Virus record (IMG/VR): IMGVR_UViG_3300034272_003023
Coordinates: 1 to 36,412 of that record
From: a virus
Strand: one strand, 5' to 3'
Length of the DNA: 36,412 nucleotides
The notes beneath the pieces are model-generated. The model did not search any database. It saw nothing but the letters and a program-made list of their open reading frames with translations, and was not told where the DNA came from. The position numbers and the translations under genes are program-made. Below, one piece after another: positions 1-36,412 of the stretch (its first letter is position 1; the number at the start of each line of letters is the position of its first letter).

Positions 1-1
1 G

Positions 2-193
2 GAAAACAACAATTATAAACTTGGTCATATCTCTCGTCTAGAGAATAAAGAAGCTGATATTAAAGTTTCAACAGGTTATTGGAAGTTTGTTCCAAAATCA
101 AAATGGAAAGCTGAAACCCGTGGAGTTGAAGCTGTGGCTTCCGCCCCCACTTTAAAAGAAACCCCAAAAAAGAAAAAAACCAAAAAACAATAA
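2..193 (+). CDS. C-terminal end of an unrecognised protein (partial)
   Basis: An open frame runs in from the window edge and ends at the TAA at 191-193, giving 63 visible residues. The visible part has a short charged stretch with aromatic residues, then an Ala/Pro/Lys-rich tail that ends in a run of lysines, typical of a disordered basic C-terminus that may bind nucleic acid (inference). The next gene starts 2 bases after the stop, so the two probably share a transcript. The start and any domain lie outside the window and no family can be assigned. Confidence 0.6.
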   Translation, partial: ENNNYKLGHISRLENKEADIKVSTGYWKFVPKSKWKAETRGVEAVASAPTLKETPKKKKTKKQ

Positions 194-195
194 AG

Positions 196-390
196 ATGGA
201 AATTGACCAAATTACCCTAAAGACTATGCTCGACAAAATGAACCGTCCGGTTCATGTTAGTTATATCGCTCGGTATATTCTTAAACAAGAATTGGACGTT
301 ACAACTAGGGTAATGGAACATCTTATAACTGAAAACCAAATTGAAGAAAGTGAGTTCGGTACACAATACTATGTGCGTAAGTCTTCGTAG
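196..390 (+). CDS. Small hypothetical protein, possible winged-helix fold
   Basis: This 64-residue protein starts 2 bases after the preceding stop. It has the helix-rich pattern of a small winged-helix domain: a predicted helix, a turn, a second helix around residues 20-30, another around 33-46, and a short Tyr/Arg-rich strand at the end. No family is recognised. A DNA-binding role is only suggested by this pattern. It lies in a tight run of genes leading into glutamine synthetase. Confidence 0.6.
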   Translation: MEIDQITLKTMLDKMNRPVHVSYIARYILKQELDVTTRVMEHLITENQIEESEFGTQYYVRKSS

Positions 391-391
391 T

Positions 392-589
392 ATGTTCAAT
401 CGTCATCACTGGGCATTTTCTTTGAGAATTTGGGAGAACTCCATTTTCTCTTTTTCTTTTGGTGCGCTTGCTAGTTGGGTCCGAATCGGTAAACATGGTT
501 TGTTTGTAACCACCAAACCCAGGTTTTCTGTTAGAGAGGGTTATAAAAAAGCCCTTAAAGTGGGAAAATTTTATTTTGAATTATTATGA
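392..589 (+). CDS. Small basic hypothetical protein
   Basis: The ATG at 392 lies 1 base after the upstream stop and gives 65 residues. A longer frame opening at 341 would lie inside the preceding gene, so 392 is preferred. The product is basic and aromatic (many Trp, Phe, Arg, Lys) and has no recognised domain. Its stop TGA overlaps the glutamine synthetase ATG in an ATGA junction, which suggests coupled translation. It could be a small nucleic-acid-binding or partner protein, but nothing in the sequence settles this. Confidence 0.6.
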   Translation: MFNRHHWAFSLRIWENSIFSFSFGALASWVRIGKHGLFVTTKPRFSVREGYKKALKVGKFYFELL

Positions 590-1752
590 AAGTTAAATTA
601 GAATATGTATGGCTCGATGGATACGCTCCTGAGCCGAACCTTAGAAGTAAGGTTAAAGTAATAAACACACCTCACCAGGAAAGTAGAGTTACCTTGGATG
701 ATTGCCCTGAGTGGAGCTTTGATGGTTCTTCAACTCGTCAAGCGGAGGGTAAATTCTCAGACTGCATTCTCAAACCTGTAAGAGTTTATGAAAACATCCT
801 CAACAAAGGTTATCTGAAATCTTATTTTGTTTTGTGTGAGGTTATGAACCCCGATGGTTCACCTCACATTACCAACACCAGAGCAAATGTGGGCGAAGAA
901 GAAGAAGGTCTTTGGTTCGGTTTTGAGCAAGAGTATACCATTTATCAAAACGGTAGACCCCTAGGATTTCCCAAGAACGGTTATCCTGAACCCCAGGGCA
1001 AATACTACTGCGGTGTAGGCAATGGACAGGTTCACGGACGAGAGTTTGTTGACAACCACATGGAAATGTGCATCAAAGCTGGAATTGAAATCACCGGAAC
1101 CAATGCCGAGGTATTGCTTGGTCAATGGGAGTTCCAGGTCTTTAGCAAAGGAAAACTCAAAGCTGGAGACGACCTATGGATGGCTCGTTACATTCTTCTG
1201 CAGATGAGCGAAGAATATGGATTCAAAATCGAGTTCCATCCTAAACCTGTACAAGGTGATTGGAATGGCTCAGGGCTTCACTGCAACTTCTCTAATGACA
1301 GAATGCGTGAAGAGGGGGGTGAAGAATATTTTAATAACATCTTCCGTTCTTTTGATGTGCGTCATCAGGAACATATTCAAAACTATGGTTCGGAAAACAA
1401 TCTTCGTTTAACTGGTAAGCACGAAACCCAATCCATTGACACATTCAGCTGGGGTGTATCGGACCGTGGTGCTTCAATCCGTGTTCCTTTGGCAACATCT
1501 AAGCAATGGAAAGGATATGTCGAAGACCGTCGTCCAGCATCTAATGGTGACCCCTATAAGATTGTTCGTGTGATTTCCGAGGCTTTGGACTTTGCTCTTC
1601 AGTTGGATAAAATAAACCACGCCATGAACTCTAAGATTGATGTTGAAAAAGCTAAAGAAGCACTTGCTTATCTTGGTTTTAACTACAACTTAGATAATCG
1701 CAATGATTACGACGAAGAAGAGCGTACCATTGATAATATTGGAAAGGAATAA
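586..1752 (+). CDS. glnII: Glutamine synthetase, type II (eukaryote-like)
   Basis: The enzyme makes glutamine from glutamate, ammonia and ATP in the cytoplasm. The 388-residue protein carries the GSII signatures: a WSFDGSS block at residues 43-49, WEFQV at 181-185, NGSGLHCNFS at 227-236, RGASIRVP at 294-301 and YVEDRRPASN at 311-320. These cover the ATP, metal and glutamate sites, so the enzyme looks complete, slightly longer than the usual 340-370 residues. It overlaps the previous gene by ATGA and the following methyltransferase by one base, so the three are probably co-translated. GSII occurs in eukaryotes and some bacteria including Bacteroidota; in a phage it would be an auxiliary metabolic gene. 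A gamma-glutamyl ligase acting on another amine is a less likely alternative. Confidence 0.92.
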   Translation: MKVKLEYVWLDGYAPEPNLRSKVKVINTPHQESRVTLDDCPEWSFDGSSTRQAEGKFSDCILKPVRVYENILNKGYLKSYFVLCEVMNPDGSPHITNTRANVGEEEEGLWFGFEQEYTIYQNGRPLGFPKNGYPEPQGKYYCGVGNGQVHGREFVDNHMEMCIKAGIEITGTNAEVLLGQWEFQVFSKGKLKAGDDLWMARYILLQMSEEYGFKIEFHPKPVQGDWNGSGLHCNFSNDRMREEGGEEYFNNIFRSFDVRHQEHIQNYGSENNLRLTGKHETQSIDTFSWGVSDRGASIRVPLATSKQWKGYVEDRRPASNGDPYKIVRVISEALDFALQLDKINHAMNSKIDVEKAKEALAYLGFNYNLDNRNDYDEEERTIDNIGKE

Positions 1753-2381
1753 TGAGTAAACCTTATATTCAACAACATTTAACCTATACAGAAGACGGTA
1801 GGTTGATGGACGAGACCGGACAAGCGGTCATGATGGAATGGGAACGTCCCATAATGGAACAAGCCGCTGAGGTTATCTGCAGAAAAGGTGGTAGAGTATT
1901 GAACGTAGGTTTTGGTATGGGTATTATCGATACCGAAATTGAGAAGTATGAAATTCAAGAACATTGGATTATTGAGCCTCACTTGGATGTGTTTACCAAG
2001 ATGATGGATGATGGTTGGCATTTGAAACCCCATGTGAGAATCCTGCATGGTGACTGGCAGTGGTTTATGAAATACCTTCCCAAGTTTGATGGGATTTACA
2101 TTGACACCTGGAACGAGGAGATTTATGATTTCCTTCGAAACGCTCCAGAGATTTTGAAAAAAGATGGTGTTCTGTCGTTCTTCAACAATCCAAGAGCTGA
2201 TGAGAAAGGTCTGCACATGACCCAGGAGCACTATGATATTTTAAACCCAATTTTTAATATTGAGTTTGAAACAATTCAACTTGAAGATATCGATGGACCT
2301 GAAATGCAAACTGCTGATGGTAGATACTATTGGCATCCCGAATGGAAAACCTATTACTGTCCCATTTTAACTTTGAAATAA
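1752..2381 (+). CDS. Guanidinoacetate N-methyltransferase/RMT2-like SAM methyltransferase
   Basis: The 209-residue protein matches the GAMT/RMT2 branch of class I methyltransferases: a WERPIM block at residues 30-35, the SAM motif GGRVLNVGFGMGI at 46-58, an acidic end of strand 2 (EPH, 75-77) and an IDTW motif around 117-120. In animal GAMT an acidic residue in the WE-P-M block and an Asp in the DTY motif hold the guanidino group; the matching residues here are E31 and D118, so a guanidino substrate (guanidinoacetate or a protein arginine) is plausible. It starts on the last base of the glutamine synthetase stop codon, so the two are tightly coupled. The real substrate is unknown; a small-molecule, protein or base-modifying role are all possible. 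Confidence 0.82.
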   Translation: MSKPYIQQHLTYTEDGRLMDETGQAVMMEWERPIMEQAAEVICRKGGRVLNVGFGMGIIDTEIEKYEIQEHWIIEPHLDVFTKMMDDGWHLKPHVRILHGDWQWFMKYLPKFDGIYIDTWNEEIYDFLRNAPEILKKDGVLSFFNNPRADEKGLHMTQEHYDILNPIFNIEFETIQLEDIDGPEMQTADGRYYWHPEWKTYYCPILTLK

Positions 2382-2382
2382 T

Positions 2383-2682
2383 ATGTCTGAAAACAAAGGA
2401 AATTTTGAACTGAAAACTATTTTAAAGTCAGATGTTAAGAAAATGTCTGAAAACCAACAAAATTATGAATATGTAAATCACCCTAACCATTATGGAGGAG
2501 CATCGAATGTTTATGAAGTCATCAAGGTTATTGAAGCCCTTGAAATGGATTTTCATCTCGGCAACACTTTTAAGTACATTGCTAGAGCAGGAAAAAAAGA
2601 AACTGATAGAGAAATTCAAGATTTAAAGAAAGCTCTCTGGTATCTTCAACGAAAGATTGAACTACTGGAGTCCAAGAAATGA
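2383..2682 (+). CDS. DUF3310 family phage protein
   Basis: The C-terminal 70 residues match the DUF3310 family common in phages: a VNHPNHY block, a conserved VIEAL helix, GNTFKYIARAGKK, then a DLKKALWYL helix. The 99-residue reading starts at 2383; an internal Met at residue 21 begins a second MSEN stretch resembling the first, so the true start may be 2443 and the N-terminus may reflect a small duplication. The family is often found near phage nucleotide-metabolism genes, with no settled function. It overlaps the next small membrane gene by ATGA. Confidence 0.85.
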   Translation: MSENKGNFELKTILKSDVKKMSENQQNYEYVNHPNHYGGASNVYEVIKVIEALEMDFHLGNTFKYIARAGKKETDREIQDLKKALWYLQRKIELLESKK

Positions 2683-2846
2683 TTGTCTATCTTCTGTGGG
2701 GGATTATTTCCGGGATGTTGTTTCATTTAGCCATGGTACAAACCGACCAGGATGTTGTATTCACTGAAGTATTATTAGTTATTCTGGGCTGGCCATTTTT
2801 TTTGGTTATGTTCATTTTGATGATTATTCAAGAGCTCAGAAAATAA
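2679..2846 (+). CDS. Small two-helix membrane protein
   Basis: A 55-residue ORF begins in an ATGA overlap with the stop of the DUF3310 gene and ends at the TAA at 2844-2846. The peptide has two hydrophobic stretches, roughly residues 2-19 and 30-49, separated by a polar acidic loop, and ends in a short charged tail. It is therefore probably an inner-membrane hairpin protein. The overlap with its neighbour supports it being real. Its role is not known; small phage membrane proteins may act in lysis, superinfection exclusion or host membrane remodelling, but none of these is shown here. Confidence 0.6.
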   Translation: MIVYLLWGIISGMLFHLAMVQTDQDVVFTEVLLVILGWPFFLVMFILMIIQELRK

Positions 2847-2858
2847 TTTTACCAAAAG

Positions 2859-2890
2859 TTTGGTGGAATGAAAATCTTGTTATAGGTTTG
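2859..2890 (+). promoter_or_regulatory. Bacteroidota-type promoter
   Basis: TTTG at 2859-2862 is followed after 20 bases by TAGGTTTG at 2883-2890, matching the -33/-7 pattern of the Bacteroidota primary sigma factor. It lies 28 bases before the ATG at 2919 and follows a small intergenic gap, so it probably starts the 2919-3674 transcript. Confidence 0.6.
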
Positions 2891-2918
2891 TCTTGTTGAA
2901 TTATTAAAAAATCTAAAC

Positions 2919-3242
2919 ATGACCAGAACTCAACAAATTGATGTCGTTCGCAAACTCGTGGAAGACTACTGCAGCCGAGAGATGTATCTCACCCATGGTT
3001 TCACTCCATCGGATGATGAATACCAGCACATTCTTAACATCGCAGAAAGCGTTCTTTGCACCAAATGGAATGTCGGTTACCCAGGTGGAAGCTTCATTCA
3101 AGCTGTGGTGGATAACAACCTCCAACTTGCTTTCTCTCGTGCTGACTATATCAACCGAAAGTATATTCCCCTTTACATCGGTCTGATGCAATCAGTGTCT
3201 TGTCCCTCTGAACTAACCCTTGAAACCGAGTCTCATGCCTGA
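2919..3242 (+). CDS. Hypothetical protein
   Basis: A 107-residue, mostly helical, acidic protein with no recognised domain. It is the first gene after a Bacteroidota-type promoter and begins a short three-gene run (2919-3674) with overlapping ends that closes at the terminator at 3701. Its codon use is richer in C-ending codons (AAC, TAC, CTC) than many neighbours, which may reflect high expression. The opposite-strand frame over the same bases is treated as a shadow. Confidence 0.7.
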   Translation: MTRTQQIDVVRKLVEDYCSREMYLTHGFTPSDDEYQHILNIAESVLCTKWNVGYPGGSFIQAVVDNNLQLAFSRADYINRKYIPLYIGLMQSVSCPSELTLETESHA

Positions 3243-3495
3243 GTATACTGCTGAAATAGATATCAGTCCTGATGAGTTTATCAGTGATTGCTCCTCTAGT
3301 GAAATCAAAGAGATAATTGAAGCGCTCATTGAAGATGGGCATATCCAACCTCACCAAGTAATTGTTGATGGTCAAGTCACTAGAAACTATCTCGATGAAG
3401 AGTGGGATAATATCTGCGAGAAAATTCGCAAGTCACGTCTCGTGATGACTCAGAGCGATGAAGATACAATCCGACAAATCTTTAAAGGACTATGA
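3235..3495 (+). CDS. Hypothetical acidic protein
   Basis: The ATG at 3235, 8 bases before the upstream stop, gives 86 residues. A longer frame opening at 3220 also exists, but the later start gives the more usual short overlap. The protein is acidic, helix-rich and without a recognised domain. It overlaps the next gene by ATGA. The arrangement suggests a co-translated three-gene unit of unknown role. Confidence 0.65.
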   Translation: MPEYTAEIDISPDEFISDCSSSEIKEIIEALIEDGHIQPHQVIVDGQVTRNYLDEEWDNICEKIRKSRLVMTQSDEDTIRQIFKGL

Positions 3496-3674
3496 GTCAA
3501 TTTCAATGGTGGGGTTACCTTCATATTAACGGTAGCATCCAAGCCAAACGTTATTTTGACCAACAAGATATCGATGAAGCTCACACTAGTCCTTTCGTGG
3601 CCAGAGTACACGGGCCTTTCCCGGCAAAAAATAGGGATAATGCTCTGCAGATATTAGGGGAAGCTTTTTTCTAA
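3492..3674 (+). CDS. Small hypothetical protein
   Basis: A 60-residue protein that starts in an ATGA overlap with the preceding stop. It reads like a compact alpha/beta domain: a WGYLHINGSIQAK strand-turn-strand opening, a helix around residues 22-30, and a VHGPFPAKN loop before a final helix. Short proteins with a similar opening are common in large phages without a known function. It is the last gene before the terminator at 3701. Confidence 0.65.
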   Translation: MSQFQWWGYLHINGSIQAKRYFDQQDIDEAHTSPFVARVHGPFPAKNRDNALQILGEAFF

Positions 3675-3700
3675 TGTGGTTTGTGTTTTTGTTTGAAAAG

Positions 3701-3726
3701 CCCTCACGTTGAAGTGGGGGTTTTTT
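3701..3726 (+). terminator. Rho-independent terminator
   Basis: CCCTCAC (3701-3707) pairs with GTGGGGG (3714-3720, one G-T pair) across a six-base loop and is followed by six T. It closes the 2919-3674 gene run and shares its 3' arm with several other terminators in the window. Confidence 0.85.
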
Positions 3727-3743
3727 GTTTAAAATATTTTTAA

Positions 3744-3751
3744 TATATTTG
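3744..3751 (+). promoter_or_regulatory. -7 element TATATTTG four bases before a start codon
   Basis: TATATTTG lies exactly 4 bases before the ATG at 3756. Bacteroidota transcripts usually start a few bases after this element, so the mRNA would have almost no leader. A clear TTTG at the normal upstream distance is not seen; one lies at 3724-3727, only 16 bases away. Confidence 0.5.
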
Positions 3752-3755
3752 TCCT

Positions 3756-3899
3756 ATGAAACAGAAAGTAGAAGTTGACCCCGATAAGGTAATCAAAGTT
3801 CGACCCCGTATGGTTAAAACACCTAACCCTATGTTCCAGGGGTTTTTCTATGGTTGGATGTCTTTATATCTTTTATTGAAATTACTTGAAATAGTTTAG
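3756..3899 (+). CDS. Small basic protein with hydrophobic C-terminus
   Basis: A 47-residue ORF starts 4 bases after a TATATTTG promoter element and ends 4 bases before the next gene. The first half is basic and charged (Lys, Arg, Val, Pro); the second half, about residues 28-47, is aromatic and leucine-rich and could lie in a membrane. No homologue is recognised. The fit between promoter, start and the next gene supports it as real. Confidence 0.55.
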   Translation: MKQKVEVDPDKVIKVRPRMVKTPNPMFQGFFYGWMSLYLLLKLLEIV

Positions 3900-3903
3900 T
3901 ATT

Positions 3904-4524
3904 ATGATTGATAACCTGGAACTAATTAAACCTCTTCTGAACTTTGAAAAAGAGGGGGACTTTTACATGTTATACGTGTTCAAGAGAAAGAAAGACCAAA
4001 CTACTGATAAAGCCTATCATCAGTCTGTTCGGACTATCAAAACGTATTGTATTGAAAGTGTTGAATATCTCGAATCACGTTACGAAGAAATTAAACAACT
4101 CTGCGAGATGTTCAAAGCACGAGCATACATCCATGTTCAGAAACAAAATCACCAAGATGTGTCTTTGGAGATGATGGTTGCTTTGGCTAATAAAATCCGT
4201 AACGGACAACTCAAACAACAACACTTATTTGATTCTGTTGTTGGTCAAGTCAAAACTTTGGAAAAACGATGGATTATTGATATCGATGGAATATCAATTG
4301 ATGGTTTTGCTCATGCCCCTTTCTACCAGGAAATGCGTCGGTATATTAGTGAACTGCAGAATGAAACTGGTAAGGAAGTTGAGATGACTTTCATCCCAAC
4401 TAGGGCTGGTTTTCATATTATTGCCTCACCCTTCAATCTTCAAAAGTTCAAAGAGCGTTATCCCGAGGTTGAAGTGCATAAAAAAAATCCAACACTTTTG
4501 TTCCTTCCAGATAGTTTAAATTGA
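3904..4524 (+). CDS. Hypothetical protein with primase-like DxD and GxH motifs
   Basis: The 206-residue protein has a helical N-terminal half and a C-terminal half with IDIDG at residues 125-129 and TRAGFHII at 166-173, then a strand-turn LLFLPD near the end. A DxD followed by a Gly-x-His strand resembles motifs I and II of archaeo-eukaryotic primases, but the third Asp motif is not clear and the domain would be very short. It sits 13 bases before the RNA ligase, so a role in nucleic-acid repair or synthesis is possible. The primase link is a guess from motif spacing. Confidence 0.6.
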   Translation: MIDNLELIKPLLNFEKEGDFYMLYVFKRKKDQTTDKAYHQSVRTIKTYCIESVEYLESRYEEIKQLCEMFKARAYIHVQKQNHQDVSLEMMVALANKIRNGQLKQQHLFDSVVGQVKTLEKRWIIDIDGISIDGFAHAPFYQEMRRYISELQNETGKEVEMTFIPTRAGFHIIASPFNLQKFKERYPEVEVHKKNPTLLFLPDSLN

Positions 4525-4525
4525 T

Positions 4526-4533
4526 TATCTTTG
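4526..4533 (+). promoter_or_regulatory. -7 element TATCTTTG four bases before the RNA ligase ATG
   Basis: TATCTTTG fits the Bacteroidota -7 consensus and is separated from the ATG at 4538 by TAAG only, so the transcript is probably leaderless. It overlaps the end of the preceding gene region. The -33 region is weak. Confidence 0.6.
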
Positions 4534-4537
4534 TAAG

Positions 4538-5629
4538 ATGAATATTGAAACACTGAATCGGTATCACGAAGATGGATTGCTTTACAAGCAATCACATCCT
4601 AATCTTCCATTAACTATTTGGAACTATACCGAAAAAGTCCAGTACGAAGGGTTGTGGGACGAGGTAACTATACAATGTCGGGGTCTTATCACTGAAGATA
4701 CTATGGGTACGATTTTGGTTCGCCCCTTCCGTAAATTCTTTAATTACGAGGAGGTTGTTGGAAAAGGTATAATACCTACAAAAGGTGATTATGTTTACAT
4801 CCAAGAAAAAATGGATGGTTCCTTGGGTATCTTGTTCAACTACAAAGACGAATGGATTATGGCAACTCGTGGTTCATTCGCTTCTGAACAAGCAATAAAG
4901 AGTCTCGAGATTGTTAAGTCAAAATATTTCCTGGATTCGTGGTCTAAGGAATATGCTTACTTGGTGGAGATAATTTATGAAGCGAATCGGATAGTTGTTC
5001 GATACGATGAAGAAAAAGTTGTGTTCTTATCCGTGGTTTTGAATGAGAGTTGGAAATGGGAATCAACGGACGACACTGAACTACATTGGACTACCGCAAA
5101 GATGGTTCTACATGCTAACGGTGTTGAAGAAGACGATTTGGTAAAAACTGAACAACATTTCAATTTTTCTGATGAGTTATACAAGTCCTTGAAAGAAAAG
5201 AACGAGAACAATAAAGAAGGTTTTGTTCTTAGATTTCAACCCGGTAACTTTAGAATGAAAATCAAATTTGAAGAATATGTTCGCCTCCACAAGGTCATGA
5301 CCAATCTTTCAACCACTGCGGTTTGGGAGGTTCTTTCGAGCGGTGGAAGTGTAGATGAACTCCTTAAGGATGTGCCTGATGAATTTTACAATAAAATTAA
5401 AGAATACGAACAAGAATTATCGTTTCAGTTCAATATGATTTTTTCTGATTATTTTGTTCATTTTAGGTCTATCCAAAATAAAATTGGAGACGTTGCTGGT
5501 AATCGCGCAGAATTCGCTTCACATGCCAAGAATTATCAATATCCTTCCATACTTTTTGCTATGTTGGATGGAAAAGATATCGCTCCGATTATTTCTAAAA
5601 TAATTAAGCCGGAGTTTCGTAAGTTGTAA
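4538..5629 (+). CDS. RNA ligase, T4 Rnl1-like
   Basis: The enzyme joins RNA 5'-phosphate to 3'-OH ends through an enzyme-AMP step. The 363-residue protein has the nucleotidyltransferase motifs in order: motif I KMDGS with the reactive Lys at 91, an RG pair near 111 (motif Ia), YLVEII near 141 (IIIa), EGFVLRF at 227-233 (IV) and MKIKFEEYVRL at 240-250 (V). The length is close to T4 Rnl1 (374). The start is fixed by a TATCTTTG promoter 4 bases upstream. It is followed by a phosphoesterase and a polynucleotide kinase, the set of activities needed to heal and seal broken tRNA, as when a host cleaves anticodons during infection. Confidence 0.92.
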   Translation: MNIETLNRYHEDGLLYKQSHPNLPLTIWNYTEKVQYEGLWDEVTIQCRGLITEDTMGTILVRPFRKFFNYEEVVGKGIIPTKGDYVYIQEKMDGSLGILFNYKDEWIMATRGSFASEQAIKSLEIVKSKYFLDSWSKEYAYLVEIIYEANRIVVRYDEEKVVFLSVVLNESWKWESTDDTELHWTTAKMVLHANGVEEDDLVKTEQHFNFSDELYKSLKEKNENNKEGFVLRFQPGNFRMKIKFEEYVRLHKVMTNLSTTAVWEVLSSGGSVDELLKDVPDEFYNKIKEYEQELSFQFNMIFSDYFVHFRSIQNKIGDVAGNRAEFASHAKNYQYPSILFAMLDGKDIAPIISKIIKPEFRKL

Positions 5630-5638
5630 TATTGTTTG

Positions 5639-5646
5639 TATCTTTG
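5639..5646 (+). promoter_or_regulatory. -7 element TATCTTTG four bases before the phosphoesterase ATG
   Basis: TATCTTTG lies just after the RNA ligase stop and 4 bases before the ATG at 5651. It rules out the longer frame that opens at 5636, because that start would lie upstream of the promoter's own start point. Confidence 0.6.
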
Positions 5647-5650
5647 TAAT

Positions 5651-6298
5651 ATGAAAATCGTATTAGAAAAAGGACAAGGTTTGTTTTTTACATCAGACAC
5701 TCACTACAACCACGGGAACATTTGTCGTGCGACTACCAATTGGGTGGGTGCTGACAACATGACCCGTGATTATAAGTCCTTAGACCATATGAACGATACG
5801 TTGGTAAACCGAATCAATGAGATGGTAGGTGAGAATGATATCTTGATTCACTTGGGTGACTGGTCGTTTGGTGGATTTGAATCCATTGCTGAGTTTCGTA
5901 GTCGGATTGTTTGTAAGAACATTCACCTGACTTTCGGGAACCACGACCACCACATCCGTCGAAACAAAGGTGACATCAAAGAAATCTTCTCCTCTTGTCA
6001 GGACTATCTTCACTTGGATATTCGCAAACCCATGGGTAAAGAGGTTATGAAATATTCTATGGTGTGTATGCACTACCCAATTGCCTCATGGGATGGTATG
6101 AACGACGGTGTAGTTCATCTTCACGGACATGTTCATCTTCCACCTAACCTTCGTGTCAACGAGGGTAAAGCTATGGATGTTGGTGTGGACGGAAATGACC
6201 TTTACCCAATTTCTTTTGAGGAAATCCGTAACATCATGAAAGACCGTCCTTACCGAAAACTAACCTTACCCAAAGACCATCACGAAAAACGACTATAA
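5651..6298 (+). CDS. Calcineurin-like metallophosphoesterase
   Basis: The 215-residue protein has the metal-binding motifs of the family: SDTHYNHGN at residues 15-23, GDWSF near 76, GNHDH near 97, a MHYP His and the final GHVH. These build the two-metal centre of phosphatases and phosphodiesterases. The start at 5651 is chosen because a TATCTTTG element ends 4 bases before it. Lying between RNA ligase and a 5'-kinase, it is a good candidate for removing 2',3'-cyclic phosphate or 3'-phosphate from cleaved RNA. Stand-alone phosphoesterases of this kind are common in phages, so the RNA role is inferred from context. Confidence 0.88.
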   Translation: MKIVLEKGQGLFFTSDTHYNHGNICRATTNWVGADNMTRDYKSLDHMNDTLVNRINEMVGENDILIHLGDWSFGGFESIAEFRSRIVCKNIHLTFGNHDHHIRRNKGDIKEIFSSCQDYLHLDIRKPMGKEVMKYSMVCMHYPIASWDGMNDGVVHLHGHVHLPPNLRVNEGKAMDVGVDGNDLYPISFEEIRNIMKDRPYRKLTLPKDHHEKRL

Positions 6299-6299
6299 C

Positions 6300-6683
6300 A
6301 TGAAAGAACTATATCTATTGAGAGGATTACCAGGGAGTGGTAAAAGTTCCTTAGCAAAATCTTTTGACTGTGAACATTTTGAAACCGATATGTTCTTTAT
6401 GGTGGGTGATGAATACAAATTCGATGGTTCTAAATTGAAACTTGCACACAAATGGTGCAAAGATTCGGTTGAAGAATTTATGGATTTAGGATATAACAGA
6501 ATTGTGGTATCAAATACATTTACTCAAGAGTGGGAAATGGATTCATATTATGAACTTGCTCAAAAGTATAGTTACCGAGTTTACTCTTTGATTGTGGAAA
6601 ACCGCCATGGCGGTGTCAACGAACACGGAGTACCGGAAGAAAAGTTAGAACAAATGAAAACCAGATTTGAAATTAAATTATGA
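6300..6683 (+). CDS. AAA_33/N4BP2-type P-loop polynucleotide kinase-like protein
   Basis: This 127-residue P-loop protein has Walker A GLPGSGKSS at residues 9-17, an ETDMFF acidic motif near 28-33, a VVSNTFT strand near 69-75, and the NEHGVPEEKLEQM block typical of N4BP2-like kinases near 107-119. The family includes 5'-polynucleotide kinases. It starts 2 bases after the phosphoesterase and overlaps the next gene by ATGA. With the ligase and phosphoesterase it would complete a 5'-phosphate/3'-OH healing and sealing pathway. The exact substrate (RNA, DNA or a small molecule) cannot be read from the sequence. Confidence 0.85.
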   Translation: MKELYLLRGLPGSGKSSLAKSFDCEHFETDMFFMVGDEYKFDGSKLKLAHKWCKDSVEEFMDLGYNRIVVSNTFTQEWEMDSYYELAQKYSYRVYSLIVENRHGGVNEHGVPEEKLEQMKTRFEIKL

Positions 6684-7687
6684 TTGATTACGCAGATGTT
6701 ATTGTAGACCTCCAAGCTGGAGACACCGGTAAGGGAAAGGTTTGCCACGCTTTGGCTAAAGAACCAAATCGTTACACTCACGTTGTTAGATATAACGGGG
6801 GAGGTAATGCTGGTCACACTGTATACCATAATGGTAAAAAGTTTGTTACCCATTTAATTCCTGTTGGTGTGTTCTATGGAATCAAATCAATCATTGGTTT
6901 GGGTTGCGTTGTCAATATTGATAAGTTGGTTAAAGAGATAATTGAACTCCAGAACAATGGGGTTAATGTTAAAGATTGTCTACTCATCGATAAACGAGCG
7001 CATATTATCACAGATGCCCACGTCGAAGAAGATTCAAAAGACACTGAGATTGGAACAACCAAAACTGGGAATGGTCCTTGTTATCGAGACAAATATTATC
7101 GTAAAGGTCTTAGAGCTGGTGATGTGGAAATTCTTAGACCTCTGATTGTGGATGTCTATGAAGAGTTTCATGGGCAAGAAAAATGTTCAATTCTTTTTGA
7201 AGGTGCTCAGGGTTTTGAACTTGATATTGACTGGGGTGATTATCCCTACGTCACTTCATCTCATTGCACGGTTGGTAGCGCAGTTTTGAATGGTTGTCCT
7301 CCCCAACAAATCAGAGAGGTATATGGTATTGCCAAAGTATATCGCACTTATGTCGGAGCAAAAGAATTTGAAGGTGAAGACCCAATATTTGAGAAAATCC
7401 GTGAAGCGGGTGAAGAGTTTGGTGCAACAACCGGTAGAAAACGTCAAGTTGATTGGTTAAATGTGGATGACCTAATCCAAGCAATCAACATAAACGGAGT
7501 CTCTAGATTGATTTTCAACAAGGCTGACATTCTCAAGTCTGTTGGTAAATACAATCTTTACTTTAAAGGTGAACTGATGGATTTCAAAGAGTATCAAGAT
7601 TTTGAAGATTTTATTGAAAATAAATTAACTCTCTATTGCCCATCAATTAAAGAAACCGTATTTTCGCGAACTCCCTTAGGGATTTAA
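6680..7687 (+). CDS. Adenylosuccinate synthetase, short PurA/PurZ-like type
   Basis: The enzyme joins aspartate to a 6-oxopurine nucleotide using GTP. The 335-residue protein is about 95 shorter than E. coli PurA (432) and close to the archaeal and phage PurZ lengths. It keeps the P-loop GDTGKGK at residues 14-20 with the catalytic Asp15, the NAGHT motif at 43-47 with the catalytic His46, an IGTT(x3)GNGP block, FEGAQG, and the aspartate loop ATTGRKR. Known PurZ enzymes that make the 2-aminoadenine precursor usually replace the catalytic Asp; here it is kept, so ordinary IMP use or a PurZ-related activity are both possible. No DatZ, MazZ or DpoZ partner is seen in the window. Confidence 0.88.
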   Translation: MIDYADVIVDLQAGDTGKGKVCHALAKEPNRYTHVVRYNGGGNAGHTVYHNGKKFVTHLIPVGVFYGIKSIIGLGCVVNIDKLVKEIIELQNNGVNVKDCLLIDKRAHIITDAHVEEDSKDTEIGTTKTGNGPCYRDKYYRKGLRAGDVEILRPLIVDVYEEFHGQEKCSILFEGAQGFELDIDWGDYPYVTSSHCTVGSAVLNGCPPQQIREVYGIAKVYRTYVGAKEFEGEDPIFEKIREAGEEFGATTGRKRQVDWLNVDDLIQAININGVSRLIFNKADILKSVGKYNLYFKGELMDFKEYQDFEDFIENKLTLYCPSIKETVFSRTPLGI

Positions 7688-7698
7688 AATTAATTATT

Positions 7699-8034
7699 AT
7701 GGAAAAAAAACTAGGAAAAATTGAACTAGTGACTTTTGGTCACGGTGGATACCAGCATTGCATGTTGGGTTTATATGTCAACCTATCTGGTGAGGGATGG
7801 GGAGTATCAGATTTTAAAGGGGGCTGGGATGCGGAACTTATCGAGCACACAGAACACAGTAAATGGAGTGAAAAAGATAGGTCAAAAGAATATGATAAGA
7901 CTATGAGGTTTTTATCGAAACTTTTAAAGGAGGCAAAGGTTGATAGTGTAGACCGATTGAAAGGTAAACCTGTAGAGGTTACCTTCGACGGAAACTTACT
8001 TTCTGAATGGCGAATCTTGACTGAAGTTTTGTAA
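7699..8034 (+). CDS. Conserved phage-type hypothetical protein
   Basis: A 111-residue protein with a VTFGHGGYQ opening near residues 11-19, a GEGWGVSDFKGGW motif near 31-43, a helical middle and a short C-terminal beta part. Proteins with the GGYQ and WGV-DF-G-W motifs occur in many phages, usually without a known function. It follows the PurA-like gene by 11 bases and precedes a terminator, so it is the last gene of that transcript. Confidence 0.75.
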   Translation: MEKKLGKIELVTFGHGGYQHCMLGLYVNLSGEGWGVSDFKGGWDAELIEHTEHSKWSEKDRSKEYDKTMRFLSKLLKEAKVDSVDRLKGKPVEVTFDGNLLSEWRILTEVL

Positions 8035-8062
8035 TATTTTAAAAAAATATTTTTATTTACGA

Positions 8063-8089
8063 CCCCCCTTGAAAGAGTGGGGGTTTTTT
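8063..8089 (+). terminator. Rho-independent terminator
   Basis: A C-rich arm (8063-8068) pairs with GGGGG at 8079-8083, followed by six T. It ends the transcript through 8034. Confidence 0.8.
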
Positions 8090-8106
8090 ATTAGATTTTC
8101 ATTATC

Positions 8107-8113
8107 TATTTAT
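8107..8113 (+). promoter_or_regulatory. Candidate late promoter motif TATTTAT
   Basis: TATTTAT lies 5 bases before the ATG at 8119 and just after a terminator. It is one of about ten copies found directly upstream of gene starts. Confidence 0.4.
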
Positions 8114-8118
8114 CTATT

Positions 8119-8514
8119 ATGAAAAACCTATTATTACTCTTTTTAATTTTCTCTTTTACCAGTTTGTTTTCCCAGGAAGCAAAGGTAACTTACCTTAGGG
8201 CTCAATCTGCATCTATGGGGGTAAGAGAAGACGAAAATTCTGTTGTGAGTCAGTGGATTGTTGATGGTCGTGAAGTTAATATGTTAGTTGAGCTTCACCA
8301 AACCAAAGTTATTATTTACAGCCAGAAGACTCAGAATTACTACATCATCAAGCAAGTTGAACAAGAAGAAAATTCTTGGAAGTGGCTGTGTAAGGATTCG
8401 GAGGCAAATTCTTGTTATGTAGCCTTGAGAAAAAGTTTTGAATACCCTGGACTTATTACTGTGGCTGTTGAATATAACGATTTGGTTTGGTTTTATATCT
8501 GCACTCACGAATGA
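8119..8514 (+). CDS. Exported hypothetical protein
   Basis: The 131-residue protein begins with a clear signal peptide of about 19 residues ending in LFSQ, with likely cleavage before Gln. The mature part is beta-rich with two Cys near the middle that could form a disulfide (in the CKDSEANSCYVAL stretch). No family is recognised. Its stop overlaps the ATG of the large T9SS-type protein that follows, so both are probably exported together from one mRNA. The role is unknown. Confidence 0.75.
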   Translation: MKNLLLLFLIFSFTSLFSQEAKVTYLRAQSASMGVREDENSVVSQWIVDGREVNMLVELHQTKVIIYSQKTQNYYIIKQVEQEENSWKWLCKDSEANSCYVALRKSFEYPGLITVAVEYNDLVWFYICTHE

Positions 8515-10574
8515 AAAAACTTTTTTCTCTCATTTTTTTGTTGTTCTCCTTTGTGAGTTTTGGTTCTCACTATGCGGGGGGGGACATTCAATACAAGTAT
8601 GTTGGTGATTCCACCGGCATTGCTCATCATTATAAAATAATTTTACGTCTTTACCGTGATGCCAGTGGTATTGGTATGCCAATAACCACTAATGTTACGG
8701 TGAGTTCGTCTTGTTTTTCAAATCAGGTTGTCCCAATGACCCAACAAGCGGGCTCAGGACTTGTAGCTCCCTCTTTATTTGATTGCGTAACTCCTGGTGC
8801 AGCTGGTACAAGAACTTTGGAGATTTATACATATAAGGGGTTTGTTATTTTGCCTGGGGTATGTTCAAACTTCAAGTTTTGGTGGTCGGATTGCTGTAGA
8901 CCAGGTGGTATCACAAATATTTTCGCCTCTAATGGTACCCTCGGTAATGATGGATTTTTCTTTGACGCTGATTTGAATAACACTCTGGGAAATAATTCTT
9001 CACCCATTTTTGTATCTGAGCCAGTAAGAGCTTTCTGCGTTAATAAAACTTTCAACTGGGCGCAAACAAGTGTGGAGTATAATGGTGATAGTATTCACTA
9101 CCAGATGATAAATTGCCGTGAGGGTGTTTATCCCACTCAGACAAACATTCCTTTTGACCCAGGGTTTTCTGCAAACCAACCAGTAACATCAACTTTCTTT
9201 AATATTAACCCAAAGACTGGAACAATTAATTTTCGACCTACCACTCAAGAGATTGACGTGATGAGTGTAAAGATTACTGAATATAGATTTGATTCCATAT
9301 TTACGTTGTGGTATCCAGTTGGTTCGGCAAGTCGCGACATGATGATTTCCATTTCAGCTAACTGCTCCCCATTGGCCACACAAGGGGTTATTTTGGATTA
9401 CAACTTCCCTGGACAATATATTGATAGTGTGACGATGCTACCTGCTGTGGATTACAACTGCGGTGATTCGTTGGTAGAATTAAATTTTGTTGTGAAACTC
9501 GATTGCGAATCAATCGCTCAAGATGGTAGTGACTTCAGATTAACTAACCCCCTTGGTCAGCCAATCCCTATTAAGAGATTGTCCGCAACTTGCGATGTAA
9601 ACAAAGAAACAAAAAAGATTACAGTTCACCTGTTTAAACCATTGCTAGTTAATGGTAGATACTTTTTGTATTCAAAAACCGGAAATGACGGAAACACCTT
9701 GACAAACAAATGTGGATTCCCAATGGATGAGTTTGACACCTTGGTGTTGATTGTTGATGATTGTTATGACCCAGTTTGGAAGTTCGAGAATGTAACGGTG
9801 GTCAATGACAACCATACAGCACTTGAGTGGTCAATAGACACCAGTAGTTTTGATACAACTTATTTTGAGGGATATGGAATATACCGCTGGGATGGAACCC
9901 AATATGCTTTCAGACAAGTAATTACTAATTGGAAAAAACTTTCTTATGATGATTTGACTGCAACTAATGTTGATGGTGAGAGTTATTCATACAAAATAGA
10001 TTTTAGGTTCAACGGATTTGTCTTTGGACCTTCAGATTCCATTCAATCCATCTTGTTGCGCAGCAGTGGTTTATGCGACTCGGTTTGTTTGATTTGGAAT
10101 CAATATGATGGGTGGGTTAGTCCTTGGTATGATGTATTTATCAACTACAATAACCAATGGGTTAAGTGGAATGATGCGCCACTCACTGACACGGTTTATT
10201 GTATGGGTTCTGATACTTTGGATGTTGGTTCTTATAATATCAAGGTGGTAACCCAAAACAACGGATATACAAGCGAGAGTAACTATGTCACTTGTGTTCA
10301 ACCGGAACCTCCAACAATAACAATTCCCAATGTGTTTTCACCTAATGGTGATGGTGTGAATGATTACTTTGTAATTAGAAATCTAAATCTTTATGATTTT
10401 AGACCTTTAGTCATCTACAATCGCTGGGGGCAAAAAGTATATGAAAGTAACCAATACAATAACGATTGGGATGGTACAAACGTACCTGATGGTGTTTACT
10501 ATGGTGTGGTGAGTATTATTATGAACGGGGTTGTTGTTTCTTATCCTTTTCACATTACAATTCTCCACAATTAG
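8511..10574 (+). CDS. Large exported protein with gliding-motility-type (CHU_C, T9SS type B) C-terminus
   Basis: A 687-residue protein starting at 8511 in an ATGA overlap; the longer frame from 8487 would put residues before the signal peptide. Residues 1-21 form a signal peptide. The middle has beta-rich modules, including fibronectin-III-like stretches near 420-590, and about 20 Cys. The last 82 residues (606-687) match the CHU_C domain: PNVFSPNGDGVND, IYNRWGQKVYE, WDGTNVPDGVYYG. In Bacteroidota this domain directs proteins through the type IX secretion system to the surface. In a phage the protein could be a surface adhesin, an exclusion factor or a virion part. A run of eight G at 8576-8583 lies just after the signal peptide. 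Confidence 0.85.
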   Translation: MKKLFSLIFLLFSFVSFGSHYAGGDIQYKYVGDSTGIAHHYKIILRLYRDASGIGMPITTNVTVSSSCFSNQVVPMTQQAGSGLVAPSLFDCVTPGAAGTRTLEIYTYKGFVILPGVCSNFKFWWSDCCRPGGITNIFASNGTLGNDGFFFDADLNNTLGNNSSPIFVSEPVRAFCVNKTFNWAQTSVEYNGDSIHYQMINCREGVYPTQTNIPFDPGFSANQPVTSTFFNINPKTGTINFRPTTQEIDVMSVKITEYRFDSIFTLWYPVGSASRDMMISISANCSPLATQGVILDYNFPGQYIDSVTMLPAVDYNCGDSLVELNFVVKLDCESIAQDGSDFRLTNPLGQPIPIKRLSATCDVNKETKKITVHLFKPLLVNGRYFLYSKTGNDGNTLTNKCGFPMDEFDTLVLIVDDCYDPVWKFENVTVVNDNHTALEWSIDTSSFDTTYFEGYGIYRWDGTQYAFRQVITNWKKLSYDDLTATNVDGESYSYKIDFRFNGFVFGPSDSIQSILLRSSGLCDSVCLIWNQYDGWVSPWYDVFINYNNQWVKWNDAPLTDTVYCMGSDTLDVGSYNIKVVTQNNGYTSESNYVTCVQPEPPTITIPNVFSPNGDGVNDYFVIRNLNLYDFRPLVIYNRWGQKVYESNQYNNDWDGTNVPDGVYYGVVSIIMNGVVVSYPFHITILHN

Positions 10575-10584
10575 ACTTTCAAAA

Positions 10585-10616
10585 TTTGACACTATCATTT
10601 TGTTTTTTTATAATTG
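10585..10616 (+). promoter_or_regulatory. Bacteroidota-type promoter, probably leaderless
   Basis: TTTG at 10585-10588 and TATAATTG at 10609-10616, 20 bases apart; the -7 element differs by one base from TAnnTTTG. It lies 4 bases before the ATG at 10621. Confidence 0.5.
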
Positions 10617-10620
10617 AACC

Positions 10621-10854
10621 ATGAAGACAAAATTACCACCAATTTTGAATTATGGCTTTCGGGTCATTGCCATAATTCTGCTGATTTTCATTTCCATTGA
10701 GATTGATAACCTCTCATTCGGGATGATGAACGCAACAAGCACAGTGCAATTTGGTTTGGGTGTTTCCCTTTTATTGGGTAGCAACCTTATCATCCTCATG
10801 GTATGCTACGACATTATTCAATCAATTCTTAAACTTAAAAACAAAAAACAATGA
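10621..10854 (+). CDS. Small two-helix membrane protein
   Basis: A 77-residue protein with two long hydrophobic helices, about residues 13-28 and 45-68, followed by a short Lys-rich tail. It overlaps the SPFH lipoprotein gene by ATGA, so the two are probably translated together and may act in the same membrane complex. No family is recognised. Confidence 0.65.
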   Translation: MKTKLPPILNYGFRVIAIILLIFISIEIDNLSFGMMNATSTVQFGLGVSLLLGSNLIILMVCYDIIQSILKLKNKKQ

Positions 10855-11720
10855 ATTCAATAACTAAAATTCTTCTTTGGGCTGGTATTGGTCTATTCCT
10901 TATCTTTGCAACTTTCGGATGCGAACGCATCGATGCTGGACACGTAGGTGTCAAAGTAAACATGTACGGAAACGGTAAAGGTGTAGATGATGTAACCGAA
11001 GTGACTGGCTGGGTGTTTTACAATCCTCTGAGCACCAAGATTGTAGAGTTCCCAACTTATGTTCAACACAAAGAATACAAGCGTGTTGTTGATGAATACG
11101 GTGAAGTTCAGAGTGATGAGTCATTCATCGTAAACTCAAAGGATGGTTCTGAATTCCACGTGTCACCAATTCTAAACTACTCGGTAAAGCGTGAGAAAGC
11201 TCCTTACATCTTCTCCAAGTACCGTGTGGAACTACCCCAGGTTGAAGAAGGTTTCCTCAAAACTGCTGTATACGATGCTTTCCGAATTGTAGCGAACTCC
11301 TACACAGCTGATGAGCTAATTGGTAATCGTGAGTTGTTTGAAGTTAAAGTTCGTCAAGTGCTACAAAAGCAACTTGAACCAGAAGGTTTCATTCTCTCGC
11401 AGTTCACCTCTAACTTGGTATATCCAGAGACCTTTAAGAAAGCAATTGAAAGTAAGAACAACGCTGTTCAAGCTGCCCTTCGTGCCGAGAATGAAGTTAA
11501 GACCGCTGAAGCTCAAGCTAAAATCAAAATTGCAAAAGCTGAGGGTAATGCCCAAGCCATGCTAACCCAGGCAAAAGCAGAAGCTGAGGCTAATGCTATG
11601 AAGCAACGCACCCTGACACCACTTCTACTTCAGCAAATGTGGGTAGAAAAGTGGAATGGGCAGTTACCTTCCACCCAGCTCGGTTCAGGAACTGGTTTGA
11701 TGTTTAACATCAACAAATAA
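10851..11720 (+). CDS. SPFH/band 7 (prohibitin-like) lipoprotein
   Basis: The 289-residue protein has an N-terminal hydrophobic segment ending in a lipobox-like ATFGC with Cys24, then an SPFH domain opening AGHVGVKVNMYG, and a long Ala/Glu/Lys-rich coiled coil near residues 195-260. SPFH proteins form large rings that organise membranes and guard proteases. Homologues of prohibitin type occur in many large phages. If Cys24 is lipidated the protein would be anchored outside the inner membrane. It follows a small membrane protein with which it overlaps. Codon use is rich in C-ending codons, hinting at strong expression. Confidence 0.85.
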   Translation: MNSITKILLWAGIGLFLIFATFGCERIDAGHVGVKVNMYGNGKGVDDVTEVTGWVFYNPLSTKIVEFPTYVQHKEYKRVVDEYGEVQSDESFIVNSKDGSEFHVSPILNYSVKREKAPYIFSKYRVELPQVEEGFLKTAVYDAFRIVANSYTADELIGNRELFEVKVRQVLQKQLEPEGFILSQFTSNLVYPETFKKAIESKNNAVQAALRAENEVKTAEAQAKIKIAKAEGNAQAMLTQAKAEAEANAMKQRTLTPLLLQQMWVEKWNGQLPSTQLGSGTGLMFNINK

Positions 11721-11729
11721 AACTGTGAA

Positions 11730-11736
11730 TATTTAT
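11730..11736 (+). promoter_or_regulatory. Candidate late promoter motif TATTTAT
   Basis: TATTTATA begins at 11730, and 4 bases separate TATTTAT from the ATG at 11741. Part of the recurring set before gene starts. Confidence 0.4.
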
Positions 11737-11740
11737 AAGC

Positions 11741-11857
11741 ATGACACTAGAACAAGCAAAACAAATCCTTAGAGACCACGGTAAACCATCTTGCACCTGC
11801 AAGTATGCAAGCACCGAGGCAATGATTGAAGAGGCTAAAAAACTCTCCGGTCAATAA
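11741..11857 (+). CDS. Tiny protein with CxC motif
   Basis: A 38-residue ORF between the SPFH gene and a terminator. It begins with a short helix, has a central SCTCKY with two Cys one residue apart, and ends with an acidic/Lys helix. The position just after a TATTTATA motif and just before a terminator suggests it is expressed. Two Cys could bind metal or form a redox pair, but nothing more can be said. Confidence 0.5.
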   Translation: MTLEQAKQILRDHGKPSCTCKYASTEAMIEEAKKLSGQ

Positions 11858-11867
11858 GATAAAGAAA

Positions 11868-11897
11868 CCCTCACCAAAAGTGGGGGTTTTTATTTTT
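11868..11897 (+). terminator. Rho-independent terminator
   Basis: CCCTCAC (11868-11874) pairs with GTGGGGG (11880-11886), followed by TTTTTATTTTT. The sequence is almost the same as the terminators at 3701 and 35808. Confidence 0.85.
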
Positions 11898-11902
11898 CCA
11901 GG

Positions 11903-11909
11903 TATTTAT
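11903..11909 (+). promoter_or_regulatory. Candidate late promoter motif TATTTAT
   Basis: The motif is preceded by TCCAGG, just as at 35847, and both follow a terminator directly. It lies 15 bases before the ATG at 11925. Confidence 0.45.
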
Positions 11910-11924
11910 ACTTAAAGATTAACT

Positions 11925-12293
11925 ATGAACGCTGAAGTTATCGCCAAATTGGTGCAAATTCAAACCCAGTTTCGTTTTATGCACTGGCAAACCAATTCAT
12001 ATGCAAAACATAAAGCATATGGAAAAATATACCAAACCCTCACAGATTTAATTGACAATTTTGTTGAATCTTGTATGGGTAAACACGGAAGACCAGAATA
12101 TATGGGTGGTTTGACTTTGGAGTTTGAAGATTTAAATGAAATGAGCCTTCAAGAGTTTGTTGATGACACGGTTGCTTTCCTCATTAACTTTGACCAAATA
12201 TTCGATGAGGTTATGGATTCCGACCTTTTGAACGTAAGAGACGAAATACTTCAGCTCATTAATAAAGGAAAATACTTATTCACATTAGAATGA
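11925..12293 (+). CDS. DUF5856-like (ferritin-like) protein
   Basis: The 122-residue all-helical protein has a FRFMHWQTNSYAKHKAYG block at residues 16-33, a DLIDNFVES helix and a LNVRDEIL helix near the end. The HWQT-SYA-H-AYG-Y pattern is typical of a small family seen in phages and bacteria (DUF5856) and recalls Dps/ferritin-type helix bundles, with His and Glu in helix positions. Function is unknown. It overlaps the peptidoglycan-binding gene by ATGA and has a candidate late promoter. Confidence 0.7.
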   Translation: MNAEVIAKLVQIQTQFRFMHWQTNSYAKHKAYGKIYQTLTDLIDNFVESCMGKHGRPEYMGGLTLEFEDLNEMSLQEFVDDTVAFLINFDQIFDEVMDSDLLNVRDEILQLINKGKYLFTLE

Positions 12294-12679
12294 AAAAGAA
12301 CATTAGAATTACTGAAAAAGCATTAAGTAAATTAATTGATGCTGTAACCTCTGAACAAAAGATTGTTAAAGAATACAAAGTCAAAGACATTAAACGACAA
12401 ATTGACGAACAGGCTTCGATGTATCAATTAAGTTCTGGAGATGTATTTGAGATTCAAAATGCTTTAAATGATTATTTCAAGATGAAAAAAATTCCAACAA
12501 GAGTTACCGTGGATGAAAGATGGGGACCTTCGACAGTCAATGCTCTAAAACAATTTCAAAAAATGGAAAAAATGGAAGTTGATGGTATTCCTGGACCGGA
12601 TGTTTATAAAAGAATGGTTGAACTAGGAATCAGAGGTAATTTTATTGAAAGAGGTTTAACAAAGTTAGGTTTGTTTTAA
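12290..12679 (+). CDS. Peptidoglycan-binding-domain protein with N-terminal capsid-targeting-like motif
   Basis: The 129-residue protein ends in a PG_binding_1 type domain: VDERWGPSTVNALKQFQ near residues 78-94, then VDGIPGPDVYKRM near 102-114. Such domains bind cell-wall peptidoglycan. The first 24 residues (KNIRITEKALSKLIDAV followed by TSEQ) fit the short amphipathic N-terminal motif shared by four other proteins in the window. No catalytic domain is present, so it may be a virion-associated or lysis helper protein. It overlaps the DUF5856-like gene. Confidence 0.8.
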   Translation: MKKNIRITEKALSKLIDAVTSEQKIVKEYKVKDIKRQIDEQASMYQLSSGDVFEIQNALNDYFKMKKIPTRVTVDERWGPSTVNALKQFQKMEKMEVDGIPGPDVYKRMVELGIRGNFIERGLTKLGLF

Positions 12680-12705
12680 AATAAAATTAAAAAAAATAGG
12701 AGGGG

Positions 12706-13053
12706 CTAGAGTAACAATTTTACTTCAGCTCCTTTTTTAATTTCCAATTCTTTAGCAGAACCTCCTTCAATTTCCAAAACTAGTCTACCGTTGGCACAAT
12801 AGTTTTTGCATTCTTCTGTCTTACAAGGTGGACAATTGTGGTAAATTTTTGATATTGTATTACCTTCAATGAAAATAATATCCAAGGGTATAATGCAATT
12901 TTTCATCCAAAAGCAATTTTCATCCTCATCCATAAGAAAAAGCATTCCATTGAATTCATCTGTAAATCTTCTATTCATCATGCCTTGAGCTTTGTCAAAC
13001 TTGCTTGTTACGACTTTGACATTGAATATATTCTCCCCTATTTTTAATCTCAT
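12706..13053 (-). CDS. DUF192 family protein with Cys cluster
   Basis: The 115-residue protein follows the DUF192 pattern: a KAQGMMNRR opening near residues 21-29, NGMLFLMD at 35-42, CFWMKNCIIPLDIIFIE at 47-63, and a final beta part with LVLEIEGG and a GAEVKL end. The family has no firmly known function. Unusual here is a four-Cys insertion (C74, C77, C82, C86) that could bind zinc or form disulfides. It is divergent from the Nudix gene, the two starts being only 13 bases apart around one ATTATAAATA sequence. Confidence 0.85.
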   Translation of the reverse strand: MRLKIGENIFNVKVVTSKFDKAQGMMNRRFTDEFNGMLFLMDEDENCFWMKNCIIPLDIIFIEGNTISKIYHNCPPCKTEECKNYCANGRLVLEIEGGSAKELEIKKGAEVKLLL

Positions 13054-13060
13054 AGTAATT

Positions 13061-13067
13061 ATAAATA
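13061..13067 (-). promoter_or_regulatory. Candidate late promoter motif TATTTAT (minus strand)
   Basis: Read on the minus strand TATTTAT lies 7 bases before the ATG of the DUF192 gene. On the plus strand the same bases read ATAAATA and run into the ATG of the Nudix gene. Confidence 0.4.
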
Positions 13068-13492
13068 TGAAGGAGAAAATTTATGTTGGGGTTATTGTGA
13101 AAGTTAACGACGAAGTTTTACTTTGTAAAAGGTCAAGCAAGGCTTCCTTACCAGGAGTCTGGTCGGTTCCAGCAGGAAGTGTTGAAAAAGAGGAAACAAC
13201 AAAAGAAGCTGCAGTAAGAGAGTTTCACGAGGAAACGGATATTATTATTAGTTCAGATGATTTGAAATTTGTTGGTTTAGTTCCCAGGACCTCTAGGGAT
13301 GGTAAGTTTATTAAGGGGTGGATGTATGTGTATCTGCTTGAAAGCAATGCGTATTTGTACCCTGACTTAGAAAATGCTAAAGATGGTGATGAACACTCTG
13401 AATGTGGTTATTATACATTCGAGAACATACAAGAAATGAACACAGGAAAGTTTTTTAAAAAATTATTGGAGGCAATTTTAAATAAGGTTTAA
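13067..13492 (+). CDS. Nudix hydrolase
   Basis: Nudix enzymes cleave nucleoside diphosphates linked to another group. The 141-residue protein has the full Nudix box with Gly37, Glu43 and REFHEE at 51-56; only the Gly near the end of the motif is replaced by Asp58. The start at 13067 follows the ATTATAAAT sequence; a longer frame from 12992 would overlap the divergent gene. The length and the single domain suggest a MutT-type nucleotide clean-up enzyme, or one acting on NTPs, caps or sugar nucleotides. The substrate cannot be read. Confidence 0.88.
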   Translation: MKEKIYVGVIVKVNDEVLLCKRSSKASLPGVWSVPAGSVEKEETTKEAAVREFHEETDIIISSDDLKFVGLVPRTSRDGKFIKGWMYVYLLESNAYLYPDLENAKDGDEHSECGYYTFENIQEMNTGKFFKKLLEAILNKV

Positions 13493-13511
13493 CTTTTTTT
13501 AACTTAACGTA

Positions 13512-13518
13512 TATTTAT
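13512..13518 (+). promoter_or_regulatory. TATTTAT motif upstream of the RNA island
   Basis: TATTTATAA lies about 55 bases before the TTG of the host-type promoter of the RNA island. There is no ORF start close by, so it may give a second, phage-type promoter for the same RNAs. Confidence 0.3.
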
Positions 13519-13568
13519 AATCTCAATCGAGAGGTTGAAACACCCCCACAAAAAGTTCTACAAGCCAG

Positions 13569-13598
13569 TTGACAAACCCTAAATTTGTTTTATCTTTG
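13569..13598 (+). promoter_or_regulatory. Bacteroidota-type promoter of the RNA island
   Basis: TTGACA begins at 13569 and TATCTTTG lies at 13591-13598, 19 bases after TTG. This is the best match to consensus in the window. It is flanked by an inverted repeat, GTTCTACAA (13555-13563) and TTGTAGAAC (13596-13604), which could be an operator. Confidence 0.75.
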
Positions 13599-13601
13599 TA
13601 G

Positions 13602-13683
13602 AACACTCGGAAGAAGGACTTCGGTCCCTTTTCACATCCCACAACGAGTGTTTGAGAAAACATAGTAGTTGTGGGATTTTTTT
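13602..13683 (+). ncRNA. Small RNA with H-type pseudoknot and terminator
   Basis: Three stems can be read by eye. AACACTCG (13602-13609) pairs with CGAGTGTT (13645-13652). Inside that loop is a GGAC-TTCG-GTCC hairpin (13616-13627). ATCCCACAAC (13636-13645) lies inside the first loop but pairs with GTTGTGGGAT (13668-13677) beyond it, which is an H-type pseudoknot, joined by an A-rich linker and followed by seven T. Stem 2 plus the T-run also acts as a terminator, so stem 1 might form first and compete, giving an attenuator ahead of the tRNA. The family is not recognised. Confidence 0.6.
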
Positions 13684-13706
13684 CGGGGTCGTTCTTTAAA
13701 ATATAT

Positions 13707-13778
13707 CGCGGGATAGAGCAGTGGTAGCTTACAAGGCTCATAACCTTGGGGTCGGAGGTTCGAGTCCTCCTCCCGCAA
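13707..13778 (+). tRNA. tRNA-Met(CAT), initiator-like
   Basis: A complete 72-base cloverleaf: acceptor 13707-13713/13771-13777, D arm GAGC/GCTT, anticodon stem CAAGG/CCTTG with loop CTCATAA (anticodon CAT), five-base variable loop, and T arm GGAGG-TTCGAGT-CCTCC. The first acceptor pair is C1-A72 (unpaired) and the D stem has A11-T24, both marks of bacterial initiator tRNA-fMet. The third mark, three G-C pairs in the anticodon stem, is broken: A-T sits where the first would be. CCA is not encoded (ACTA follows). It may supply initiator tRNA to the phage, or may be a diverged elongator. Confidence 0.9.
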
Positions 13779-13780
13779 CT

Positions 13781-13846
13781 AAGTAGACCTTCAAAAGGGC
13801 CCTTCCGTCTCTGCGTGAGCGGCTTGCTGGGCCCGGGTCTACTTTT
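13781..13846 (+). ncRNA. Structured hairpin after the tRNA
   Basis: AAGTAGACC (13781-13789) pairs perfectly with GGTCTACTT (13836-13844). Further in, GGGCCC (13797-13802) pairs with GGGCCC (13829-13834), and the tip can form CTGC-GTGA-GCGG with a GNRA loop. Only a short TTTT follows. It may end the tRNA transcript or be a processed RNA of its own; it is longer and better structured than the other terminators here. Confidence 0.6.
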
Positions 13847-13869
13847 CTAAAAAAAAGTTTAATAACGGA

Positions 13870-13900
13870 TTTGACAAAATCAAAATCTTTATTATACTTT
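13870..13900 (+). promoter_or_regulatory. Bacteroidota-type promoter of the large RNA
   Basis: TTTGACA begins at 13870, and TATACTTT lies at 13893-13900, 19 bases after the TTG. This places the transcript start near 13907. Confidence 0.6.
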
Positions 13901-13906
13901 AACAAC

Positions 13907-14724
13907 AAGTCGGGGAAACTCGGTGAGTTCTTTGAATTACAAAATTGGCGGTTTAGCGTCATTAGATAACCCCAGCGATGGGACTAAAGGGGATGAAAGG
14001 GTTTAGCGACTTGGGATTCTCGCAGGGCTTCGGTCTTGACAACTAAACAAAGTACCTACGACCAAGACCCTAACGGCAAGTGCTGAGGGGATGCGGTCAT
14101 CTCGATTTCGTGGAGAGTCGGGGTTGAGGTGGAGACACCAATAGGAAAAGGTACAGGTGACGGTTTGAGACATCCCGCCGGATGTTGTAAAGCTGAGTAC
14201 CAGTCCAAGGGGCTACCACGGGTTTAAACCCACCGTAGTCCTGCGAGACCGTGAACTGGCGGGTTCACAGAGAGGTGTGAAGCATTTTGTTCTCAAAAGG
14301 AACAGAACTTCTCTCGAAGCACATCTTTCCTTCTTCCACATTTGCTACATATCAAATGAATGATATTCTAAGATACAAGCAAAAGTCTTCGAGCGTTGAT
14401 ATTGAAAGGTGTCTAATCCTTCAGGTCATCGGACCAATGAAGGCATCGGTCGGACTGCAAGTCCCCTGGTGTTGATTGTGAAACTACTCGTGGGACGGCC
14501 ATCCCTTAGTGAGCTCGCAAGGCTTAAGAGATAGAACTAGCAGTTGAGTTGATGTCAACGAAAAGAGTGGTAGACTCAAATTACCGACACTGGCTGGATA
14601 CGTTAGGCAACTAGCGTGGACCGAGTGGGGAAGCAATAATCCCACTAAAGACTGGCCCTCTAAGCTCGTAGTCTCAGAGCATTAGCCAAACCCCCTTCCG
14701 TAAGGTTGGGGGTTTTTTGTTTTT
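13907..14724 (+). ncRNA. Large structured non-coding RNA, about 0.8 kb
   Basis: Roughly 780 bases between a promoter (13870) and a terminator (14688) hold no convincing gene but many perfect hairpins: GGTG-GAGA-CACC (14128-14139), CATCC/GGATG (14171-14184), CTAC..GGGT/ACCC..GTAG (14213-14238), GTGAAC/GTTCAC (14251-14268), GGACT/AGTCC (14452-14464), a stem with GCAA loop (14601-14616) and GTGGG/CCCAC (14625-14645). GGTCTTG (14032-14038) pairs with CAAGACC (14063-14069). GNRA loops recur. Size, structure, a tRNA next door and a phage setting recall the large ornate RNA classes GOLLD and ROOL; that assignment is a guess from context. tmRNA, RNase P and self-splicing intron hallmarks were not found. 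Confidence 0.8.
14688..14724 (+). terminator. Rho-independent terminator of the large RNA
   Basis: AACCCCC pairs with GGGGGTT (14708-14714); the inner CC-GTAA-GG can form a GNRA-capped tip. T-rich sequence follows. Confidence 0.85.
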
Positions 14725-14728
14725 AATA

Positions 14729-14760
14729 TTTGGTAGTTAAGTTTTTTTGTTTTATATTTG
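14729..14760 (+). promoter_or_regulatory. Bacteroidota-type promoter
   Basis: TTTG at 14729-14732 and TATATTTG at 14753-14760 with 20 bases between. The ATG at 14780 follows after a 19-base gap. Confidence 0.65.
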
Positions 14761-14779
14761 TGTAGTAAAACAAACCACC

Positions 14780-15067
14780 ATGAAACACGATACAGTTATC
14801 ATTCAGCACAACAAGATGGGGCAATTACTGACTCAGACATTCGAAAACGCAGGTCAGTTCAAATTGTTCTTAATCAGCATTCAGTCATCCCTGGAGATGA
14901 AACATGATTTTACTCATTTCAACGGAACTGATTTTATCATTCACATTCCCCAGAAACTTTTGACTAAGTGTGTCGTCTACACAAAATGTGTTAATGTTGA
15001 TAAAACCAACCCTTTGTCGAAAGCTTTCAAATCCCGTATGGAGGCTGAAGTAATCAAAGAGTCCTAA
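14780..15067 (+). CDS. Hypothetical protein
   Basis: The ATG at 14780 lies downstream of a TATATTTG promoter, so the longer frame from 14747 is rejected. The 95-residue product looks like a small alpha/beta protein: strands TVIIQHNKMG and DFIIHIPQK, a helix near residues 25-36, and a basic C-terminal helix. No family is recognised. It stands alone between the large RNA and a convergent gene pair. Confidence 0.7.
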   Translation: MKHDTVIIQHNKMGQLLTQTFENAGQFKLFLISIQSSLEMKHDFTHFNGTDFIIHIPQKLLTKCVVYTKCVNVDKTNPLSKAFKSRMEAEVIKES

Positions 15068-15115
15068 CCTCTCTGTTAGGTGGTGGAGCGACTAACAACC
15101 CGTTGGTCCCATAGG

Positions 15116-15144
15116 AAGGTCAGAGTTAGTCTCTGACCTTTTTT
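15116..15144. terminator. Bidirectional terminator
   Basis: GGTCAGAG (15118-15125) pairs with CTCTGACC (15131-15138), with A's before and six T after. It serves the plus-strand gene ending at 15067 and overlaps the end of the minus-strand gene. A second small hairpin, CCTAAC/GTTAGG, lies just upstream at 15063-15080. Confidence 0.8.
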
Positions 15145-15656
15145 CTTTCTAGAAAAACGCGTACACCAAGAACTTCTTGAAGCCGACTTTCAATCATAGT
15201 CTCTAAGCTTTCAAAGAGTTCACTTTCGGAATAAGGGTCATCAGTTAACAACCATTTCCAAACCTCTTCAATAGTTCCTTCGAACGTATCACCGTCTTCA
15301 TTTCCTACCTCTAAATTAGAATCTCCAAAGCCCCAATTTTGAATTATAACGCAGTTTATTTGAGTGTTGACATCAACCTCTGCTTGACTTAAATCAATTT
15401 CAATAAAAAAATTCCCATTTGTGATTGGAAATTCCCATTCTGTGGGTTCAAAAGTAAAATGCTCATCATCACGAGATAGATTTCTTATTGTTTTTTGGAA
15501 AAAAATTTCAGCACCTTCCTCGCCCAACTCGGCAATGATTGATTTGAAAAAATCATTTCTAGACATTCCCAAAAATGTAATTAATGTTGTAACGAATTCA
15601 GAGGGATAACCCCCCTTTTTTAAAAGTATTTTTATAATTTTATCAAAACTAACCAT
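15126..15656 (-). CDS. Hypothetical acidic protein
   Basis: A strongly acidic 176-residue protein; the start may be 15662 or 15656, both overlapping the end of the upstream zinc-finger gene by a few bases. It has a helical N-terminal part (about 1-60), a middle with beta strands and a Glu/Asp-rich C-terminal helix. No domain is recognised. It is the second gene of a two-gene minus-strand unit with the DnaJ-type zinc protein, so the two may act together. Confidence 0.7.
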   Translation of the reverse strand: MVSFDKIIKILLKKGGYPSEFVTTLITFLGMSRNDFFKSIIAELGEEGAEIFFQKTIRNLSRDDEHFTFEPTEWEFPITNGNFFIEIDLSQAEVDVNTQINCVIIQNWGFGDSNLEVGNEDGDTFEGTIEEVWKWLLTDDPYSESELFESLETMIESRLQEVLGVRVFLERKKVRD

Positions 15657-16428
15657 GCTCATTCCATCTGAGGTAATCGTTTATATCGGATTTCTTAAAA
15701 TAAAAGTTTTGAATTAAATTTCCCATAAGTTTTTGACTGATAACTATTTTAGCAGCATAATATCCAGGATTTTTCAAAGTAAAACTCAAAGGTACCTCAC
15801 TTGAACTTTGATTTAACATAATGATGTTTTTCAAAGTAATTGGCTCATTATCATTTAATGCTTCTGAATAGTATTTCAAGTCATTCGGGTTGGTAAAAAT
15901 ACTTGTAAAGGTGGGCATTGAAAAAACTGTTTCGGATTCAACCTCGCCAAAACCTTCACATTCACCACAATCTTCAGCGCCCCTTCCATTACACCAGGAA
16001 CATTCAACTTCACCAGCCCCGTTGCATTCAGCACAAGTATCACCCTCATCATCAACACCAGCTCCATCACAATCAGGACATTCAACCATACCACCGCCCT
16101 CGCAGTTTTCACAATCAATATCACCACTACCATCACATTGTTCACATTCTACTCTTTGTGGGTAAAAATCTGCTTCAAAAGAATAAAGTAATCCAACATC
16201 CGGGAGTTTGGAAAGTATCTCCTGTAGAGAATAATTGGGATTAACACTCCATATAAAATAACAAAAGATAAATAATTTAAAAAAATCTTCCTCCGATAAA
16301 CCATCAAAAAAATGGCCCAGCTCGGTTACAAATAGTTCAAATTTTTTGGAAAATTGAATATTTTCCCCCAGATTTGAATATCTTGGTTCTAATTTTTTTG
16401 CTAATTTGTAAAAGGCTTGGTCTTTCAT
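15649..16428 (-). CDS. Protein with DnaJ-type Cys-rich zinc-binding region
   Basis: A 259-residue protein starting at the ATG at 16428; the longer frame relies on a TTG and covers a TATTTAT motif. The middle, about residues 95-162, has six CxxC motifs spaced by Gly/Asp/Glu-rich linkers (CEQC, CENC, CPDC, CAEC, CSWC, CGEC), several of the CxxCxGxG form of the DnaJ central zinc domain, which has four. There is no J domain; the N-terminal 90 residues are helical and the C-terminal 90 mixed. It may bind unfolded protein or nucleic acid. The spacing suggests three zinc sites (inference). Confidence 0.8.
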   Translation of the reverse strand: MKDQAFYKLAKKLEPRYSNLGENIQFSKKFELFVTELGHFFDGLSEEDFFKLFIFCYFIWSVNPNYSLQEILSKLPDVGLLYSFEADFYPQRVECEQCDGSGDIDCENCEGGGMVECPDCDGAGVDDEGDTCAECNGAGEVECSWCNGRGAEDCGECEGFGEVESETVFSMPTFTSIFTNPNDLKYYSEALNDNEPITLKNIIMLNQSSSEVPLSFTLKNPGYYAAKIVISQKLMGNLIQNFYFKKSDINDYLRWNEHG

Positions 16429-16440
16429 AATACTATCTAA

Positions 16441-16447
16441 ATAAATA
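16441..16447 (-). promoter_or_regulatory. Candidate late promoter motif TATTTAT (minus strand)
   Basis: On the minus strand the motif lies 12 bases before the ATG at 16428 and helps to choose that start. Confidence 0.4.
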
Positions 16448-16512
16448 TCCAAAAAATTTCTTTGATTGTCTTAACTTTTTGGTCATTTACTTTTACATTT
16501 AAAAAAAAAACT

Positions 16513-16923
16513 ATGGAAGTCAAAGTAACCAAAGAAGAAATTTTTAGCAATCCAAATGATTATGAACTAGGCCGTTTAGTTCGACGCAAATATTGGGAGC
16601 AAAACGAAGAAGAAATTATGAATAATCATGATGAACATGTTGGGCTTATTATCGGTGAAGATGGATTGGTTCAAAGTATTTTAAAACCAGAGGAAATGAA
16701 CCAAACTTGTGAAATCTGTGGTGACCCAACCTACAGAATTTCAAGTGAACATTTGGTGGGTTATAATCACATGGAGTGTGTGTTAAAAAGAGACAATGAA
16801 TACGACGCTTGTGTACTTTGTGGAAGACAAACTTCATACAAACGAAGCACCCCAATTGACCTTAGAATCGGCTATATTGAAGGTGCTGGGCAAGCTTGTG
16901 ACGGAACATGCAGAAAAGTATAA
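16513..16923 (+). CDS. Hypothetical zinc-binding protein
   Basis: The 136-residue protein starts at 16513 after a run of A's; the longer frame from 16462 is unlikely because it crosses the promoter-like region. It has two Cys pairs, CEICG near residue 66 and CVLCG near 98, a HMEC near 86 and a final CDGTC, a pattern fitting two zinc sites. The N-terminal 60 residues are acidic and helical. No family is recognised. It may be a small DNA- or protein-binding factor. Confidence 0.7.
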   Translation: MEVKVTKEEIFSNPNDYELGRLVRRKYWEQNEEEIMNNHDEHVGLIIGEDGLVQSILKPEEMNQTCEICGDPTYRISSEHLVGYNHMECVLKRDNEYDACVLCGRQTSYKRSTPIDLRIGYIEGAGQACDGTCRKV

Positions 16924-16955
16924 TTTGATTCTGTAACTTTCTTCAACTATATTTA
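16924..16955 (+). promoter_or_regulatory. Bacteroidota-type promoter of the glycosyltransferase genes
   Basis: TTTG at 16924-16927 and TATATTTA at 16948-16955 with 20 bases between; 5 bases separate it from the ATG at 16961. Confidence 0.5.
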
Positions 16956-16960
16956 AACAC

Positions 16961-18208
16961 ATGAATACAAAGAAACCATCAGCCATAGTTTATGGATGGC
17001 ATACATTAGGAGAAGTTGTATTGATTTCAGACATTTATTGGGAAGAGGGTCTCCATGATGAGATTAATCTTTATTCACTTCCCTACACCGGAGATGTTGT
17101 TGGGGATTATACAAAATACAACCCAGACTTAATCATAAGTTTCGACCAAGAAATCGATATTCCCCACTTTCACCTAACAAGATATCACATCCACTACGAT
17201 GAACTTATCCCTGATATGATTTTGGCAAATGTGGTTGTTTGTCAATCTACTTTTAGGCATTCAACAAACTACAGACCTCGGTTTTCAATCTTTACACCTA
17301 CCTATAAAACAGGTGATAGAATTTTTAGGACCTATGAGGGTTTGAAAAATCAAATCTATAACAATTGGGAATGGGTTGTCGTAGATGATTCCCCTGATGA
17401 TGAAACCTGGGAGAAGTTGCAACAGATAGCTCGTAAGGACTATAGAGTAAAACTTCACCGCATTTATCCATTAACGGGGGGGAATGTTGGCTTGGCTAAA
17501 AACCGAGCAGCTAGCCTATGTGATGGTGATTGGATTGTGGAGTTGGACCACGACGATACTCTAACTAATGAGTGCCTATCCGAAGCTAATGATGCCATTG
17601 CAAAATACCCAGATGCTGGATTTCTCTATACGGATTGCGCTGAGATGTATGACGATGGTGAACCAAAATACTACGACCACGACTGGACTGGTGACTGGTA
17701 TGCTAGGCATGATAACTATTTTGATTTTGGTTATGCTGGACACACTTGGGTAGATGTCGATGGAGAAGCTAGACTTGCACATCACTACCCTGATATTAAC
17801 CCTTTGACAATTAGATTTAATATCTCAATGCCCAACCACGCTAAAATGTGGGATAGAAAGGTTTACCTTGAAATGGGGGGGCATAACAAATTCATTCCTG
17901 TTGCTGATGACTTAGAAATTAATATTCGTACTTTTTTGAACACAAAAATCATTCATTTGAAAAAGGTATTGTATTTGCAGTACAACAACAGAAACAGCAC
18001 TGTTGATAACAACTCCACGGATATTAACCGTAGAGCAAGACTAATTAAAGACCACTATGATAAGGCCATCAATGACCGAATTATAGAACTTGGATATGAG
18101 GATTGGAATTGGGATGAACAAGAACAACACTCACAAAAATGCCAAAACTCCGGAGGACCTCGCCGTTATTTTGAGGCTGAACAAGTAATGAATTACATCT
18201 ATGAATAA
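16961..18208 (+). CDS. Family 2 glycosyltransferase
   Basis: A 415-residue protein with a helical/beta N-terminal part of about 105 residues and a GT-A glycosyltransferase domain after it: FSIFTPTYKTGDR, VVVDDSPDD, a NVGLAKNRA block and the metal-binding ELDHDD. It should move a sugar from a nucleotide sugar to a glycan or protein. It overlaps the next glycosyltransferase by 8 bases and forms a cassette with UDP-galactopyranose mutase. Two seven-G tracts (17476, 17875) lie inside the gene and could slip. The sugar and acceptor are unknown; virion glycosylation or host surface change are both possible. Confidence 0.88.
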   Translation: MNTKKPSAIVYGWHTLGEVVLISDIYWEEGLHDEINLYSLPYTGDVVGDYTKYNPDLIISFDQEIDIPHFHLTRYHIHYDELIPDMILANVVVCQSTFRHSTNYRPRFSIFTPTYKTGDRIFRTYEGLKNQIYNNWEWVVVDDSPDDETWEKLQQIARKDYRVKLHRIYPLTGGNVGLAKNRAASLCDGDWIVELDHDDTLTNECLSEANDAIAKYPDAGFLYTDCAEMYDDGEPKYYDHDWTGDWYARHDNYFDFGYAGHTWVDVDGEARLAHHYPDINPLTIRFNISMPNHAKMWDRKVYLEMGGHNKFIPVADDLEINIRTFLNTKIIHLKKVLYLQYNNRNSTVDNNSTDINRRARLIKDHYDKAINDRIIELGYEDWNWDEQEQHSQKCQNSGGPRRYFEAEQVMNYIYE

Positions 18209-19361
18209 CAAAAAAACAAAAATCGTTTTAAATGCGATGGTGGCTAACGAAGCCAGAACCATCACCAGAATGTTGGAATCAGTATATCTATACATTGACT
18301 ACTGGGTAATCCAGGATAATGGCTCAAAGGATGGTACTCAGGATATTATTCGCAATTTCTTTGCTGAGAAAAATATTCCAGGGTTTCTTTATGAAACTGA
18401 ATGGTTGTTTCCTGGTTTTAACCGTGACCACGCACTTCAAGAGTGTTTAAAAACCGACCATGGTTGTGATTGGATTCTTCGAATGGATGCCGATGAGTGT
18501 TTGGAGGTTGATGAAGATTTTGATTGGTCAATCCTTGAAGACACAAGCGTTGACTCATATAACATCATCGTCAGAAGTTTCAATACTCGTTACTTTAGAA
18601 CTTGGATGTGGAATGCTCGCCGTCCTTGGTTCTTCCAGCACGATAAACGTCACGAAACTATTCACCTACCTGAAATCGGTGAGGGATTCCAGCGTCTAAC
18701 CCTTCCTGAGGGTTTCCGTCACATCGTAACCAACGACGGACAAACTTGGTTTGCACCTCGTAAGTTCTTGCGTGATGCACTGGAGCTTGAAATTGATAAG
18801 GTAGTTGGTGATACCATACTTGAAGACCACTACCACCTTTGGTATGTAGGTAAGAGCTACGCTGACTGCTACGGTAAACCAAGTGAGCTTGCCTTTGGCA
18901 AAGACCATTCAGATGAGTATGCAAGACGAGCTATTTACTACTTCAAACATTTCTTGCGTATTTCTCACAACTACTATGAAACTGGAAAACCAGCTCGTCA
19001 TGATGAAATGGCGTACATGACTTTCATTTTGATGGCATCAGCTATGGAATTCCGTGGCGAGATTCAAGAAGCTTTCGATACAATTGTTCAAGCCGAGGCT
19101 TTTGCCCCAGAGCGAAATGAACACCTCCTGTATTGGGCTTTGATGTTAGAGAATCAAGAACGTTACGATGAAGTTTTGCGACTCATAGACCTTATGATGT
19201 TACCTGAGAAAAAGAATCCATTTCCTCAATTGTGTTTCTTGATTGAAAACCGCGCATACACCGATACGTCAAACTTCTTGGCTGAGTGGAAAGAGAAAAT
19301 TATGCGTCGAATTAACGAACCAGTATTAAGTAATCAGGGTGTTGACTTTGATTTCGAATAA
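18201..19361 (+). CDS. Family 2 glycosyltransferase with C-terminal helical repeats
   Basis: A 386-residue protein opening with KIVLNAMVANEARTI, then DNGSKDGTQD and the metal-binding MDADE near residue 98, typical of family 2 transferases that act on lipid- or protein-linked glycans. The last 120 residues are helical and may form TPR-like repeats. It overlaps both neighbours, so the three genes 16961-20451 are co-translated. It may form with the preceding gene a two-step sugar-adding system using the UDP-galactofuranose made by the next enzyme. Confidence 0.88.
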   Translation: MNNKKTKIVLNAMVANEARTITRMLESVYLYIDYWVIQDNGSKDGTQDIIRNFFAEKNIPGFLYETEWLFPGFNRDHALQECLKTDHGCDWILRMDADECLEVDEDFDWSILEDTSVDSYNIIVRSFNTRYFRTWMWNARRPWFFQHDKRHETIHLPEIGEGFQRLTLPEGFRHIVTNDGQTWFAPRKFLRDALELEIDKVVGDTILEDHYHLWYVGKSYADCYGKPSELAFGKDHSDEYARRAIYYFKHFLRISHNYYETGKPARHDEMAYMTFILMASAMEFRGEIQEAFDTIVQAEAFAPERNEHLLYWALMLENQERYDEVLRLIDLMMLPEKKNPFPQLCFLIENRAYTDTSNFLAEWKEKIMRRINEPVLSNQGVDFDFE

Positions 19362-20451
19362 GAAATATGATTATGTGATTGTGGGCTCCGGCTTATTCGG
19401 AGCCACATGTGCCTATGAACTTTCCAAAAAGTTCAAGTGTTTGGTAATTGACAAGCGTTCGCATATAGGGGGGAACTGCTACACCGAAAACTTGGATGGA
19501 ATTCATATACACAAATATGGAGCCCACATTTTCCACACTTCAGACAAACAAATTTGGGATTGGGTAAATCAGTTTGCTGAGTTTAAACAATTTGTAAACT
19601 CACCCATTGCAAACTATAAGGATGAACTTTATTCATTGCCTTTTAATATGTGGACCTTCCACCAACTCTGGGGTGTTAAAACAGCAGAGGAAGCAAAAGC
19701 AAAGATTGAGAGTCAAAAGTTTACCGGAACAATTACAAACCTTGAAGAACAAGCCAGGTCAATGGTTGGTGATGATATCTATTACAAGCTAATCAAGGGT
19801 TACACCGAAAAGCAGTGGGGTAAGAAGTGCACTGAACTACCAGCCTCAATTATTAAAAGACTTCCGGTCAGATTCACCTGGGACAACAATTACTTCAACG
19901 ACAAGTACCAAGGTATTCCAATTGGTGGCTACACTCAGATTTTCGAAAAACTTTTAGAGGGAATTGAAGTTCAATTAAACGTGGATTTTTTTGAAAAACG
20001 AAATTACTACGAGTCAATAGCTGAAAAGATAATTTATACTGGACCCATCGACCAGTTTTTCAATTATGAATTTGGCCGATTGGAATATCGAAGCCTTCGT
20101 TGGGAGAATGTGTACATTCATACCGATAGTTTCCAAGGACATCCAGTTGTAAACTACACTGATGAGGAAACTCCCTTTACAAGAATTTTAGAACATAAGT
20201 TTTTCGATAATCAAAATCAAAAGAGAAGTTATGTAAGCAAAGAGTTCCCTTGTGATTATACTGGAGAAAATGACCCTTACTATCCTATAAGAGATGCTCG
20301 CAACACGGATGTTTACCTGCAGTATAAAAATCTAGCTGAGCAGTTCTCACAATATATTTTTGGTGGAAGACTCGGGACCTACGCATATTACGATATGCAT
20401 CAGGTTATCGCCCAGGCTTTAACAACAGTTAATAAACTGATTCAAAATTAA
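19339..20451 (+). CDS. glf: UDP-galactopyranose mutase
   Basis: This FAD enzyme turns UDP-galactopyranose into UDP-galactofuranose. The 370-residue protein has the FAD site VGSGLFGA near residues 16-23, the RSHIGGNCYT motif, HKYGAHIFHT, the KGYTEKQWG block, and the conserved RSLRWE and C-terminal GRLGTYAYYDM. Its length matches the family. No in-frame ATG is available; GTG at 19339 or TTG at 19342 must serve, overlapping the preceding gene by about 23 bases. It should supply galactofuranose to the two preceding glycosyltransferases. Confidence 0.93.
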   Translation: MLTLISNKKYDYVIVGSGLFGATCAYELSKKFKCLVIDKRSHIGGNCYTENLDGIHIHKYGAHIFHTSDKQIWDWVNQFAEFKQFVNSPIANYKDELYSLPFNMWTFHQLWGVKTAEEAKAKIESQKFTGTITNLEEQARSMVGDDIYYKLIKGYTEKQWGKKCTELPASIIKRLPVRFTWDNNYFNDKYQGIPIGGYTQIFEKLLEGIEVQLNVDFFEKRNYYESIAEKIIYTGPIDQFFNYEFGRLEYRSLRWENVYIHTDSFQGHPVVNYTDEETPFTRILEHKFFDNQNQKRSYVSKEFPCDYTGENDPYYPIRDARNTDVYLQYKNLAEQFSQYIFGGRLGTYAYYDMHQVIAQALTTVNKLIQN

Positions 20452-20725
20452 TATCTGTTGCGCAAAGCAAGTCGTTAGAGACTCTAGCCATTGAGTTAAT
20501 AATGGTTTGAGATATTAAAGATGAAATTTCAGTTTGGTTGACCTTGGGAGTTTTTGTGTGTACTTTAATACCATAAACCCAATCGCACATAGCAGTTTTA
20601 ACAGGGGCTCTAAACAAGAAAGTAAGCTCCAAAGAATCAACATCTTTGAAGGCCGGATTCTTTTTCTGAAGAGTTGTTAAAATCTTCTCCAAAGATTTTC
20701 TCATAATTAGGTTCTTGTCGGCCAC
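20429..20725 (-). CDS. Hypothetical protein
   Basis: A basic protein of up to 98 residues, tail to tail with glf and overlapping it by 23 bases. The long form needs a GTG start (20725); an ATG at 20704 would give 91 residues. It reads as an alpha/beta domain with a helix at 8-21, strands near 30-40 and 44-57 and a helix near 66-80. A TATTTATATTTG sequence at 20742-20753 lies upstream on its strand. No family is recognised. Confidence 0.65.
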   Translation of the reverse strand: MADKNLIMRKSLEKILTTLQKKNPAFKDVDSLELTFLFRAPVKTAMCDWVYGIKVHTKTPKVNQTEISSLISQTIINSMARVSNDLLCATDINFESVY

Positions 20726-20746
20726 AACGCATAATTTTGTACAAAT

Positions 20747-20753
20747 ATAAATA
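20747..20753 (-). promoter_or_regulatory. Candidate late promoter motif TATTTAT (minus strand)
   Basis: On the minus strand TATTTATATTTG combines the TATTTAT motif with a TATATTTG host-type element, 21 bases or more before the possible starts of the 20429-20725 gene. Confidence 0.35.
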
Positions 20754-20762
20754 CTTTGTTTG

Positions 20763-20793
20763 TTGTTTGTGAAATAATTTTTTTATATCTTTG
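20763..20793 (+). promoter_or_regulatory. Bacteroidota-type promoter of umuD-like gene, probably leaderless
   Basis: TTG at 20763-20765 and TATCTTTG at 20786-20793 are 20 bases apart; the ATG at 20798 follows after exactly 4 bases. Confidence 0.65.
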
Positions 20794-20797
20794 AACT

Positions 20798-21115
20798 ATG
20801 AATTTTGCAGACTCGACACTTAAAATTAAAGCGCAGACAACTGGTTTTGCGTCACCGGCAGAAACTTATGTTGACAAGCGATTAGACCTCAATGATTTAA
20901 TAGTTGGGAACACCTATTCAACATTTTATTTTAGGTATAAGGGCCCAAAAACTTTGGGGGTGGAAACCAACGATGTTTTGGTCATTGACCGAGCAGTTCA
21001 ACCAAACGAGGGGGACCTGGTGGTTCTCACTGATAAATTATGTTTTAAAATCCGTCCATATGAAAACCAACCCAATTTGTGGGGTAAGGTTTCTTGGGTA
21101 CTAAAGAAAAAATGA
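20798..21115 (+). CDS. UmuD-like protein lacking the catalytic serine
   Basis: The 105-residue protein aligns over most of its length with UmuD: GFASPAETYVDKRLDLNDL at 16-34, a YFRYKG strand, a VLVIDRAV strand and GDLVVL. UmuD cuts itself after RecA stimulation at a Cys-Gly bond using a Ser-Lys pair. Here the serine motif G-D-S-M reads G-P-K-T (49-52), so the serine is missing, and the Cys before the cut site is Thr15; a Lys at the second site (K84) remains. The protein should not self-cleave and may act directly as UmuD' partner of the polymerase. It has its own promoter and precedes UmuC. Confidence 0.88.
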   Translation: MNFADSTLKIKAQTTGFASPAETYVDKRLDLNDLIVGNTYSTFYFRYKGPKTLGVETNDVLVIDRAVQPNEGDLVVLTDKLCFKIRPYENQPNLWGKVSWVLKKK

Positions 21116-21116
21116 T

Positions 21117-21203
21117 ATGTTTATAATTGGAATTATTATTATCTTTTTATTGTTGGAGATAAATGCCAACATTGTCCGTAACAAAGGAGATAGGAAGGGA
21201 TGA
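21117..21203 (+). CDS. 28-residue hydrophobic peptide between umuD-like and umuC
   Basis: A short ORF begins 1 base after the UmuD-like stop and ends in an ATGA overlap with the umuC start. Residues 1-14 are almost entirely Ile, Leu and Phe and could cross the membrane; the rest is basic. Its exact fit between the two genes suggests it is translated, if only to carry ribosomes to umuC. A function is not known. Confidence 0.45.
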
Positions 21204-22402
21204 ACCGCAAAATTGGTATTATTGATTGCAACAACTTTTATGTAAGTTGTGAGAGGGTATTTAACCCAGTATCGGTTGGTAGACCCACAGTTGTTTTATC
21301 CAACAACGATGGCTGTGTTATTGCCCGCAGTCAGGAGGCCAAAGCTCTCGGAATTAAAATGGGTGAGCCATTCTTCCAGAAAAAAGATTTCATGGAGGAA
21401 CATCGATTTTGTGTTTATTCTTCAAACTATAATCTTTATGGGGATATGTCCGATAGAGTTATGGCTGTTATTAAAGAGTTTGCTAAACAGGTTGAGGTTT
21501 ATTCGATTGATGAAGCTTTTGTAGATTTTTCAAACATTCCGGATGAAGATTTTAAAGATACTTTAGAACTAATTCGTCACCAGGTTTATCAACGAGTTGG
21601 TATTCCAGTGTCAATTGGTGTTGGTCCCAATAAAACCTTGGCAAAACTCACTTCCCACATAGCAAAACAACAACCATCTTACAAAGGTATCTGCAGCTAT
21701 TGGGACTTCACTAACTTTAGAAACGACCTTTATGAAATCCCCTTAGATGAGATTTGGGGAATAGGTAGAAAGTGGTTCAAAAAGTTTAAAGAAAATGGTG
21801 TTGAATCAATCGGACAATTTGTCATGTTGACTGACAATTATGTCAGAAAACTAACAAATGTAAATGGAGTTAGAGCCAAAGCTGAAATTCTTGGTATGTA
21901 TTGCCATCAAATTAAACCGATACCCAAGTTTAAACGAAATATCGCATCCACACGTTCTTTTGGTCAGGACATAGACCAACTCGATGATATTGCACAAGCT
22001 ATGTATTCATACATTCAAAATGGGGTAAGAAAGCTTGAAGAGAATGGTGCTGAAACTAATCGTGTTAGCATTTTTGTAAGTGGTAATGTTCACAAAGGAG
22101 AGCGACACTTTGCTTCTAAACAATTGAATCTTCAATATCAAACCAAAGAAGTGAATGAGATTTGGAGTCAGGTATATCCTTATTTAAAAGAACTTTATAA
22201 GGATGGGAAAAAATATAAAAAATGTGGAATAATTTTCCACAATTTAGTTCCTCACACACAATTTCAAACATCCCTTTTTACTCAAGAGGTAGAAACTATT
22301 CAACCGCCAATCTTTAACAGTGGTCGTTGGGAAATGAGACAAGAATTTAAAACACAACATTACACAACTTCATGGGATGAAATTCCAGAGGTTTTTGTTT
22401 AG
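21200..22402 (+). CDS. umuC: UmuC-type Y-family DNA polymerase (Pol V subunit)
   Basis: This polymerase copies past damaged bases. The 400-residue protein has the Y-family catalytic motifs [11 protein letters not shown] (Asp9) and [10 protein letters not shown] (Asp104, Glu105), the palm [13 protein letters not shown], the WGIGRKW helix-hairpin-helix and a little-finger domain. Near the C-terminus QTSLF fits the clamp-binding motif. The catalytic residues are all present, so it should be active. It is coupled to the UmuD-like gene through a 28-residue peptide gene. In phages such genes may help replication on damaged DNA. Confidence 0.94.
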
Positions 22403-22412
22403 ATTTGTGAGA

Positions 22413-22419
22413 TATTTAT
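22413..22419 (+). promoter_or_regulatory. Candidate late promoter motif TATTTAT
   Basis: TATTTAT lies 15 bases before the ATG at 22435 of the endolysin-like gene. Confidence 0.45.
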
Positions 22420-22434
22420 TTGAATAATATCCGC

Positions 22435-23184
22435 ATGAAAAAGGTTTTAAAAGAAGAGTTAGAAAAGCAAAGACGTTTAATGAATTTAGACGAACAATCT
22501 GCTGAAAAATCATTTACTGATGCTGTTGTTGATTATTTGGTTGGAGGCTTAAAATCAATTTTTTCACCAGAAGAAGAACCAAAAAAATCTGCACCAAAAC
22601 CCAAAGTAGCTTTTTCGGAAGTTTTCAAAAATATTATTGAAAAAATTGAAGGGGGTTATTATCATCCCGACATGGTCTACGGGGGAAGAGGGTTTCCCAA
22701 AGGTAGTAAAGCTATGGGTGATTCCGGGGAAACTATGTTTGGAATTGATAGAAAACACGGTGGTGAAATTAATAACACTGCTGAGGCCAATCAATTTTGG
22801 AATATTATAGATAAGGCTGGAGCGAGTAAAAAATGGGTCTGGGATTACCGTGGTGGAAACTTAGAATCTAGGTTAGTTATTCTTGCAATTAAAGTTATGC
22901 AAGATGCTTATGATAGGTTTGCAAATAGATACCTTTCAACCGAAGCCAAAAAAATTGTTGATAGTGACCAAGGTTTGCTTACACATTTTGGGTATGCTAC
23001 ATGGAATGGTCCTGGTTGGTTTAGAAAGTTTGCTGACTCGATTAATACTGAAGTAAAAAGTGGGAATAAAGACCCAAAAAAACTATTAAGGAAGGGACTT
23101 TCGGATAGAAAGGTTGCCTCAAACAAATTGATTTCAAATTCAGCTGAAAAAATAGAACAAATTCTAGGAACTAACCTAGTTTAA
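22435..23184 (+). CDS. Endolysin-like muramidase (GH108-like) with capsid-targeting-like N-terminus
   Basis: The 249-residue protein starts at the ATG at 22435; a longer frame needs a TTG. Residues 1-21 (KVLKEELEKQRRLMNLDEQ) match the N-terminal motif shared by other proteins here and end in LDE, the type of site cut by T4-like prohead proteases. A linker (45-58) leads to a domain with an EGGYYHP motif (Glu72) and GDSGETMFGIDRKHGG at 95-110, close to the E-GGY and GG-T-GI signature of GH108-type muramidases. It should cut cell-wall glycan strands. The N-terminal motif suggests it may be packed in the virion rather than act only at lysis. Confidence 0.78.
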   Translation: MKKVLKEELEKQRRLMNLDEQSAEKSFTDAVVDYLVGGLKSIFSPEEEPKKSAPKPKVAFSEVFKNIIEKIEGGYYHPDMVYGGRGFPKGSKAMGDSGETMFGIDRKHGGEINNTAEANQFWNIIDKAGASKKWVWDYRGGNLESRLVILAIKVMQDAYDRFANRYLSTEAKKIVDSDQGLLTHFGYATWNGPGWFRKFADSINTEVKSGNKDPKKLLRKGLSDRKVASNKLISNSAEKIEQILGTNLV

Positions 23185-23805
23185 ATCATTTTCTTTCATT
23201 TCGTAGTAAAAAGAATTACCATCTTCAGTAACCCATCTATCGGATTGGTTTTCAACTGATGGTAATTCAGTATCCACTTTAAATTGTTTTAAATCCTCAG
23301 GGAGTGGTTTCGTTACCCAGTTGGAATCTTTCCAGAAAATTCTATTATTCGGAACGCACAATAAATATCCTTCGTCAGATTCCAAAACATGACCGCATTT
23401 GTAGTCTGTTGGTTCATCACTGTAAGGATTATCAAACCAATCTACGGTAAACATATATGTTCCCCAAACCTTACTACCATCTCGTAAAACGACTTGAGCT
23501 CTATGATATGCTAAAAAACTATATTCTAATACCGAAACGTTTTCACTAAAACAATCCCATAATTGTTTAAAGTTAAATGGAATATCTTTTGTTGGAATTT
23601 TTGTATAAATTTCGGAAAGAGGTACTCTAGAACGCACCATACCATTGTCGGTCATTACGTGAAAAGTTAATATAACTCCAGATGATGATTGAAGTCCAAA
23701 AACATAAACGTTATAAAACTCTTGTGAGTCTTCAGGATTTTTTGTGAAAAAGGATTTTTTTACGAAAGCTTTAAAACTGGGTATGTTTGAATTGTACAAT
23801 GCCAT
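23176..23805 (-). CDS. Hypothetical protein
   Basis: A 209-residue protein ending tail to tail with the endolysin-like gene (9-base overlap). It reads as mostly beta-rich with many aromatic residues: a VYVFGLQSSSGV strand pair near 33-44, a RAQVVLRDGSKVWGTYMF segment near 104-121 and a short Cys pair around 137-149. No family is recognised. The hairpin at 23822 lies upstream on its strand. Confidence 0.7.
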   Translation of the reverse strand: MALYNSNIPSFKAFVKKSFFTKNPEDSQEFYNVYVFGLQSSSGVILTFHVMTDNGMVRSRVPLSEIYTKIPTKDIPFNFKQLWDCFSENVSVLEYSFLAYHRAQVVLRDGSKVWGTYMFTVDWFDNPYSDEPTDYKCGHVLESDEGYLLCVPNNRIFWKDSNWVTKPLPEDLKQFKVDTELPSVENQSDRWVTEDGNSFYYEMKENDLN

Positions 23806-23821
23806 ATAATATAATTATTTA

Positions 23822-23843
23822 AAAGGGGACCGAAGTCCCCTTT
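23822..23843. terminator. Perfect hairpin, possible minus-strand terminator
   Basis: AAAGGGGAC (23822-23830) and GTCCCCTTT (23835-23843) pair fully. Read on the minus strand the loop is TTCG and TTTTAAAT follows, so it could end minus-strand transcripts coming from the 23932-24081 gene. Confidence 0.55.
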
Positions 23844-23931
23844 CACTCTTACGAGAAACCGGTTTATACACTAATCTACATCCGAAAACAGCCGGGAGTC
23901 TCAAGACAATTAAACAATAAGTGTAAAAATT

Positions 23932-24081
23932 TCAAAAGGGAAGTTTTTTCAATAGATTTTTGAAAAACTTTTTAAGTTTTCCTTTGAGAGTGTAATCCTT
24001 CAGTCCAACAGGTTCCTTAGAATAGGTTAATCTTTTTTTTGGTTTGAGCTTTTGGTGGAGTTCCCATTTTATTATTGACAT
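23932..24081 (-). CDS. Small lysine-rich protein
   Basis: A 49-residue ORF on the minus strand, in a stretch otherwise empty of genes. It is very basic (many Lys) with Leu and Phe in an amphipathic C-terminal helix. A TATTTAT motif lies 20 bases before the start and a hairpin lies downstream. Basic peptides of this kind may bind nucleic acid or membranes, but there is no direct evidence for either. Confidence 0.5.
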   Translation of the reverse strand: MSIIKWELHQKLKPKKRLTYSKEPVGLKDYTLKGKLKKFFKNLLKKLPF

Positions 24082-24101
24082 AATTTTGACTTTTACTTTT
24101 C

Positions 24102-24108
24102 ATAAATA
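24102..24108 (-). promoter_or_regulatory. Candidate late promoter motif TATTTAT (minus strand)
   Basis: On the minus strand it lies 20 bases before the ATG at 24081 of the small lysine-rich gene. Confidence 0.35.
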
Positions 24109-24217
24109 GTATATTTGAACTATAAACAAAAGTGAAATGTTAATTACAAAATATGGTGGCTTAAGAATTCTCGGTGGCTTCGTTTGAAAAAATGTTAATA
24201 TTTTTGTTGTTGAATAA

Positions 24218-24249
24218 TTTGACCATCTAGTTTTTTTGTTGTATCTTTG
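24218..24249 (+). promoter_or_regulatory. Bacteroidota-type promoter
   Basis: TTTG at 24218-24221 and TATCTTTG at 24242-24249 with 20 bases between. It lies 21 bases before the ATG at 24271. The 100 bases before it hold no gene I can support. Confidence 0.7.
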
Positions 24250-24270
24250 TAGTCTAAAACCCTTATTACT

Positions 24271-24558
24271 ATGACTAGTTTCACTATTATTAATACCCTT
24301 GGTTGGATTGTATTGCTTGCGGCTTACATTGTCAAATCGTACATGGCAACAAAAGAGAATCAAATTCAAAAAGAACTCGAAGCTCGTACAAACAATATGC
24401 GAGAACTTTCAACCGAGGAACTTGTTCAACTTAAATACGACCTGGAAGACTTTAAACTACGTAGATTTGGTGCTTTTGGTTCCTATGGAGTTCACGCACA
24501 AATCTTAAGTTTTGGAATTGGTCTTTTCACTGCTAACCTTTTAACTTTTATTTCTTAA
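24271..24558 (+). CDS. Small membrane protein
   Basis: A 95-residue protein with an N-terminal hydrophobic helix (about 3-24), a charged helical middle (27-66), and a second hydrophobic stretch at the C-terminus (about 76-95). It is probably anchored by both ends in the inner membrane. It is 2 bases before the coiled-coil gene that follows, with which it shares a promoter. No family is recognised. Confidence 0.7.
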   Translation: MTSFTIINTLGWIVLLAAYIVKSYMATKENQIQKELEARTNNMRELSTEELVQLKYDLEDFKLRRFGAFGSYGVHAQILSFGIGLFTANLLTFIS

Positions 24559-24560
24559 TC

Positions 24561-25004
24561 ATGAATATCAAACAAGCCCTCAAACAAAAAAACAAACTAG
24601 CAAAGAAAATTCAAGAAATCTCTGCTAAAATTTCTAGATACAACTCCGTTGATGAAAATGCCTATCGCCCTTACGATGTCAATCAAGAGTTAAATAATCT
24701 AATTACCTTGACCAATGATATGGTTAAACTCAAGACCCAAATTCATATGGCAAATCGTGAAGTATATTCCAAAATATTCCGATTGTCTGAACTAAAGGCT
24801 CTTGTTAAGCATTTGCGAGGTGTTGATTGTACCCAAGGTGTTACAAACATGGGACTTCGCTTTGGTGAATCTGTTAATCCTTCTGTAAAGACTTGTGTTA
24901 TCGGTCGTCTTGATATGGACAAATACATTGAACAATATGAAGCTGAGATAGATAACATTCAAGACGAGCTAGATAGACATAACAGCATTACTGAAATTCA
25001 ATAG
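24561..25004 (+). CDS. Coiled-coil protein, DIP1984-like
   Basis: A 147-residue helical protein. The first 80 residues form a long coiled coil with an internal NSVDENAYRPYD turn, a layout like that of DIP1984 family proteins. After a loop with two Cys (near 95-115), a second short coiled coil ends the protein. The family has no well-proven function. It shares the promoter and transcript of the preceding membrane protein, so a membrane-linked complex is possible. Confidence 0.65.
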   Translation: MNIKQALKQKNKLAKKIQEISAKISRYNSVDENAYRPYDVNQELNNLITLTNDMVKLKTQIHMANREVYSKIFRLSELKALVKHLRGVDCTQGVTNMGLRFGESVNPSVKTCVIGRLDMDKYIEQYEAEIDNIQDELDRHNSITEIQ

Positions 25005-25174
25005 GTTGTCAAGGGATTTATTTGTTATTCAAGCTACGGCTGGCCTTAATTACAAATTGATAAGTGGAGTGTGATTTAGTCTCAAATTTCAAAAATCAAA
25101 TGATTCAAAAATCGTCAAGAGCAGTAATCAAACTTTAAAACTCCTTCAGACAAATTTATCCTAAGATGACCTAG

Positions 25175-25202
25175 CCCCCACTCTTTCCGAGTGGGGGTTT
25201 TT
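25175..25202 (+). terminator. Rho-independent terminator
   Basis: CCCCCACTC (25175-25183) pairs perfectly with GAGTGGGGG (25189-25197), followed by TTTTT. It ends the 24271-25004 transcript. The 170 bases before it hold no gene I can support. Confidence 0.88.
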
Positions 25203-25227
25203 CATTTATATTTAATAAAAAAAAAGT

Positions 25228-25374
25228 ATGTGGTTACTAACTCTTGTAATTTTCTGCCTATGTTTTCTAGGTCTTTATGCTATCGGTGAACTGATTGCCG
25301 TCAACACACCAAATTCTTGGTTCTGCAAATTTTGGAGAAAATATTTTATCTACGAGTGTCAGGATTGTGAATAA
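25228..25374 (+). CDS. Small membrane protein with Cys
   Basis: A 48-residue ORF with a hydrophobic helix at about residues 2-25 and a tail containing a WFCKFW motif and a final CQDC pair. It is likely a single-pass membrane protein. Its end overlaps the end of the minus-strand gene by 16 bases. Two Cys next to the C-terminus could bind metal. It is not recognised. Confidence 0.5.
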   Translation: MWLLTLVIFCLCFLGLYAIGELIAVNTPNSWFCKFWRKYFIYECQDCE

Positions 25375-25895
25375 CGATTACTTCTGAAATCAATGTAGAA
25401 ATCCCATAATGATAATTTATTTCCTAAATACTCATACATTTCTCCTTTGGTACGTTCTGCTGCATCACCTGAGTTTATTATCAAAGATAAATTAGGTTCA
25501 TATTCATTTTTTGAAAATCCTTCTTTCTCTGGTGGATATTTGAGTTTATCATAAGTAAATTCATAATTATCTATAAACTCACTAATAGCTAAATTAACGA
25601 GTGGGGACAATTCGTCAATCCAATCGAAGTTAGTTTTTTTATACTTTAAACTATTGATAGCATCCACACCAAGTATGTTCAAAGCATCTAAAATCACAGA
25701 TTCTAATTCATCCATTTTAGTATAATACTCTGGGTCATAATTTGGCCCTGCTTGATGGTACATTGAGGTATCAACATCAACTTCAATATTGATATAGGGT
25801 TCATTACCGACTACTTCAACGTTTAGTTGATAGGGTGTATCTGGTAACAATGCTCTGTCTAAAATTTTTTTTACAATCTTTTCCCAGTTGTTCAT
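25359..25895 (-). CDS. Hypothetical acidic protein
   Basis: A 178-residue acidic protein with a beta-rich N-terminal part (near 21-42: NVEVVGNEPYINIEV) and helical later parts. No domain is recognised. It has a TATTTATA motif 5 bases before the start and lies 3 bases after the HESKH metalloprotease-like gene on the same strand, so both are probably in one unit. Confidence 0.7.
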   Translation of the reverse strand: MNNWEKIVKKILDRALLPDTPYQLNVEVVGNEPYINIEVDVDTSMYHQAGPNYDPEYYTKMDELESVILDALNILGVDAINSLKYKKTNFDWIDELSPLVNLAISEFIDNYEFTYDKLKYPPEKEGFSKNEYEPNLSLIINSGDAAERTKGEMYEYLGNKLSLWDFYIDFRSNRYSQS

Positions 25896-25898
25896 AAT

Positions 25899-26375
25899 CT
25901 ATAAATATTCATTTTTACTTTCAGCACAATCGAGTTTGAGAAGCATGTTCAGGCAATTTTCCCTTACCCACTCGGGTTCACCTTTCATTTTTTCGATGAA
26001 ATCCATTTCCCAAAGATAACAAATACATTCTTCATATTGTAAGGGAAACTGCAAACCAAGTTGAATTATTTCCAGGTGTTTGCTTTCATGAACAATTATG
26101 CACGCAAGGTTTTCTACTGACCCAAGTTGCATATCCCCTTTTGCTATAGTGACTGTTGAGCTTCCCTCAACGGTAGAAAACTCTCCATTCCAAAAGCTTA
26201 TTTTTTTACAATGCTTATTTACAAAATTAAAGGTGTTTGTATCTGTGGTTTTTATTAAAGACAAAGCCTCCTCAACTTGAGGTTTCCAGTTGTCCCCGAC
26301 TTGGTCAATTTCTATCTGACCGAAAATTTTTAAAGGAATTAACAAGGCTGCAAGGAACCAAAACATTTTTTTCAT
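25899..26375 (-). CDS. Exported HExxH metalloprotease-like protein
   Basis: A 158-residue protein with a signal peptide of about 19 residues ending before Gln20. The mature part has the zinc motif H96-ESK-H100 in a long helix and an acidic YEECICYLWEMDF stretch about 20 residues later that could supply the third ligand, an arrangement of zincin peptidases. It should lie in the periplasm or outside the cell. It shares a strand with the next acidic protein. A role in cell-wall or surface processing is possible but not shown. Confidence 0.7.
   Translation of the reverse strand: MKKMFWFLAALLIPLKIFGQIEIDQVGDNWKPQVEEALSLIKTTDTNTFNFVNKHCKKISFWNGEFSTVEGSSTVTIAKGDMQLGSVENLACIIVHESKHLEIIQLGLQFPLQYEECICYLWEMDFIEKMKGEPEWVRENCLNMLLKLDCAESKNEYL
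25901..25907 (-). promoter_or_regulatory. Candidate late promoter motif TATTTAT (minus strand)
   Basis: On the minus strand it lies 5 bases before the ATG of the 25359-25895 gene and overlaps the end of the preceding gene. Confidence 0.4.
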
Positions 26376-26406
26376 ATTTATAAGTACACACTTATCTACA
26401 TCCGAA

Positions 26407-28299
26407 ATGAAAAAAATGTTTTTTATTTTGGGTACCTTTTTGGGGATGAATCTTTATTCCCAATCGTGCCCAACTCCAACGGTGAACGGAGCACACATCA
26501 CCATCGATTCAACTTATCAAGTTGGAACAGCATCAGCAGGAAAAACAAATCTGGGACTTTGTTTTTTTAATAACTCCGGAACAGATATCACAGCAGTTCA
26601 ATTTAGATTGTTTTATGATAAACTAGCTTTCGGTTCTGTTGATACAATCACCCTCACAAATACCTCATTCTCCCATTATCTCCAATACCAGGACAATCCA
26701 AGCTTAGGGTTTGTAACAATTACCCTAACCTATACCGGAAGTATAAACAATTTCACCATTCCGAATGGTGGATTGTTTAATGTTGAGTTAAATCACACAA
26801 GTGCACTTGCGACAACATACTTTAACATTGCAAATCTTACTTTCGTTGGAACAAACGTGTTTGGTCATACAGCAACCTCACAAGCTGGAAATGATTTCAG
26901 TTTGAACCTAACAAACTTTGGAGGGCAGTTTAATCAAAGAACTTTCTCCTATAGTGCAAACTTCTTAAATGTTACTGGAACACCAGCAAAACATATTAGT
27001 GTTGCACTTGAGAAAAAACTTAAAGCAGCTTCATCATGGACTTCAGTAAGTGTTGACACAACAAATCTACAAGGGTGGGTATCATTCAACGAAGTTTCAA
27101 TCGACACAACAGCTTGGGATGTGAGACTAGCAGTTCAAGGCGACACCTTAAATTTTGGTAATATCATCTCAGTTGCAGATGCTCAAAGAGTTAACCAATA
27201 TGTTCTTGGACAACAAACACCAACTGGATTTGATTTCCATGCTGCGGACGTTAACGGAGACGGCAACATAACAATCTCTGACGTTTATGCAATCTACGGA
27301 AGAATATCCGGAAGATTCAATTCTTGGATAAACAACGTAAAAGATGTTAAGTTCTTCACCTCTTCAGAATATGCAAGCATCAATGGTTCATCATCTAACC
27401 TAACATCTACCATACCAGGTGTAACGAACTTTACCTTAGAAATTCTTCCCGGAACATCAGACACCGCAACGTACTATGTTATGGGAATGGGCGACGCTAA
27501 TGGTACAGGATTTAAAAGAGCTCGTTTAACACCAATCGAAATTGTAAATCCTAACAACGCAAACCTGCATATTATCGACGTAACAACAGAGTATGATAAT
27601 AATCTTGAGTCAATCGAAGTTAATTTCCCAGAATTGGGTGTTGACGAAGGAGACAAGGTAAGCGTACCAGTTACATTGAAAACAAACAATATTGATTTGG
27701 GTTCTTTGCAATTAGCAATGAAGTTTGACCAAGACCTACTTGAGTTTAATTCCTTGGTAACAGAACTTAAGAGCTCATATTGGCTTACATTCTTAAACAC
27801 AAGTGATAACGAAGTTGAATGGGGGGGTTATGACCCATCTTTTAATCAAAATCTTGTCAACAACGGTGAGATAGTTTTTACTTTGAATTTTACTGCTAAG
27901 GAGGTTCAGGTCAACTGGAACAAGAGTCCATTATATGTTACAAGAAAATTTGCTGGTGATGAAAATGCTACTGATTTGAAAATAACACCCACTGATGGAT
28001 TATTTCAAATTTTTAAAGCTGATGCAAACGATATGTTCGGAAAAAATCAAATGATTTTATTTCCAACTCCGACGCAAGATTTGGTCACCGCACGTTTTAA
28101 AGTTTACGAAAAGGGCGACGTTACTTTAGCTGTCTATGATTTGTTTGGTAAGATGGTCTTTGAAGTATTAGAAGGAACATATCCAATCGGAGTTTACGAG
28201 GAGACTTTTAATCTTGGGGAATTGGCTGCTGGTGAGTATGTAGCAATTTTAAAAACTAAGAACAAAAAGATTGTTGAAAAAACAACAAAAATAAATTAA
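26407..28299 (+). CDS. Exported cohesin/dockerin-like protein with T9SS sorting tail
   Basis: The 630-residue protein has a signal peptide of about 19 residues (cut before Gln), a cohesin-like beta domain at about 30-170, a dockerin-like calcium motif DVNGDGNITISD at 281-292 with surrounding helices, a second cohesin-like domain at about 400-535, and a C-terminal beta domain (about 553-630) with FPTPTQDLVTARF and AAGEYVAIL, typical of the Por/T9SS sorting tail. It should go through the outer membrane by the host T9SS. The cohesin and dockerin pair could build surface or fibre complexes. The segment after the dockerin resembles one in the lectin protein at 31673. Confidence 0.85.
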   Translation: MKKMFFILGTFLGMNLYSQSCPTPTVNGAHITIDSTYQVGTASAGKTNLGLCFFNNSGTDITAVQFRLFYDKLAFGSVDTITLTNTSFSHYLQYQDNPSLGFVTITLTYTGSINNFTIPNGGLFNVELNHTSALATTYFNIANLTFVGTNVFGHTATSQAGNDFSLNLTNFGGQFNQRTFSYSANFLNVTGTPAKHISVALEKKLKAASSWTSVSVDTTNLQGWVSFNEVSIDTTAWDVRLAVQGDTLNFGNIISVADAQRVNQYVLGQQTPTGFDFHAADVNGDGNITISDVYAIYGRISGRFNSWINNVKDVKFFTSSEYASINGSSSNLTSTIPGVTNFTLEILPGTSDTATYYVMGMGDANGTGFKRARLTPIEIVNPNNANLHIIDVTTEYDNNLESIEVNFPELGVDEGDKVSVPVTLKTNNIDLGSLQLAMKFDQDLLEFNSLVTELKSSYWLTFLNTSDNEVEWGGYDPSFNQNLVNNGEIVFTLNFTAKEVQVNWNKSPLYVTRKFAGDENATDLKITPTDGLFQIFKADANDMFGKNQMILFPTPTQDLVTARFKVYEKGDVTLAVYDLFGKMVFEVLEGTYPIGVYEETFNLGELAAGEYVAILKTKNKKIVEKTTKIN

Positions 28300-28303
28300 A
28301 TCA

Positions 28304-28326
28304 TGAGGTCGCGTTTTGCGACCTCA
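28304..28326. terminator. Perfect hairpin after the T9SS gene
   Basis: TGAGGTCGC (28304-28312) pairs fully with GCGACCTCA (28318-28326). The T-run after it is weak (AAGTTTGCC), so it may end the transcript or protect its 3' end. Confidence 0.6.
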
Positions 28327-28370
28327 AGTTTGCCAATAAACCCAATAAACTAAATTAAATTTCAATTATT

Positions 28371-28685
28371 ATGTTAGAAGAAAATCAGGAAGGTGGAATG
28401 TCATCTATCAAAAAAACAATCATTGGATTGGTAACAACTGTTGTAACTGCCGCAGGAGCCTATGTAACAACTCAATTCAACGAGATTTTTGGTGTTGAAG
28501 AAGAGGAGAAGACAGAAGTAGCTGCTCCGGTTCAGCAACAAGCCCCAGCACCAATTATTCTTAATGTTGACAACTCTTCGAGCAACTCTAACCAAGGTGC
28601 TGGAACAACCGTTATCAAGGAAAAGACTGTCGTGGAAAAACCCGTCAAGCAAGAAAAAAGTGAAAGTGAAGATGCTCCTTGGTAA
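28371..28685 (+). CDS. Small membrane-anchored protein with disordered tail
   Basis: The 104-residue protein has one hydrophobic helix at about residues 15-36, followed by an acidic, Ala/Pro/Gln/Ser/Asn-rich tail and a Lys/Glu end. It overlaps the CsgG-like gene by 14 bases and leads the export cluster 28371-31673. Its probable place is in the inner membrane with the tail on one side. No domain is recognised. Confidence 0.65.
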   Translation: MLEENQEGGMSSIKKTIIGLVTTVVTAAGAYVTTQFNEIFGVEEEEKTEVAAPVQQQAPAPIILNVDNSSSNSNQGAGTTVIKEKTVVEKPVKQEKSESEDAPW

Positions 28686-29388
28686 ATTCATCACACCACT
28701 TTTATTAATAACAACAACATCGATTTTTGCTCAACCGATAGGTTCTGTAAAGACTGAGGAATACACGGCAAACTTCGAAAAGAAAAAATCCTTGGATGCG
28801 CTCCCTCCTTATGAGGGAGATGTTCAAATTCCAATTCAAATTCTTAAAATTGGTATTAGCGAAGAGGTGTACGAAATGTACCCCGAATTAAAAGATGCTA
28901 GAGTTGGAATGGGAGTTACCAATATTGTATTGGAATACCTTGAAGAAACTCAAAGGTTTTTGTTTACTGAAGATAAACTTGAAATTAAAGAAAGAATGGT
29001 TCAACAATTTAAAGCCTCTGCTAAGGGGTTTACTGAAAACCAAGTTGATGGTAAAGGTAAAATTAAATTGGCAGAATACTTTGTCTACATTGAAGTCTAT
29101 GATTTTTCAGTTGGTGAGGATGAAGTTGTTGAAACCAGCGGTGTTACAATTAAACAAATAACACAACTTGGACTTCAAGTAAGATTTGTTGATGCGGAAA
29201 CTGGCGAAGTAATCACTGGTTCAGGACAAGGAAGAGCAATTACAACTAAAACATCAACAACGCTAGGTGACATCGAAGGCCCAACTTTTAATAAGTCAAC
29301 GGTGGGCGTTTCAACTAAAAAGGCTTTAGAAACCGCTTCAGTAAGAGTTGTTGAAAAACTAATAAAAAAAGGAAAACTTAAAAATTAA
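28672..29388 (+). CDS. CsgG-like curli secretion channel protein
   Basis: CsgG forms the outer-membrane pore through which curli subunits leave the cell. The start at 28672 gives a signal peptide of about 20 residues ending FAQ; the longer frame from 28564 would put 36 basic residues before it. The 238-residue protein has the CsgG family features: RVGMGVTNIVLEYLEETQRF at about 77-96, an EYFVYIEVYDFS strand, and a QLGLQVRFVDAETGEVI strand pair near 166-182. It lacks a lipobox Cys, unlike CsgG of enteric bacteria, so membrane insertion may differ. It is embedded in a row of exported proteins. CsgG-like genes are known from some marine phages. Confidence 0.85.
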   Translation: MLLGKFITPLLLITTTSIFAQPIGSVKTEEYTANFEKKKSLDALPPYEGDVQIPIQILKIGISEEVYEMYPELKDARVGMGVTNIVLEYLEETQRFLFTEDKLEIKERMVQQFKASAKGFTENQVDGKGKIKLAEYFVYIEVYDFSVGEDEVVETSGVTIKQITQLGLQVRFVDAETGEVITGSGQGRAITTKTSTTLGDIEGPTFNKSTVGVSTKKALETASVRVVEKLIKKGKLKN

Positions 29389-29389
29389 T

Positions 29390-29731
29390 ATGTCATTTAA
29401 AAAATTCTTTTCAAGTAATGAATATGTCCAAGTAGAGGACAAAAATAGATTCTACTTTATGCTCCAACAGATGCAAGCAAATAGATGGAGAATAACCTTA
29501 ATAGTTCTTTTCTTGTTCTTTTTTATAATTTTTGGTATTAACGTGGCTACTTTTACTGGTGTTAATATACAACAAGACTGGAATGAAATGCTTTTAATTC
29601 TTTTAGGAGCATTTGTAGGTAACTTAAATAAAGTTGTTGATTACTGGTTTAACTCGGAGGATAGAGACAAAATGCTTGTTCAAAAAGTGGATGAGGAAGA
29701 CGGTGTAACTTTATCAAATACAAACGAATGA
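29390..29731 (+). CDS. Small two-helix membrane protein, possibly holin-like
   Basis: A 113-residue protein with hydrophobic helices at about 34-55 and 66-79 and a charged C-terminal tail of about 30 residues. The LGAFVGNLNKVVDYWF segment recalls phage holin-type membrane proteins that end G-x-x-K-V-x-D-Y-W-F. It starts 1 base after the CsgG-like stop and overlaps the following gene by ATGA. It may be a holin or an export-system membrane part; the sequence does not tell which. Confidence 0.65.
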   Translation: MSFKKFFSSNEYVQVEDKNRFYFMLQQMQANRWRITLIVLFLFFFIIFGINVATFTGVNIQQDWNEMLLILLGAFVGNLNKVVDYWFNSEDRDKMLVQKVDEEDGVTLSNTNE

Positions 29732-31227
29732 AAAAGACCTTAACAACATTATTTGTTGTTTTGACCTCATATCTATTTGGGCAGGGGTTCACATATTCTT
29801 ATGTGGACCCTTGTTCCAGACAGGTAAAAACTCTTCAAATTACAAATAACCAAGCCATTACTGTGAATTATTTGGGGAATATAAATAGTTTTTCCTCAAA
29901 CGATTTTGTAAACGGAGCATTTGACAATTGGGTTAATCAAATAACTGCTGCAACAACAAATCAGCCATGTGATGAACTTCTAACAAACACACAAGTTTCT
30001 CAGAACATGTTTATCACGCAAAATTTAATTTCTACACTTACTAGTATAACGGCTGCTTCAACTATGACGGCATCGAATGCGGTATCTAATTCAGTATCGA
30101 ATTCAAATTCGTCAGGAAAAAGTAAAAGGGGGGGAAATTCAAACACAAATAATTCCTCACCTAATAATCAATCAAATACATCAACAAATGGAGCAAGTAA
30201 TAATTCTCAAGGAAATTTATCAACTAACACAACAACTCAGGGTGGCGGAGCTCAACAAGGAGGAAATGCACCAGGTGGTTCTTCAACTTCTGGAGGAAAT
30301 AATTCACAAGGAGGAACAGCTAACCAATCAAATAACATTTCTCAGGGGGGAAGTGGAACGTCTCAGCAGTCTGTAAATAATCAAGGTGGGCAAACCTCAG
30401 GTTCAAGTCAACCTCAAGGACAAGCCTCCAATCAAACGGTACAAAAATCAACACCAGGAGAATCTGGAGGACAAAATGTATCTGATGGCAGCCCAAAACA
30501 AAATGAATCCGGTGCTGGTAGTGGTGGAACCGCCAATTCAATTTCAAATGCAGCAGAAGCTACTTCATCTGGAGGTTCAAATGGTAAAGGTTCTAAACCG
30601 AAAGTTGGTTCTGTTATTGGAACGGGAGACATAGTGGCTATAAGAGTAAATGAAGATAAATCCAACCAGTTTCGAGGTACAATGTCTGTAACAAAATCTA
30701 ATACAAATAACACCAAGGCAAAAGGATTTCTACTGAATTATACAACTTCCGTTAGAAATTCCAACCTGACCTTGTATGGTGCATTCAACAATAAAAAAAG
30801 GACTAATTCATTCATAATAGCAAACTCTTCAATGCTTGATTTCGAAAGAAACTTTTTCAATACAACAACTGCCCTTGAATCGAAGAAATTTGGTAAAACT
30901 TCTTTGATGGGAGGATTAAACTTAACTGTTGGGGGAATTGGTGGAGAGATGTTTACAAACTTATCGGCTGTGGGTGGTGGATTTGTGCCTTTTAAGGTTA
31001 GCAAAAATTTGTCTGGCAACATTTTGTTATTAGGTGTATATTCTCCATTTACCAAATTTTATGACGGTAAATGGTGGGACTCTGGATGGTTAGTAGTCCC
31101 ATTTTCATCATGGGATTATGCTATATCAAAAAACTTCAAGTATAATGTAAGTTTATCTGGTACTTATGAAGTAAAAGGTAGTGTTTTACAATTCCAGATA
31201 TTAACAGGAGGAAAAATTTTATTATGA
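29728..31227 (+). CDS. Exported Ser/Asn/Gly/Gln-rich protein with beta-rich C-terminal domain
   Basis: A 499-residue protein with a signal peptide of about 18 residues (cut before Gln). A long low-complexity stretch at about 115-300 is built almost only of Ser, Asn, Gly, Gln, Thr. The last 190 residues are beta-rich with aromatic ends of strands, and the protein ends on a strand with GKILL, as outer-membrane barrels often do. Its neighbours are CsgG-like and an exported protein, so it may be a curli-like or fibre substrate, or an outer-membrane partner. It lacks the regular curlin repeat. A seven-G tract lies at 30128. Confidence 0.75.
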   Translation: MKKTLTTLFVVLTSYLFGQGFTYSYVDPCSRQVKTLQITNNQAITVNYLGNINSFSSNDFVNGAFDNWVNQITAATTNQPCDELLTNTQVSQNMFITQNLISTLTSITAASTMTASNAVSNSVSNSNSSGKSKRGGNSNTNNSSPNNQSNTSTNGASNNSQGNLSTNTTTQGGGAQQGGNAPGGSSTSGGNNSQGGTANQSNNISQGGSGTSQQSVNNQGGQTSGSSQPQGQASNQTVQKSTPGESGGQNVSDGSPKQNESGAGSGGTANSISNAAEATSSGGSNGKGSKPKVGSVIGTGDIVAIRVNEDKSNQFRGTMSVTKSNTNNTKAKGFLLNYTTSVRNSNLTLYGAFNNKKRTNSFIIANSSMLDFERNFFNTTTALESKKFGKTSLMGGLNLTVGGIGGEMFTNLSAVGGGFVPFKVSKNLSGNILLLGVYSPFTKFYDGKWWDSGWLVVPFSSWDYAISKNFKYNVSLSGTYEVKGSVLQFQILTGGKILL

Positions 31228-31673
31228 AAAATATTTTATTTACAATTAGTTTTTTATTTTCTTTTGCTCTTTTTGGGCAAAATTGCTACACGGTTAAAAG
31301 TGTTGAAAATAAAACGGAAAACCCTGACTTGTCATCTAAACGTTTTACCTTTGGGGTCAAACAAATTGCTGAAGAATTGATGGGTGAAAAGATTTCTTTG
31401 TGTGAGGACGGCTCTCCAGTTGTGGTTAACATTTTATCAATCGAAGCACCATCTATTGGTATCAATATTGGTCCATTCATGATTAAAAAGAAAATAACTG
31501 AAGTGAAAACTCAAGTTTTGATTAACGGGATGGCATACGAAGGATTTGGTGTTGCTAAATTATCCGTCAAAGCTGGATTCGCGGAACTTAGGGATGAAAA
31601 CTTACCATTCGAAAAATCAGTTTTTGCGTCAGCAATAAAAAAATCCTTAGAAAACGCAATTGAAAAATTGTGA
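31224..31673 (+). CDS. Exported protein of the CsgG cluster
   Basis: The 149-residue protein has a signal peptide of about 18 residues (cut before Gln) and an N-terminal Cys near residue 21. The mature part is alpha/beta: a KRFTFGVKQIAEELM helix, a VVVNILSIEAPS strand, an INIGPFMIKKKITEVKTQVLI strand pair and a final helix. It overlaps both neighbours by ATGA. It may be a periplasmic partner of the CsgG-like pore in the position taken by CsgE or CsgF in curli systems, but no clear sequence match to either is visible. Confidence 0.65.
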   Translation: MKNILFTISFLFSFALFGQNCYTVKSVENKTENPDLSSKRFTFGVKQIAEELMGEKISLCEDGSPVVVNILSIEAPSIGINIGPFMIKKKITEVKTQVLINGMAYEGFGVAKLSVKAGFAELRDENLPFEKSVFASAIKKSLENAIEKL

Positions 31674-32659
31674 TGAAAAGAATCTTAATAGGATTACTTT
31701 TTCTTTTGAGTTTTGTTTCCGAGGCTCAAAATTTTGTTTATAGTGGATATATCTATAATGCTGATGGTTCAGGAGCTTCTAATGTACCAGTTAAGGTATT
31801 CCGAAGAACTACACCAAACATTGTTGGATTTACCCAACAGACAAATTACAATGGGCACTCATATTATCGCTCCACAGGTTCTATGACTTGGACTAGCGCA
31901 AAGGTTGCTTGTGAAAATATGGGAGGACACTTAGTAACAATTACCTCTTCCGCAGAAAATAACTTTGTGTTCAATACCTGGCCTTCTGGATGGATAGGAT
32001 TCAATGATGAAGCGGTTGAAGGTCAATGGAGATGGGTTACTGGAGAATCTGTTGTTTACACTAATTGGAATCCGGGAGAACCTAATAATGCTGGTAATGA
32101 GGATTATGCTCAGTTTGTAAGTGGTGGTAGATGGAACGATTTACCTAATGTTTCTTTACCATATGTTTTGGAATTCGAGTATATTGTTTCAACAACTCCT
32201 TGGGCTTTACACACTACAGTTTTTACGAATTCAAATGGGTATTATTCAATTAATATAACTTCAGACCCCTCAAGGGAGCATTACATCCAAGTAGATTGTC
32301 CAGTACCTAATCAAACTTTTGCGGACAACGATGCTAAAAGAATATCGGATGTTATTTTTGGTAAAGTTGCTGTAAATGGTCTTAGTTTTCATAGATATGA
32401 TTTGAACAATGACAATAAAATAAATGTATCAGACCAATTTTTATTATTTGCCATGAAATCTGGGTTAGTGAGTAATTGGAATGTTCCTAGGTCAAGATTA
32501 TTTACATCTGCACAATATTCTGCAATTAGCACTTCAAGTGGGAATGTTTGGCTTACATATCCAGGAAGCACAAGCCTTTCTACATCAACTTTGAATAGCG
32601 GGGGTTCCACAAACTTCTACTTGATATCCCCGGGTTATGCAGGAAAAGTTAATTTTTAA
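31673..32659 (+). CDS. Exported C-type-lectin-like and dockerin-like protein
   Basis: The ATG at 31673 overlaps the upstream stop; a GTG three bases before is less likely. The 328-residue protein has a signal peptide cut near Gln19, then a C-type lectin fold (about 60-170) with WIGF, the sugar-binding EPN at 136-138 and WND at 154-156. The usual disulfide Cys partners are missing (only C80 remains). A dockerin-like motif (DLNNDNKINVSD at 243-254) and a LFTSAQYSAIS segment follow, much like the module after the dockerin in the 26407 protein. It should be exported and bind sugars, perhaps on the host surface or in virion attachment. Confidence 0.83.
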   Translation: MKRILIGLLFLLSFVSEAQNFVYSGYIYNADGSGASNVPVKVFRRTTPNIVGFTQQTNYNGHSYYRSTGSMTWTSAKVACENMGGHLVTITSSAENNFVFNTWPSGWIGFNDEAVEGQWRWVTGESVVYTNWNPGEPNNAGNEDYAQFVSGGRWNDLPNVSLPYVLEFEYIVSTTPWALHTTVFTNSNGYYSINITSDPSREHYIQVDCPVPNQTFADNDAKRISDVIFGKVAVNGLSFHRYDLNNDNKINVSDQFLLFAMKSGLVSNWNVPRSRLFTSAQYSAISTSSGNVWLTYPGSTSLSTSTLNSGGSTNFYLISPGYAGKVNF

Positions 32660-32662
32660 ATT

Positions 32663-33262
32663 ATGAACACAAAAATCAAATATTTCGCATTAGGGTTAAG
32701 TGCCCTTTTATTTATTTCAGCGCAAGCTCTGAAAGATATTAAAATTAAAAATCAAGTTTTTGAGGTAAATTATTCTCAAACATTAGAGCAACCCTTGGAA
32801 CTTGTTTACCGCTCAACTAATAGAGTAACAAACGTAAATAGAGGTTCTATGGATTTTTGGGTTGACCCAAAAATTAAAACTTCAGATGGTAAAGATTATG
32901 AAAAAAATGTATATGACAAAGGACACTTAGCTCCGGCAGCAACTTTTTCGGACAACATGGATAATCTTAAAACTACTTTTTCTTATTTGAATTGTGCCTT
33001 GCAAAATCAATACCTTAATAGAGGAGAATGGAGAATGCTTGAGGAGCAGGAAAGAAGGTGGGATGATAAAGAAAATCTTACGATTAAGGTTAGTTTAGAT
33101 TTCGATAAAAGTTCGATTGTTCTACCAACTGGTGCGACAGTGCCAAAAGGTTTTACTAAGCACATTTACTTTGAAAGCTCAAAAAAATGGGATTGTTATT
33201 ACTTTTTAAATGAAAAACCAACAAAGCCTTGGGAGGAACACAAAATTAAGTGTTCTCACTAA
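32663..33262 (+). CDS. Exported DNA/RNA non-specific endonuclease
   Basis: The enzyme cuts DNA and RNA without sequence choice. The 199-residue protein has a signal peptide of about 20 residues (cut before Gln21) and the family motif D85-KGH-LAPAA with the catalytic His88, then SYLNCALQNQYLNRGEW (Asn110, Asn119, Trp123) for magnesium binding. The usual first motif letter pattern D-R-G-H reads D-K-G-H here. Exported, it could clean up host DNA outside or in the periplasm, or block competitor phage DNA during entry. It starts 3 bases after the lectin gene and ends tail to tail with a zincin. Confidence 0.9.
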   Translation: MNTKIKYFALGLSALLFISAQALKDIKIKNQVFEVNYSQTLEQPLELVYRSTNRVTNVNRGSMDFWVDPKIKTSDGKDYEKNVYDKGHLAPAATFSDNMDNLKTTFSYLNCALQNQYLNRGEWRMLEEQERRWDDKENLTIKVSLDFDKSSIVLPTGATVPKGFTKHIYFESSKKWDCYYFLNEKPTKPWEEHKIKCSH

Positions 33263-33852
33263 ACCCCATTTTTTATCCAGTTGTGGAGTACTTCGTTAAT
33301 TTGTTCAGGGGTTTTATACTCAACATCTGGAATTTTTGATTTAACAGTGCTAATCAATCTTTTGAAATTGCCAATCGGAAGTGTTTTATAAAACCCTGTT
33401 GGCAACTTTGTATTTTTTTCCAATTGACCAAGTTTTACAAGTTCCCTAAGTTTTCTTGTTGCAAATTCATCTGCAACCATTTCAATCTTGGACATAAAAA
33501 CCGCAGCTTCATCAGTTGATAAACGATTTGTATAAAGTTCGGTCATATTTTGATGACCATACTTTTTGTATTGATACTGATGAGCAATCTCGTGAAACAA
33601 GGTAAAAAGAAAATCAATTAGGGGTTGATTAAACGCTGATGGGTTAATGATGACTCTATCAATAAGTGAAGCTCCAATTGCATAAGGTATTGGATAAATT
33701 TCAATTTTTTTACAACCAGAATTTATTATAAAATCCTCAATAATATCCCAAAAATCTGCTATCTCTTGAAAACGGTCAAGGGTTCTTAATTTGAATTCAC
33801 TCAACCCAATTATCTTTTTTTTGAGTGCGCTGGAACGATTATCGGTCATCAT
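33259..33852 (-). CDS. HExxH zincin-like protein
   Basis: The 197-residue protein has a zincin motif H87-EIA-H91 in a helix (FLFTLFHEIAHQYQ) and a downstream EMVADEFA helix near 122-129 that can supply the third zinc ligand, the layout of small zinc peptidases. It has no signal peptide, so it acts in the cytoplasm. It is tail to tail with the nuclease gene. It may be a protease acting on a phage or host protein; the substrate is unknown. Confidence 0.78.
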   Translation of the reverse strand: MMTDNRSSALKKKIIGLSEFKLRTLDRFQEIADFWDIIEDFIINSGCKKIEIYPIPYAIGASLIDRVIINPSAFNQPLIDFLFTLFHEIAHQYQYKKYGHQNMTELYTNRLSTDEAAVFMSKIEMVADEFATRKLRELVKLGQLEKNTKLPTGFYKTLPIGNFKRLISTVKSKIPDVEYKTPEQINEVLHNWIKNGV

Positions 33853-33889
33853 AATTTGTGTAAAGATAAGTATTTTTAGTTTAAAGCAA

Positions 33890-33896
33890 TATTTAT
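33890..33896 (+). promoter_or_regulatory. Candidate late promoter motif TATTTAT
   Basis: It lies 6 bases before the ATG at 33903 of a gene with the shared N-terminal motif. Confidence 0.45.
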
Positions 33897-33902
33897 TAAA
33901 AT

Positions 33903-34172
33903 ATGAAAAAGAAAGTTTTATTGTCTGAGTCTAATTTAGTGCAACTTATAGAAAACTTCATTAATGAAGACCCTAATCCAAGGTTTAGGTCTTTTGGTGT
34001 TGATTTGGTTGGAAAATCAGATGAAGAAAAAAGTAAGGATAGAAAAATCGATTATTTTATGCAGATATTTCTCCCGAGGTTTAAAGAAATTAAACAAGTT
34101 CACGGACTTGATTTTGCAATTGAACTTCTTAACAACTTGGCAATTGAAATTGATGAGGTTAACGAAGACTAA
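33903..34172 (+). CDS. Small protein with capsid-targeting-like N-terminus
   Basis: The 89-residue protein opens with KKKVLLSESNLVQLIENF and then INED, the short amphipathic motif shared with several proteins in the window; INE would fit an IxE cut. The remainder is charged and helical with no recognised domain. A candidate late promoter is 6 bases upstream. It may be a small internal virion or scaffold-associated protein. Confidence 0.7.
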   Translation: MKKKVLLSESNLVQLIENFINEDPNPRFRSFGVDLVGKSDEEKSKDRKIDYFMQIFLPRFKEIKQVHGLDFAIELLNNLAIEIDEVNED

Positions 34173-34218
34173 AAAATATTGAAATAATAAAATTTTAGTT
34201 TATCATTTTACACATATT

Positions 34219-34446
34219 ATGAAAAAAACCTCAAAGGGTGTAGAAATTTTTGATGGCAAGCACAAAAGGTTCGGAGGACATAGTCAATGGCTTTCTCGTT
34301 TAACAAAACTTGATTATCTATTCATTCAATTTGGGTGGTGGAAACCATCTTATGACCACGAATGGTACGATGGACAACACCATTGGTTATCAGTAGGCCC
34401 AATAAGGGTCTGTTGGGGTGGTAAACCTTTTAAAGACGCAAATTAA
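34219..34446 (+). CDS. Small aromatic hypothetical protein
   Basis: The 75-residue protein is rich in Trp, Tyr, His and Gly. It reads like a short beta-rich domain with a YDGQHHWLSVGPIRVCWGG end. Proteins with a similar Y-x-G-H-H-W-x-x-x-G ending are found in many phages without a known role. It lies 2 bases from the end of the convergent SPOR gene. No function is proposed. Confidence 0.65.
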   Translation: MKKTSKGVEIFDGKHKRFGGHSQWLSRLTKLDYLFIQFGWWKPSYDHEWYDGQHHWLSVGPIRVCWGGKPFKDAN

Positions 34447-34448
34447 AC

Positions 34449-34835
34449 TTACTGGTAGGTAATCCACATTTTCCCTATCGTTTGTTCCATTTCTTTTTTG
34501 TAAGTCACCACATCTTCTCTATAAGGAGAAGAAAAGATTCCTACTCGGTAGTGACCATCGGTAATGGGTAAAATGTAGGGGTCAAGACCTAAGTCATACA
34601 TTCTATTGCTAAACTCTTCGGCATTCAATTGTTCAGAGAACGAACCAACCACTAAATAATACATTGGGGTTTTGAGTTCAGGTTCTTTTATTTCCACAGA
34701 TTCGTTCGTATAATCTTCAGGAATTTCTTTCTCCACAAATTTATATGGGAAACTTTCCTTGCTAATTCCAATTAGCAAAAGAACCAAAATTCCACAGAGT
34801 ACAAGGATTAAATTAACTTTTTCTTTAGTTGGCAT
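34449..34835 (-). CDS. SPOR-domain membrane protein
   Basis: The ATG at 34835 gives 128 residues and an 11-base overlap with the upstream gene; a longer frame to 34859 is less likely. A transmembrane helix at about 8-26 is followed by an acidic linker and a SPOR domain (about 58-128) with YYLVVGSFS, LDPYILP and YRVGIFSS. SPOR domains bind peptidoglycan stripped of side peptides at division sites. The protein is probably anchored in the inner membrane with the domain outside. Confidence 0.82.
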   Translation of the reverse strand: MPTKEKVNLILVLCGILVLLLIGISKESFPYKFVEKEIPEDYTNESVEIKEPELKTPMYYLVVGSFSEQLNAEEFSNRMYDLGLDPYILPITDGHYRVGIFSSPYREDVVTYKKEMEQTIGKMWITYQ

Positions 34836-35136
34836 ATTGACGGACCATATTAATTTCAAATGTGAATTGAGGGAAATCGAAACCTAAAATTTCTAAAAAC
34901 TTTCTTACTTCATTGGTTGTTACATGAAGAAACTCACCACTAAAATCTTCTTCTTGGTCAAAAAGTACCAAACTTTCTTGTTTGTTAACCAAGTCAACAA
35001 GTAAAAATGTGTCAACTGGAAAGGTATAGACACATTTTACTTTAAATTTTTCAATGTACTGTGAATAGGTAAACGATTGAATTCTAGCGTTTAAGCCTTC
35101 ACGACACATAAATTCTACTTCTTCTTTTGAGTACAT
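34825..35136 (-). CDS. Hypothetical protein
   Basis: The ATG at 35136 gives 103 residues; a longer frame beginning with a GTG at 35208 would cross the divergent promoter region. The product is a small alpha/beta protein with a KFKVKCVYTF strand, a FLLVDLV strand, and a helix near 74-86. No family is recognised. It overlaps the SPOR gene. A TGATATTT stretch 10-20 bases upstream on its strand may be its promoter. Confidence 0.65.
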   Translation of the reverse strand: MYSKEEVEFMCREGLNARIQSFTYSQYIEKFKVKCVYTFPVDTFLLVDLVNKQESLVLFDQEEDFSGEFLHVTTNEVRKFLEILGFDFPQFTFEINMVRQYAN

Positions 35137-35158
35137 TGTTAAAAAAATATCAAAAAAA

Positions 35159-35191
35159 TTTGGTGGAGTCAATTTTCTTGCTTTATCTTTG
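35159..35191 (+). promoter_or_regulatory. Bacteroidota-type promoter
   Basis: TTTG at 35159-35162 and TATCTTTG at 35184-35191 with 21 bases between. It leaves a leader of about 40 bases before the ATG at 35236. Confidence 0.65.
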
Positions 35192-35235
35192 TGGTGTTGT
35201 TGAACCACTAACTAAAAACCAGCAACATAAATGTT

Positions 35236-35784
35236 ATGAATAAGTATCTGAAACAAGCAGAGAAAAAGTTCGCCACCAAGCCGGTGCTGAACATGAACCA
35301 AGCTTTTAATGGTTTGGTAACAGAAGCGTATGTAAAGCTCGTTCCGAGCGCATACGGAGAACGCCTCCAGGCAAAAATTCGTCAGATGGTCAGTGCACAA
35401 CCTGTCGAAGTTTCTGAGGAGCGTGGTGATTTGGTAAAAGGTGGTCGTTACTACGACACCAAGGTTACCTACCTATCTCGCTCTAGCCGTTCTTACTCCA
35501 TCAGACACATTCGTCCTTGGGGTCGTCACACTAACTACCTGTTCTGTCTAATTGACAGTTCAGATAGGTTTACTCCTCACTTCTTCGTGTTGGACAAGTA
35601 CCGTCTGAATGCCTTCACTCTGCGTGCCATGGCTGGAACACCACGTTCTAACATGGACAACCACAACGTAGAGCTGTCCATGACGGTTCGTAAAAACTCT
35701 CCGGCTATGCGCAAACTCGAGCAGTACAACCTGCTTGAGAGCACCAGCCTGGAATCGTTGGTCAAGTGGTTTGACGCTCTGTAA
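35236..35784 (+). CDS. Hypothetical basic protein with high-GC codon use
   Basis: A 182-residue basic protein with no recognised domain. It has a KYLKQAEKKF helix at the start, a beta-rich middle with many Arg, Ser and Tyr, and a helical C-terminus. Its bases are clearly richer in G and C than the neighbours (codons such as CTG, CGT, AAC, CAC), which suggests very high expression or recent transfer. It has its own promoter and terminator, so it is a single-gene transcript. It may be an abundant nucleic-acid-binding protein. Confidence 0.7.
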   Translation: MNKYLKQAEKKFATKPVLNMNQAFNGLVTEAYVKLVPSAYGERLQAKIRQMVSAQPVEVSEERGDLVKGGRYYDTKVTYLSRSSRSYSIRHIRPWGRHTNYLFCLIDSSDRFTPHFFVLDKYRLNAFTLRAMAGTPRSNMDNHNVELSMTVRKNSPAMRKLEQYNLLESTSLESLVKWFDAL

Positions 35785-35807
35785 GGGATATCTCATACAG
35801 AACAAAA

Positions 35808-35839
35808 CCCTCACCTTCACGGGTGGGGGTTTTTCTTTT
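35808..35839 (+). terminator. Rho-independent terminator
   Basis: CCCTCACC (35808-35815) pairs with GGTGGGGG (35822-35829), followed by TTTTTCTTTT. It ends the single-gene transcript. Confidence 0.87.
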
Positions 35840-35846
35840 ATCCAGG

Positions 35847-35853
35847 TATTTAT
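35847..35853 (+). promoter_or_regulatory. Candidate late promoter motif TATTTAT
   Basis: It is preceded by TCCAGG as at 11903 and lies 6 bases before the ATG at 35860. Confidence 0.45.
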
Positions 35854-35859
35854 TGGAGT

Positions 35860-36369
35860 ATGAAAATTGTCCTCACAGAGTCTCAATTAACCACATTGAT
35901 GGAGAAATTCAAAATTGGTGATGATGAACGTATAAAACTATACGAAACTGACGACTTTTTACTTGTTGTTCCCTTAACCAGAACAGCATCATGTAAATAC
36001 GGCGCGGGTTCTAAGTGGTGTACAACAGATAAATATGATAACCAATTCGAAGCACATTTCGATATGGGTAGTTTGGCTTACTTAATTGTTAAAAATCCAG
36101 AAATACAAAACAAATTGCAAAACACCAAGTTTGCATTTTTTACTAATAGACCGAAATACAATGACGGGAGTAAAGATTTAGGAAGAATTGTTGTTTATGA
36201 TGACGTGAATAGCGTAATGCCATTACAAAGTTTTCTAAACTTTTCTGAAGACATGGGCTACTATCTTCCTGTAAAAACAGCATTAAATCGTTTTATTGAA
36301 TATGCAACAGAAAAATTTAACCCAAATAATTTTGCTCAAATAAAACGGGGTTTAATAAATCCATTTTGA
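35860..36369 (+). CDS. Hypothetical protein with capsid-targeting-like N-terminus and GSKWCT motif
   Basis: The 169-residue protein opens with MKIVLTESQLTTLMEKF, the shared N-terminal motif, followed by a YGAGSKWCTT block at residues 47-56 and a helical C-terminal half. Proteins with a G-A-G-x-K-W-C motif occur in many large phages without known function; the Trp-Cys may be part of an active or binding site. A candidate late promoter lies 6 bases upstream. It is followed at once by a gene with the same N-terminal pattern. Confidence 0.75.
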   Translation: MKIVLTESQLTTLMEKFKIGDDERIKLYETDDFLLVVPLTRTASCKYGAGSKWCTTDKYDNQFEAHFDMGSLAYLIVKNPEIQNKLQNTKFAFFTNRPKYNDGSKDLGRIVVYDDVNSVMPLQSFLNFSEDMGYYLPVKTALNRFIEYATEKFNPNNFAQIKRGLINPF

Positions 36370-36370
36370 C

Positions 36371-36412
36371 ATGATACTAACTGAAGAAATTAAAAGAATC
36401 CGTGAGGTAATG
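36371..36412 (+). CDS. Start of another protein with the shared N-terminal motif (partial)
   Basis: An ATG 1 base after the previous stop opens a frame (MILTEEIKRIREVM) that runs off the window. The LTEEIKRIRE pattern matches the short amphipathic motif of the four other proteins. The remainder is outside the window. Confidence 0.6.
   Translation, partial: MILTEEIKRIREVM

What the first reader, a model, noticed from the sequence alone, without database searches (positions are those of the whole stretch)
13907..14724. Stand-alone 0.8 kb structured RNA in a Bacteroidota phage
Between a promoter (-33 at 13870, -7 at 13893) and a terminator (14688), about 780 bases hold no credible gene but many perfect hairpins, several capped by GNRA loops (GAGA, GCAA), plus a 7-bp pairing between 14032-14038 and 14063-14069. 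GTTTAGCG also occurs twice (13951, 14001) and CTAAAC at 14043 could pair with either. The size, tRNA neighbour and phage setting fit the giant RNA classes GOLLD and ROOL, but I cannot confirm the class; it may be a new one.
Basis: partly seen in the sequence, partly recalled or inferred. Interest (0 to 1): 0.88.

Follow-up and report, generated by a model that had tools for sequence, protein, structure and literature searches.

The report
GOLLD cage RNA in Bacteroidota phage
The 0.8 kb stretch makes a GOLLD RNA, a known giant phage RNA whose relatives build hollow RNA-only cages; what looks new is that this one and its relatives in large Bacteroidota phages start with the same short "keep transcribing" signal that bacteria place in front of their ribosomal RNA genes.

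Summary
Rfam RF02032 matches 14270-14680 over all 416 model positions at 292.9 bits, E 5.7e-83; ROOL, OLE, tmRNA, RNase P and introns do not match. Sixty-four viral contigs hold homologues, and 62 of them also match the 5' half (13946-14269) that Rfam does not model. Both halves covary strongly: 50 of 93 and 50 of 97 pairs have changes on both sides, 0/500 shuffles. No protein is encoded. The RNA has its own promoter and terminator. The likely new element is in the leader: GTTCTTT(G/A)A between promoter and RNA. GTTCTT is in 35/35 distinct leaders and 12/12 mutually unlike ones (0.75 expected); a matching motif sits in 50/74 Bacteroidota 16S rRNA leaders (1/74 on the opposite strand). It fits the rRNA boxA antitermination signal. 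Cage formation is inferred from published cryo-EM of another GOLLD. New member of a known kind, possibly with a new expression mechanism.

The parts
13707..13779 (+). tRNA-Met (CAT), separate transcription unit upstream
   Evidence: ARAGORN and Rfam RF00005, 63.1 bits; same place in L005, L009, L010/L012, L017
13871..13898 (+). promoter of the GOLLD transcript (TTGACA, 16 nt, TATACT)
   Evidence: consensus scan, 11/12; promoter-like sequences visible ahead of the homologues
13909..13924 (+). short leader hairpin with GAAA loop just after the inferred start site
   Evidence: sequence; GTCAGG-GAAA-CCTGAC in L010; similar hairpins in many leaders
13927..13935 (+). boxA-like element GTTCTTTGA
   Evidence: GTTCTT in 35/35 homologous leaders; 12/12 mutually unlike leaders vs 0.75 expected; matching motif in 50/74 Bacteroidota 16S leaders, 1/74 on the opposite strand
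13946..14269 (+). GOLLD 5' domain (cap in the published cage), not covered by Rfam
   Evidence: covariation 50/93 pairs, 98.5% of cells paired, 0/500 shuffles
13951..13956 (+). hairpin loop GUUUAG, 5' strand of conserved pseudoknot/kissing helix
   Evidence: six pairs with 14043-14048, 100% of cells paired, two pairs with double changes; equivalent complementary pair in 6/6 distant GOLLDs
14043..14048 (+). CUAAAC, 3' strand of the same helix
   Evidence: as above
14270..14680 (+). GOLLD 3' domain, Rfam RF02032
   Evidence: 292.9 bits, E 5.7e-83, model 1-416 of 416; covariation 50/97 pairs, 94.5% of cells paired
14330..14377 (+). variable AT-rich linker, disordered in the cage interior in env-38; no tRNA here
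   Evidence: unpaired in the Rfam model and poorly conserved; tRNA at this place in L212 and L214
14492..14522 (+). two hairpins with self-complementary loop cores (CGGCCA 14496-14501; CGCAA 14516-14520), candidate self-kissing loops between half-shells
   Evidence: GGCC becomes TGCA in L021/L033; GC becomes CG in L021/L033/L006, the kind of GC/CG switch described in PMC12286853 for bridge B8
14690..14718 (+). intrinsic terminator
   Evidence: hairpin ACCCCCTTCC-GTAA-GGTTGGGGGT plus T6

Best explanation
The locus is a GOLLD RNA gene of a large tailed phage of a Bacteroidota host. Host RNA polymerase starts at a promoter about 45 nt upstream of the conserved RNA. The nascent leader presents a hairpin and a boxA element that recruits the host Nus factors, so that about 0.8 kb of untranslated RNA is transcribed without Rho termination, as in rRNA operons. 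The RNA folds into a 5' and a 3' domain and, like GOLLD env-38, self-assembles into a closed RNA-only 14-mer cage. Shown here: GOLLD identity, covarying structure of both domains, non-coding status, own promoter and terminator sequences, conserved boxA-like motif. Inferred: Nus-dependent antitermination (about 0.6) and cage assembly (about 0.85, from the published structure of another member). The cage's job is unknown; I think storage or protection of translation machinery (ribosomes, tRNAs) during infection is most likely, at low confidence (about 0.3).
For: Rfam RF02032 full-length match far above the gathering score. 64 viral contigs with homologues, 62 including the 5' half. Every one of 13 examined virus records scores over the GOLLD cut-off, one copy each, in records of 42-372 kb. 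Covariation in both domains with shuffle and slide controls; most top-ranked covarying column pairs of an untargeted scan fall in the two structures. Pseudoknot with six different complementary sequence pairs across distant phages. boxA-like motif: top recurrent heptamer of unlike leaders, 12/12 for its first six bases against 0.75 expected, matching the motif in Bacteroidota 16S leaders and within one base of the first nine positions of the published gamma-proteobacterial boxA consensus GYTCTTTAANA (PMC5725501). Cage, domain layout and self-kissing loops from PMC12286853.
Against: No expression data. Cage assembly of this sequence is not tested. With a position matrix extended around the motif, the window's own site ranks only 7th in the window, and the 3' extension of the motif is not conserved in all leaders. 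Four of 35 leaders have GTTCTTA, not GTTCTTT. Distant GOLLDs in actinophages and others show no clear boxA, so it is not shown to be a trait of the whole family. The leaders come from related phages and are not independent events.
Confidence: 0.85

Rival explanations
1. A GOLLD RNA without rRNA-type antitermination: the GTTCTTTGA motif is a leader element of another kind (RNA stability, start-site region, phage regulator site) or inherited without function.
For: Matrix scores of several leaders are low and the window has better-scoring sites elsewhere; some leaders read GTTCTTA.
Against: The motif persists while its distance from the inferred start (about -1 to 60 nt where it could be computed), its distance to the RNA (21 to 107 nt) and the surrounding sequence all change. 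It matches the Bacteroidota 16S leader motif, which is nearly absent on the opposite strand there.
Confidence: 0.3
2. A new class of giant RNA, or ROOL/OLE/HEARO.
For: The 5' half matches no Rfam family, and a model of its first 109 positions finds the Bacteroidota clade but not actinophage GOLLDs.
Against: The 3' half is a full-length GOLLD; [quoted passage not shown] the first hairpin and its pseudoknot recur in distant GOLLDs.
Confidence: 0.02
3. A degenerate or true protein gene, intron or tmRNA.
For: A 62-aa ORF exists at 14287-14475.
Against: Frameshifts and stops in nearly all homologues; no tmRNA or intron match; substitutions follow base pairing.
Confidence: 0.01

Closest known systems
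GOLLD RNA, Rfam RF02032 (cryo-EM of GOLLD env-38, PMC12286853)
   Same: Full-length 3' domain, variable linker, separate 5' domain, about 0.8 kb, phage setting, tRNA-Met just upstream as described for env-38, self-complementary hairpin loops of the kind that join half-shells.
   Different: Homologue group in Bacteroidota phages; boxA-like leader, which no held paper connects with GOLLD; no tRNA in the linker. The sequence of env-38 could not be compared (supplement not held).
ROOL RNA
   Same: Giant phage RNA near tRNAs that also forms a cage (PMC12286853).
   Different: No Rfam match here; different sequence and structure.
rRNA operon leader (boxA, Nus factor complex)
   Same: Promoter, hairpin, GTTCTTT(G/A)A element, then a long untranslated structured RNA.
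   Different: The RNA behind it is GOLLD; Nus factor binding untested.
GOLLD of cluster M mycobacteriophages (Bongo, Reindeer)
   Same: RF02032 matches 196-216 bits and the same first-loop pseudoknot.
   Different: Embedded in a tRNA/tmRNA array rather than alone behind its own boxA leader; 5' domain not matched by the Bacteroidota model.

Membership tests
GOLLD (RF02032) | Match to the Rfam covariance model above gathering score (150 bits) | tested here: met
   292.9 bits, model 1-416 of 416
GOLLD (RF02032) | Conserved secondary structure of the 3' region supported by covariation | tested here: met
   94.5% of cells paired, 50/97 pairs with double changes, 0/500 shuffles
GOLLD (RF02032) | Structured, lineage-dependent 5' region of some 400 nt | tested here: met
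   98.5% of cells paired, 50/93 pairs with double changes; model of its start does not reach actinophage members
GOLLD (RF02032) | Phage or prophage location, often near tRNA | tested here: met
   virus record, phage genes, tRNA-Met 13707-13779
GOLLD (RF02032) | Homo-14-mer RNA cage | not testable with these tools
   Self-complementary loops retained; assembly itself needs an experiment
GOLLD (RF02032) | Expression during lytic growth | not testable with these tools
   no RNA-seq available
ROOL / OLE / HEARO / tmRNA / RNase P / group I-II introns | Match to the Rfam model | tested here: not met
   no match at gathering score in the window or at E<=5 in 13480-15200
rRNA-type boxA antitermination leader | GTTCTTTGA-type element between promoter and long untranslated RNA | tested here: met
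rRNA-type boxA antitermination leader | Binds NusB/NusE and suppresses Rho termination | not testable with these tools
   experiment needed

The most novel reading that the evidence does not exclude
Large Bacteroidota phages express GOLLD cages from an rRNA-mimicking leader: they borrow the host's Nus/boxA antitermination machinery to make a non-coding cage RNA at rRNA-like levels.
Probability: 0.5. Interest if true: 0.6.

Novelty: new member of a known kind. Interest (0 to 1): 0.45.

Why it matters
GOLLD forms one of the few known RNA-only cages and its function is open. A set of full-length, structure-verified GOLLDs from large Bacteroidota phages, where the 5' cap domain can be aligned, gives material for testing cage contacts. 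The boxA-like leader is a sequence-level hint of how such a long untranslated RNA is expressed, and ties it to rRNA-type transcription. This can be tested directly in Flavobacterium laboratory strains.

Tried and rejected
blastn of the RNA against named phages: no match, nor for relative L035, so no isolated phage of this clade was found. GOLLD pattern in bacterial genome contigs: none. Phylum-, class-, order- and family-wide GOLLD searches of Bacteroidota genomes failed on the server four times; six single genomes had none, so the host range and prophage occurrence stay open. The second GTTTAGCG copy as partner of CTAAAC: rejected by covariation. boxA in distant GOLLDs: looked for, not clear. 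A rigid 20-nt matrix for boxA: poor because the 3' extension shifts. A leader-trailer helix as in rRNA was looked for by eye only and was not consistent. A model of the first 109 positions of the 5' domain as a cross-phylum probe: only L065 at E 0.09.

Full report
WHAT IS THERE. Rfam gives one answer: GOLLD RF02032 at 14270-14680 on the + strand, 292.9 bits, E 5.7e-83, all 416 model positions. A permissive scan of 13480-15200 finds no other family above its cut-off apart from tRNA. The upstream half, 13946-14269, is the GOLLD 5' domain, which Rfam does not model.

RELATIVES. Three DNA patterns drawn from conserved GOLLD motifs fetched 65 viral contigs. nhmmer with the window RNA found 64 with a homologue, 62 of them matching the 5' half as well. 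One contig (L017) carries an identical RNA; distinct full-length sequences number 35, counting the window's, and range from 50 to 88% identity to it, most at 65-88%. Thirteen whole virus records (42-372 kb) each hold one GOLLD over the cut-off. More distant members were found by a looser pattern and by blast: L191/L212 and L190/L214 with a tRNA in the linker, L197/L215, and cluster M mycobacteriophages Bongo, Reindeer and prophiGD54-2.

STRUCTURE. For the 5' domain, an RNAalifold structure plus the loop-CTAAAC helix has 98.5% of cells paired on 24 sequences. Fifty of 93 pairs have a change on both sides against 29 in shuffles (0/500 reach it), and sliding the partners drops pairing to 32-44%. 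For the 3' domain, the Rfam structure transferred to the window has 94.5% paired and 50 of 97 pairs with double changes. An untargeted covariation scan puts the structure's pairs at the top of the list; two of the few others near the top extend a 3'-domain helix (14484-14534, 14485-14533). The 5' structure was derived from the same alignment, so the percentage paired leans in its favour; the 3' structure comes from Rfam and does not share that weakness to the same degree.

GTTTAG (13951-13956, the loop of the first hairpin) pairs with CTAAAC (14043-14048). In relatives both sides change together: GCTTAG/CTAAGC and GCTTGG/CCAAGC. In all six distant GOLLDs examined a hairpin loop at the equivalent place has its complement 70-99 nt downstream, with other sequences (GCATAG/CTATGC, GCATGG/CCATGC, GCCTGA/TCAGGC). 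That search was open-ended and also returned other complementary six-mers; I picked the equivalent one by its position and context. It looks like a real, old interaction; whether it is within one chain or between chains cannot be told. The 7-bp pairing 14032-14038 with 14063-14069 is not kept; 14033-14038 belongs to a local hairpin whose loop varies between UUCG, GAGA and others.

NOT CODING. The 62-aa ORF is broken in nearly all homologues and substitutions follow pairing, not codons.

EXPRESSION SIGNALS. In most distinct leaders a Bacteroidota-type promoter is visible, followed by GTTCTT (35/35), usually GTTCTTTGA or GTTCTTTAA (27/35), 21 to 107 nt before the conserved RNA begins. The leaders are otherwise very variable. 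Among 12 leaders chosen to be unlike each other, GTTCTT is in 12 (0.75 expected), GTTCTTT in 11 (0.36 expected) and GTTCTTT(G/A)A in 9 (0.05 expected); GTTCTTT is the most recurrent heptamer. As an independent check, Bacteroidota 16S rRNA genes were fetched by their conserved start: 50 of 74 leaders carry GTTC(A/T)TT(G/A)A, 1 of 74 on the opposite strand; 19 have exactly GTTCTTTGA and 20 GTTCATTGA. The published boxA consensus for gamma-proteobacteria is GYTCTTTAANA (PMC5725501). I therefore read the element as boxA, the site where NusB and S10 load to make RNA polymerase resistant to Rho, as in rRNA operons. That would make sense for a long untranslated RNA. Binding and antitermination are inferred. 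Against it: an extended matrix ranks the window's site only 7th in the window, distant GOLLDs do not show the motif clearly, and the leaders are related by descent. No paper in the held library combines GOLLD with boxA or antitermination, or with Bacteroidota and phage; most subscription papers are not held, including the 2009 discovery paper.

CAGE. Kretsch et al. (PMC12286853) solved GOLLD env-38 as a 14-mer RNA-only cage with D7 symmetry; its 5' region is the cap, its 3' region the ring, and the linker is disordered inside. env-38 lies downstream of a Met-tRNA, as this one does. In this clade two neighbouring hairpins keep self-complementary loop cores: GGCC (TGCA in L021/L033) at 14497-14500 and GC (CG in L021/L033/L006) at 14517-14518. 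The second change is the type of GC/CG switch that paper reports for a self-kissing bridge. I could not map residues to env-38 because its sequence is in a supplement that is not held.

CONTEXT. The phage is probably of a Bacteroidota host: T9SS sorting domains on two proteins (CHU_C, Por_Secre_tail). It carries RNA ligase, a kinase-like AAA_33 protein, glutamine synthetase, adenylosuccinate synthetase, UDP-galactopyranose mutase and a UmuC-type polymerase. The tRNA-Met upstream appears to be its own unit and is found only in the closest relatives, apart from a more remote one in L065.

VERDICT. Ordinary in class (a GOLLD RNA), well supported, with one possibly new feature: the rRNA-type boxA leader.

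Noticed in passing
window 13600-13685 and 13691-13701: A small conserved RNA with its own promoter (TTGACA 13569, TATCTTTG) upstream of tRNA-Met: arms AACACTCG/CGAGTGTT and ATCCCACAAC/GTTGTGGGAT are interleaved (pseudoknot or alternative folds) and end in T7; a boxA-like GTTCTTTAAAA follows 16 nt before the tRNA. Conserved in L005, L009, L010, L017.
   Followed up: partly
L065:11344-11427 (-): A 372 kb phage record has an SRP-RNA-like sequence (RF00169, 42.3 bits against a cut-off of 40) just upstream of its GOLLD.
   Followed up: partly
L065:2608-2680 (-): A tRNA with anticodon TTA (would read the stop codon TAA) among 13 tRNAs of the same 372 kb phage.
   Followed up: no
window 6680-7687: Adenylosuccinate synthetase; best PHROG is annotated as the 2-amino-adenylosuccinate (PurZ-like) type; the P-loop region reads QAGDTGKGK, so a PurA- or PurZ0-type enzyme is possible.
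   Followed up: no
window 8514-10574 and 26407-28299: Phage-encoded proteins with type IX secretion sorting tails; the second also has cohesin and dockerin domains.
   Followed up: no
leaders of L007, L021, L008, L037, L047 and others: An extra stretch, often able to form a hairpin, between boxA and the GOLLD core that often holds ACCCC(C/T)TTT; absent in the window and its closest relatives.
   Followed up: no
window 15068-15143: Structured stretch with a 13-bp terminator-like hairpin downstream of the small ORF 14780-15067.
   Followed up: no
L092 (CP034120.1): A record titled Glaciecola amylolytica carries a Bacteroidota-type 16S start; the record may be mislabelled.
   Followed up: no
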